Shown here: in pieces, positions 1-39,733 of the stretch
Position numbering within the stretch: position 1 is the first letter of the stretch
Layout: each line of letters opens with the position of its first letter
Source: Gammaproteobacteria bacterium RBG_16_51_14
GTDB taxonomy: Bacteria > Pseudomonadota > Gammaproteobacteria > Eutrophobiales > Eutrophobiaceae
Length of the DNA stretch: 39,733 nt
Reading direction: 5' to 3'
Assembly: GCA_001802375.1 (NCBI GenBank)
Contig: MGXK01000081.1
Span: 2,708 to 42,440 of the forward strand
Notes under the pieces: model-generated
Databases searched by the model: none
Told to the model about the DNA's origin: nothing
Seen by the model: the letters and a program-made list of their open reading frames with translations, nothing else
Made by a program: the position numbers and the translations under genes

Positions 1-93
1 ACGCGATCGCCATTGAGAAATGCAGCCAGTCCGGACATGGTGGCTGACACAGGTTGGTACCCTAATCCAGTCGCTTTGCCCCCTGGATTAACT

Positions 94-3000
94 ATGATGT
101 ACCGGTACCGATCGCTGTTTGTTCCTGTTATCGCCACGTGGTTGCTGGCCGCACCATCCCCGTCATTCTGCCAGATCCACCATGAACTCAAGGTCGTGCT
201 GGTCCCTGATACGCATAAAATTTCGGTAGTGGATACGATCACCCTGCCGGAAAAACGAAATGGCCCTGTCCGGTTCCAGCTTCACCATGGGCTGAATCCC
301 GAGGTGCAGGGAGTAGGTGCCGAGATCAGTCAACTCCCGGAACAACAAACCGGTCGCGCCTCCGATATGGATCCGGCGCTGCGCAGCCGGGGTATTCCCC
401 TTGAAAGTTATATAGTCCATCTGGCCGCTGGCGTGTATCAATTTACACTCAGATATGCCGGTCCGATTTTTCATCCCATCGAACAGCAGGGTGAAGAGTA
501 TGCGCGCAGTTTCCCTGTTTCGCCGGGGATAGTCTCAAGTGAAGGCTCGTTTCTGGCCGGGTCCAGCTATTGGTATCCGTTTTTCGAAGACAGGCTGATG
601 ACATTCAGCATGGAGGTGGAACTGCCCGCAGGCTGGCGTGCGATTACCCAGGGCAGGCGCACACAACGGGCGGATCAGGTAGCAAGAATCACGGAGACCT
701 GGGTCTCCGATCAACCCCAGGAAGAGATCTACCTTGTCGCGGGTGCCTTGACGGAATACCTTGAAACGACCGACGGCATCGATGCAATGGTTATGCTGCG
801 TCAACCTGAGCCTGAGCTCGCCCGGAAATATCTGGAGGCAACTGTCCGCTATCTGCAGATGTATCAACAGCTGCTTGGTCCCTATCCGTATCCCAAGTTT
901 GCCCTGGTCGAGAATTTCTGGGAGACCGGTTATGGTATGCCGTCCTTTACCCTGCTGGGTTCCAAGGTCATCCGTCTGCCGTTTATCCTGCACTCGTCCT
1001 ACCCGCATGAAATCCTGCACAACTGGTGGGGTAACTCGGTCTATGTCGATTTTGACAGTGGCAACTGGTCAGAAGGGCTGACCAGTTATCTCGCCGATCA
1101 TCTTATCAAAGAGCAACAGGGGGAAGGCAGTGAATACCGGCGCGCGACACTCCAGAAATATACGGATTATGTGCGCGAGCATCAGGACTTCCCGCTCAGC
1201 GAATTCCGCGGCCGGCATGATTCGGTGACCGAGGCAGTTGGTTATGGCAAAACCATGATGCTGTTTCATATGCTGCGCCGGGAACTCGGTGACGCCACCT
1301 TCACAGAGGCGCTGCGCCGGTTTTATCAACGCTATCAGTTCACGGTAGCCGGTTTTGATGATCTCGCCTCCGTGTTCAGCGAGGTTGGCGGTCACTCGTT
1401 GGCCGCCTTCTTTGAGCAATGGGTTCAACGTAGCGGGGCACCAGCACTGCGTGTTTACGGGGCGGAGGCAACGCCCGGCAAGGAGTCTGGTGGTTATATC
1501 CTGACAGCGGTGATCGAACAGATCCAGGCGGGACCACCCTGCCGGTTAATCCTGCCCATTGCCGTTCACATGCAGGGGACGGCCGAGGCCTTTCAGACCT
1601 CGGTGGTCATGGATAGTAAGGAATACTTATTGCGACTGGATGTCCCGGCGCGACCGCTACGACTGGATATTGATCCCGAGTTCGATGTCTTCCGGCGTCT
1701 GGATCGCAACGAGATCCCGCCTGCGATCAGCCAGGCCTTTGGAGCCGAACAGGCCTTGCTGGTGTTACCTGCGGACGCGCCCCCGGTGATCCGCAAGGGC
1801 TATGCGGATCTGGCCAGTGCCTGGCAACAGGGGCGGACGGCACAGATAGAGATCGGCTATGACAACGAGATCACGGAACTGCCTGGGGATCGTGCGATCT
1901 GGCTGTTCGGATGGGAGAACCGGTTTCGTCCTGTCATTATTTCAGTCCTTGCTGACCATGACTTCACCGATGCCGGGAATGAACTGCGCGTGAGAGGGGA
2001 AGAATTAAGTCGTGCGAAAAACAGCGTCGTTGTCCTGGCGCGGCATCCCTCGAATCCCGAATATGCCCTGGCCTGGGTCGCTGCCGATAACGTGAAGGCC
2101 ATGCCCGGTCTGGAGAGAAAACTGCCGCATTATGGCAAGTACAGTTACCTTGGATTCAGCGGAGATGAACCGGACAATGTGATCAAGGGGCAATGGCCAG
2201 TAATTCATTCACCCATGTCGGTCCCGGTGCAACAGAATGACGGACTGGAGGTTACAGACACACCCGCGAAACTGAAACCACGGAGCGCACTCATACCACC
2301 ACCAGCCATTTTTTCGGCACAGCGCATGCGCGACGATATCACATACCTGGCGAAGGAAGAGATGGAGGGCCGTGGCCTTGGCAGCACACAACTGGAACAT
2401 GCCGCCAACTTTATCGCCAATGTGTTTCGGGCGGCCGGGCTGCAACCGGGAGGGGATACGCCAACCAGCTATTTTCAATCCTGGTATGTCCGGATCAGGG
2501 ACGACCCGGATCAGATTGCGTTGAGGAATGTGGTGGGTGTGCTTCCTGGGACAAATCCGGACTGGAAAGACCAGAGCATCGTCATCGGCGCACATTACGA
2601 TCACCTGGGACATGGCTGGCCCGATGTGTACAAGGGGGAGGAAGGCAAGATTCATCCGGGGGCGGATGACAATGCCAGCGGGGTCGCCGTGATGCTGGAA
2701 CTGGCACGTACCCTGGGGGATCAATGGCAACCGCAGCGTACCATTCAATTTGTCGCGTTTACCGGCGAAGAGGCGTCCAGGCTGGGTTCCACGCACTATG
2801 TCCAGGCCAGTAAAGGCGGCCATGAAAAGATCATCGCCATGCTGAATCTCGATACCATCGGCAGACTGGGTGCAAGGGAATTACTGGTCATGGGCAGTGG
2901 TTCGGCACGGGAGTGGGAACCTGTCTTTCGTGGCGCAGGCTATGTAACCGGTGTTCCGGTGAAACCGATCCGGGATGACATCGGTTCCAGCGATCAGAAG

Positions 3001-3501
3001 AGTTTTCTCGATGCCGGTATCCCTGCGGTGCAGCTCTTTGCCGGTCCACACCCGGATTATCATCGGCCGACCGACACCGTTGATAAAATTGATACGGAGG
3101 GTCTGGTAAAGACTGCCGCTGTTGTGAAAGAGGTGCTGGAATACCTGGCATCCCGGCCGGAACCCTTGAGCCAGACGCCTTCGGATCAGAATGCCGTGAT
3201 TCGTGATCAACCGGAGACCCGTTTGTCACAGCAAGGGCGACGCGTCTCTCTCGGTACCGTACCGGACTATGCTTACACGGGCAAGGGCGTCAAACTTTCC
3301 GGGGTGGGCCCGGATACACCGGCGGTAAAGGCGGGACTGAGGGAGGGTGATATCATCATCCGGCTGAATGATACACGGGTTGATAATCTGCGCGACTTCT
3401 CAGACGCACTTCGTATATTGCAACCAGGTGATGCGGTTGTCGTCCATATCGTCCGTGACGGGATGGAGCTGTCGATTTCGATGAATGTGATTGCCCGTTA
3501 A
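94..3501 (+). CDS. Secreted M1-like / M28 dual metallopeptidase with C-terminal PDZ domain
   Basis: About 1135 aa, predicted exported zinc peptidase joining two unrelated peptidase folds. The N-terminal half is M1-like: HEILH at residues 305-309, followed by WWGN and a third ligand Glu at 327 in the context WSEGLTSY. The spacing between second His and Glu is 17 residues, one less than the usual 18, and the GxMEN motif is replaced by a GYGMPSF segment. The second half is M28-like, with the di-zinc ligand pattern visible: His834 (GAHYDHLGHG), Asp858 (GADDNASG), Glu892-Glu893 (FTGEEAS), Asp920 (NLDTIG) and His990 (PDYHRPTD). A PDZ domain fills roughly 1049-1135. The start was chosen at the ATG at 94 because a hydrophobic signal sequence follows directly; the frame stays open to position 13 without a convincing start. 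It is followed after 26 nt by the TolB-like gene. Likely role: periplasmic or extracellular peptide degradation. Substrate not deducible. Confidence 0.88.
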   Translation: MMYRYRSLFVPVIATWLLAAPSPSFCQIHHELKVVLVPDTHKISVVDTITLPEKRNGPVRFQLHHGLNPEVQGVGAEISQLPEQQTGRASDMDPALRSRGIPLESYIVHLAAGVYQFTLRYAGPIFHPIEQQGEEYARSFPVSPGIVSSEGSFLAGSSYWYPFFEDRLMTFSMEVELPAGWRAITQGRRTQRADQVARITETWVSDQPQEEIYLVAGALTEYLETTDGIDAMVMLRQPEPELARKYLEATVRYLQMYQQLLGPYPYPKFALVENFWETGYGMPSFTLLGSKVIRLPFILHSSYPHEILHNWWGNSVYVDFDSGNWSEGLTSYLADHLIKEQQGEGSEYRRATLQKYTDYVREHQDFPLSEFRGRHDSVTEAVGYGKTMMLFHMLRRELGDATFTEALRRFYQRYQFTVAGFDDLASVFSEVGGHSLAAFFEQWVQRSGAPALRVYGAEATPGKESGGYILTAVIEQIQAGPPCRLILPIAVHMQGTAEAFQTSVVMDSKEYLLRLDVPARPLRLDIDPEFDVFRRLDRNEIPPAISQAFGAEQALLVLPADAPPVIRKGYADLASAWQQGRTAQIEIGYDNEITELPGDRAIWLFGWENRFRPVIISVLADHDFTDAGNELRVRGEELSRAKNSVVVLARHPSNPEYALAWVAADNVKAMPGLERKLPHYGKYSYLGFSGDEPDNVIKGQWPVIHSPMSVPVQQNDGLEVTDTPAKLKPRSALIPPPAIFSAQRMRDDITYLAKEEMEGRGLGSTQLEHAANFIANVFRAAGLQPGGDTPTSYFQSWYVRIRDDPDQIALRNVVGVLPGTNPDWKDQSIVIGAHYDHLGHGWPDVYKGEEGKIHPGADDNASGVAVMLELARTLGDQWQPQRTIQFVAFTGEEASRLGSTHYVQASKGGHEKIIAMLNLDTIGRLGARELLVMGSGSAREWEPVFRGAGYVTGVPVKPIRDDIGSSDQKSFLDAGIPAVQLFAGPHPDYHRPTDTVDKIDTEGLVKTAAVVKEVLEYLASRPEPLSQTPSDQNAVIRDQPETRLSQQGRRVSLGTVPDYAYTGKGVKLSGVGPDTPAVKAGLREGDIIIRLNDTRVDNLRDFSDALRILQPGDAVVVHIVRDGMELSISMNVIAR

Positions 3502-3527
3502 CAACTTGAGGAAATGGTGACTGGTCA

Positions 3528-4604
3528 ATGTATAAGTATAAAAGTCTGATGATTGTCATGATAGTTACATTTGCCGTCTGCCCCGGCGGACAGGCGCAAG
3601 ATAAGAGTGCGGATAAACCGGCAACCGCGTCTGTAGCAGGTTTGCAGCTTGACGGTGAAACCCATCTGGCCAATCTGCGCCAGTTGACCTTTGGAGGTCA
3701 GAATGCAGAGGCCTATTTTTCCCATGACGGACAGGAGTTGATATTCCAGTCAACGCGCGGGACATCGGCCTGTGATGCCATCTACCGCATGGATGCAGAT
3801 GGCACAAAACAGAGGCAGGTCTCTTCAGGCAAGGGGACAACCACCTGCTCGTTTATTGCACCCGACAATAAATCGATCCTCTATGCATCCACCCATCTCC
3901 GTGATGAAAAATGTCCGCCGAAACCGGATTATTCACAGGGTTATGTCTGGCCCCTGTACAGGGGCTATGACATTTTTAAAGCAGACCCGGAGGGGGGCAA
4001 TCTGGTGCGCTTGACGGAAACGGAAGGTTATGACGCCGAGGCCGTATATTCCCCGCTGGGGGACAGGATCGTGTTCACATCGGCGCGTAGTGGTGACCTG
4101 GAACTGTTTTTGATGAATCCGGATGGTACGGGTGTGGAACAGTTGACGCAGGCAGCGGGTTACGATGGGGGTGCTTTCTTTTCCCTGGACGGTCAGTGGA
4201 TCGTATGGCGCGCCTCACGTCCGGAAGGAGATGCGCTGGCGGATTACCAGGCACTTCTAGGGCAGGGACTGATCCGTCCCGGGAAGCTGGATCTCTACAT
4301 CATGAATCTCGCCAAGCGAAGACCCGTCCAGCTGACAAGGAATGGTGCCGCCAACTTTGGACCCTACTGGCATCCCGATGGCCGGCACATTATATTTGCG
4401 TCCAATGTCGATGACCACGAGGGACGCAATTTCGATCTCTACCTGCTGGACATTGAAAGCAGGGCAATGCAGCGTATTACTTTTTATCCGGGTTTTGATG
4501 GTTTTCCGATGTTTAGCCATGACGGGAAGAGGCTCGTCTTTGCCTCTAACCGCAATGGCAAGATCAAGGGTGAGACAAACTTATTTATCGCGGACTGGCA
4601 ATGA
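3528..4604 (+). CDS. Exported TolB-like beta-propeller protein (PD40/WD40-like repeats)
   Basis: 358 aa. An N-terminal hydrophobic stretch ending near GGQAQ looks like a cleavable signal peptide. The rest is a series of repeats with the TolB/PD40 signature, for example FSHDGQELIFQSTR, YSPLGDRIVFTSARSGD, WHPDGRHIIFASN and FSHDGKRLVFASNRNGK, each a blade ending in an aromatic or Ser/Asn-Arg motif. TolB-like propellers bind proteins or peptides and some belong to secreted peptidase systems. Here the gene lies 26 nt after the M1/M28 peptidase and overlaps the ChaN-type frame, so an operon is likely and a helper role for the peptidase is possible. It lacks the N-terminal domain of true TolB and no tol-pal genes are near, so I do not call it tolB. 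Confidence 0.8.
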   Translation: MYKYKSLMIVMIVTFAVCPGGQAQDKSADKPATASVAGLQLDGETHLANLRQLTFGGQNAEAYFSHDGQELIFQSTRGTSACDAIYRMDADGTKQRQVSSGKGTTTCSFIAPDNKSILYASTHLRDEKCPPKPDYSQGYVWPLYRGYDIFKADPEGGNLVRLTETEGYDAEAVYSPLGDRIVFTSARSGDLELFLMNPDGTGVEQLTQAAGYDGGAFFSLDGQWIVWRASRPEGDALADYQALLGQGLIRPGKLDLYIMNLAKRRPVQLTRNGAANFGPYWHPDGRHIIFASNVDDHEGRNFDLYLLDIESRAMQRITFYPGFDGFPMFSHDGKRLVFASNRNGKIKGETNLFIADWQ

Positions 4605-4621
4605 CAGTGGAGGGTAACTCT

Positions 4622-5632
4622 ATGCTGCACTATCACAGGATATCGGCTACTGGTAACGCCGGGGTGGTCCTGTTGTTGTTTCTGATCATGGCCACGACCG
4701 GTTGCAATACCGCCAGCACAAGAAGTAATCCAGAGGCGCCCTATACGCCATCACGGCCCCCGGTAACAGGGGATATCCTGCATATGCGAACGGGGGTTTT
4801 CGTAAACGAGGAAAACATGCTGCAAGCGGTCACGGATGTCCGCATCGCTTATGTGGGTGAGGCCCATAATGATATGGCTTCCCATCGTCTGCAGCTGAAG
4901 GTGGTGCAGGCCATGGCAAAACGCTGGTCCGGGCAGATAGCCATAGGAATGGAAATGTTTATACCCGGGCAACAGGAGGCATTGCGACGCTGGGTTGCCG
5001 GTGAGTCAACCGAAGCGGAATTCCTCAGTGAATCGAAATGGAAAGAGCACTGGAACGTTGATTTTGATTATTATCGGCCCTTGCTCCTGTTTGCCAGGGA
5101 GAACGGCATACCGGTCATTGGTCTCAATGTTCCGAAGTCCCTGGTGCATGCGGTTGCAAAAATGGATTTCTCCGAACTTCCGGAAGACGAGCGTCGGCAA
5201 CTTCCCGATATGGACATAAATAACCCGTACCGGGACGCGCTTGTGCGCGCCTTCTACGGGGGCCATGCGAAAGGTAAAAATGGTCTGGAGGGATTTCGGC
5301 GTGTACAGGCCCTGTGGGATGAAGCCATGGCTGAAAATGCCGTGCGTTATCTAAACAGCCCGGACGGACAGAACCGGCATATGGTCATCATTGCCGGGGG
5401 TAATCACATACGTTACGGGATCGGGATCCCTCACTCAGTGTTCAGGCGCCTGCCGGGTTCCTATGTGCTGGTGGGTACACGGGTACTTAAAATCAGCGAG
5501 GTAGACAAGGTCGAAATCATGAATGTTGAGTTACCGGATTTTCCCATGCTCCCCTATGATTACCTCGTTTTTGTCGATTATGAAAAACTGAAGAAACCGG
5601 ATGCCGACACCGACGGATCATCAGCCAGGTGA
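4622..5632 (+). CDS. ChaN-family (haem-binding/Tiki-like) lipoprotein
   Basis: 336 aa. The N-terminus is a hydrophobic signal with a lipobox-like ATTGC, so it is probably lipidated. Family motifs are visible: AYVGEAHNDMASHRLQL near the start of the domain, GMEMFIPGQQEAL, NVDFDYYRPLLLFARENGIPVIGLNVP and IIAGGNHIRYGIGIP. The histidines in GEAHND and GGNHIRYG match the conserved polar residues of the ChaN/DUF399 family, related to the TIKI/TraB fold, whose members bind haem or act as putative metalloproteases. The ATG at 4622 is preferred over 4601 because a GGAGG lies 7 nt upstream of it and because it places the signal sequence at the N-terminus. Third gene of the exported-protein cluster; iron or haem uptake is inferred from the family only. 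Confidence 0.82.
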   Translation: MLHYHRISATGNAGVVLLLFLIMATTGCNTASTRSNPEAPYTPSRPPVTGDILHMRTGVFVNEENMLQAVTDVRIAYVGEAHNDMASHRLQLKVVQAMAKRWSGQIAIGMEMFIPGQQEALRRWVAGESTEAEFLSESKWKEHWNVDFDYYRPLLLFARENGIPVIGLNVPKSLVHAVAKMDFSELPEDERRQLPDMDINNPYRDALVRAFYGGHAKGKNGLEGFRRVQALWDEAMAENAVRYLNSPDGQNRHMVIIAGGNHIRYGIGIPHSVFRRLPGSYVLVGTRVLKISEVDKVEIMNVELPDFPMLPYDYLVFVDYEKLKKPDADTDGSSAR

Positions 5633-5697
5633 TCCCGTTTCCGTCGCGGATGAATTGTTATCGAGTACAAACGATTTAATAAAACCATTGCATTGAA

Positions 5698-5726
5698 CAG
5701 GCAGATGTTCTCCCTGTCTCTGCCTG
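5698..5726 (+). other. Inverted repeat hairpin upstream of the LysE remnant
   Basis: CAGGCAGA (5698-5705) and TCTGCCTG (5719-5726) form a perfect 8-bp stem around a 13-nt loop. No T-run follows, so it is not a clear intrinsic terminator. It lies between the ChaN-type gene and the broken exporter. Confidence 0.4.
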
Positions 5727-5738
5727 TGATTGTCTGAA

Positions 5739-5948
5739 ATGATCTATTTTCTGGTTACCGGGGCAGTACTGGGCATCTCGGCTGGTCTTGCCCCTGGTCC
5801 GCTGCTTGCACTGGTGGTCACGGAGACATTAAAACACGGCATAAGGACAGGTGTCCGGGTTGCGTTGGTGCCAGTTTGCACGGATTTACCGATTATTTTT
5901 CTGATCCCCGGCTTAATTTTCCGGATTAACCTCGCTGGATTGACATAA
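5739..5948 (+). pseudogene. Truncated LysE-family exporter remnant
   Basis: 69 codons matching only the N-terminal third of LysE/RhtB-type amino-acid exporters, which are normally about 200 aa. The family N-terminus is clear: GAVLGISAGLAPGPLLAL, then TETLKHGIRTGVRVAL and a TDLPII segment. After that the similarity dissolves and a stop follows. I see no continuation in other frames before the pqqA promoter region, so the 3' part seems deleted rather than frameshifted. The start at 5739 is the ATG immediately before the first membrane helix. Probably non-functional. Confidence 0.7.
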
Positions 5949-6004
5949 TAACGGCCCCCGACCTGAGCAAACGGTCGGTTGACATACCGGATCTGTACAG
6001 GAAT

Positions 6005-6030
6005 GGTTATCCATAACCAATTTTATGGTT
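6005..6030. promoter_or_regulatory. Palindromic candidate upstream activator site for the pqqA promoter
   Basis: GGTTAT-CC-ATAACC (6005-6018) is a perfect palindrome. Its right half overlaps a second inverted pair, AACCA (6015-6019) and TGGTT (6026-6030). It sits about 130-145 bp upstream of the -24/-12 element, the usual range for an enhancer-binding protein site. The activator is unknown; assignment is by position and symmetry only. Confidence 0.4.
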
Positions 6031-6150
6031 AATTAGAACCGAGCCAGATTGGAACTCCCCCTTACATAAAAAAATATGTTCATTCATCAGTGTTGCTTAA
6101 CGTGTTGATATATATATAAAATAATATTTTTACAGGGGATAGTCGGTTTC

Positions 6151-6166
6151 TGGCACGCATTCTGCA
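6151..6166 (+). promoter_or_regulatory. Sigma-54 (-24/-12) promoter of the tandem pqqA genes
   Basis: TGGCAC (6151-6156), five bases, then CTGCA (6162-6166). The sigma-54 consensus is TGGCAC-N5-TTGCA, so there is one mismatch; the diagnostic GG and GC dinucleotides are at the right spacing. The predicted transcript start is near 6176, giving a leader of about 55 nt before the first pqqA. The preceding 90 bp are AT-rich, as expected for IHF-type bending. Confidence 0.7.
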
Positions 6167-6231
6167 CTATCTATAACAGACTTACTGAAACGATTTTAGA
6201 TATAACAACACACTTTAAGAGGATTACGAAT

Positions 6232-6306
6232 ATGAAATGGCAGACACCCGAATACAGTGACATCCGGTTTGGTTTTGAAGTCACCATGTACATCAACAAC
6301 AAGTAA
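6232..6306 (+). CDS. pqqA: PqqA, precursor peptide of pyrroloquinoline quinone (copy 1)
   Basis: A 24-residue peptide beginning MKWQTPEYSD and ending FEVTMYINNK. PqqA is the ribosomal substrate from which PQQ is made: the radical SAM enzyme PqqE, with chaperone PqqD, joins a glutamate and a tyrosine separated by three residues. Here Glu16 and Tyr20 sit in EVTMY, matching the EVTLY core of known PqqA, and the peptide length is typical. A purine-rich ribosome site (AAGAGGA) lies upstream. No pqqB, C, D, E or F gene is present in this window, so this is an orphan precursor relying on maturation genes elsewhere. It is followed 52 nt later by a second copy with the identical protein. Confidence 0.92.
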   Translation: MKWQTPEYSDIRFGFEVTMYINNK

Positions 6307-6358
6307 GACTTGTTACTGATAATTCTTTAAACACATAAACATTAACGAGGATACGACT

Positions 6359-6433
6359 ATGAAATGGCAGACACCCGAATACAGTGACATCCGGTTTGGT
6401 TTTGAAGTCACTATGTATATCAACAACAAGTAA
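6359..6433 (+). CDS. pqqA: PqqA, precursor peptide of pyrroloquinoline quinone (copy 2)
   Basis: Second tandem copy encoding exactly the same 24 residues as the gene at 6232-6306. The two differ by only two synonymous third-position changes (ACC/ACT and TAC/TAT) within the frame. The leader resembles that of copy 1 (GAGGATACGA against GAGGATTACGA), so the duplicated unit of 127 bp includes the ribosome-binding region. The copy is followed by a strong terminator and no further pqq gene, so the transcript seems dedicated to making precursor peptide. The near identity suggests recent duplication or gene conversion, perhaps selected for dosage. Confidence 0.92.
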   Translation: MKWQTPEYSDIRFGFEVTMYINNK

Positions 6434-6450
6434 GACTGTATCTGATATGA

Positions 6451-6480
6451 ATAAAAGGGGGCCGCAAGGCCCCCTTTTAT
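6451..6480. terminator. Perfect bidirectional terminator between pqqA and the coiled-coil gene
   Basis: A perfect 13-bp inverted repeat, ATAAAAGGGGGCC (6451-6463) and GGCCCCCTTTTAT (6468-6480), closed by a GCAA tetraloop of the GNRA type. A-runs and T-runs on both sides of the GC core let it work for the plus-strand pqqA transcript and for the minus-strand gene whose stop codon is at 6480-6482. Confidence 0.9.
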
Positions 6481-7550
6481 TATTGTGTTCTGCCTTCGGT
6501 CCCGTCTCCCGCCTGTGCGGACAGGATTTCAACTGCCAGTTCGGCTGCACCTGCATCCAGGTGGCTGGTAATTCTTTCCAGTGCCTTTGCATCCAGCGGT
6601 CGCCTGATCTGTTGATCAGCCGCTTGAATCACATGCAAGGCATCTGTACTGCTCATCCCGGACAATAGCAGCGCCAGTTCGTCACCGGTGATGCCATCCG
6701 GGATTGTGGGGATAATACGGATGAGTATTTCCTTCCTGTTGCCTGAATCTTGATTCTGCATGGCATTGATCAGTGATTCCAGCCGGACGCTTCGATAGGT
6801 GCTGTCCTGTTTTATCGGGGTGACGGGTGGTTCATCAGCTACGGCTGCCGTTTGCTGTACGGTCTGGATCGTTTCCTGATTTGCCTGATCCAGCTCCGAC
6901 CGGAGTTTTGCCAGGCGGTTCTCGCAAGCCTGTTTTGATTGCTGCTGTTTCATCGTATGGAATTCACGAATGGCATCTGTTTCGAAATCCAGGAGGATGA
7001 GTTCATTTTCCATGCCGGTTACGAGAGACCGGATCCCACGACAGGATTCACGCAGCTCATCCTGATCAAACGCAAGGGATATCAGTTCAATTTCAAGGAA
7101 GCGCCGGTGATCTGCCAGAATATTTGTTTGTTCTTCGAGATCGTGTATTTCAACCTCACGCCTCAATTCCAGTTCCTCGAGGCGGGTAGTCAGTTCCCCG
7201 ATTTCCGTTGTCGCAGCGGTATAACGGGATTGCCAGTCTTCCTGTTCGATGGTGGTCAATCGGTCATTGGCGCGTCCCAGCTCTGCAGTGACTTCGGCAA
7301 GATTTGTTTCGCTGGTCACGCGGTCTTCCTGCGCCTTTGTCAGCGTGCTTACCAATTCCTGTTGTGTCTGTACATATTCCTGCGCCTGCTGTTCCAGTTT
7401 TTTGATGCGGGTTTCGTAGAATCCGGTCATCGAACCGAATTGCCGCTGCTGCCCTGCCCAGAAATAGGACCATAAGAGAGAGAGGGTGATCGCAACCAGC
7501 ACAGCGGTGAGTAATAACGGGATTGGCTGTATTGGTTGCTTGTTAACCAT
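6480..7550 (-). CDS. Membrane-anchored coiled-coil protein of unknown function
   Basis: 356 aa. One N-terminal transmembrane segment (about residues 11-30, IPLLLTAVLVAITLSLLW) is followed by a long heptad-rich region from about 45 to 230 made of Glu, Gln, Leu and Arg, strongly predicted as coiled coil. A more globular C-terminal part (about 250-356) has no recognisable catalytic motif; it contains the segment IRIIPTIPDGITGDELALLLSGMSS. The architecture suits a periplasm-facing scaffold or spacer. I do not recognise the family. It converges on the pqqA pair and shares their terminator. No link to PQQ is shown by the sequence. Confidence 0.7.
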   Translation of the reverse strand: MVNKQPIQPIPLLLTAVLVAITLSLLWSYFWAGQQRQFGSMTGFYETRIKKLEQQAQEYVQTQQELVSTLTKAQEDRVTSETNLAEVTAELGRANDRLTTIEQEDWQSRYTAATTEIGELTTRLEELELRREVEIHDLEEQTNILADHRRFLEIELISLAFDQDELRESCRGIRSLVTGMENELILLDFETDAIREFHTMKQQQSKQACENRLAKLRSELDQANQETIQTVQQTAAVADEPPVTPIKQDSTYRSVRLESLINAMQNQDSGNRKEILIRIIPTIPDGITGDELALLLSGMSSTDALHVIQAADQQIRRPLDAKALERITSHLDAGAAELAVEILSAQAGDGTEGRTQ

Positions 7551-7734
7551 GGCAGGGATTTTGTACGTCCCGGATCAAATGGTCAATTTTTTTGCGCGTC
7601 CTGTCCGGGTTGTAATGCCTGCCATGCACCCGCAGGACAGACCTGCACCGGAATGCATATACCTGGCTTCAGGGGTTTTGAAACAGGGGGTGATGGATCC
7701 CCGTGGTGATTACCAGGAATCTCCCGGGCGGCGG

Positions 7735-8361
7735 TTACTGATTATTGATTTCTGCCCTTTCCTGTTCAACCAGACTGTCGATGACCGGCAGCACCTCAGG
7801 CAGGGACCCGGCCAGATCACCACCGGTGCGATATTTGCCATTGATAATAATGGCCGGGACACCGGTCAAACCATAACGCTGCCCCATGACAAAGGCCTGC
7901 TTGACCCTGGTTTCTACCTCATTGGAATGGAAAATCTCCGTAAAAGCGTCACCATCAACGCCGTGTTTGACAAAAAATTCCTTTAATGACTCTTCATTGA
8001 ACAGGTTTTGTTTGTTTTTGTGAATCGCGTCCAGCAAGGGTTTGTGGATGATGTCCAGAACACCCAGTTTCTCTGCGGTATAAAAGGCATGGGCGTGAGG
8101 GATCCATGAATCCCTGAAGACACCTGGCATACGCCGGAATTCAACGTCAGCGGGTTTGTTTTCCAGCCACTTTTCCAGATAAGGTTCAAATTCATAACAA
8201 TGCGGGCAGCCATACCAGAAAACCTCTACCACTTCTATTTTATCTTCGGTCTGGGTAGGTTGGGGGGGCTGGATACGTACATAGGGTTGTCCGGCATACA
8301 CGTTAAAAACGAACAGGAATGACAATGTCAACACATAGATTGTCCGTATGGTGAGCTTCAT
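7735..8361 (-). CDS. dsbA: Thiol:disulfide interchange protein DsbA
   Basis: 208 aa, normal for DsbA. It has a signal peptide (hydrophobic to about residue 22) and a thioredoxin-fold active site, GCPHC, at residues 51-55. CPHC is the dipeptide typical of oxidising DsbA. The cis-proline loop TGVPAIIING is present. It introduces disulfides into periplasmic proteins and is re-oxidised by DsbB, which is not encoded here. It lies downstream of cytochrome c4 on the same strand, the arrangement known from Pseudomonas near engB. The 177 bp between the two genes leave room for a separate promoter. Confidence 0.94.
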   Translation of the reverse strand: MKLTIRTIYVLTLSFLFVFNVYAGQPYVRIQPPQPTQTEDKIEVVEVFWYGCPHCYEFEPYLEKWLENKPADVEFRRMPGVFRDSWIPHAHAFYTAEKLGVLDIIHKPLLDAIHKNKQNLFNEESLKEFFVKHGVDGDAFTEIFHSNEVETRVKQAFVMGQRYGLTGVPAIIINGKYRTGGDLAGSLPEVLPVIDSLVEQERAEINNQ

Positions 8362-8538
8362 CTGGATTTCCCCTGGTTATTACGATTGTTCAGTGTTCAC
8401 AACACGGATTTACATGAGTTGCCTGTCTGCACTCCGTTTTTGCAGCACATACAAACAGCACGAGGCAGCGGGATTGTATGAATCCGTATCCGGCTAGTTT
8501 GACAGGTTTTTATACACCCGGTTCAGGTTGCCCGTTAC

Positions 8539-9147
8539 TCAATATAATCCCTGAATGTAATCAGCGACGGCTTCCATCTGACTGTCTGTCATGCGTGCTG
8601 CAATTAACCGCATAACCGAATTGAGATCATTGCTGCGATCGCCTGATTTATAGGTCTTCAACTGTGTCGCGGTATAGGTCGCCTGCTGGCCGTGCAATGA
8701 AGGGAAGCCGGCTGGCATGTTGCCTTTACCGGCTGGCCCGTGGCAGCCCATGCAGGCAGCGATTCCAGACTTGCTGTCGCCAGCGCGATACAGCTTCTCA
8801 CCGGTTTTAACCAGCTCTTTTCTGGCGGCGCCCGGCCTGATACTCTGGCTGGCATAGTATGCCGCAACATGAGGAATATCATCCTGGGTCAATACGGATG
8901 CCATGGCTGACATCTGCTCATTTTTCCGGGCGCCTGCCAGGAAATCTTTCAATTGCTTTTCAATATAAGGGGCATGTTGCCCGGCCAGACTTGGCCAGAT
9001 GGGTGTAGGGCTGTTGCCGTCAGCCCCGTGACAGGCGGCACATGCCATCGATTTTTCCTTGCCCTTGGCTGGATCCCCGCCCTCTGCGAAGGCATAGACA
9101 GTCATTGTGATGAGCATGCATGTGGCAGCAAAAAGTAGCTTTTTCAT
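8539..9147 (-). CDS. cc4: Diheme cytochrome c4
   Basis: 202 aa with a signal peptide and two CxxCH haem-binding motifs, CAACH at residues 36-40 and CMGCH at 132-136, each in its own cytochrome c domain. The internal duplication (WPSLAGQHAPYIEKQL against FPSLHGQQATYTATQL) is the hallmark of cytochrome c4. Axial methionines are expected in the segments with NEQMSAM and NSVMRLIA. The protein is a periplasmic electron carrier that can feed cbb3-type oxidases. It is divergent from engB across 111 bp that must hold both promoters, with a ribosome site AAGGA before the start. Confidence 0.94.
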   Translation of the reverse strand: MKKLLFAATCMLITMTVYAFAEGGDPAKGKEKSMACAACHGADGNSPTPIWPSLAGQHAPYIEKQLKDFLAGARKNEQMSAMASVLTQDDIPHVAAYYASQSIRPGAARKELVKTGEKLYRAGDSKSGIAACMGCHGPAGKGNMPAGFPSLHGQQATYTATQLKTYKSGDRSNDLNSVMRLIAARMTDSQMEAVADYIQGLY

Positions 9148-9258
9148 TCTTTTTATCCTTATAAAATTATAATTATCTGACAGGTATCATGGTGACATAG
9201 CAAGTTTGATACATCTTATCGTGTAAAAATAGATGACTTCAACCGTCAAGGAACAATT

Positions 9259-9918
9259 ATGTCCGATAAAAATGCTTTTTCAGCAGGATGGTACAACCAG
9301 ATAATATATCTGGTGAGCGCCCATACCCTGCAACAAATGCCACGTGATATTGGTGTGGAAGTTGCCTTCGCAGGCCGTTCCAACGCCGGGAAATCAAGTG
9401 TAATTAACTCGATCACAGGTAAAAATTCGCTGGCACGGATCAGCAAGGCCCCCGGCAGAACACGGTTGTTGAATTTTTTTGAGTATCGGGAGGGTATTCG
9501 ACTGGTTGACCTGCCAGGCTATGGATACGCGAAGGTGCCTGCAGAGGTAAAACAACACTGGATTGCGCTGCTCAACGGTTATTTTGAGGCCAGGGTTTCC
9601 TTGAAAGGAGTGATGCTTATTATGGATATTCGTCACCCTCTGACCAGGTTTGATGAGCAGATGCTGAACTTATGCCAGGCCACTGACAGACCCGTACATA
9701 TCCTGTTGAATAAATCCGACAAACTGTCCCGCGGGGCCGGAATGAACACCCTGAAGCAGGTAAAAACCCGTTTGCAACCGGGTTGCCAGAGCGTACAACT
9801 GTTTTCCGCGTTGAAGCAAACCGGTGTTGATGAGGCCCGTTCGATTCTGGGTTGCTGGTTAGGAAGTCCATCCGCTGACACTGAAATTACAGTGCTGTCG
9901 CCGGGCGTTTTTACATAA
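9259..9918 (+). CDS. engB: Ribosome biogenesis GTPase EngB (YihA/YsxC)
   Basis: 219 aa. GTPase motifs are in order: G1 GRSNAGKS (39-46), a threonine in APGRTRLLNFF for G2, DLPGYGYAKVP for G3 and NKSDKLSRG for G4. EngB assists late assembly of the 50S subunit and is usually essential. The ATG at 9259 follows an AAGGA ribosome site. In enterobacteria and Pseudomonas the gene neighbours polA and a small RNA gene (Spot 42 or ErsA). Here a predicted small RNA also adjoins it, but on the 3' side and on the opposite strand. Confidence 0.95.
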   Translation: MSDKNAFSAGWYNQIIYLVSAHTLQQMPRDIGVEVAFAGRSNAGKSSVINSITGKNSLARISKAPGRTRLLNFFEYREGIRLVDLPGYGYAKVPAEVKQHWIALLNGYFEARVSLKGVMLIMDIRHPLTRFDEQMLNLCQATDRPVHILLNKSDKLSRGAGMNTLKQVKTRLQPGCQSVQLFSALKQTGVDEARSILGCWLGSPSADTEITVLSPGVFT

Positions 9919-9964
9919 AAAAACTGGCCCCGGTATTATTAAGGGGAGGAAGGTAACCGGGGCC
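9917..9964 (-). terminator. Intrinsic terminator of the minus-strand small RNA
   Basis: A perfect 9-bp stem, GGCCCCGGT (9926-9934) and ACCGGGGCC (9956-9964), with a 21-nt loop. On the minus strand the stem is followed by AG and seven T residues (A-run at 9917-9923 on the plus strand). On the plus strand A residues follow instead, so it terminates minus-strand transcription only. The loop reads CTTCCTCCCC on the minus strand. Confidence 0.8.
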
Positions 9965-10092
9965 AAAAATACCCGGCTGGGGAGGCCGGGTTCATTATCT
10001 GCCCTGGGAGGACCAGGCAGAATTTCATCGTCACCAGTTTGGAATGTGAAACCGGGGATAAGTTCCGGTTTATATAACGGAAACCGCGGCAA

Positions 10093-10185
10093 CTATCTGC
10101 TTTTATACACAATGGCGGCTACCTGTGATGAACCAATTGTCTGGAGTAGGTCCAAGGATGCCATGAAGGCCGCATTAATAGGCAT
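10093..10185 (-). CDS. Possible 30-residue peptide at the 5' end of the small RNA
   Basis: An ATG (10185-10183) lies only a few bases after the predicted transcript start, so any translation would be leaderless; no Shine-Dalgarno sequence precedes it. The frame runs 30 codons, starting MPINAAFMASLDLL and ending VAAIVYKSR, before TAG at 10095-10093. The composition is protein-like, with an amphipathic alanine/leucine part and a basic tail, but a frame this short can occur by chance. Its position would make the RNA dual-function. Weakly supported. Confidence 0.2.
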   Translation of the reverse strand: MPINAAFMASLDLLQTIGSSQVAAIVYKSR

Positions 10186-10194
10186 AACTAATTG

Positions 10195-10224
10195 ATTATA
10201 TTTAATATATATAAATATGGTCAA
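10195..10224 (-). promoter_or_regulatory. Sigma-70 promoter of the small RNA
   Basis: Read on the minus strand: TTGACC (10224-10219), an 18-bp AT-only spacer, then a perfect TATAAT (10200-10195). Only one base differs from consensus. The predicted start is near 10188, pointing toward the hairpins and the terminator. Confidence 0.7.
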
Positions 10225-10284
10225 TTTTTAGCAGTTTTGTAACAAAGGGCATGGCAGTGCTGGTCATAGACACCTGTTCGCAAA

Positions 10285-10319
10285 TCATCCACATAGTTAT
10301 CCACAAAAAATGTGGATAA
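10285..10319. promoter_or_regulatory. Cluster of DnaA boxes
   Basis: Two perfect DnaA boxes TTATCCACA face each other: 10297-10305 on the plus strand and 10311-10319 on the minus strand, separated by AAAAA. A third, TCATCCACA (10285-10293), differs by one base. A tract of almost pure A/T (10195-10218) lies 67 bp to the left. The cluster could be a DnaA-titrating or DnaA-reactivating site, a DnaA-controlled element of the small RNA promoter, or part of an origin. There is no dnaA, dnaN, gidA or parAB in the window, so I do not call an origin. The inverted pair can also fold as a 9-bp hairpin. Confidence 0.6.
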
Positions 10320-10394
10320 TTTGCGATTACCAAAAGGAGCAATAGCTTAAGTAAAAAAACTAGAAACAGCCTTAGATTAACCTGCTAATTTGTA

Positions 10395-10421
10395 ACACCC
10401 CCGCCTGATTGCGGGTGGTGT
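10395..10421 (-). terminator. Hairpin at the end of the M48 protease gene
   Basis: ACACCCCCGC (10395-10404) pairs with GCGGG-T-GGTGT (10411-10421) with a single bulged T and a 6-nt loop. It abuts the stop codon (10421-10423) of the minus-strand M48 gene. Only a weak T/A stretch follows, so termination may be partial. Confidence 0.5.
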
Positions 10422-11887
10422 CATTGCACTATTTTTATCAACTCACCCGGATGAGGTTCCCCCTCGGGAAATTTACCATTCAGCAGGCGTAGTAGCTGCT
10501 CTGCATTGTGTTCCAGTGGGGACTGGCTGGCGAGTTGTCTGAAGTTGGTCGATTCCTCTGTCTGCATAATCTTCAGGCGCAAAGGCATCGCCAGTACCTG
10601 TTCATTGGGTGTCATGCTGTGAAAACTGTTGGCGGTTTCCTGAAAGGCCGGATCAAACAGGCCTATTGCATCGGGATTTTTTGTTATCCCGGCAAGGATA
10701 TAGGCCTGATTATTAAAATAGATCACATTAAAACGGGCCGGACGCCGCCCAAAGTCGGTATTGATGACAGCGATGCCGGTATAGGCGTCAAGCCCATGAA
10801 TATTCACCGCCCCCTCCCGGGAGAGATTGGCCAGGCCAAGTCGCTGCGCCATGAACTGCCTGGGTGGTATCCGTTCGTTGATATCCTCTACGGATAGTTG
10901 CTGCAATGCCTCCCCGTTGGGAGCAACCAGGATCAGGCTGTCCGGCAGGTTTCTGACATTCCATCCTTGTGGAAAACTGATCGTGAAACCAAGGTCGGCA
11001 TGGAAAAAACGACGACCCCTGACGATCCCGTCGTGTGGACTGTCGCCATAGATCATATTATCTACCAGGTGCATAAATTGCCCTTGTCCTGAATAGGCGT
11101 TGGGGACTGCTGCTTTCAGTTTACGGGCGCGTGTGATCACCTCCTGCAGGCGGGTGTCATTATCCGGGTGTGTGGAAAACAGGCCATGGTAGATGTTGGG
11201 CTCCCTTCCTTCCGCCTGGGCCAGCTGGGTTTCAAACTGTTCCTGAGACTTCAGGGCGCGGATGACATCCAGCATGGCCTCCGGGTCATAGCCGTTGCGG
11301 GCCAGGTATTCTGCCCCCAGACCGTCGGCTTCCAGTTCATGTTCTCTGCCGTAACCCCTCAGCAGTGCTGTCCCGAATACCTGTACCAACTGGTTCGTCA
11401 TCGGCTGGTTCATGCCCGGGATCAGGATTGAGCCGAGTGTGGCCCCGATATTGGCCAGTTGTACGGCACTGTATTGTCTGACGGAATGCCGTGCCGTGAC
11501 GTGCCCGATTTCATGGCCCAGGACGGCCGCCAGTTCAGCCTCTGATTTCAGATAGGCGAGGAGTCCGCGGGTGATGTAGATATAGCCGCCGGGCAAGGCA
11601 AAGGCATTGATATCCTTGCTGTCGAGGACAGTGAAGCGGTAGATCAGATTGTTACGATGGCTTTTCCCCGCAATCTTCGCGCCGGTATCCTGAACATAAC
11701 GTTGCAGCTCCTTGTTATCGTAGACGTCATACTGTTGCAGGACTTGCTGATGGGACTGGCGCCCAAGGGCGATTTCATCCTGTTCAGAGAGCAGGACCAG
11801 ATCCTGTTGCCCGGTAACGGGATTAACAGCACAGCCGCTGCAAATCAGCAGCAGGGTGATGAGGCTGTACAGGGGGATGCTTTGCAT
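10421..11887 (-). CDS. M48-family metalloprotease lipoprotein (BepA/LoiP-like)
   Basis: 488 aa. The N-terminal signal carries a lipobox (LLLICSGC), so it is likely a lipoprotein of the periplasm. The M48 zinc site is intact: HEIGH at 125-129 and the third-ligand motif ELEAD at 184-188. The proximal family motif FALPGGYIYITRGLL, which shields the active site, precedes it. The catalytic half resembles BepA and LoiP, proteases that clear misassembled outer-membrane proteins. The C-terminal half (about 270-488) lacks obvious TPR repeats, so it is not a standard BepA. It ends at the hairpin at 10395-10421 and lies downstream of the nuclease gene, probably as its own unit. Confidence 0.88.
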   Translation of the reverse strand: MQSIPLYSLITLLLICSGCAVNPVTGQQDLVLLSEQDEIALGRQSHQQVLQQYDVYDNKELQRYVQDTGAKIAGKSHRNNLIYRFTVLDSKDINAFALPGGYIYITRGLLAYLKSEAELAAVLGHEIGHVTARHSVRQYSAVQLANIGATLGSILIPGMNQPMTNQLVQVFGTALLRGYGREHELEADGLGAEYLARNGYDPEAMLDVIRALKSQEQFETQLAQAEGREPNIYHGLFSTHPDNDTRLQEVITRARKLKAAVPNAYSGQGQFMHLVDNMIYGDSPHDGIVRGRRFFHADLGFTISFPQGWNVRNLPDSLILVAPNGEALQQLSVEDINERIPPRQFMAQRLGLANLSREGAVNIHGLDAYTGIAVINTDFGRRPARFNVIYFNNQAYILAGITKNPDAIGLFDPAFQETANSFHSMTPNEQVLAMPLRLKIMQTEESTNFRQLASQSPLEHNAEQLLRLLNGKFPEGEPHPGELIKIVQ

Positions 11888-11918
11888 GACCGGATATTAC
11901 GACAGAAATGAATAAAGA

Positions 11919-12692
11919 TCAGTTCCCGGGAATTGTTCCTGATATCTGCAGATCGACCAGGTGACGCAATTGCATTCTCAATTCATTGTTTCGCAGGGAT
12001 AGCCAGCCACGTGCCTGCACCGTTTCTCCCGCGAGTTTGTCCAGATTCATTCCCTTGAAATAAGGCAGATCCGACCGTTGAATTCGCAGTGTCACATTTG
12101 CCTCCAGCTGGATCCAGATGGAAGAGCGACTCTCTTTTACACGCCTTACCTGACCTGTGATGATGTGATAGCCACGTTCCGTCCCGTCCATTTTTACGAC
12201 GGGCATGGGTTGATATTGTGGCAATGACCAGAGGCCTTGCCGGCGTTGTATCGCAATCCCGGTTTTTTGCTGATAACAATCGGTAAATTGCAGATTGGGT
12301 GGTATCGTCAGTGGTGTTGCCATGCCTTCATACAGGAGTGCTGCCTGTACATTGGTAGCATCAGGCAGGAACAGATGGGCCAGTGTCCGATTATAACGGT
12401 CAAAATGTTCTTGATCGTAAATCAAACGGACGGAAGGATTCTGTGCCAGTATTTTTCTGAGGAACTCCCTGGCCTGGTAGGCACCTGGTTCGGATGGGCG
12501 GCCATCGTGGCCGATCTCGGGGGTATCAATCCCGATCAGTCTTACCCTGCGTTGATCGCTGAGGATTACTGTATCACCGTCAATGACATGCTTTATTGTC
12601 GCAATTTCACCCCTGCTGCCGGCGGTGCAGATGTCCTGATCCACATCTGCCCGCACAGGCAATGTGAATAAAACGGTTGCCAGCTGTGCCAG
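11919..12692 (-). CDS. Staphylococcal-nuclease-like (SNase) exported endonuclease, start uncertain
   Basis: About 257 aa if read from a CTG codon at 12692. The nuclease core is clear: HVIDGDTVILSD, RRVRLIGIDTPEIG and EHFDRYNRTLAHLFL, carrying the acidic and arginine residues of the calcium-dependent thermonuclease site. A further OB-like segment of about 90 residues follows (GYHIITGQVRRVKES onward). A hydrophobic stretch (YVLLAQLATVLFTLPVRA) looks like a signal peptide, but no ATG, GTG or TTG stands before it until one enters rpmE and its terminator. A TTG 31 bp inside rpmE and an ATG at 12947 are in frame but would translate through the terminator hairpin. Either the start is CTG, a base is altered here, or the gene has lost its start. 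Confidence 0.72.
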   Translation of the reverse strand: MAQLATVLFTLPVRADVDQDICTAGSRGEIATIKHVIDGDTVILSDQRRVRLIGIDTPEIGHDGRPSEPGAYQAREFLRKILAQNPSVRLIYDQEHFDRYNRTLAHLFLPDATNVQAALLYEGMATPLTIPPNLQFTDCYQQKTGIAIQRRQGLWSLPQYQPMPVVKMDGTERGYHIITGQVRRVKESRSSIWIQLEANVTLRIQRSDLPYFKGMNLDKLAGETVQARGWLSLRNNELRMQLRHLVDLQISGTIPGN

Positions 12693-12714
12693 TAATACGT
12701 AATTGACAGAAAGT

Positions 12715-12742
12715 AAAAAGCGCCTTTCAGAGGCGCCTTTTT
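12715..12742 (-). terminator. Terminator downstream of rpmE
   Basis: A GC-rich hairpin (AAAAAGCGCCT paired with AGGCG-C-CTTTTT, one bulge, 5-nt loop) flanked by an A-run and a T-run. It lies 30 bp after the rpmE stop on the minus strand, and because it is symmetric it could also act on plus-strand transcripts. Confidence 0.75.
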
Positions 12743-12771
12743 GCTGGAAGACTGTTGGGTCCTGCGGGTGG

Positions 12772-12972
12772 TTACATGCCGTATTTACGCCGGAATTTGT
12801 CAACGCGCCCGGCGGTATCCACGATCTTCTGCTTGCCCGTATAAAACGGGTGACATTGGGAACATACCTCAATATGGAGTTCCTGTGTATGTGTGCAGCG
12901 TGTTTTGAAAATGCTCCCACAGCTGCAGGTAACCTGGATTTCTTCATATGCGGGGTGTATTTCTGGTTTCAT
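12772..12972 (-). CDS. rpmE: 50S ribosomal protein L31, zinc-binding type
   Basis: 66 aa, starting [19 protein letters not shown]. The cysteines in TCSCG and [13 protein letters not shown] form the zinc site of the C+ form of L31, and the tail [12 protein letters not shown] is typical of the family. It is a protein of the central protuberance bridging the subunits. Because the zinc ligands are kept, this is the form used under zinc-replete conditions. It stands alone, with its own terminator at 12715-12742. Confidence 0.96.
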
Positions 12973-13146
12973 TACCGATCACGCTCTAACTTGTACTGGT
13001 ATCCTTTTTCCGGGGGCGTGAAGTTTATGTCAAAGCAGGGGATGACGCAACGGGAATTTACCGGCATGACAGGTTCAGGATTGCCTTGATGTGAGGCCTA
13101 TTTCCGTAATGGCTGTTCCTGTGTTTTTTCCATCGGGAATAACGTA

Positions 13147-13917
13147 TTACAGGTCAAATTCTGCAACCACCGGCGTGTGATCTGAAGGCTTGTCATGTTT
13201 TCTGGGGGACTTGTCGATATAGCAACGGGTACATTGCCTGGCCAGATCCCGGCTCGCAAGGATGTGATCAATGCGCAGTCCACGATTGCGACGAAAGGCG
13301 GCTGCCCGGTAGTCCCACCAGGAAAAACTCTTCTCCTCCTGCGCAAAAAGTCGGAAGCAATCGTTCAGGCCTAGTTCAAGCAAGGCCTTGTATCCGGCCC
13401 GTTCCTCCGGGCTGACCAGTACATTACCTTCCCACTCATCAGGATCGTGGACATCCCGATCTTCAGGCGCAATATTGAAGTCACCCAGTACAACAGCATG
13501 GTTGTTTTTTTCAAGCAATTCCCTGACCAACGGGTGGAGCCTGGAAAACCAGTCAAGCTTGTAGATATATTTTTCAGATCCGACTTCCGAGCCGTTCGGT
13601 ACATACAGGTTCAGGAAACTGATATTTCCTGTGGTTGCCGCCAGCACGCGTTGTTGCCCGTCGGCATAGCCTGGTATTGACCTGATGACATCACTGATGG
13701 AGTGTTTACTCAGTGTGGCCACCCCGTTATAGGTCTTCTGACCGGCAACAACAAACTCATAACCTGCATCCCTGATGGCGTCACATGGAAAATGTTCATC
13801 AGTCAGCTTGATCTCCTGCAAAGCCATCACGTCAGGTTGTTCAGTTGCAAGCCACTGCAGGAGCTGATCCAGCCGAACGCGCAGTGAATTAACGTTCCAG
13901 GTGGCAATCTTCAGCAT
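13147..13917 (-). CDS. xthA: Exodeoxyribonuclease III
   Basis: 256 aa from the ATG at 13917, where the family N-terminus MLKIATWNVNSLRVR begins; the frame is open further upstream but that part is not family-like. The exonuclease/endonuclease/phosphatase fold motifs are present: LQEIKLTDEHFP with the metal-binding Glu, GDFNIAPEDRDVHDP with catalytic Asp and Asn, RIDHILAS, and the C-terminal SDHTPVVAEF with the Asp-His pair. The enzyme removes 3'-blocking groups and cuts abasic sites in base excision repair. It sits downstream of the SH3 protein and prlC on the same strand. Confidence 0.95.
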   Translation of the reverse strand: MLKIATWNVNSLRVRLDQLLQWLATEQPDVMALQEIKLTDEHFPCDAIRDAGYEFVVAGQKTYNGVATLSKHSISDVIRSIPGYADGQQRVLAATTGNISFLNLYVPNGSEVGSEKYIYKLDWFSRLHPLVRELLEKNNHAVVLGDFNIAPEDRDVHDPDEWEGNVLVSPEERAGYKALLELGLNDCFRLFAQEEKSFSWWDYRAAAFRRNRGLRIDHILASRDLARQCTRCYIDKSPRKHDKPSDHTPVVAEFDL

Positions 13918-13954
13918 TGCAAGGATGGTACAGCAGACGATTATCCGGTTTTCT

Positions 13955-14731
13955 TCATACCCGGAAGCCACCATGTCTGCGCCTGTAGAAGTAATCCAGC
14001 AGGTAGGCACCGATGATTATCCCGGTAATCAGGACGATACCGATAAAAGTAAGTTTTGCCCGCCAGTCCGTACTTGATATGACTTCTCTGAAAGTGGAAC
14101 CACTAACGGTTTCAGCAGTGTCCCTGCTATCAAGCTGTTGTTGCAGAGCCTGTTTTTCCAGTTTGAGTTGTTCGATCTGATCCTGGAGTGGTGCGCTGTT
14201 GTCGGACCGGGCAATGTTCTTGCGCAGTTCGGTTATCCGGGCCTGCAGTTCGCCTACCTTCAGCCGTTCGCTCTTGAATTGCTGTTGCAATGTGGAATTT
14301 TCCTGGACCAGGGCCTCGTGTTGTTTTGGATCTATGCCTGGATTGTCGGCATCAGTGCCCTGGGCAAGTCTTTCTTCCAGTTCACTGATCCGTAATTTTG
14401 TGTTTTCAAGATCAACTTCGAGATTGCGATTTTTTTCCTGTGCTTCCTGCAAGACCTGACGGGCGGGTCGTTCCTTCATCAGGTAGGTATTGTCAACCCA
14501 TCCTTTGTCACCGTCCGGATCTTCAACATGGGTGTAATTGCCATCCTGATCGAGTATCTTCAATTCTGTGCCTGTCGGGATAACCTTGAGGATGGTACTC
14601 TCTGATGACTTGTCTGCATGAAGTCCCGCCATCAGACTGTCGACAATATAAGCAGTTTCTGCACACAGTGTGGTGCTGGGGCAGATGCATATCAGCATTA
14701 CAGTTATGAAGGTGATATTTCTGGTAATCAT
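13955..14731 (-). CDS. YgiM-type SH3-domain protein with coiled coil and C-terminal membrane anchor
   Basis: 258 aa (TIGR04211-like). There is a signal peptide to about residue 24, then a bacterial SH3 domain (about 26-90, including GTELKILDQDGNYTHVEDPDG and GWVDNTYLM), a coiled-coil region of Glu/Gln/Leu heptads (about 95-215), and a C-terminal transmembrane helix LTFIGIVLITGIIIGAYLLD with a basic tail. The family is common in gammaproteobacteria; SH3b domains often contact peptidoglycan, and no enzymatic role is established. The start overlaps the stop of prlC by one base (TAATG), so it is translationally coupled with it. Confidence 0.85.
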   Translation of the reverse strand: MITRNITFITVMLICICPSTTLCAETAYIVDSLMAGLHADKSSESTILKVIPTGTELKILDQDGNYTHVEDPDGDKGWVDNTYLMKERPARQVLQEAQEKNRNLEVDLENTKLRISELEERLAQGTDADNPGIDPKQHEALVQENSTLQQQFKSERLKVGELQARITELRKNIARSDNSAPLQDQIEQLKLEKQALQQQLDSRDTAETVSGSTFREVISSTDWRAKLTFIGIVLITGIIIGAYLLDYFYRRRHGGFRV

Positions 14732-16782
14732 TATAATTGTTCTTGTGTAGTGATCCCGGCATGGCGTAATAGCGGTTCGATTCTGGGTTCGCGCCCCCGG
14801 AATTCAATAAAAAGTTCCATTGGGTCCCGGCTTCCACCCTGTTCAAGGATCGCGTGCATGAATTCTTGTCCTGTTTCCCGATCAAAGATACCCTTTTCTT
14901 CGAATTTAGAAAAGGCGTCCGATGACAAAACTTCCGCCCATTTATAACTGTAGTATCCGGCCGCATACCCACCTGCAAAGATATGTGAAAAGCCGTGCTG
15001 GAAACGATTGAAATCGGGATGGCTGACAACAGCGACCCGACTGCGTACCTCATTCAGCAGTGACTGAATATCGACCTTGTTATCACTGCTGTATTCCAGA
15101 TGTAGCCTGAAGTCAAATAATGCAAATTCAAGCTGGCGTACCATCTGCATCCCGCCCTGAAAGGTTTTTGCTGATTTCATCTTTTCGTACAGGTTGTTGC
15201 TGAGTGTTCCACGGGTGATGATATGCCTTGCAAACAGATCCAGTGCCTCGCGTTCCCAGCACCAGTTTTCCATGAATTGACTTGGTAATTCGACTGCATC
15301 CCAGGGTACACCATTGATACCAGCCACGCTGGGGTAATCAACACGGGTCAGCATGTGATGCAGGCCGTGCCCGAATTCATGGAAAAGTGTTATGACTTCA
15401 TCATGGGTCAGCAGGGCAGGATTTTCACCGAGGGGGGGTGTGAAATTACACGTCAGATAAGCAACGGGAGACTGGATCCTATGGCACGTTTTTTTACGGA
15501 CAATACACTCGTCCATCCAGGCGCCACCGCGTTTATGAGAACGTGCATAAAGATCCAGATAAAAACAGCCACGTAATGCCTGGTCAGAATCACAGATATC
15601 AAAAAAACGGACATCCGGGTGCCAGACATCGATCCCTTTCCTTTCCCTGATGGAGATGCCATAAAGAAGATTGACTACTGAAAATAAACCGTGAAGTACC
15701 TGCGGGACCGGGAAATAAGGGCGCAGATCTTCCTGTGAAAAATCAAATTTCTGTTGTCTCAGTTTTTCTGAATAAAATGCAATATCCCAGATATTCAATG
15801 AACCGGCACCCGCATGTTTCCGGGCAAGGATTTTGAGTTCTGCCAGCTCTTTTTGTGCCACCGGCAGGGATTGCCCTGCCAGTCCATCCAGAAAAACCAT
15901 GACATCTTCCGGTGTCCTGGCCATCTTCCTGGCGAGTGAATAATGAGCATAGCTCGGGTAGTCCAGCAACCGCGCAAGCTGATAGCGGAGATCAAGGATA
16001 GTTACCATGATCTCACTGTTGTCCCAGCGCCCGGCATGTGGTCCCTGATCAGAAGCGCGTGTGACATAGGCCAGGTACATTTCCTTGCGCAATTCCTCAT
16101 TTTCTGCGTATTGCATGACCGGCATGTAGGAAGGAAATTCCAGTGTAAACATCCAGCCATCATGGCCTTCCCGTTTCGCTGTTTGTGCTGCGAGTGCGAG
16201 TGATGATTCAGGCAGACCGGCCAGTTGATCACGGTTTATAATCAGTTTCTTCCATGCCTGGGTAGCGTCCAGCAGATTTTCCTCAAACCTGGTCTGTAAT
16301 CTGGACAATTCCTGCTGGATCTCCCGGTAGCGCTGTTTTCTGGCCGTATCGAGATGGATTCCGGACAACCGGAAATCTCTCAGCGCATTATCGATTATTT
16401 TTTTCTGCCCGGCGGACAGCTGGTTATACTCTTCGCTGCCGGCAATCTGTGTGAAGGCCCTGTACAGGGCCTCGTTTTGTCCCATATCGGTTGCATAGTC
16501 AGATAATTTGGGCAGGCAGTTGTTATAGGCAATGCGCAGGTCAATATTGTCTGCGACAGAATGTAAATGGTTGACCGGGGACCATGTACGGTTCAGGTGA
16601 TCATCCAGATCTTCGAGGGGCTGAATCGTGTTTTCCCAGGTACTGTGCCCGGGATTTATCAATAATGCGGCAACCTGTGCCCGGTTCTGCGCCAGTAACT
16701 GATCAATTGCCGGCTCAATATGTTCCGGCCTGATTTCGCTGAACCGGGGTAAATCCTGTATTTGTAATAGCGGGTTATCCAT
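14731..16782 (-). CDS. prlC: Oligopeptidase A (M3 family zinc peptidase)
   Basis: 683 aa, the usual size. The catalytic zinc motif HEFGH lies at residues 468-472 within LFHEFGHGLHHML, and the third-ligand Glu is expected in the downstream segment ELPSQFMENWCWE. The N-terminus (DLPRFSEIRPEHIEPAI) matches the family start. This cytoplasmic enzyme degrades short peptides, including cleaved signal peptides. It overlaps the SH3 protein start by one base, an operon of prlC, SH3 protein and perhaps xthA. Confidence 0.95.
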   Translation of the reverse strand: MDNPLLQIQDLPRFSEIRPEHIEPAIDQLLAQNRAQVAALLINPGHSTWENTIQPLEDLDDHLNRTWSPVNHLHSVADNIDLRIAYNNCLPKLSDYATDMGQNEALYRAFTQIAGSEEYNQLSAGQKKIIDNALRDFRLSGIHLDTARKQRYREIQQELSRLQTRFEENLLDATQAWKKLIINRDQLAGLPESSLALAAQTAKREGHDGWMFTLEFPSYMPVMQYAENEELRKEMYLAYVTRASDQGPHAGRWDNSEIMVTILDLRYQLARLLDYPSYAHYSLARKMARTPEDVMVFLDGLAGQSLPVAQKELAELKILARKHAGAGSLNIWDIAFYSEKLRQQKFDFSQEDLRPYFPVPQVLHGLFSVVNLLYGISIRERKGIDVWHPDVRFFDICDSDQALRGCFYLDLYARSHKRGGAWMDECIVRKKTCHRIQSPVAYLTCNFTPPLGENPALLTHDEVITLFHEFGHGLHHMLTRVDYPSVAGINGVPWDAVELPSQFMENWCWEREALDLFARHIITRGTLSNNLYEKMKSAKTFQGGMQMVRQLEFALFDFRLHLEYSSDNKVDIQSLLNEVRSRVAVVSHPDFNRFQHGFSHIFAGGYAAGYYSYKWAEVLSSDAFSKFEEKGIFDRETGQEFMHAILEQGGSRDPMELFIEFRGREPRIEPLLRHAGITTQEQL

Positions 16783-16864
16783 TGCTGAACTGGTTTATTT
16801 ATGTGTAGTCGGGAACAGGTATGCTCTCAATCGGTGGTTCCGGGAGTAATCTATTGATTATCGC

Positions 16865-17818
16865 TTATCCTGAGGCAAGCCTCAGCCCGATCATCCAGCT
16901 TGCAATTGCCCCGCTGACAAGGAATAAGATGATGAGTACGGAAGAGTAATTATTGAAACGCCTGACAAGGATTGACTGTGGTACAGCAGACAGCAGAAAT
17001 GGCCTCCTTCCGTCATGTGTATCCGATAAAATATTGACGGGTGGCATATTTTGTACATCCGCGTGTCTGGCCATCACCGCCTGATAAGCCTCTTCCCTGA
17101 CGGCCTGCCATTCTTCCATGTCGATCTGCCCGTCCCTGTTTTTGTCAAAGCGTGTCATCAGGTACTCCGTGTCTTTTTTCCATTCCCCGAGCATGTCACG
17201 AACATCCTCATTGATGTTGAACTGACTGTTGGCACCCCCCACCGTTTTATACAGCCCGATAGCATAGAGTGATTCACCGGGATGCATGCGTTCCTCGGAA
17301 TACCGGTAACGTCTACTGCCGAATGAAAACCAGCTTCTGTCATAGGATGGGCCCCTGTCCGGTCGTGAACGATGTCCATACCAGCAGTCTTTCCTTGCCG
17401 GTGTAACGTAAGCCCCTTCCGGATCGATCACGCACTGCCCCGTATCATCCAGCAGCAGGAATAATTCATCGCTGTTGCCCTGATCGATCGTCACCCATTG
17501 GGAATTTTTGCCGGAACGATGGTATTCTTCAATCTTGTATTTATACCATGTACAGATGGTCCTGGTCAGGGGCGCTGTGATCGGTTGACCTTCCATTAAC
17601 TCTCCGTGTCCCGAGAATTCGGCATAGCCCTGTGCGGCGGAACGGATTTTTGAAGTAGGAGTATCTTCAATAATCCGTTTTTTATAAAAAAAATAAAACG
17701 CCCCGGTGAAACAGGCGATGGTTGCAATTACCAGTACTACGGCAATACACCAGAAATCATCGGCCGGGGCATTTTGTATCCATGCGGATAAGCCTGCACC
17801 TGTATGTGATGATTCCAT
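16865..17818 (-). CDS. GIDE-domain membrane protein with an EF-hand insertion
   Basis: 317 aa. A first transmembrane helix lies at about 24-43. It is followed by a GIDE-like domain with KIRSAAQGYAEFSGHGELM and TICTWYKYKIEEY, the pattern of bacterial proteins resembling the non-RING part of the eukaryotic mitochondrial E3 ligase MUL1/GIDE. A canonical EF-hand loop at 225-236, DKNRDGQIDMEE, has Asp, Asn, Asp, Gly, Ile and Glu at positions 1, 3, 5, 6, 8 and 12, so calcium binding is plausible. A C-terminal helix ends the protein. Only 3 nt separate it from lemA upstream. LemA-GIDE pairs are common in bacteria; the function is unknown. No ubiquitin system is implied. Confidence 0.82.
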   Translation of the reverse strand: MESSHTGAGLSAWIQNAPADDFWCIAVVLVIATIACFTGAFYFFYKKRIIEDTPTSKIRSAAQGYAEFSGHGELMEGQPITAPLTRTICTWYKYKIEEYHRSGKNSQWVTIDQGNSDELFLLLDDTGQCVIDPEGAYVTPARKDCWYGHRSRPDRGPSYDRSWFSFGSRRYRYSEERMHPGESLYAIGLYKTVGGANSQFNINEDVRDMLGEWKKDTEYLMTRFDKNRDGQIDMEEWQAVREEAYQAVMARHADVQNMPPVNILSDTHDGRRPFLLSAVPQSILVRRFNNYSSVLIILFLVSGAIASWMIGLRLASG

Positions 17819-17821
17819 GAT

Positions 17822-18394
17822 TTAACTGAATAATTTCTTCATATCCACATCCTGTTTCTCTTCCTCGCTGAATTCAAGCAGATCCTTTGGCCCGAAGGCG
17901 AACATACGGGCGAGAATGACATCAGGAAATTGTTCTATTCGAACATTATTGGTATTGACGGTCTCGTTATAGAACTCGCGGCGATCGGCAATGGCATCCT
18001 CAAGGCCGGAGATACGACCCTGCAAATGCCTGAACGTTTCGTTTGCCTTTAAATCCGGATAGGCCTCCGCCAGGGCAAATAGATTTCCGAGCCCCAGGCG
18101 CATCTGGGTTTCGGCCGGTCCCAATGCGGAAACATCGGCACGTTCCCTGGCTGCTGCCACCGCAGAACGGGCCTGCATCACTTTTTCCAGGGTCGCCTGT
18201 TCATAACCCATATATTGTTTGCAGGTTTCGACCAGTTTGGGCAATTCGTCATGTCGTTGTTTCAGCAATATATCGATATTGGACCAGGCCTTGGTGACAT
18301 TATGTTTCAGTGAGACCAGGTTGTTATAAAGAGTAATCGCATACAGTATCAATGCGGCAAGGATGCCTAGAATAATAAAGTTGGTTACATCCAT
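17822..18394 (-). CDS. lemA: LemA-family membrane protein
   Basis: 190 aa, the normal length. An N-terminal transmembrane helix (FIILGILAALILYAITLYN) is followed by the characteristic NLVSLKHNVTKAWSNIDILLKQRHDELPKLVET segment (residues about 25-57) and a helical-bundle body. The function of LemA in bacteria is not settled; it is often adjacent to a GIDE-domain or TPM-domain protein, as here. It is the first gene of a two-gene operon, with an extended -10 promoter about 75 bp upstream. Confidence 0.93.
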   Translation of the reverse strand: MDVTNFIILGILAALILYAITLYNNLVSLKHNVTKAWSNIDILLKQRHDELPKLVETCKQYMGYEQATLEKVMQARSAVAAARERADVSALGPAETQMRLGLGNLFALAEAYPDLKANETFRHLQGRISGLEDAIADRREFYNETVNTNNVRIEQFPDVILARMFAFGPKDLLEFSEEEKQDVDMKKLFS

Positions 18395-18774
18395 CGGTAT
18401 TCTCCTTTTTTATCATGGTGTTATTGGTTATCTGAGCAGCAAACCATGGCCAACATGGACTTTCATCATTATAGCACGGTAATTTTCCTTTACGGCTATA
18501 TAAATCAATAAGTTATAGCTTTACGATAAAATCGAAACAAATCAATCACTGGTAAAACCATTCTGTCATCAACGTATTTCCTAAGGGCAAAGTAAAAAGT
18601 GTCTTTCCGGTTTATACGGTTTCAGATGTCCTGGTGATCGGGGTTGTTATCTGAATGATTCTGTCACTATCCGGGGTTGTCTGCGGTAAGTGGTCTTCGG
18701 ACAGGGTTGATCGTTGAGCATGGCTGGGGGAACTGACAGTGATGTTCTTCATGAATACTAATTCTTATTTGTAT
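18395..18774. other. Intergenic region between lemA and the iron importer
   Basis: Apart from the lemA promoter near 18468 and the Fur box that begins at 18775, I see no gene, RNA or strong repeat here. A short direct repeat CGGGGTTGT occurs twice in the right half, which is not enough to assign a function. Confidence 0.5.
18468..18476 (-). promoter_or_regulatory. Extended -10 promoter of lemA
   Basis: On the minus strand TGCTATAAT matches the extended -10 consensus TGnTATAAT exactly. The expected start near 18461 gives a leader of about 65 nt. No good -35 hexamer is present, as often with extended -10 promoters. Confidence 0.55.
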
Positions 18775-18789
18775 TGAGAATTGTTATCA
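18775..18789 (+). promoter_or_regulatory. Fur box upstream of the ferric-iron importer
   Basis: TGAGAAT-T-GTTATCA matches the 7-1-7 Fur consensus TGATAATnATTATCA with one mismatch per half. Overlapping AT-rich half sites lie just to the left, and the binding-protein start codon is 46 bp downstream. Repression by Fur under iron-replete conditions is the natural reading. Confidence 0.75.
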
Positions 18790-18834
18790 TTTATACTTAC
18801 ATAAACATAAACCACCCCTGCATTGCTGATTAAA

Positions 18835-19908
18835 ATGTATAAATCTATTTTTTTCCTCATTCTGTTCATCCTCCAATCCAATCTATTTGCCAGTGAGGTA
18901 AATAAGCACCCGGAAGCTAAGGAAACGCTTGAAGCAGATAGGCAGCTAGGCGAAGTAAACATTTACTCTGCGCGCAAGGAAGCGCTTATCAAGCCTTTGC
19001 TTGATATCTTCACTGAAAAAACCGGAATACCCGTCAATCTGGTAACGGGAGATGCGGATGAACTGATACAACGGCTGGAAGCGGAAGGCAGGAATACGCC
19101 CGCAGACCTTCTGCTTACGGTTGACGTGGCACGACTGCACCGGGCAAAACAGAATGGACTGTTGCAAACGGTGAGCTCCGATATCCTGGAACAGGTGGTT
19201 CCTGATGAATACCGGGATCCGGAAGGCTACTGGTATGGCCTGTCTTTACGTTCCAGGGTCATCGTCTATGCCCCGGATCGGGTCAAGCCGGAGGAATTGA
19301 GTAGTTATGGTAGTTATGAAGGACTGGCAGAACCTGTATGGAAAGGAAGGTTATGTGTGCGTTCATCATCCAATCCCTATAACCAGTCACTCGTGGCAGC
19401 CATGATGGAGAATGATGGGAAAGAAAACACAGAAAAATGGGCCAGGGGACTGGTCAGTAATTTTGCAAGATCACCCAAGGGGGGTGATCGCGATCAGATA
19501 ACGGCCGTTGCCGCCGGGCAATGCGATGTGGCTTTGGTCAACACCTATTATCTGGCAGGAATGCTGCATTCAAGCCAGGAAGAAGAACGCGCTTTGGCGA
19601 AAAAAGTCCGCCTGTTCTGGCCTAATCAATCCGGACGCGGTGCACATGTTAATGTCAGTGGTGCCGGCGTGATCAAGACCGCTGCACATGTTACGGAAGC
19701 AGTTAAATTGCTTGAGTTCATGGTCAGTGCTGAAGCACAGGCCTGGTATGCCGAACAGAATAACGAATATCCGGTCAGGCAAGGGATCAGGGTCAGTGAC
19801 ACATTGAGCCAGTGGGGTGATTTTAAAGCCGACACGCTCAATCTTGGAGTGCTTGGTAAACACAATGCGGAAGCAATCAATCTCATGGACAGGGTCGGCT
19901 GGAAATAG
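18835..19908 (+). CDS. fbpA: Ferric-iron ABC transporter, periplasmic binding protein (FbpA/FutA type)
   Basis: 357 aa. It has a signal peptide, then EVNIYSARKEALIKPLLDIF, the standard opening of the family. The tandem tyrosines Tyr238-Tyr239 in LVNTYYLAG are the iron-ligand pair of FbpA-like proteins, and CVRSSSNPYNQSLVAAM carries another family motif. It captures ferric iron in the periplasm for the permease encoded next. The ATG at 18835 gives the best signal peptide; a TTG four codons earlier is less likely. First gene of an fbpABC operon behind a Fur box. Confidence 0.92.
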   Translation: MYKSIFFLILFILQSNLFASEVNKHPEAKETLEADRQLGEVNIYSARKEALIKPLLDIFTEKTGIPVNLVTGDADELIQRLEAEGRNTPADLLLTVDVARLHRAKQNGLLQTVSSDILEQVVPDEYRDPEGYWYGLSLRSRVIVYAPDRVKPEELSSYGSYEGLAEPVWKGRLCVRSSSNPYNQSLVAAMMENDGKENTEKWARGLVSNFARSPKGGDRDQITAVAAGQCDVALVNTYYLAGMLHSSQEEERALAKKVRLFWPNQSGRGAHVNVSGAGVIKTAAHVTEAVKLLEFMVSAEAQAWYAEQNNEYPVRQGIRVSDTLSQWGDFKADTLNLGVLGKHNAEAINLMDRVGWK

Positions 19909-19929
19909 TGTGTGGCATGATTGCATTCC

Positions 19930-21630
19930 ATGAGTGCGACATCAATTAATATTGAGGTATGCCGTCCAGCCGGGATCCCGATCCATACCTTACTGATTAA
20001 ACGTTGGGATTTCTGGCTGGTACTTGTAGCCATCATTTTGTCACTGCCAATCCTGGTCGTGTTTGGGTCACTGTTTTCCCCCGAAGTCGAAATATGGAAG
20101 CATCTGTATGAGACAGTACTGTTTGAGTACATAGTCAATTCACTGTTACTCATGACGGGGGTCGGTGCACTGGCGCTGATAACAGGTGTTATACCTGCCT
20201 GGCTGGTAACCATGTACCGTTTTCCCGGTAGTCAGGTTCTGGAATGGGCCTTGTTATTGCCATTGGCGATGCCGGCCTACATTACCGCCTACACCTATAC
20301 CGGCATATTCGACATTGCCGGGCCGGTACAAACCGGATTACGTAATATAACCGGCTGGCAGTACAGGGATTACTGGTTCCCGGACATACGATCACCGGGT
20401 GGTGCGATTTTTATATTGTCCTCGGTTTTGTATCCTTATGTTTATCTGCTGGCGCGTGCCGCCTTTATTGAACAGTCGATTTGTGTGCTCGAGGTTGCCC
20501 GGACATTGGGTTGTAATTCGATCAGGGCATTTTTCAAAATAGCCTTGCCACTGGCCAGGCCGTCAATCATCGCGGGTTTATCACTGGTGCTGATGGAAAC
20601 GCTGGCCGATTATGGAACGGTACAGTATTTTGGTATCGCAACCTTTACCACCGGTATTTTCCGGACCTGGTTTGGGTTGGGTAACAGTGCAGCTGCAGCA
20701 CAGTTATCCGCCTTGATGATGCTGTTTGTAATGTTGCTCATCCTGCTGGAACACCGCTCCCGCCACCGGCAGCGATATCACCATACAAGCACACGCTACA
20801 GCACCCTGTTACAGAAGAAACTGCTACCTGGTCCGGCGATTACCGCAGCGATCATATGCAGCATTCCGGTTGTGGTCGGGTTTCTGGTTCCCTTCGGTTT
20901 CCTGTTGCAATGGGCATGGCAAACCTATCCGCATGTCGTTGACACATCGTTTTTTGATCTGGTTGCACACAGTGTTTTACTGGCTGGGGTTTCGGCCTTG
21001 CTGGCCTTGTTCCTGGCCCTGTTCATGGCCTCCGGTAAACGCCTGTATCCTTCCCCACCGGCAAGCTTATCGATCCGCTTTGCCGGGATGGGTTATGCAA
21101 TCCCGGGTACGGTCATTGCGGTTGGTGTGATGTTGCCGTTTGCCTGGGTCGATAATACAGTTGACCTGTGGTTGCGATCTGCATTTGGTATCAGCAGCGG
21201 TTTGCTGTTAAGTGGTACCTTGTTTGTTCTGATATTTGCCTATCTGGTACGGTTTCTTGCGGTTTCCCTGAATACCGTTGAAGCTGCACTCGCCAGGATC
21301 AAACCTTCAATAGATGAAGCCGGGCGTTGTGCCGGATATCATTCATTAACCTTGCTGCGCAAGGTACATATACCGATGATGCGCGGTAGTTTACTGACCG
21401 CTGTATTGCTGGTTTTTGTTGATGTATTGAAAGAATTACCAGCAACCCTGATCTTACGTCCATTTAATTTCAACACACTTGCTGTTCGTACCTTCGAACT
21501 GGCCAATGAAGAGCGACTTGCTGACGCGGCATGTTCGGCACTGGCAATCGTTCTGGCGGGAATCATTCCCGTCATTCTGATCAGTAATACCATCTCGAGA
21601 TCTCGTCCCGGCCATGACCACCGCACTTGA
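19930..21630 (+). CDS. fbpB: Ferric-iron ABC transporter permease (two fused half-permeases)
   Basis: 566 aa with about twelve membrane segments, in two homologous halves each carrying an EAA-like cytoplasmic loop (EVARTLGCNSIRAFFKIALPLARPSIIAG near 190-220 and EAGRCAGYHSLTLLRKVHIPMMRG near 460-485). This fused layout is typical of FbpB/SfuB permeases. The start at 19930 lies 21 nt after fbpA with a poor ribosome site, suggesting coupling. Its 3' end overlaps the ATPase start by 17 bp. Confidence 0.92.
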   Translation: MSATSINIEVCRPAGIPIHTLLIKRWDFWLVLVAIILSLPILVVFGSLFSPEVEIWKHLYETVLFEYIVNSLLLMTGVGALALITGVIPAWLVTMYRFPGSQVLEWALLLPLAMPAYITAYTYTGIFDIAGPVQTGLRNITGWQYRDYWFPDIRSPGGAIFILSSVLYPYVYLLARAAFIEQSICVLEVARTLGCNSIRAFFKIALPLARPSIIAGLSLVLMETLADYGTVQYFGIATFTTGIFRTWFGLGNSAAAAQLSALMMLFVMLLILLEHRSRHRQRYHHTSTRYSTLLQKKLLPGPAITAAIICSIPVVVGFLVPFGFLLQWAWQTYPHVVDTSFFDLVAHSVLLAGVSALLALFLALFMASGKRLYPSPPASLSIRFAGMGYAIPGTVIAVGVMLPFAWVDNTVDLWLRSAFGISSGLLLSGTLFVLIFAYLVRFLAVSLNTVEAALARIKPSIDEAGRCAGYHSLTLLRKVHIPMMRGSLLTAVLLVFVDVLKELPATLILRPFNFNTLAVRTFELANEERLADAACSALAIVLAGIIPVILISNTISRSRPGHDHRT

Positions 21631-22660
21631 ACTGAAACAAATCACCGTTGCCTGCGATCAAGGAAAGATACTGGATGCGGTGTCATTTACCCTGAATGAA
21701 GGAGAGATAGGATCTCTGCTTGGCCCAAGCGGAAGTGGCAAGACAACCTTATTGCGTACCGTTGCCGGTTTTGAACAACCGGTACATGGTGAAGTCTGGA
21801 TCAAGGGGGTCAGATCAAGTAACGGGGAATATCTGGTCCCGGTTGAACAACGGAATATCGGTATGGTTTTTCAGGATTATGCCCTGTTTCCGCACATGAC
21901 CGTTCGTGAAAACATCAGTTTTGGCCTGACCGGCATGACGAAATTCCAGCAGCAGGAGCGTACTGCAGAACTGGTTGAACTCCTTGGTCTTGAAAAAGGA
22001 ATGATGGATAACTATCCTCACCGTCTGTCGGGAGGTCAGCAACAGAGGGTTGCCCTTGCCCGTGCCATGGCACCGCGCCCCGGCATTTTGCTGCTGGACG
22101 AACCCTTTGCCAGTCTTGATATAGAGTTGCGTGAACAGTTGGCGGGCGAGGTCCGTACCATCCTGAAAAAAGACGGTATCACGGCCATTCTGGTCAGCCA
22201 CAATCAACTGGAAGCATTTGCCATGGCCGACATCATAGGCGTCATGCGCGAAGGTCGATTGTTGCAGTGGGACAATGCTTACAACCTGTATCACAAACCA
22301 AACTGTTTCCATGTGGCGGATTTTATCGGTGAAGGCATATTTATACCCGGTACGGTAATCAATGAGTTTGAGGTAAAGACTGAAATAGGCATGATTGCGG
22401 GCCATTGCCCTCATGGCCTGGTATCGGGAGCGGCAGTTGATATATTGATTCGGCCGGATGATATTCAGCATGACGATAGCAGCGAGATGACTGCCATCGT
22501 GCTGGGAAAGGCATTCCGGGGCGCCCAGTTTCTGTATACGCTGGAACTTGAAAGTAAAACCAGGGTCCTGAGCCTGGTACCCAGCCACCATAATCATCCG
22601 CTTGATGAATCCATCGGAATCCGGCTGGAGGCCGATCACCTGGTGGCCTTTCCAAGATAA
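21614..22660 (+). CDS. fbpC: Ferric-iron ABC transporter ATPase (FbpC type)
   Basis: 348 aa. Walker A GPSGSGKTT (about 37-45), Q-loop in GMVFQDYALFPHMT, signature LSGGQQQRVALARA, Walker B GILLLDEPFASLD and the switch His in LVSHNQLEAFAMAD are all present. A C-terminal TOBE-like regulatory domain fills roughly 240-348. It powers import through FbpB. The start overlaps the permease end by 17 bp, indicating translational coupling. Confidence 0.94.
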   Translation: MTTALELKQITVACDQGKILDAVSFTLNEGEIGSLLGPSGSGKTTLLRTVAGFEQPVHGEVWIKGVRSSNGEYLVPVEQRNIGMVFQDYALFPHMTVRENISFGLTGMTKFQQQERTAELVELLGLEKGMMDNYPHRLSGGQQQRVALARAMAPRPGILLLDEPFASLDIELREQLAGEVRTILKKDGITAILVSHNQLEAFAMADIIGVMREGRLLQWDNAYNLYHKPNCFHVADFIGEGIFIPGTVINEFEVKTEIGMIAGHCPHGLVSGAAVDILIRPDDIQHDDSSEMTAIVLGKAFRGAQFLYTLELESKTRVLSLVPSHHNHPLDESIGIRLEADHLVAFPR

Positions 22661-22795
22661 AGCTTCTGTCTGTAGTGTTGAAGTTGAATTTCGATCCGCC
22701 TGCTACAATTAGAGTGGGATGCAGGTACTGGTATCCGTGGTTTTATACTTGGCTGACTGTTATTGCTGTAAAAGGGCAAATCTGCGAGGTCATAA

Positions 22796-23185
22796 ATGCC
22801 AGACACACCGGATTATTTGCGGTATACAACCACACATACCTGGGTTGAGATTATAGATGACAGGACAATAAGGGTTGGCATCACTGATTTTGCACAGCAG
22901 GAGCTGGATGACATAGTTTTCATCGAGTTACCGGAGATGGACCGTGAATACACCAGGGGTGATGAATGCGCAATTGTTGAGTCAGTAAAATCAACTTCGG
23001 AAATTTACTGCCCGGCCTCAGGTAATATAATTGCAATCAATCTGTCCCTGGAGGATTCTCCGGGATTAATCAATGAGGATCCCTATGGGGAAGGCTGGAT
23101 TTTTCAAATGGAACTGACGGATGATTCCGATCTTGATGATTTGATTGACGCTGATACTTATCGTGAACTGGCTGTAGATGATTAG
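22796..23185 (+). CDS. gcvH: Glycine cleavage H protein (lipoyl carrier)
   Basis: 129 aa, the usual length. The opening YTTTHTWVEI and the lipoylation motif ESVKSTSEIYCPASG, with Lys65 as the attachment site, identify GcvH. It carries the aminomethyl group between the P, T and L proteins of glycine cleavage; GcvH-like proteins can also serve as lipoate donors. Neither gcvP nor gcvT is near: the next gene, 9 nt on, is tpx. A TACAAT element at 22704-22709 may be its -10 box, without a convincing -35. Confidence 0.9.
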   Translation: MPDTPDYLRYTTTHTWVEIIDDRTIRVGITDFAQQELDDIVFIELPEMDREYTRGDECAIVESVKSTSEIYCPASGNIIAINLSLEDSPGLINEDPYGEGWIFQMELTDDSDLDDLIDADTYRELAVDD

Positions 23186-23194
23186 GAGAGAAAC

Positions 23195-23692
23195 ATGGCA
23201 ACAATAACATTGAAAGGCAACAAGATTCATACCAACGGTGATTTACCGGCGGTCGGCAGGCCGGCCCCGGATTTTGTGCTGGTCGATCGTGAACTGAACA
23301 ATGTCAGCTTGGGCAAGTACCAGGGCAAAAAGAAACTGCTTAACATTGTGCCGAGTCTGGATACCCCGGTGTGTGCAATATCAACAAAAAAATTCAATGA
23401 GTCCGCAAAGGAGATAAGCGATGCAGTATTCCTGATCATTTCAGCTGATCTGCCGTTTGCCATGGGCCGCTTCTGTTCCGCGGAAGGGGCGGATAATGTG
23501 ATCACATTGTCCATGATGAGGTCTCATGATTTTGCCAGGGATTACGGGGTGCACATCGAAGATGGCCCCCTGGCAGGTATCACCGCACGCGCCGTGGTCG
23601 TGCTTGATGAGAACAACAAGGTGAAATATACAGAACTGGTTCCTGAGATTGCCCGGGAACCCGATTATGACAGCGCATTGAATGCACTTTAA
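23195..23692 (+). CDS. tpx: Thiol peroxidase Tpx (atypical 2-Cys peroxiredoxin)
   Basis: 165 aa. The peroxidatic Cys60 is in VPSLDTPVCA and the resolving Cys94 in AMGRFCSAEG, at the spacing of E. coli Tpx (61/95). It reduces hydrogen and lipid peroxides with electrons from thioredoxin. It follows gcvH by 9 nt with the ribosome site AGGAGAG, so the two are likely co-transcribed, an unusual pairing. Confidence 0.96.
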   Translation: MATITLKGNKIHTNGDLPAVGRPAPDFVLVDRELNNVSLGKYQGKKKLLNIVPSLDTPVCAISTKKFNESAKEISDAVFLIISADLPFAMGRFCSAEGADNVITLSMMRSHDFARDYGVHIEDGPLAGITARAVVVLDENNKVKYTELVPEIAREPDYDSALNAL

Positions 23693-23734
23693 AACAGGCA
23701 TCGGCGTTTTCCCCGGGAGGTAATTTTTCCGGCC

Positions 23735-24097
23735 ATGGCGTCACAGGGAACAGCAGGACTTGACCGACTGGTGAAGGCCTTCTGTTATTCACTACAGGGA
23801 TTAAAAGCCGCCTTTATTAATGAGTCTGCTTTTCGTCAGGAAGTTATGCTTTCCCTATTTCTGATCCCGCTCGGGATCTGGCTCGGTGAAACCGGTGCTG
23901 AGCGGGCACTGTTGGCAGGTGCGCTGATCCTGGTCATCATTGTTGAACTGGTGAATTCGGCTGTCGAAACCGTCGTTGATCGATTTGGCGATGAAATCCA
24001 TGAACTCTCCGGTCGTGCCAAGGATGCAGGTTCCGCTGCGGTATTCATCGCATTAATTAATGCGGTCATTATCTGGTCACTGGTGCTGCTGACCTGA
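23735..24097 (+). CDS. dgkA: Diacylglycerol kinase DgkA
   Basis: 120 aa, three membrane helices. The family signature is present: SLQGLKAAFINESAFRQE near the N-terminus and VELVNSAVETVVDRFG with the conserved Glu and Asn, then GRAKDAGSAAVF. It recycles diacylglycerol, released during membrane-derived oligosaccharide and lipid turnover, into phosphatidate. It is followed by the heptamer repeat array. Confidence 0.95.
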   Translation: MASQGTAGLDRLVKAFCYSLQGLKAAFINESAFRQEVMLSLFLIPLGIWLGETGAERALLAGALILVIIVELVNSAVETVVDRFGDEIHELSGRAKDAGSAAVFIALINAVIIWSLVLLT

Positions 24098-24140
24098 GAA
24101 AAAATATGGAATTATATACTTGAACCCGAATTGTCACCGA

Positions 24141-24277
24141 GTTGTCATTGGTCAGTTGTCATTAGTCAATTGACCAGTGACCACTGACTACCGGCAACTG
24201 ATGCTTGTTGCTGGTGGTGGGTGGTAGGTTGTAAACAACTGACTACTGACTACTGACCACTGCCAACTGGCAACTGA
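24141..24277. repeat. Inverted array of degenerate heptanucleotide repeats
   Basis: About fifteen 7-bp units in exact register. 24141-24168 holds four units NTNGTCA (GTTGTCA, TTGGTCA, GTTGTCA, TTAGTCA). 24167-24201 holds five of the type CAATTGA, CCAGTGA, CCACTGA, CTACCGG, CAACTGA. 24236-24277 holds six (CAACTGA, CTACTGA, CTACTGA, CCACTGC, CAACTGG, CAACTGA). The first block is the reverse complement of the others, so the array can fold as a long imperfect hairpin around a G/T-rich centre (24202-24235). It fills the gap between dgkA and the GDT1 gene. Similar short tandem heptamers are known from cyanobacteria. Confidence 0.8.
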
Positions 24278-24333
24278 GTGATATCGAAACCGATCACTGC
24301 TTGTGAATGTTTGAATTGCCGTCATGCAGATAC

Positions 24334-24606
24334 TCAGGCTTTGCATACAGTCCAGATTCCGATGACTATAAACCCGAGGCCGGCAATATAATGTAACTGT
24401 TTTTCACTGATATATTCTGAAATGACACTGCCAGCCGCGACACCGATTGCGGAGGCAACGATCAGTGCCAGCGCCGCACCAAAAAAAACCGTGAGCTTGC
24501 TTACCTCCTTATCGGCGGCAAACAACATGGTAGCGAGCTGTGTTTTATCACCAAGCTCGGCCAGAAACACCACGGTAAATACAGTAAACAGGATTTTCAG
24601 GTCCAT
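24334..24606 (-). CDS. GDT1/TMEM165-family (UPF0016) membrane transporter, single-domain form
   Basis: 90 aa with three membrane helices, half the size of eukaryotic GDT1. The signature ELGDKTQLATMLFA (residues about 16-29) contains the E-x-G-D-K-T/S cation-binding motif. Members export manganese or exchange calcium/manganese against protons; single-motif bacterial forms dimerise or pair with a second copy. No second copy is in the window. It is the last gene of the minus-strand group after the unknown membrane protein. Confidence 0.88.
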   Translation of the reverse strand: MDLKILFTVFTVVFLAELGDKTQLATMLFAADKEVSKLTVFFGAALALIVASAIGVAAGSVISEYISEKQLHYIAGLGFIVIGIWTVCKA

Positions 24607-24697
24607 TGGTCATGTTCCTCAACAGGTTGGAAATTCACGGTACGGCCCGGGGGGAATGATTTGCAGTGTATCAATGCAGCAGTTTTCCGGGCAGGAA

Positions 24698-25159
24698 TCA
24701 TTCCCTTTGTTCCGGGTTGACAGATACTTTTATATTCTCCACGGATATGTCGCTCATATTGCGCAGGGAATCTACCCGGTCTGCGGCTTTTTTGACGGCC
24801 CTCTCCAGCAGTTTCTGTGTATTCTCATCAAACCCGCCGACTCTCTCCGCCTCATCCCTGAAATAAAGTATTTCATTCAGGAAATTATTCAGGATGTGCT
24901 GGAAGGCAGCGGTTGTGGCCTTGAATATTTTCCGGGTTTCTTCCTGTCTGGCCACAAGTGCCTTCGTATGGTAATCAGCATAGACACCAAAGCATACCAG
25001 CAAGATGAATATGAATACCCTCATCCATAATTCATTAAGGTCAGTCGGGATAATCTCAAACGTTTCCCCCGCACTGGAAAACCAGTGGAGAAAAGATTCG
25101 GCGGCCCACGAAAATAAACCAAGAATAATGCCCAGGGGAATGTAATTTCGTTTGTGCAT
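24698..25159 (-). CDS. Small two-helix membrane protein with a histidine-kinase-like dimerisation segment
   Basis: 153 aa from the ATG at 25159 (MHKRNYIPLG); the frame extends upstream but without protein-like character. Two membrane helices (about 7-24 and 45-65) flank a short external loop. The cytoplasmic part contains ATTAAFQHILNNFLNEILYF, which resembles the H-box of sensor kinase DHp domains, followed by a helical stretch (QKLLERAVKKAADRVDSL), but there is no ATP-binding domain. The family is not recognised. It may be a truncated kinase-like regulator or a structural dimer; phosphotransfer is not shown. Confidence 0.55.
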   Translation of the reverse strand: MHKRNYIPLGIILGLFSWAAESFLHWFSSAGETFEIIPTDLNELWMRVFIFILLVCFGVYADYHTKALVARQEETRKIFKATTAAFQHILNNFLNEILYFRDEAERVGGFDENTQKLLERAVKKAADRVDSLRNMSDISVENIKVSVNPEQRE

Positions 25160-25295
25160 CAATGCAGTATCGGGTACGGAACTCAGCAGGCAGCACTGCC
25201 TGTTTCGGGGAGAGCCGGGACCAGCGGAGATCCGCATGAACAGCGTGCCAGGTAATGCGGCAAGCATCGCCGGGCAGGCATATTCCTATTGGCGG

Positions 25296-25715
25296 TCAAA
25301 CCAGGGTTACCCCGGTCTTGCTGAATGTCCGGCCATTGTAGAAAAAGCATGCCAGTTGTGTTTCCCTGGACTGGAGTGAAATAATGAAGTAGAACAGGTC
25401 AGGATAGGCTGCCATTTCCAGATCGGTAGCCGATGGTTCAGCTGCTGAATCCGGGTGTGAATGATAGATGCCGATCATATCCTCGCCTGCTTCACGTATC
25501 CTGCGCATGGATTCTATCTGTCCCTCCGGACTCATGAGAAATCGATGTCCCGGATCCTGGGCAATATTGCTCACCGGATAAATACTGGTCACCAGGTTAT
25601 CACTGCCTCCAACCAGACCGCATACTTCAACCTCAGGGTCAGCCAGGGCATGTGCAAGTATCCGCTCTTTCAGTACGAGTGGCAGTTTGATTAACTCAGG
25701 GATCCTGTTTTCCAT
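25296..25715 (-). CDS. JAMM/MPN-type metalloprotease (M67 family)
   Basis: 139 aa. The full JAMM motif is present: Glu30 in EVEVCG and HSH-x7-S-x2-D as His85, His87, Ser95 and Asp98 within YHSHPDSAAEPSATD. Bacterial relatives such as Mec+ cleave peptides from the C-terminus of ubiquitin-like sulfur carriers. The gene overlaps the 3' end of the E1-like moeB by 20 bp, so coupled translation is likely. This pairing fits thiocarboxylate sulfur-transfer chemistry, though no MoaD, ThiS or CysO gene lies in the window. Confidence 0.88.
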   Translation of the reverse strand: MENRIPELIKLPLVLKERILAHALADPEVEVCGLVGGSDNLVTSIYPVSNIAQDPGHRFLMSPEGQIESMRRIREAGEDMIGIYHSHPDSAAEPSATDLEMAAYPDLFYFIISLQSRETQLACFFYNGRTFSKTGVTLV

Positions 25716-26454
25716 GACCGCATACCGGGCAATCAGGGTCCTTTGGAAGTATTGCCTGATGCCATTCCATATTCAGAATATCAAATAATAAAAGCTTTCC
25801 CTGCAATGTCTGGCCAATATTCATCAACAGTTTCAGTGTTTCACTTGCCTGTATACTGCCGATGATTCCCGGTAGCGGGGCAAGCACACCATTGGCAGTG
25901 CAGGTCTCGTCAACAATGGCTTCCTCATGATACAGGCAATGATAACAGGGTGAATTTACATCCCCCGGATTAAAAACACTGATTTGTCCTTCAAAGCGGA
26001 TTGCAGCAGCGGATACCAGCGGGGTCAGGTTTTTGAAACAGGCTTTGTTGATTGAAAAACGTGTTTTGAAATTATCACTTGCATCGACCACCACATCTGC
26101 CTTCAGGACCTCTGCATCCAGCTCGGCATCTTCCAGTTTCCGGTTCACCGTGGTCACTGTGATGCAGGGATTGAGCGCGAGCAGGTGATCACGTGCAGAA
26201 TCCACCTTGGGTCTATGAATATCTCCTGTTCCATGCACGATCTGGCGTTGCAGATTGGACAGGTCCACGTTATCAAAATCAACAAGAACCAGGTGCCCGA
26301 CACCGGCAGCGGCAAGATATATGGATGCGGATGAGCCCAGTCCACCCAGACCGATGATTAAAACACGGGAATCTGCCAGCCTCTCCTGACCGGCAGCATC
26401 AATCTCCGGCAGCATCATCTGGCGGCTGTAACGCAGAAGTTGATCGTCATTCAT
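25696..26454 (-). CDS. moeB: E1-like adenylyltransferase MoeB/ThiF
   Basis: 252 aa. The nucleotide-binding motif IIGLGGLGSS is at about 33-42, preceded by RYSRQMMLPEID. The catalytic Asp is in VVVDASDNFKTR. The zinc-binding CxxC pairs are CYHC and CPVC, and a conserved Cys lies in DETCTANGV. It adenylates the C-terminal Gly-Gly of sulfur carriers such as MoaD or ThiS in molybdopterin or thiamin synthesis. The position after prmC is standard for gammaproteobacteria. The dedicated carrier protein is elsewhere. Confidence 0.92.
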   Translation of the reverse strand: MNDDQLLRYSRQMMLPEIDAAGQERLADSRVLIIGLGGLGSSASIYLAAAGVGHLVLVDFDNVDLSNLQRQIVHGTGDIHRPKVDSARDHLLALNPCITVTTVNRKLEDAELDAEVLKADVVVDASDNFKTRFSINKACFKNLTPLVSAAAIRFEGQISVFNPGDVNSPCYHCLYHEEAIVDETCTANGVLAPLPGIIGSIQASETLKLLMNIGQTLQGKLLLFDILNMEWHQAILPKDPDCPVCGHGKQDP

Positions 26455-26565
26455 AAGTTATCCGGGAGGACTATCTGTATTTGCATTTGAGTAGCAATTG
26501 CCTGTGTGCGCGATCGGACTGGATGGCCTGGTAACTGTCCTGTAAAACCGGGTTAGTATGGATAA

Positions 26566-27405
26566 TCATGCGTGATATTGTGCACTGGTAACACGCTCAT
26601 TACCCGCGAAATCACGGCAGGTACTGGTATCGGAGTAACCGGAACAAGCCAGGAGATTACGGACATCCTGTCCCTGATCATATCCGTGTTCCAGCAGCAA
26701 CCAGCCATTGTCAGTCAGATAATCCGGCGCCTGAGCAATGATCTGCCTGATATGATGCAGACCATCATCGCCTGCACTCAACGCATGTACCGGCTCAAAC
26801 CGGACATCGCCCTGCTGCAGGTGTTTGTCATTACATCGAATATAGGGTGGATTACAAACAATAAAATCAAAATCCTGATAATCGATGGCTGAAAACCAGT
26901 CACTCCGTATGAAACAGATATTCTCCAGCCCATGCCGTTTTGCATTGGAGGCGGCAATGGCAAGGGCGCCATCACTGATATCGGTAGCAACCATCCTGCA
27001 TTGCGGACGTTCCCTGGCGATGGCGATGGCAATAGCGCCGGTCCCGGTGCCGGGATCTATAATCCTTACGGCTTCTCCAGCCGGGATCTTTTCCAGGGCG
27101 CATGCAACCAGGCATTCTGTTTCCGGTCTCGGGATTAGCGTATCTTCATTAACCTGGAGATCAAGAGACCAGAACTCCTTGTGCCCTGTGAGGTAGGCAA
27201 TGGGCCAGCCTTTTGCCCTTTTGGTTACCAGCGAATGATACGCATCCACCTCCTGGCATGGGATTTCCAGTTCGGGGCGGGAATAAATCGAAGCGCGTTC
27301 TGTATTCATAACGGAACATAACAACAGTTCTGCATCCAGTCTTGCCGTATCCGAAAAGCGGATCTCGGATTGTCCCCTGCTTAACAATTCGCGTATGGTC
27401 GGCAT
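26566..27405 (-). CDS. prmC: Release factor glutamine N5-methyltransferase PrmC (HemK)
   Basis: 279 aa. The SAM site DPGTGTGAIAIAIA and the catalytic NPPY at 185-188 (CNPPYIRC) are intact, and the N-terminal helical domain carries the LIPRPETE motif. It methylates the glutamine of the GGQ motif in release factors, raising termination efficiency. It follows prfA, its main substrate, on the same strand, the classical arrangement. Confidence 0.95.
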   Translation of the reverse strand: MPTIRELLSRGQSEIRFSDTARLDAELLLCSVMNTERASIYSRPELEIPCQEVDAYHSLVTKRAKGWPIAYLTGHKEFWSLDLQVNEDTLIPRPETECLVACALEKIPAGEAVRIIDPGTGTGAIAIAIARERPQCRMVATDISDGALAIAASNAKRHGLENICFIRSDWFSAIDYQDFDFIVCNPPYIRCNDKHLQQGDVRFEPVHALSAGDDGLHHIRQIIAQAPDYLTDNGWLLLEHGYDQGQDVRNLLACSGYSDTSTCRDFAGNERVTSAQYHA

Positions 27406-27470
27406 GTTATTCTGTAATTATCGTGTATTACCTGCCTGGATGGATTTTCCTTGCCTTCCTGTCTGTAGGA

Positions 27471-28553
27471 TCACTCACTCATGGCGGCGAGCAGATCAGC
27501 CTGATGTTCATTGATCAGGGGTTCAATGACCATATCCAGATTGCCCTGCATAAATTCATCCAGCCTGTACAGCGTCAGATTGATGCGGTGATCAGTAACA
27601 CGCCCCTGCGGAAAATTATAAGTCCGGATCCGTTCGGAACGATCACCACTACCAATCAGATTGCGCCGGTTTTCTGCCTGCTCTGCTGCCTGTTTTTCCC
27701 GTTCTGAGGCAAGCAGTTTTGCCTGTAACAGTGACATCGCCTTGGCCCTGTTTTTGTGCTGTGAACGCTCGTCCTGGCATTCCACCACGATGCCTGTGGG
27801 CAGATGGGTAATGCGTATTGCGGAATCCGTCTTGTTAACGTGTTGCCCACCTGCCCCCGAGGCGCGATAGGTATCGATACGTAAATCAACCGGGTTGATT
27901 TCAATTTCATTGATTTCATCTGCTTCAGGCAGAATGGCAACCGTGCAGGCCGAGGTGTGAATACGGCCCTGTGATTCAGTCTCGGGCACGCGCTGGACCC
28001 GGTGGGCACCGGATTCAAATTTAAGGCGGGAATAGGCGCCATCGCCAATCACGCGCATGATAATTTCCTTGTAGCCGTCCCGTTCGCTTGCACTTGCACT
28101 GATATATTCTGTTTTCCAGCCATGCATTTCGGCGTAACGCGTATACATGCGCAAAAGATCACCGGCGAACAGGGCGGCTTCTTCACCACCGGTACCTGCC
28201 CGGATTTCAAGAAAAATATTGCTTTTATCTGCCGGATCTGTCGGCAATAACAGCCGTTGCAGTTCAGCCTCGAGCTGCATATTGATTTTTTCCGTTTGCT
28301 TCAGTTCCTGTGTTGCCAGATCCCGCATTTCCCGGTCACTGTCCTTTAACATTCCCTTCGTGTTTTCGATGGACTTCCTGTTATTCAGGTATCTGTTAAA
28401 GCAGGATACAACCGGCCGCACTTCGGCATATTCTTTTGACAATTCACGGAAGTGTCCCTGCTGGTTGATGACACCAGGATCCGCCAGCAGGGCATTCAGT
28501 TCCTCCAGCCGTTCTGTAAGTTTTTCCAGTTTCTTTTGCAGGCTGTCTTTCAT
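27471..28553 (-). CDS. prfA: Peptide chain release factor 1
   Basis: 360 aa, the standard length. The GGQ motif lies at residues 235-237 in [18 protein letters not shown], and the conserved segment [19 protein letters not shown] is present. It recognises UAA and UAG and triggers peptide release. It sits between hemA and prmC, the conserved hemA-prfA-prmC order. Confidence 0.97.
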
Positions 28554-28636
28554 AAAAATAACGGGATTGATGCAGTATTAAATACGCATGAGATTATGAC
28601 AGATGATTGTGGTAATTAAGAAGTGACAGGAAGAGG

Positions 28637-29905
28637 CTATTTTTTGTCGGGGTCAATTTTCAGATTGTAGAGTTCATTTACGGCCTTTAACAGGTCACTT
28701 CTCCCTTCGGCACTGGCGCTGCGTAGTTGGGTACTGGGCAGGTGCAGGAGTTTATTGGACAATACCCGGCTGGTTTCCTGCAGGACCTGTTCTGGGTCTC
28801 CGCCCTGTTTGAGTTTATGGATCGCCTCCTTGACGACCTGAACCTGGATTTGTTCGGCATGCTCGCGGAGGGCACGAATGGTTGCTACTGCATCCAGCGA
28901 GTTCAACCAGTCCATGAAATGAATCACCTGGGTATCGATGATCTCTTCCGCCTGTTGTGCCGCCTGCCGGCGACTGCGCATGTTGTCTTCAATAACCTCT
29001 TTAAGGTCATCCACTGTATAGAGATAAACATCGTCAAGCTCCCCGACCTCGGGTTCTATATCCCGTGGCACGGCGATATCGACCATAAAAACAGGACGGT
29101 GTTTGCGGGCTTTAATGGCACTTTCCACTGCCCCCTTGCCGAGTATCGGCAAGGGACTTGCGGTGGATGAAATAACAATGTCTGCCTCGGCGAGGTGTCT
29201 GGAAATATCACCGAGGGTGATGGCATAGGCAGAAAACTCATTCGCCAGGTGCTGGGAACGTTCAATGGTACGGTTGGCGATGATCATGCGACTCAGCTTG
29301 TTTTCCTGCAGATGCTTGGCAACCAGTTCAATAGTTTCACCGGCACCGATGAGCAGGGCGGTCTGATTGCTCAGTTCGCCAAAAATCTGTTGTGCCAGAC
29401 GCACGGCGGCAAAGGCGATGGATACCGGGTGGTTACCGATGGCCGTCGAGCTGCGTATCTCCTTTGCGACCATGAAGGAATGCTGGAAAAGGCGGCCCAG
29501 CAACTGGCCGATACTGCCTGCTTCAACAGCGACCTGATAAGCCTTTTTGAGCTGCCCCAGAACCTGGGGTTCGCCGAGCACCATGGAATCAAGACCGCAT
29601 GCGACACGCAGGATATGTTTGACGGCACTGGCATCCGCATGAGTATATAAAAAGGGCTGTAGCTGTGCCTGCCTCATTCCGTGGTAGTCGGAAAACCAGT
29701 TGATTGGATGTTGATTATTCCGGGCATCCAGTGAGCAATAGACCTCGGTTCGATTACAGGTCGACAGGATGGCGGCTTCACGGGTTCCTCCCTTGTGGGT
29801 CAGTTCACTGAGGGCATCATTCAGGACCTCTGGCCCAAAACTGACACGTTCCCTGATTTCAATGGGTGCGGTCGCATGATTGATACCAAATGTAAGCAGT
29901 GCCAT
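28637..29905 (-). CDS. hemA: Glutamyl-tRNA reductase
   Basis: 422 aa. The catalytic Cys50 is in ILSTCNRTEVYC. The N-terminus (MALLTFGINHATAPIEIRE) and the NADPH-binding segment ALLIGAGETIELVA match HemA. It makes glutamate-1-semialdehyde, the committed step of haem synthesis by the C5 route. It is the first gene of the minus-strand group, divergent from the TPR lipoprotein across 245 bp. Confidence 0.97.
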   Translation of the reverse strand: MALLTFGINHATAPIEIRERVSFGPEVLNDALSELTHKGGTREAAILSTCNRTEVYCSLDARNNQHPINWFSDYHGMRQAQLQPFLYTHADASAVKHILRVACGLDSMVLGEPQVLGQLKKAYQVAVEAGSIGQLLGRLFQHSFMVAKEIRSSTAIGNHPVSIAFAAVRLAQQIFGELSNQTALLIGAGETIELVAKHLQENKLSRMIIANRTIERSQHLANEFSAYAITLGDISRHLAEADIVISSTASPLPILGKGAVESAIKARKHRPVFMVDIAVPRDIEPEVGELDDVYLYTVDDLKEVIEDNMRSRRQAAQQAEEIIDTQVIHFMDWLNSLDAVATIRALREHAEQIQVQVVKEAIHKLKQGGDPEQVLQETSRVLSNKLLHLPSTQLRSASAEGRSDLLKAVNELYNLKIDPDKK

Positions 29906-30150
29906 TTTTGGATTACGAGTATTCAGTGATGAGTATACTGTAGTATAAGATACTGTATTTTATTGGAAAAACCATTAATATCACCTGTCTTTTATCAGAC
30001 CTTGCCCGGCTGATATTCAATAATTTTCGCGCCGGGTATAGCAGGTACATTATACTTAGGTTAACACTGCCGGTTACCTTCACCCTAATCACAGTCACAC
30101 TATAAATAATTTTTCTTTGAATCTGGTATTTTTCCCGTTATGGTTTATTT

Positions 30151-31944
30151 ATGGCTTATTTGAAAAACTTGGTAACTTATAGTTATCGTCTGTCGAGTGT
30201 CTTTCCCTGTCAGAAAAGGGACTGTCTGTCCACCCTGCTGCTATTGTTCGTCAGTGCCTGTACCAATATGCCTGCACTGCAGGAACAGCCGGATGCATCC
30301 GTCATCCCGGGACCCCGGGAAGAGGAGATCGTGGTTCGTGCTGAACCTGAACGACCCAGACTTGAACTGACCGAGGAGATCCTTTTCAAATTGCTGTTGG
30401 CCGAGATTGCAGGTCAGCGGGGCCGGCTTGATATTTCGGTCGAACACTATCTTGATCTGGCACGTTCGACGAGGGATCCGGTGATTATTGAAAGGGCCGC
30501 CAGGATCGCTGTCTATGCCCGCAACAATGAAGCGGCCCGGGAAGCGGCACTGATGTGGGCTTCGCTCGATCCGCAAAACCCGGATGCCCATCAGGTATTG
30601 GCCGTTATGGCATTGCGTGAAGGCGATATTGACAAGGCACTTGAGCACCTGGATGTCATCATGAAAACACCGGATGGCAAGCCGGGCCAGAAACTCTGGA
30701 TGATTGCCAACTTCCTCAGCGGTGAGCAGGATCGCCAGATGGTCATCGATGTCATGGAACGGCTGATGGCGGATCATCAGAAAGATGCAGATGCACTGTT
30801 CGCCTATGCGCAGGTTGCTGCAAGACTGGGAGAGCTGCAACGTTCCAGTGAGTTGCTGGAACAGGTACTGGCATTGACGCCTGAAGACAACAATGCTGCG
30901 TTGTCCTACGTTGCCCTGTTGCAGAAGCAGGATAAAATCAATGAGGCAATAACGTGGCTTGAGAATATTCTAAAAAACAGGGAAGACGATTTTAGTCTGC
31001 GCCAGGCCTACGCACGGCTGCTGACCGATGCAAAACGATTTGATGACGCCCGCAGGCAATTCGAGATTCTTGCTGTGCAGGCACCCAATAATTCAGATGT
31101 CCTGTATGCACTCGGATTGCTTTACCTGCAGTCAAATCGCCTGGAAGATGCAACAGCCTACTTTTTACGGCTCAGCAAACAGGATAAGACCATCAATGAG
31201 GCAAATTATTATCTGGGACGGATCGCGGAAGAAAAGAAGGAACTGGTCGATGCCGGCGAATGGTATCAGCAGGTCCATGACGGGGAACACTATTTTGATG
31301 CCCGGGTACGTCTGGGTATGGTTCTGTCGAAACAGGGCAAGATTGAGGAGGGACTTGAACTTATCCGGACTATCCAGACGGACAATCCATCAGACAAGAA
31401 CATTCTGATCCAGGCAGAAGGTGAACTGCTGACTGAAGCAGGGCGTTTTGACGAGGCCATGACGGTGTATAACGATGCACTGGCCGGTAACGATGAGCCC
31501 GATCTGCTCTATGCACGCGCCATGCTGGCTGAAAAAATGGGACGCCTGGATATCCTTGAAAGCGATTTGAATGCCATCCTTGAAAAGGATCCGGAAAATG
31601 CCCAGGCATTGAATGCGCTGGGTTATACACTGGCTGATCAGACAGAACGTTACCAGGAGGCGTATGAACTGATAAAACGTGCACTTGAGTTGAGTCCTGA
31701 CGATTTCTACATCCTCGACAGTATGGGCTGGGTACTGTACCGGCTGGGCAGGCTGGATGAGGCCCTTATCCATTTGCAGAAGGCGCTGGCACTCCGTAAT
31801 GACCCCGAAATCGCGGCCCACCTGGGAGAGGTTCTCTGGGTCGTCGGAGATAAACAGGCCGCACGCGAGATCTGGGATACCGCCCTGCAGGATACCCCCG
31901 ACGATGCGCGTTTGCTGAAAGTCATCAACCGGTTTAATCCTTGA
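30151..31944 (+). CDS. TPR-repeat lipoprotein upstream of lolB
   Basis: 597 aa. A signal with the lipobox FVSAC (Cys about residue 37) implies a lipoprotein. From about 70 to 590 it is a chain of tetratricopeptide repeats, for example NSDVLYALGLLYLQSNRLEDA, EANYYLGRIAEEKKELVDA and DDFYILDSMGWVLYRLGRLD, about twelve to fifteen units. Large TPR lipoproteins of this kind sit next to hemA and lolB in Pseudomonas and relatives. They probably serve as scaffolds in outer-membrane or lipoprotein traffic; the partner is unknown. The ribosome site is weak. Confidence 0.85.
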   Translation: MAYLKNLVTYSYRLSSVFPCQKRDCLSTLLLLFVSACTNMPALQEQPDASVIPGPREEEIVVRAEPERPRLELTEEILFKLLLAEIAGQRGRLDISVEHYLDLARSTRDPVIIERAARIAVYARNNEAAREAALMWASLDPQNPDAHQVLAVMALREGDIDKALEHLDVIMKTPDGKPGQKLWMIANFLSGEQDRQMVIDVMERLMADHQKDADALFAYAQVAARLGELQRSSELLEQVLALTPEDNNAALSYVALLQKQDKINEAITWLENILKNREDDFSLRQAYARLLTDAKRFDDARRQFEILAVQAPNNSDVLYALGLLYLQSNRLEDATAYFLRLSKQDKTINEANYYLGRIAEEKKELVDAGEWYQQVHDGEHYFDARVRLGMVLSKQGKIEEGLELIRTIQTDNPSDKNILIQAEGELLTEAGRFDEAMTVYNDALAGNDEPDLLYARAMLAEKMGRLDILESDLNAILEKDPENAQALNALGYTLADQTERYQEAYELIKRALELSPDDFYILDSMGWVLYRLGRLDEALIHLQKALALRNDPEIAAHLGEVLWVVGDKQAAREIWDTALQDTPDDARLLKVINRFNP

Positions 31945-32141
31945 TAGCGGACGGCGGGGTTTCCTGTGAGGCGGGGTAAAGACTGGCGACAAGTCCGCCT
32001 GGGGCGGATTCGGTCAAGGTTATATGTTGCACGACAGGTTGAAATACAGGGATGTATTGCATCAACATGCATGATTTAGCGAAGACCTGGATGGGCATTC
32101 TGCACCTGTCATATCCATCCCCTTGGCAAAAAGGCCATGCC

Positions 32142-32744
32142 ATGAAGATGGTTCCCTTGCTGGCCCTGATCGTCTTGCTTTGTGCCTGTGCCGAGGCCCC
32201 CCCGCTTGGACCGCCACCATCCCGGCCGGAAGCAGACTGGAAAGTGCCTGATCGTGAACTGTACCAGCTGGAAGTATGGAAAGTCAGGGGACGGCTGGCC
32301 GTACAGGCCGGGGACAAGGGTTGGACCGCAAGCCTCCACTGGGATCAGGATAAAGATGATTTCCGCATCCGCCTGATCGCGCCATTGGGCCAGGGGACAT
32401 ACGAATTAACCGGTGATAAGGATAACGTTACCATGGTAACGGCAGATAACCGGATATTGCATGCGCAGGACCCTGGACAATTGTTACTGGCTAATCTGGG
32501 CTGGGAGGTTCGTTTGTCCGGACTGACCTACTGGATCCGTGGTCTGCCGGAGCCGGGCGTGGATGCAGGACAAGTGGTATTCAATGACGAGGGCCGCATC
32601 ACAGATATGCAACAGGCCGGCTGGCGTGTGAGTATACTCCGCTATGTCAAGGCCGGTAATTTGCTGCTTCCCGGCAAGTTATTCATGCAGAATGACCGTT
32701 TTACATTACGTCTTGTGGTACAGGACTGGGAAACTCCACCATGA
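32142..32744 (+). CDS. lolB: Outer-membrane lipoprotein receptor LolB
   Basis: 200 aa from the ATG at 32142, chosen because a signal with lipobox LLCAC follows; the upstream 30 codons are not family-like. The mature domain has the LolB pattern WKVRGRLAVQAGDKGWTASLHW, followed by APLGQGTYELTGD and GLPEPG. LolB accepts lipoproteins from LolA and inserts them in the outer membrane. Its stop overlaps the ispE start (ATGA), the usual lolB-ispE coupling. Confidence 0.93.
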   Translation: MKMVPLLALIVLLCACAEAPPLGPPPSRPEADWKVPDRELYQLEVWKVRGRLAVQAGDKGWTASLHWDQDKDDFRIRLIAPLGQGTYELTGDKDNVTMVTADNRILHAQDPGQLLLANLGWEVRLSGLTYWIRGLPEPGVDAGQVVFNDEGRITDMQQAGWRVSILRYVKAGNLLLPGKLFMQNDRFTLRLVVQDWETPP

Positions 32745-33589
32745 TCAGCCGTGCCTGGCCTGCGCCCGCCAAGCTCAATCTCTTTCTGCACATTACCGGC
32801 CGGCGTGCGGATGGCTATCATTTGCTGCAGACGGTTTTTCAGTTTATCGATTATTGTGATCTGCTTGATTTTACCCCCCGTAATGATGGCGAAATCAAGC
32901 GAAGCTCTGTGCTGGCAGGGGTCCCGGCGGATGCGGATCTGGTGGTCCGGGCTGCCCGGCTTCTGCAGGAAAAGACCGGGTGCAGGCAGGGAGTGGCAAT
33001 CCACGTGGACAAGCGTATCCCGGCGGGAGGTGGTCTTGGCGGTGGCAGTTCGGATGCCGCAACTACACTGGTCGCATTAAACCGGCTATGGGGGCTGGGT
33101 TTGCATGTGGACGAACTGGCCGGGTTTGGTTTACAACTGGGTGCTGATATACCCGTTTTTGTCCGGGGCAGGGCAGCCTGGGCTGAAGGTGTCGGGGAAA
33201 AACTGACACCGCTTGAAGCACCGGAAAACTGGTTTCTGGTGATCCGCCCGGATTGCAGTGTTTCCACGGCAGAGATATTCAATGCTGTGGATTTGACACG
33301 CAATACGCCTGCAATCACAATACGCGACTTTCTCACCAGTGGCGGCCGAAATGACTGCGAAATGGTGGTAAAAGGACGTTATCCACAGGTAGCCGAGGCC
33401 CTTGACTGGTTGAATCAATTCGGGACAGCCCGTGTGACTGGAACAGGGGCCTGTATTTATGCATCATTTAATGAAGAATATCAGGCGAGAGAGCCGTTGC
33501 GGACAATACCATTGTCCTGGCAGGGATTTGTGGCACGCGGCAGAAATTATTCCCCCCTGCTGGGACGGCTTGAGCAGGGAGATGCCTGA
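32741..33589 (+). CDS. ispE: 4-diphosphocytidyl-2-C-methyl-D-erythritol kinase
   Basis: 282 aa. The GHMP kinase motifs are clear: PAPAKLNLFLHITGRRADGY at the N-terminus (catalytic Lys), PAGGGLGGGSSDAATTL for ATP binding and GTARVTGTGACIYA near the C-terminus. It performs the fourth step of the MEP isoprenoid pathway. It overlaps lolB by 4 nt and precedes tRNA-Gln and prs, conserved in gammaproteobacteria. Confidence 0.95.
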   Translation: MISRAWPAPAKLNLFLHITGRRADGYHLLQTVFQFIDYCDLLDFTPRNDGEIKRSSVLAGVPADADLVVRAARLLQEKTGCRQGVAIHVDKRIPAGGGLGGGSSDAATTLVALNRLWGLGLHVDELAGFGLQLGADIPVFVRGRAAWAEGVGEKLTPLEAPENWFLVIRPDCSVSTAEIFNAVDLTRNTPAITIRDFLTSGGRNDCEMVVKGRYPQVAEALDWLNQFGTARVTGTGACIYASFNEEYQAREPLRTIPLSWQGFVARGRNYSPLLGRLEQGDA

Positions 33590-33602
33590 TGGCAGCAAAC
33601 CA

Positions 33603-33622
33603 GTCAGGACTTCCCTCCTGAC
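33603..33622 (+). other. Short hairpin after ispE
   Basis: GTCAGGA (33603-33609) and TCCTGAC (33616-33622) form a perfect 7-bp stem with a CTTCCC loop just after the ispE stop. No T-run follows. It could be a weak terminator or an RNA-stabilising 3' structure. Confidence 0.4.
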
Positions 33623-33744
33623 AGGGGTGTAGTCGGGAGCAAATTTGAACCGCCCGCAGGGCATACAGGGCGAAGTACAGGGAGGTGCGGAGTGATCCCG
33701 GCAGGCAGTGCCAGGATGAGATTTGCCAGACAGGTTGTCTTATT

Positions 33745-33801
33745 TGGGGTGTAGCCAAGCGGTAAGGCACGGGGTTTTGATCCCCGCATACCCAGGTTCG
33801 A
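33745..33801 (+). pseudogene. Truncated tRNA-Gln copy
   Basis: 57 nt identical to the first 57 nt of the tRNA-Gln at 33943, including the D-arm, anticodon arm with TTG and the 5' half of the T-arm, ending at GTTCGA. The 3' half of the T-stem, the acceptor 3' strand and CCA are missing, so it cannot make a tRNA. Absolute identity argues for recent origin or continuing gene conversion. Confidence 0.85.
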
Positions 33802-33942
33802 CAAATTTGCCGGGAGCAAATTTGAACGGCCCTCGGGCCGGCCCGGATGCCCGCAGGGCATACAGGGCGAAGTACAGGGAGGTACGGAGTAATCCTGGCA
33901 GGCAGTGCCAGGATGAGAATCTGCCAGACAGGTTGTCTTATT

Positions 33943-34017
33943 TGGGGTGTAGCCAAGCGGTAAGGCACGGGGTTTTGATCCCCGCATACCCAGGTTCGAA
34001 TCCTGGCACCCCAGCCA
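33943..34017 (+). tRNA. glnQ-tRNA: tRNA-Gln (anticodon TTG)
   Basis: 75 nt with encoded CCA (34015-34017). The acceptor stem is TGGGGTG paired with CACCCCA, the anticodon stem CGGGG/CCCCG encloses TTTTGAT with anticodon TTG at 33975-33977, and the T-arm is CCAGG-TTCGAAT-CCTGG. It reads CAA and, by wobble, CAG. It lies between ispE and prs, its conserved gammaproteobacterial place. Confidence 0.96.
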
Positions 34018-34134
34018 TATACCTGTGTATCAGGGGTTTGCATACAGGGTACGTGATGCGTCATGATTTACTGTCCGCAGGCAGAGAATTTTATCGTGGA
34101 ACAAAACCCCGTGCGCAGGCGCAGGGAGATTCAG

Positions 34135-34278
34135 TAGAACCTATCTCAAAATTAGCGAGCGCCGGCAAGACAAGGCAAAAATAGGCGAGAAAGCGCAGTT
34201 TACACGATAGTAAATGAGCATTTTGAGCCCGTTTTTAACGCCGTATTGGCAAGCACAGCAATTTTGAGATAGGTTCTA
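34135..34278. mobile_element. MITE-like element with 19-bp terminal inverted repeats
   Basis: 144 bp bounded by perfect 19-bp inverted repeats, TAGAACCTATCTCAAAATT (34135-34153) and its complement (34260-34278). The outer TA on each side can be read as a duplicated TA target, as for IS630/Tc1-mariner elements; the element proper is then 34137-34276. The interior has no open frame of note but includes the motif GCCCGTTTTTAACGCCG. It lies in the prs leader, between tRNA-Gln and prs. Confidence 0.75.
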
Positions 34279-34307
34279 ATCATTTTCCAGCTGGATTTGG
34301 AGATGGC

Positions 34308-35261
34308 ATGACGATACCCAATATGATGATCTTTACCGGGAATGCGAATCCCCGGCTGGCGCTGGCGGTTGCAGCCTACCTGAATCTGCCTCTTGGCAAG
34401 ATTACAGTAGGCCGCTTCAGCGATGGTGAAGTGATGGTCGAGATCGATGATAGTGTACGTGGTTGCGATGTTTACATCCTTCAGTCAATCTGCCCCCCGA
34501 CCAATGATAATCTGATGGAATTGATCGTGATGGCGGATGCCTTGCGCCGTGCGTCAGCCGATCGTCTGACGGCTGTGATCCCGTATCTGGGGTATGCCCG
34601 GCAGGACAGACGTCCGCGTTCGGCAAGGGTACCGATTACGGCCAAGGTGGTTGCGAATATGATTGCCGCAGCCGGGATTGACCGGATAATCACCGTGGAT
34701 CTGCATTCGGATCAGATCCAGGGATTTTTTGATATAGCGCTGGATAATATCTATGCCTCACCCGTGCTGCTGGGTGACTTGTGGAAGCACGAATATCCGA
34801 ACCTGATGGTGGTCTCGCCTGATGTCGGAGGTGTTATCCGGGCCCGTGCCCTGGCGAAGAGGCTCGATGATACAGGCCTGGCGATCATCGACAAACGCCG
34901 GCCAAACCCGAACGAATCCGAGGTCATGAATATTATCGGCGATGTCGAGGGTCATACCTGCGTCATTATCGACGATCTGGTGGATACGGCCGGGACATTG
35001 TGCAATGCGGCCGGTGCCCTGAAGAAGTATGGTGCCACCAGGGTCGTGGCCTACTGTACCCACCCGGTGTTATCCGGAAATGCGGTTAAAAATATTGAAT
35101 CCTCTGTACTGGATGAGCTGGTTGTGACAGATACCATCCCGTTGCGTTCCGAGGCAGCTACCTGTGAACGTATACGTCAGCTCAGTGTGGCCGAGATGCT
35201 GGCAGAAAGCATGCGCCGGATTGCAGAGTGTGAATCAGTCAGTTCCATGTTTGTTGACTAG
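34308..35261 (+). CDS. prs: Ribose-phosphate pyrophosphokinase
   Basis: 317 aa. The family start [16 protein letters not shown], the ATP/ribose site region [16 protein letters not shown], the catalytic [13 protein letters not shown] and the PRPP-binding loop [14 protein letters not shown] are all present. It makes PRPP for nucleotides, histidine and tryptophan. The start at 34308 is conventional; an in-frame ATG at 34323 is possible. The MITE-like element ends 30 bp upstream, so its leader is modified. Confidence 0.96.
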
Positions 35262-35362
35262 GACTGCACAATACCATCCCGGGAATACCGGGATTTTTCC
35301 ATGCCCCTGCCTGGTCGCGGACAGGGGGGAACATTTGTTAACCATACAACAGGAGTCTTACT

Positions 35363-36055
35363 ATGAATCAGTTTGAAATAATCGCCGAACCGCGCGATGA
35401 CGTAGGGAAAGGTGCGAGCCGCCGCCTGCGCCGTGCCGGCAAGCTACCCGGTGTAGTTTATGGATCTGACAGGGGTGTTACCGCAATTACACTGGATCAG
35501 GATGATTTCATGCACAAGATCGAACATGAGGCATTCTATTCTCACATCCTGACACTCAGGATAGGCAAGGATATGGAAAAGGTTGTGCTCAAGGATCTGC
35601 AACGACATCCCTTCAAACGACAGCTGCTCCATATTGATCTGCAGCGTATTAATGAAAATGAAATGCTGACCATGCGCATCCCCCTGCATTTCACCAATGA
35701 AAGTAAATGTCCGGGCATCAAGACGGGAGGCGGTGTTGCCAGTCACGTTATGACAGAAATTGAAATCAGGTGTTTGCCGAAGGACCTTCCTGAGTTCATT
35801 GAGGTCGATATGAGCGAGGTAATACTGGGCGAAACAATCCATCTGGTGGACCTCAAGTTGCCCGAGGGTGTCGAGAATTATGCACTCCTGCACGGTGGTG
35901 ATCCTTCCCAATCTATCGTGACGGTACATTTACCGCGGGTTGAAAAAGAAGAGGTCGAAGAGGAGGTACCTGTGGAAGGTGCGCTCGCCGCTGCACCGGA
36001 TGCTGAATCAGCGGCAGGAGCAGAAGACAAGCAGGACAGCGACGACAGGAAATAA
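35363..36055 (+). CDS. rplY: 50S ribosomal protein L25 (long CTC form)
   Basis: 230 aa. The N-terminal L25 domain (GKGASRRLRRAGKLPGVVYG, then DLQRHPFKRQLLHIDLQ) binds 5S rRNA, and a C-terminal CTC domain with an acidic tail (after about 190) makes the long form typical of non-enteric gammaproteobacteria. An ACAGGAG ribosome site precedes the ATG. It sits between prs and pth. Confidence 0.95.
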   Translation: MNQFEIIAEPRDDVGKGASRRLRRAGKLPGVVYGSDRGVTAITLDQDDFMHKIEHEAFYSHILTLRIGKDMEKVVLKDLQRHPFKRQLLHIDLQRINENEMLTMRIPLHFTNESKCPGIKTGGGVASHVMTEIEIRCLPKDLPEFIEVDMSEVILGETIHLVDLKLPEGVENYALLHGGDPSQSIVTVHLPRVEKEEVEEEVPVEGALAAAPDAESAAGAEDKQDSDDRK

Positions 36056-36072
36056 TACCAGGTGGGCACGTC

Positions 36073-36681
36073 GTGCCTCTGCCAATCAGATTAATCACGG
36101 GCCTGGGAAATCCGGGCCCCGGTTATTACGCAACCCGGCATAATGCCGGATTCTGGTTTGTTGACACGCTTGCCGGACGTTTCAATCTAAGCTTCCGCGC
36201 AGAAGCAAAATTCAACGCAGAGATTTGCCGGTTGACGACACCGGAGCAGGAGTGCTGGCTGTGCAAGCCTGCGACCTACATGAATGAAAGCGGCTATGCC
36301 GTACAGTCAATCTCGGGTTTTTACAGGATCCCCCTGGGGCAGATCCTGATCGTGCATGATGATATTGATCTGGAGGCGGGATCGATACGTCTGAAACAGG
36401 GCGGTGGCCACGGCGGACATAACGGTCTGCGCGATATTATCCGGCAAACAGGGGATAATTCGTTTGTGCGATTACGTATCGGGGTTGGTCATCCCGGCAG
36501 CCGGGAACTGGTGACCCCGTACGTACTTGGCCAACCGGATGCGGATGACCTGGCGCTGATACTTACCGCCATTAATTCGTCGATGGAGATTATTACGTTA
36601 CTGCTGGAAGGCAGCCTGCAGAAGGTCATGAACAGGCTGCATAAAAAAAACAGGCAAAAAGAAGAAGACGAAGATCGATAA
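36073..36681 (+). CDS. pth: Peptidyl-tRNA hydrolase
   Basis: 202 aa. The motifs ITGLGNPGPGYYATRHNAGF with catalytic His23, KPATYMNESG, HDDIDLEAGSIRLK and GGHGGHNGLR are in place. It recycles peptidyl-tRNAs released early. The start is a GTG at 36073, 18 nt after rplY; no ATG stands before the conserved N-terminus. It precedes ychF. Confidence 0.94.
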   Translation: MPLPIRLITGLGNPGPGYYATRHNAGFWFVDTLAGRFNLSFRAEAKFNAEICRLTTPEQECWLCKPATYMNESGYAVQSISGFYRIPLGQILIVHDDIDLEAGSIRLKQGGGHGGHNGLRDIIRQTGDNSFVRLRIGVGHPGSRELVTPYVLGQPDADDLALILTAINSSMEIITLLLEGSLQKVMNRLHKKNRQKEEDEDR

Positions 36682-36809
36682 CCATGCCCGGGCACCTGGC
36701 AGACTGAGTAAATATGATTTCACCCCCTGCACGCAATGTTGAATGCAAGGGTGAATGGCAAGAATACGTTGCATGGTAATACAATCTGCCACTGGGTTTA
36801 CCCCGGGGC

Positions 36810-36860
36810 ATTTCTTCACTCAGCCTTCGGCTCCGTTCAGGGCATACCCCAGGGCTCATC
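36810..36860. repeat. Degenerate GC-rich palindromic repeat upstream of ychF
   Basis: A segment around CAGCCTTCGGCTCCGTTCAG (36821-36840) followed by GGCATACCCCAGGGC resembles dispersed intergenic palindromes whose antisense translation gives the phrase PERSRRLSE. It forms a local hairpin but no terminator. Only one copy is in the window, so repeat status rests on recognising that phrase. Confidence 0.35.
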
Positions 36861-36888
36861 AGGAACAGCTACTTAGACAGCAACTATT

Positions 36889-37980
36889 ATGGGATTCAAA
36901 TGCGGTATCGTTGGCCTGCCGAATGTAGGCAAATCCACCCTGTTCAATGCGCTGACAAATTCAGGCGTAAATGCCGAAAACTATCCGTTCTGTACCATCG
37001 ATCCGAATATCGGGGTTGTACCTGTCCCTGATCCCCGGTTGCAGCAACTCGCCGATATCGTCCAGCCGGCAAGGGTTATACCGACCCATATGGAGTTTGT
37101 TGATATTGCCGGACTGGTTGCAGGGGCCTCGAAGGGGGAAGGACTGGGCAACAAGTTTCTTGCGTATATCCGGGAAACGCACACGGTCGCACAGGTCGTA
37201 CGCTGTTTTGATAATGACAATATTGTTCACGTCAGTGGCAAGGTCGATCCCCTGTCTGATGTTGAGATAATCAATACTGAATTGTGTCTCGCCGATCAGG
37301 AAACGGTGGATAAGGCCCTGCAAAAGGCGGCCAAGGCGGCCAAGAGCGGGGACCGGGATGCAAAACGCCAACAGGGATTGTTCGAACGCCTGCTGGCACA
37401 CCTGGATAAGGGTCAACCGGTACGTTCACTGGAACTGTCTGAATCCGGGAATAATGATATCCGATCCCTGCATCTGCTGACGCAGAAACCGACACTCTAT
37501 ATCGCCAATGTGGGGGAAGGCGACATCACAGGCAATCCCTGGCTGGCCAGACTGGAAGAGCTTGCCGCGCAGGAAGGGTCTGAGGTCATTCCTGTGTGTG
37601 CCGCCATTGAAGCGGAGATTGCGGAACTGGCAGAGGCTGAAAAAAGGGAATTTCTGGCCGTCCTTGGTCTGGCTGAACCGGGGCTGAACCGTATCATCCG
37701 CACCGGCCATAACCTGCTCGGCCTGCATACTTTTTTTACCGCAGGGCCGAAAGAGGTGCGTGCCTGGACCATCCGTAAAGGGGATTCGGCACCCCGGGCC
37801 GCCGGCACAATTCATACGGATTTTGAACGCGGTTTTATTCGTGCCGAGGTCATCGCGTTTGATGATTATATTGCCTGCCAGGGCGAACAGGGGGCGAAAG
37901 ACGCGGGTAAATGGCGTCTTGAAGGGAAGGAGTATGTAGTGCAGGATGGGGATGTGATCTTATTCCGGTTTAATGTTTAA
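36889..37980 (+). CDS. ychF: Redox-regulated ATPase/GTPase YchF
   Basis: 363 aa. P-loop GLPNVGKST (about 8-16), G3 [16 protein letters not shown] and the altered NxxE motif (IANVGEG) that gives YchF its ATP preference are present, with a C-terminal TGS domain ([18 protein letters not shown]). YchF/OLA1 binds ribosomes and tunes the oxidative-stress response. It ends the pth-ychF block. Confidence 0.95.
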
Positions 37981-38119
37981 TAAGGAAAGGATTAAGGTAT
38001 TGATTACCTGACAGTTGCAGGAATTACGGGGTGGAATACGAGACCGTCTTTGCCAACGGGGCTGGTTCCGCCTTGCCCTGATATTAACCAGTCCTGAAAT
38101 AATAGTATGATTGTCCGGC

Positions 38120-39733
38120 ATGAAGAACGCATTCCGAAAGAGTGAAGCCAGGGCATTTGTGCGCAGCCATCCGGGGCTTCACAAGCTGCTTGCCATGCGC
38201 ATTTATACGTCCCGACTGATCGGGATGGAGACCAGCCTGGTGCTGCATGGTGGTGGCAATACCTCGGTCAAGGTAATGCTCACCAATGTGCTGGGGGAAG
38301 AGCAGGAGGTTCTCTATATCAAGGGGAGTGGTCACAGCCTCGCCTCCATCGATGAGGGCGGCTTTGCGGGCGTCGATCTGGACTACTTGCGAAAATTCCG
38401 CCAGCTGGACGAACTGGATGAAATCGAGATGGAGAACCAGCTCCTGGTACATCGGTTGCGTTCCGATGCGCCTGCCCCCTCGGTGGAGACCCTGCTGCAT
38501 GCCTTCATACCCCGGTGTTTCGTTGATCACACCCATGCCGATGCCATTTTGATACTCACCAACAGCAACAGGAACGATCAGATCACCTCCGTCCTGGGCA
38601 ACAAGGTGGCGGTGCTCCCGTATGTGATGCCGGGACTCTCGCTCGCATTGCAGATCGCGGATTGTTATGACGCCAATCCGGATCTCGAGGCGATCATCAG
38701 TCTGCATCACGGCATCTTTACCTTTGCGGACGATAGTGAGACCTCTTACTCGCGGATGATCGATTACGTGAGCCGGGCCGAGGCCTTTATTGAAGGACAG
38801 ACCCGGTGCCAGGTAGTGATGGACTGTAGCCGCAGGCATCCTGCACCGGCAGAGGTGGCCAGGTCAGCGCGGGTTGTCCAGGTCCTTCGGGGGGCCTGTT
38901 CTCACAGGGATGGGTCGGGAAAAATCCGGCGCTTCGTGGCGGAGCTTCGGACCACGCCGGAACTACTGGAGTTGGCAGAACCGGATGTGGCCAAGGAGGT
39001 ATGCGAATCGGGCGTGATCACCCCGGATCATGTGACACGGACCAGGAACCTCATGCTTTATCTGGGACAGGTTCCTCAGAAAGATGATGAACTGGTGGCG
39101 GCAGTCAGACAGGCGGTGTCGCAATACACCGGCGCTTATGAGGCCTGTTTCAATGCTCATGTGGGCAGGTCGGGGATCGAAAAGCGCATGCTCGATCCCT
39201 ACCCCAGGCTGGCACTGGTCGCAGGGGTCGGCATGATAGCCCTTGGCGCAACGCGCCGATCTGCCGGGATAGCGGCCGATATAGGAGAACATACCCTTCA
39301 CGTCAAGCGCATAGCGAATAAACTCGGTAACTATGTGCCGATCGATAGCCGTCACGTTTTCGAGATGGAGTATTGGTCACTTCAGCAGAAAAAGCTCGGC
39401 AGGCAGGTGCCGCTGCCCCTGGAAGGCCAGGTTGCCTTCGTGACGGGCGCAGGGGGGGCCATCGGGGCCGGCATTGCGGATCGACTGTTGGCGGCCGGGG
39501 CCAGTGTCGCGATCTCGGACATCGATGCGGACCGTCTGGGTATCGTGCACCAGCTCCTTGTGGAGAAATACGGTAATGAAGGCCTGGAGAGTGTGGTCTG
39601 TGATGTGACCGACCTTGACTCCGTGCAGCATGCCTTTCAGGATCTCAGTTGCCGGCTGGGAGGCATCGATATCCTGGTCCCTAATGCCGGGATCGCCCAT
39701 GTGGCCAGTATTGAAGATCTGGATCCCGGACAC
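38120..39733 (+). CDS. Bifunctional class II aldolase / short-chain dehydrogenase, cut by the window edge
   Basis: 538 codons are visible and no stop is reached. The N-terminal part is a class II aldolase/adducin domain (HGGGNTSVK, IKGSGHSL, then DHTHADAILILTN and SLHHGIFTF, giving metal-binding histidines). From about residue 430 a Rossmann dehydrogenase begins with VAFVTGAGGAIGAGIADRLL and continues to NAG. The fusion matches the rhamnose-catabolism RhaD/YuxG type, in which the aldolase cleaves rhamnulose-1-phosphate and the dehydrogenase oxidises the lactaldehyde product. A rhamnose role is not proven, since no other rhamnose gene is visible. The start ATG lies 9 nt after an in-frame stop and lacks a good ribosome site. 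Confidence 0.85.
   Translation, partial: MKNAFRKSEARAFVRSHPGLHKLLAMRIYTSRLIGMETSLVLHGGGNTSVKVMLTNVLGEEQEVLYIKGSGHSLASIDEGGFAGVDLDYLRKFRQLDELDEIEMENQLLVHRLRSDAPAPSVETLLHAFIPRCFVDHTHADAILILTNSNRNDQITSVLGNKVAVLPYVMPGLSLALQIADCYDANPDLEAIISLHHGIFTFADDSETSYSRMIDYVSRAEAFIEGQTRCQVVMDCSRRHPAPAEVARSARVVQVLRGACSHRDGSGKIRRFVAELRTTPELLELAEPDVAKEVCESGVITPDHVTRTRNLMLYLGQVPQKDDELVAAVRQAVSQYTGAYEACFNAHVGRSGIEKRMLDPYPRLALVAGVGMIALGATRRSAGIAADIGEHTLHVKRIANKLGNYVPIDSRHVFEMEYWSLQQKKLGRQVPLPLEGQVAFVTGAGGAIGAGIADRLLAAGASVAISDIDADRLGIVHQLLVEKYGNEGLESVVCDVTDLDSVQHAFQDLSCRLGGIDILVPNAGIAHVASIEDLDPGH

Follow-up and report, generated by a model that had tools for sequence, protein, structure and literature searches.

We analyzed a stretch of 39,733 nucleotides (the window), in which the gap between two convergent genes was found to contain two adjacent non-coding elements on the minus strand, a small RNA (sRNA) gene and a cluster of DnaA boxes. 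The first gene is engB (9259..9918, plus strand), which encodes a YihA/YsxC GTPase (TIGR03598, 223.8 bits) and is convergent with the sRNA. The second (10421..11887, minus strand) encodes an M48-family metalloprotease with a BepA-like N-terminal domain (partial match to NF052400 at 119.5 bits, below the cut-off). The M48 gene lies upstream of these elements on the same strand and is a conserved neighbour; in many other families, polA is found there instead. A search of the window against Rfam at gathering thresholds returned tRNA only, with no family at the sRNA locus. The genome that contains the window also carries hfq and an rpoE gene, the latter scoring above the curated cut-off. Promoters and protein-binding sites were called throughout on the basis of motifs.

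The predicted sRNA gene spans about 115 nt (9917..10031, minus strand) and aligns in relatives of the same family beside engB. Its 5' end is predicted about 6 nt past the -10 element and its 3' end inside a T-run. Three hairpins were identified on this strand. Hairpin 1 (9998..10021) has the loop UGGUCCUCCCAG (alternatively UCCUC, with three inner pairs), and its stem is kept in relatives with compensatory changes. Hairpin 2 (9971..9991), with the loop CUCCCCA, has the near-invariant sequence CCCGG-NCUCCCCA-GCCGGG. Hairpin 3 (9925..9965), recognized by folding and conservation, has the loop UUACCUUCCUCCCCUUAAUAAUA and forms the stem of an intrinsic terminator. The strong GC stem is followed by seven T (9917..9923), as an earlier note on this DNA had described. 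That note had counted four stem-loops; three of them are these C-loop hairpins, while the first (AAACCGG..CCGGTTT) overlaps the sigma-E-type promoter described below and is probably not transcribed.

Upstream of the RNA we found a sigma-E (RpoE/AlgU)-type promoter, GGAACTT-N16-TCCAAA (10037..10066, minus strand), whose motif is conserved in relatives. There, the pattern GAAC(T)T-N16/17-TCNA precedes the RNA at a near-constant distance to the terminator, and the same pattern is present in a Pseudomonas-type ErsA locus (L056). The -10 element of the window, TCCAAA, fits sigma-E less well than TCTAA does. We infer from the motif that the sRNA is transcribed from this promoter.

The earlier note had instead placed the start at a sigma-70-like site, TTGACC-N18-TATAAT, giving a transcript of about 270 nt with four or more hairpins. 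The site is indeed present (10224-10195, minus strand), matches the consensus at 11 of 12 positions and would use the same terminator, and the full 308-nt region is more stably folded than shuffled sequences (z -2.4). At the aligned position, all other loci have 2-9 of the 12 matches, and 11/12 was reached in the window only. Sigma-70-like sites with at least 10 of 12 matches anywhere in the gap were found in 9 of 51 loci, against about 10% in shuffled sequences, a frequency about equal to or modestly above that background. The site also falls within another conserved element, the AT-rich part of the DnaA-box cluster, beside an IHF-like site. No RNA alignment was obtained over the 5' 200 nt, only over query positions ~213-308 in relatives, where the conserved part, the three hairpins and the terminator, is only about 115-125 nt long. 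The median length of 48 homologous RNAs is 123 nt. We therefore rejected the window-specific TTGACC/TATAAT hexamers as a conserved promoter, and we consider a 270-nt sigma-70 transcript improbable.

To describe the distribution of the sRNA, we used a nucleotide search and a survey anchored on engB. The nucleotide search covered 58 genomes, including that of the window, and significant similarity was found mainly over query positions ~213-308, the three-hairpin part. In 18 relatives, the match adjoins engB at its 3' side. For the anchored survey, the sequence downstream of engB was collected from 100 genomes, comprising 27 newly fetched loci of the window's family and 73 genomes of other families. 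Promoter, RNA and terminator were called automatically in 23 of the 27 family loci, and two more (L087 and L092) were recognized by eye; the remaining two (L085 and L091) appear degenerate, and no sRNA promoter was recognized in them. In other families of the class, 21 of 73 genomes were recognized in this way, and polA frequently lay on the opposite side. Because the automatic caller relies on a regular expression, these counts are lower bounds. Most loci come from metagenome-assembled genomes, and related sequences among them are not independent.

Some loci had unusual arrangements. Beside engB in L057, four tandem copies of the sRNA type were found on the minus strand (~1089-1194, 1307-1403, 1510-1610 and 1724-1827); they are matched by the anti-hemB, sX13 and ErsA models and are possibly sibling sRNAs. 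One genome (G057) has two sRNA copies, one beside engB (L074) and one elsewhere in the genome (L018). In L021, cytochrome c4 directly follows the sRNA; engB was not detected between the two, although the gene order is otherwise similar.

The structure of the RNA was examined across relatives. Stem 1 went undetected when RNAalifold was run on a MAFFT alignment, since MAFFT lines up the C loops but leaves the stems unaligned; the stems were therefore anchored by hand. Among 16 distinct six-pair versions of stem 1, 94 of 96 cells were paired and changes on both sides were seen at every pair, although the stems were chosen by eye and these percentages therefore lean towards structure. The sequence of stem 1 varies between genera while the stem is retained. 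Since the stems had been picked for pairing, a comparison of the 5' segment with shuffled sequences served as an independent test. The mean z-score was -2.6 over 25 loci, with related genomes counted as separate; the window's own copy (stem-loop 1 alone) was weak, at -1.1. Stems 2 and 3 hardly vary and carry no covariation information.

The loops are conserved as well. CUCCC/CCCC is constant in the loops across relatives, and TCCC sites were predicted to be unpaired with a probability of 0.83, compared with an overall background of 0.48 (48 RNAs). One could read hairpins 2 and 3 as plain tandem terminators that guard the convergent engB and M48 transcripts, with no regulatory RNA involved, given that they are GC-rich, lie in a convergent gap and include one with a T-run. 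The conserved promoter, the conservation of loop sequences and not of stems alone, the covariation in stem 1 and the correspondence to experimentally known Pseudomonas RNAs at the engB locus make this extremely improbable. Conservation, the changes in stem 1 and the unpaired loops instead give good support to the proposal of a trans-acting sRNA with repeated C loops resembling anti-Shine-Dalgarno sequences, comparable to sX13. Judged from their open state and by analogy with sX13, the C-rich loops would most likely pair with G-rich Shine-Dalgarno regions, although complementarity to such regions is weak evidence when taken by itself.

We compared the RNA with known families by searching Rfam at permissive thresholds. 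The same ~105-120 nt were matched by the models of anti-hemB, ar14, Pseudomon-1/ErsA and sX13. The best score was that of anti-hemB (RF02837; 30.9 bits, E 2e-5; gathering threshold 49.5), followed by ar14 (RF02344; 25.3 bits, threshold 58.8), ErsA/Pseudomon-1 (RF01719; 23.1 bits, E 0.023, threshold 50) and sX13 (RF02232; 15 bits, threshold 50). The Spot 42 model (RF00021) gave no match at E <= 10 in the window locus. Over 274 genomes of the class, the ErsA model gave 22 matches at E <= 0.01, one of them above the threshold. Two polA-engB loci of other families (L063 and L065) pass the anti-hemB threshold, with 51.7 and 58.4 bits, and the RNAs at the engB locus in different families are matched alike by the anti-hemB, ErsA and sX13 models.

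ErsA is a sigma-22 dependent RNA in the polA-engB gap (PMC7565897, PMC8575079). Like the window sRNA, Pseudomonas ErsA lies on the 3' side of engB in convergent orientation, has a sigma-22/sigma-E-type GAACTT promoter (in the window by motif only) and comprises about 115-130 nt with three stem-loops and an unpaired C-rich stretch in the terminator loop. The two differ in that ErsA has polA directly upstream, whereas the window has the M48 gene with the DnaA-box element in between, and in sequence, the window scoring far below the Rfam threshold. In the Pseudomonas-type locus L056 (ErsA, 121 bits), the C-terminus of PolA is followed by GAACTT-N17-TCATA and then the RNA. The earlier view that Spot 42 and ErsA lie on the other side of engB is thus incorrect for ErsA, which occupies the same 3' side, with polA immediately upstream in L056.

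The other families share part of this architecture. Anti-hemB (Burkholderia RNA 7) also has CCUCCC in its first loop, a second hairpin and a terminator, although the window copy remains below its threshold. The sX13 RNA of Xanthomonadaceae has three stem-loops with C-rich loops, lies downstream of polA and acts on GGGG motifs near start codons (PMC3771888). It resembles the window sRNA in its length of 115 nt, its three stem-loops and its C-rich loops, but differs in its low model score, in having polA where the window has the M48 gene and in being Hfq-independent in Xanthomonas. Alphaproteobacterial ar14 and cuckoo-type RNAs likewise expose C-rich CCUCCUCCC-type loops on stable hairpins, yet the ar14 model scores well below its threshold in the window, and these RNAs come from another bacterial class. 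Judged from gene neighbourhood, the sigma-E-type promoter and architecture, the window sRNA belongs with ErsA-, anti-hemB- and sX13-type RNAs. The suggestion of an undescribed family holds insofar as the RNA falls below every Rfam threshold, but these features connect it to RNAs already described.

The second element, just upstream of the sRNA, had been missed by the earlier note. Three DnaA boxes make up its core (10285..10319, minus strand), namely box I TTATCCACA (10319-10311), box II TGTGGATAA (10305-10297) and box III TGTGGATGA (10293-10285), which together read TTATCCACA-N5-TGTGGATAA-N3-TGTGGATGA. This is the orientation and 9-5-9-3-9 spacing of the cores of E. coli DARS1 and DARS2, DnaA-reactivating sequences that recharge the replication initiator DnaA. 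The three boxes of the core have the same spacing in DARS1 as in DARS2, with box I opposite to boxes II and III (PMC5742627) and spacers of 5 and 3 bp. The core of E. coli DARS1 is TTATCCACT-ATTCC-TGTGGATAA-CCA-TGTGTATTA (L251) and that of DARS2 is TTATCCCAG-CTTTC-TGTGGATAA-CAT-GGTGTAAGA (L249). By eye, the window core is identical to that of DARS1 at 28 of 35 positions. In contrast to the E. coli sites, which neighbour uvrB-bioD or mutH, the element in the window lies between engB and the M48 gene and has a consensus box I.

Further conserved parts were found on the sRNA side of the core, all on the minus strand. An information profile of 50 aligned loci identified a block in the AT-rich part, ACAAAACTGCTAAAAATTGACCA (10218..10240), between the DnaA boxes and an IHF-like site, AATCAATTAGTTA (10185..10197; WATCAA-N4-TTR). 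Of 51 loci, 31 have the strict consensus [AT][AT]TCAA-N4-TT[AG], almost invariably in the same place. A distal DnaA box, TGTGTATAA (TTATACACA on the other strand), lies at 10103..10111, and 46 of the 47 aligned loci have it as exact TGTGNATAA. DARS2 has an IHF site in its flanking regulatory region and a further box, and the IHF-like site of the window may be a counterpart of the former. On the other side of box I, family loci have a block TTTCTAG...TTAAGCTA..TTGCT (~10330-10375 in the window), which is possibly a Fis site.

We searched for the DARS core with up to two mismatches, using the reversed pattern as the control and gammaproteobacterial genomes only. The core was found in 46 of 53 family genomes, usually as a single copy at the engB locus, and the copy in the window is the only one in its genome. 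Across the class, 180 of 229 genomes had the core, often in 1-3 copies, with about 2 matches to the reversed pattern among those listed. In gammaproteobacterial relatives of E. coli, conservation of the DARS2 core has been reported (PMC4245941).

The strong conservation of DnaA boxes, an AT-rich stretch and an IHF-like site could also indicate the chromosomal replication origin, oriC, particularly as the 5' side of dnaA has just 0-2 boxes in six relatives under a relaxed box pattern. This reading was rejected because GC skew does not switch at the locus: no sign change occurs at 10.2 kb in the window, and the skew is also same-signed on both sides in two relatives with long contigs (G014 and G010). 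The cumulative skew minimum lies at dnaA in G010, and in G014 it is offset from dnaA by about 30 kb and from engB by 80 kb. A box cluster at the 3' end of dnaA speaks against the reading as well, and we regard oriC at the engB locus as very improbable. In six relatives (L198-L203), the relaxed pattern matches between one and three times at the 3' end of dnaA, between about +1315 and +1481 counted from where the dnaA match begins; these DnaA boxes are a candidate oriC of the window's family.

The position of the distal box bears on the relation between the two elements. Box I and the distal box are about 203-208 bp apart in nearly all loci (215 in L037, the locus of the cultured relative Methylohalomonas lacus), whereas the distance from the distal box to the -35 element varies from 23 to 56 bp. 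Since the first distance is nearly constant and the second variable, the distal box is more probably part of the DnaA element than of the promoter. Its main role might nevertheless be that of an operator by which DnaA regulates the sigma-E promoter of the sRNA. The exact conservation of the box so close upstream of the -35 element, at distances grouped at about 33, 44 and 56 bp, would fit such a role, as would its absence from the 21 sRNA loci of other families (0/21), which also indicates that sRNA and DnaA element separate in evolution. Besides the fixed spacing to box I, some family loci disagree with it: L085 and L091 keep the DnaA boxes with no promoter recognized, and L016 has promoter and sRNA without a full match to the distal box. 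We therefore consider the operator reading possible but rather unlikely. Away from engB, a pattern of box and promoter together gave some extra matches, comparable with the control pattern, and was discarded.

Taken together, these comparisons of sequence make it likely that the locus consists of an ErsA-kind sigma-E sRNA of about 115 nt and an adjacent upstream DARS-like DnaA-binding element. Sigma-E would transcribe the sRNA from GGAACTT-N16-TCCAAA, probably under envelope stress, up to the GC terminator facing engB. The three hairpins would hold the CUCCC/CCUCCCC loops unpaired, and most likely these would pair with the G-rich Shine-Dalgarno regions found in several mRNAs and reduce their translation. 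The sRNA would thus probably repress G-rich ribosome-binding sites by base pairing. Like those of ErsA and other sigma-E sRNAs, its targets would probably be mRNAs with envelope-related functions, and Hfq, on which regulation by ErsA depends, might have a role in its action. At the DARS-like element, DnaA is expected to assemble head to head on boxes I and II with the help of IHF, leading to ADP release. The element most likely turns ADP-DnaA into ATP-DnaA, or holds DnaA, and would thereby time replication.

A broader reading, which we hold to be unlikely as a whole, is that the DARS-like site and the sigma-E sRNA form one functional locus coupling the DnaA cycle to envelope stress, that ErsA, anti-hemB and perhaps sX13 constitute one polA/engB superfamily, and that DARS cores are class-wide. 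Under such coupling, occupancy by DnaA and IHF could affect how much sRNA is transcribed, or IHF on the DARS-like site could be disturbed when the M48 gene or the sRNA is transcribed. At E. coli datA, tRNA read-through has been reported to disturb IHF (PMC10950094). Judged by titles and abstracts, a literature search for work joining a DnaA box, a small RNA and RpoE found nothing relevant.

The findings link RNAs that are separate in Rfam, namely ErsA, anti-hemB and, more weakly, sX13, by one gene neighbourhood, which offers a testable unification; for ErsA-like loci, the sigma-E-type promoter strengthens this link. They also make a case, from sequence only, that DARS-type sites, which have been studied in E. 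coli, are present in most sampled Gammaproteobacteria; one strongly conserved DARS-like example occupies a fixed position in a family of mostly uncultured bacteria. Coupling of the two neighbours, if it exists, would mean that replication timing and envelope stress have a regulatory locus in common.
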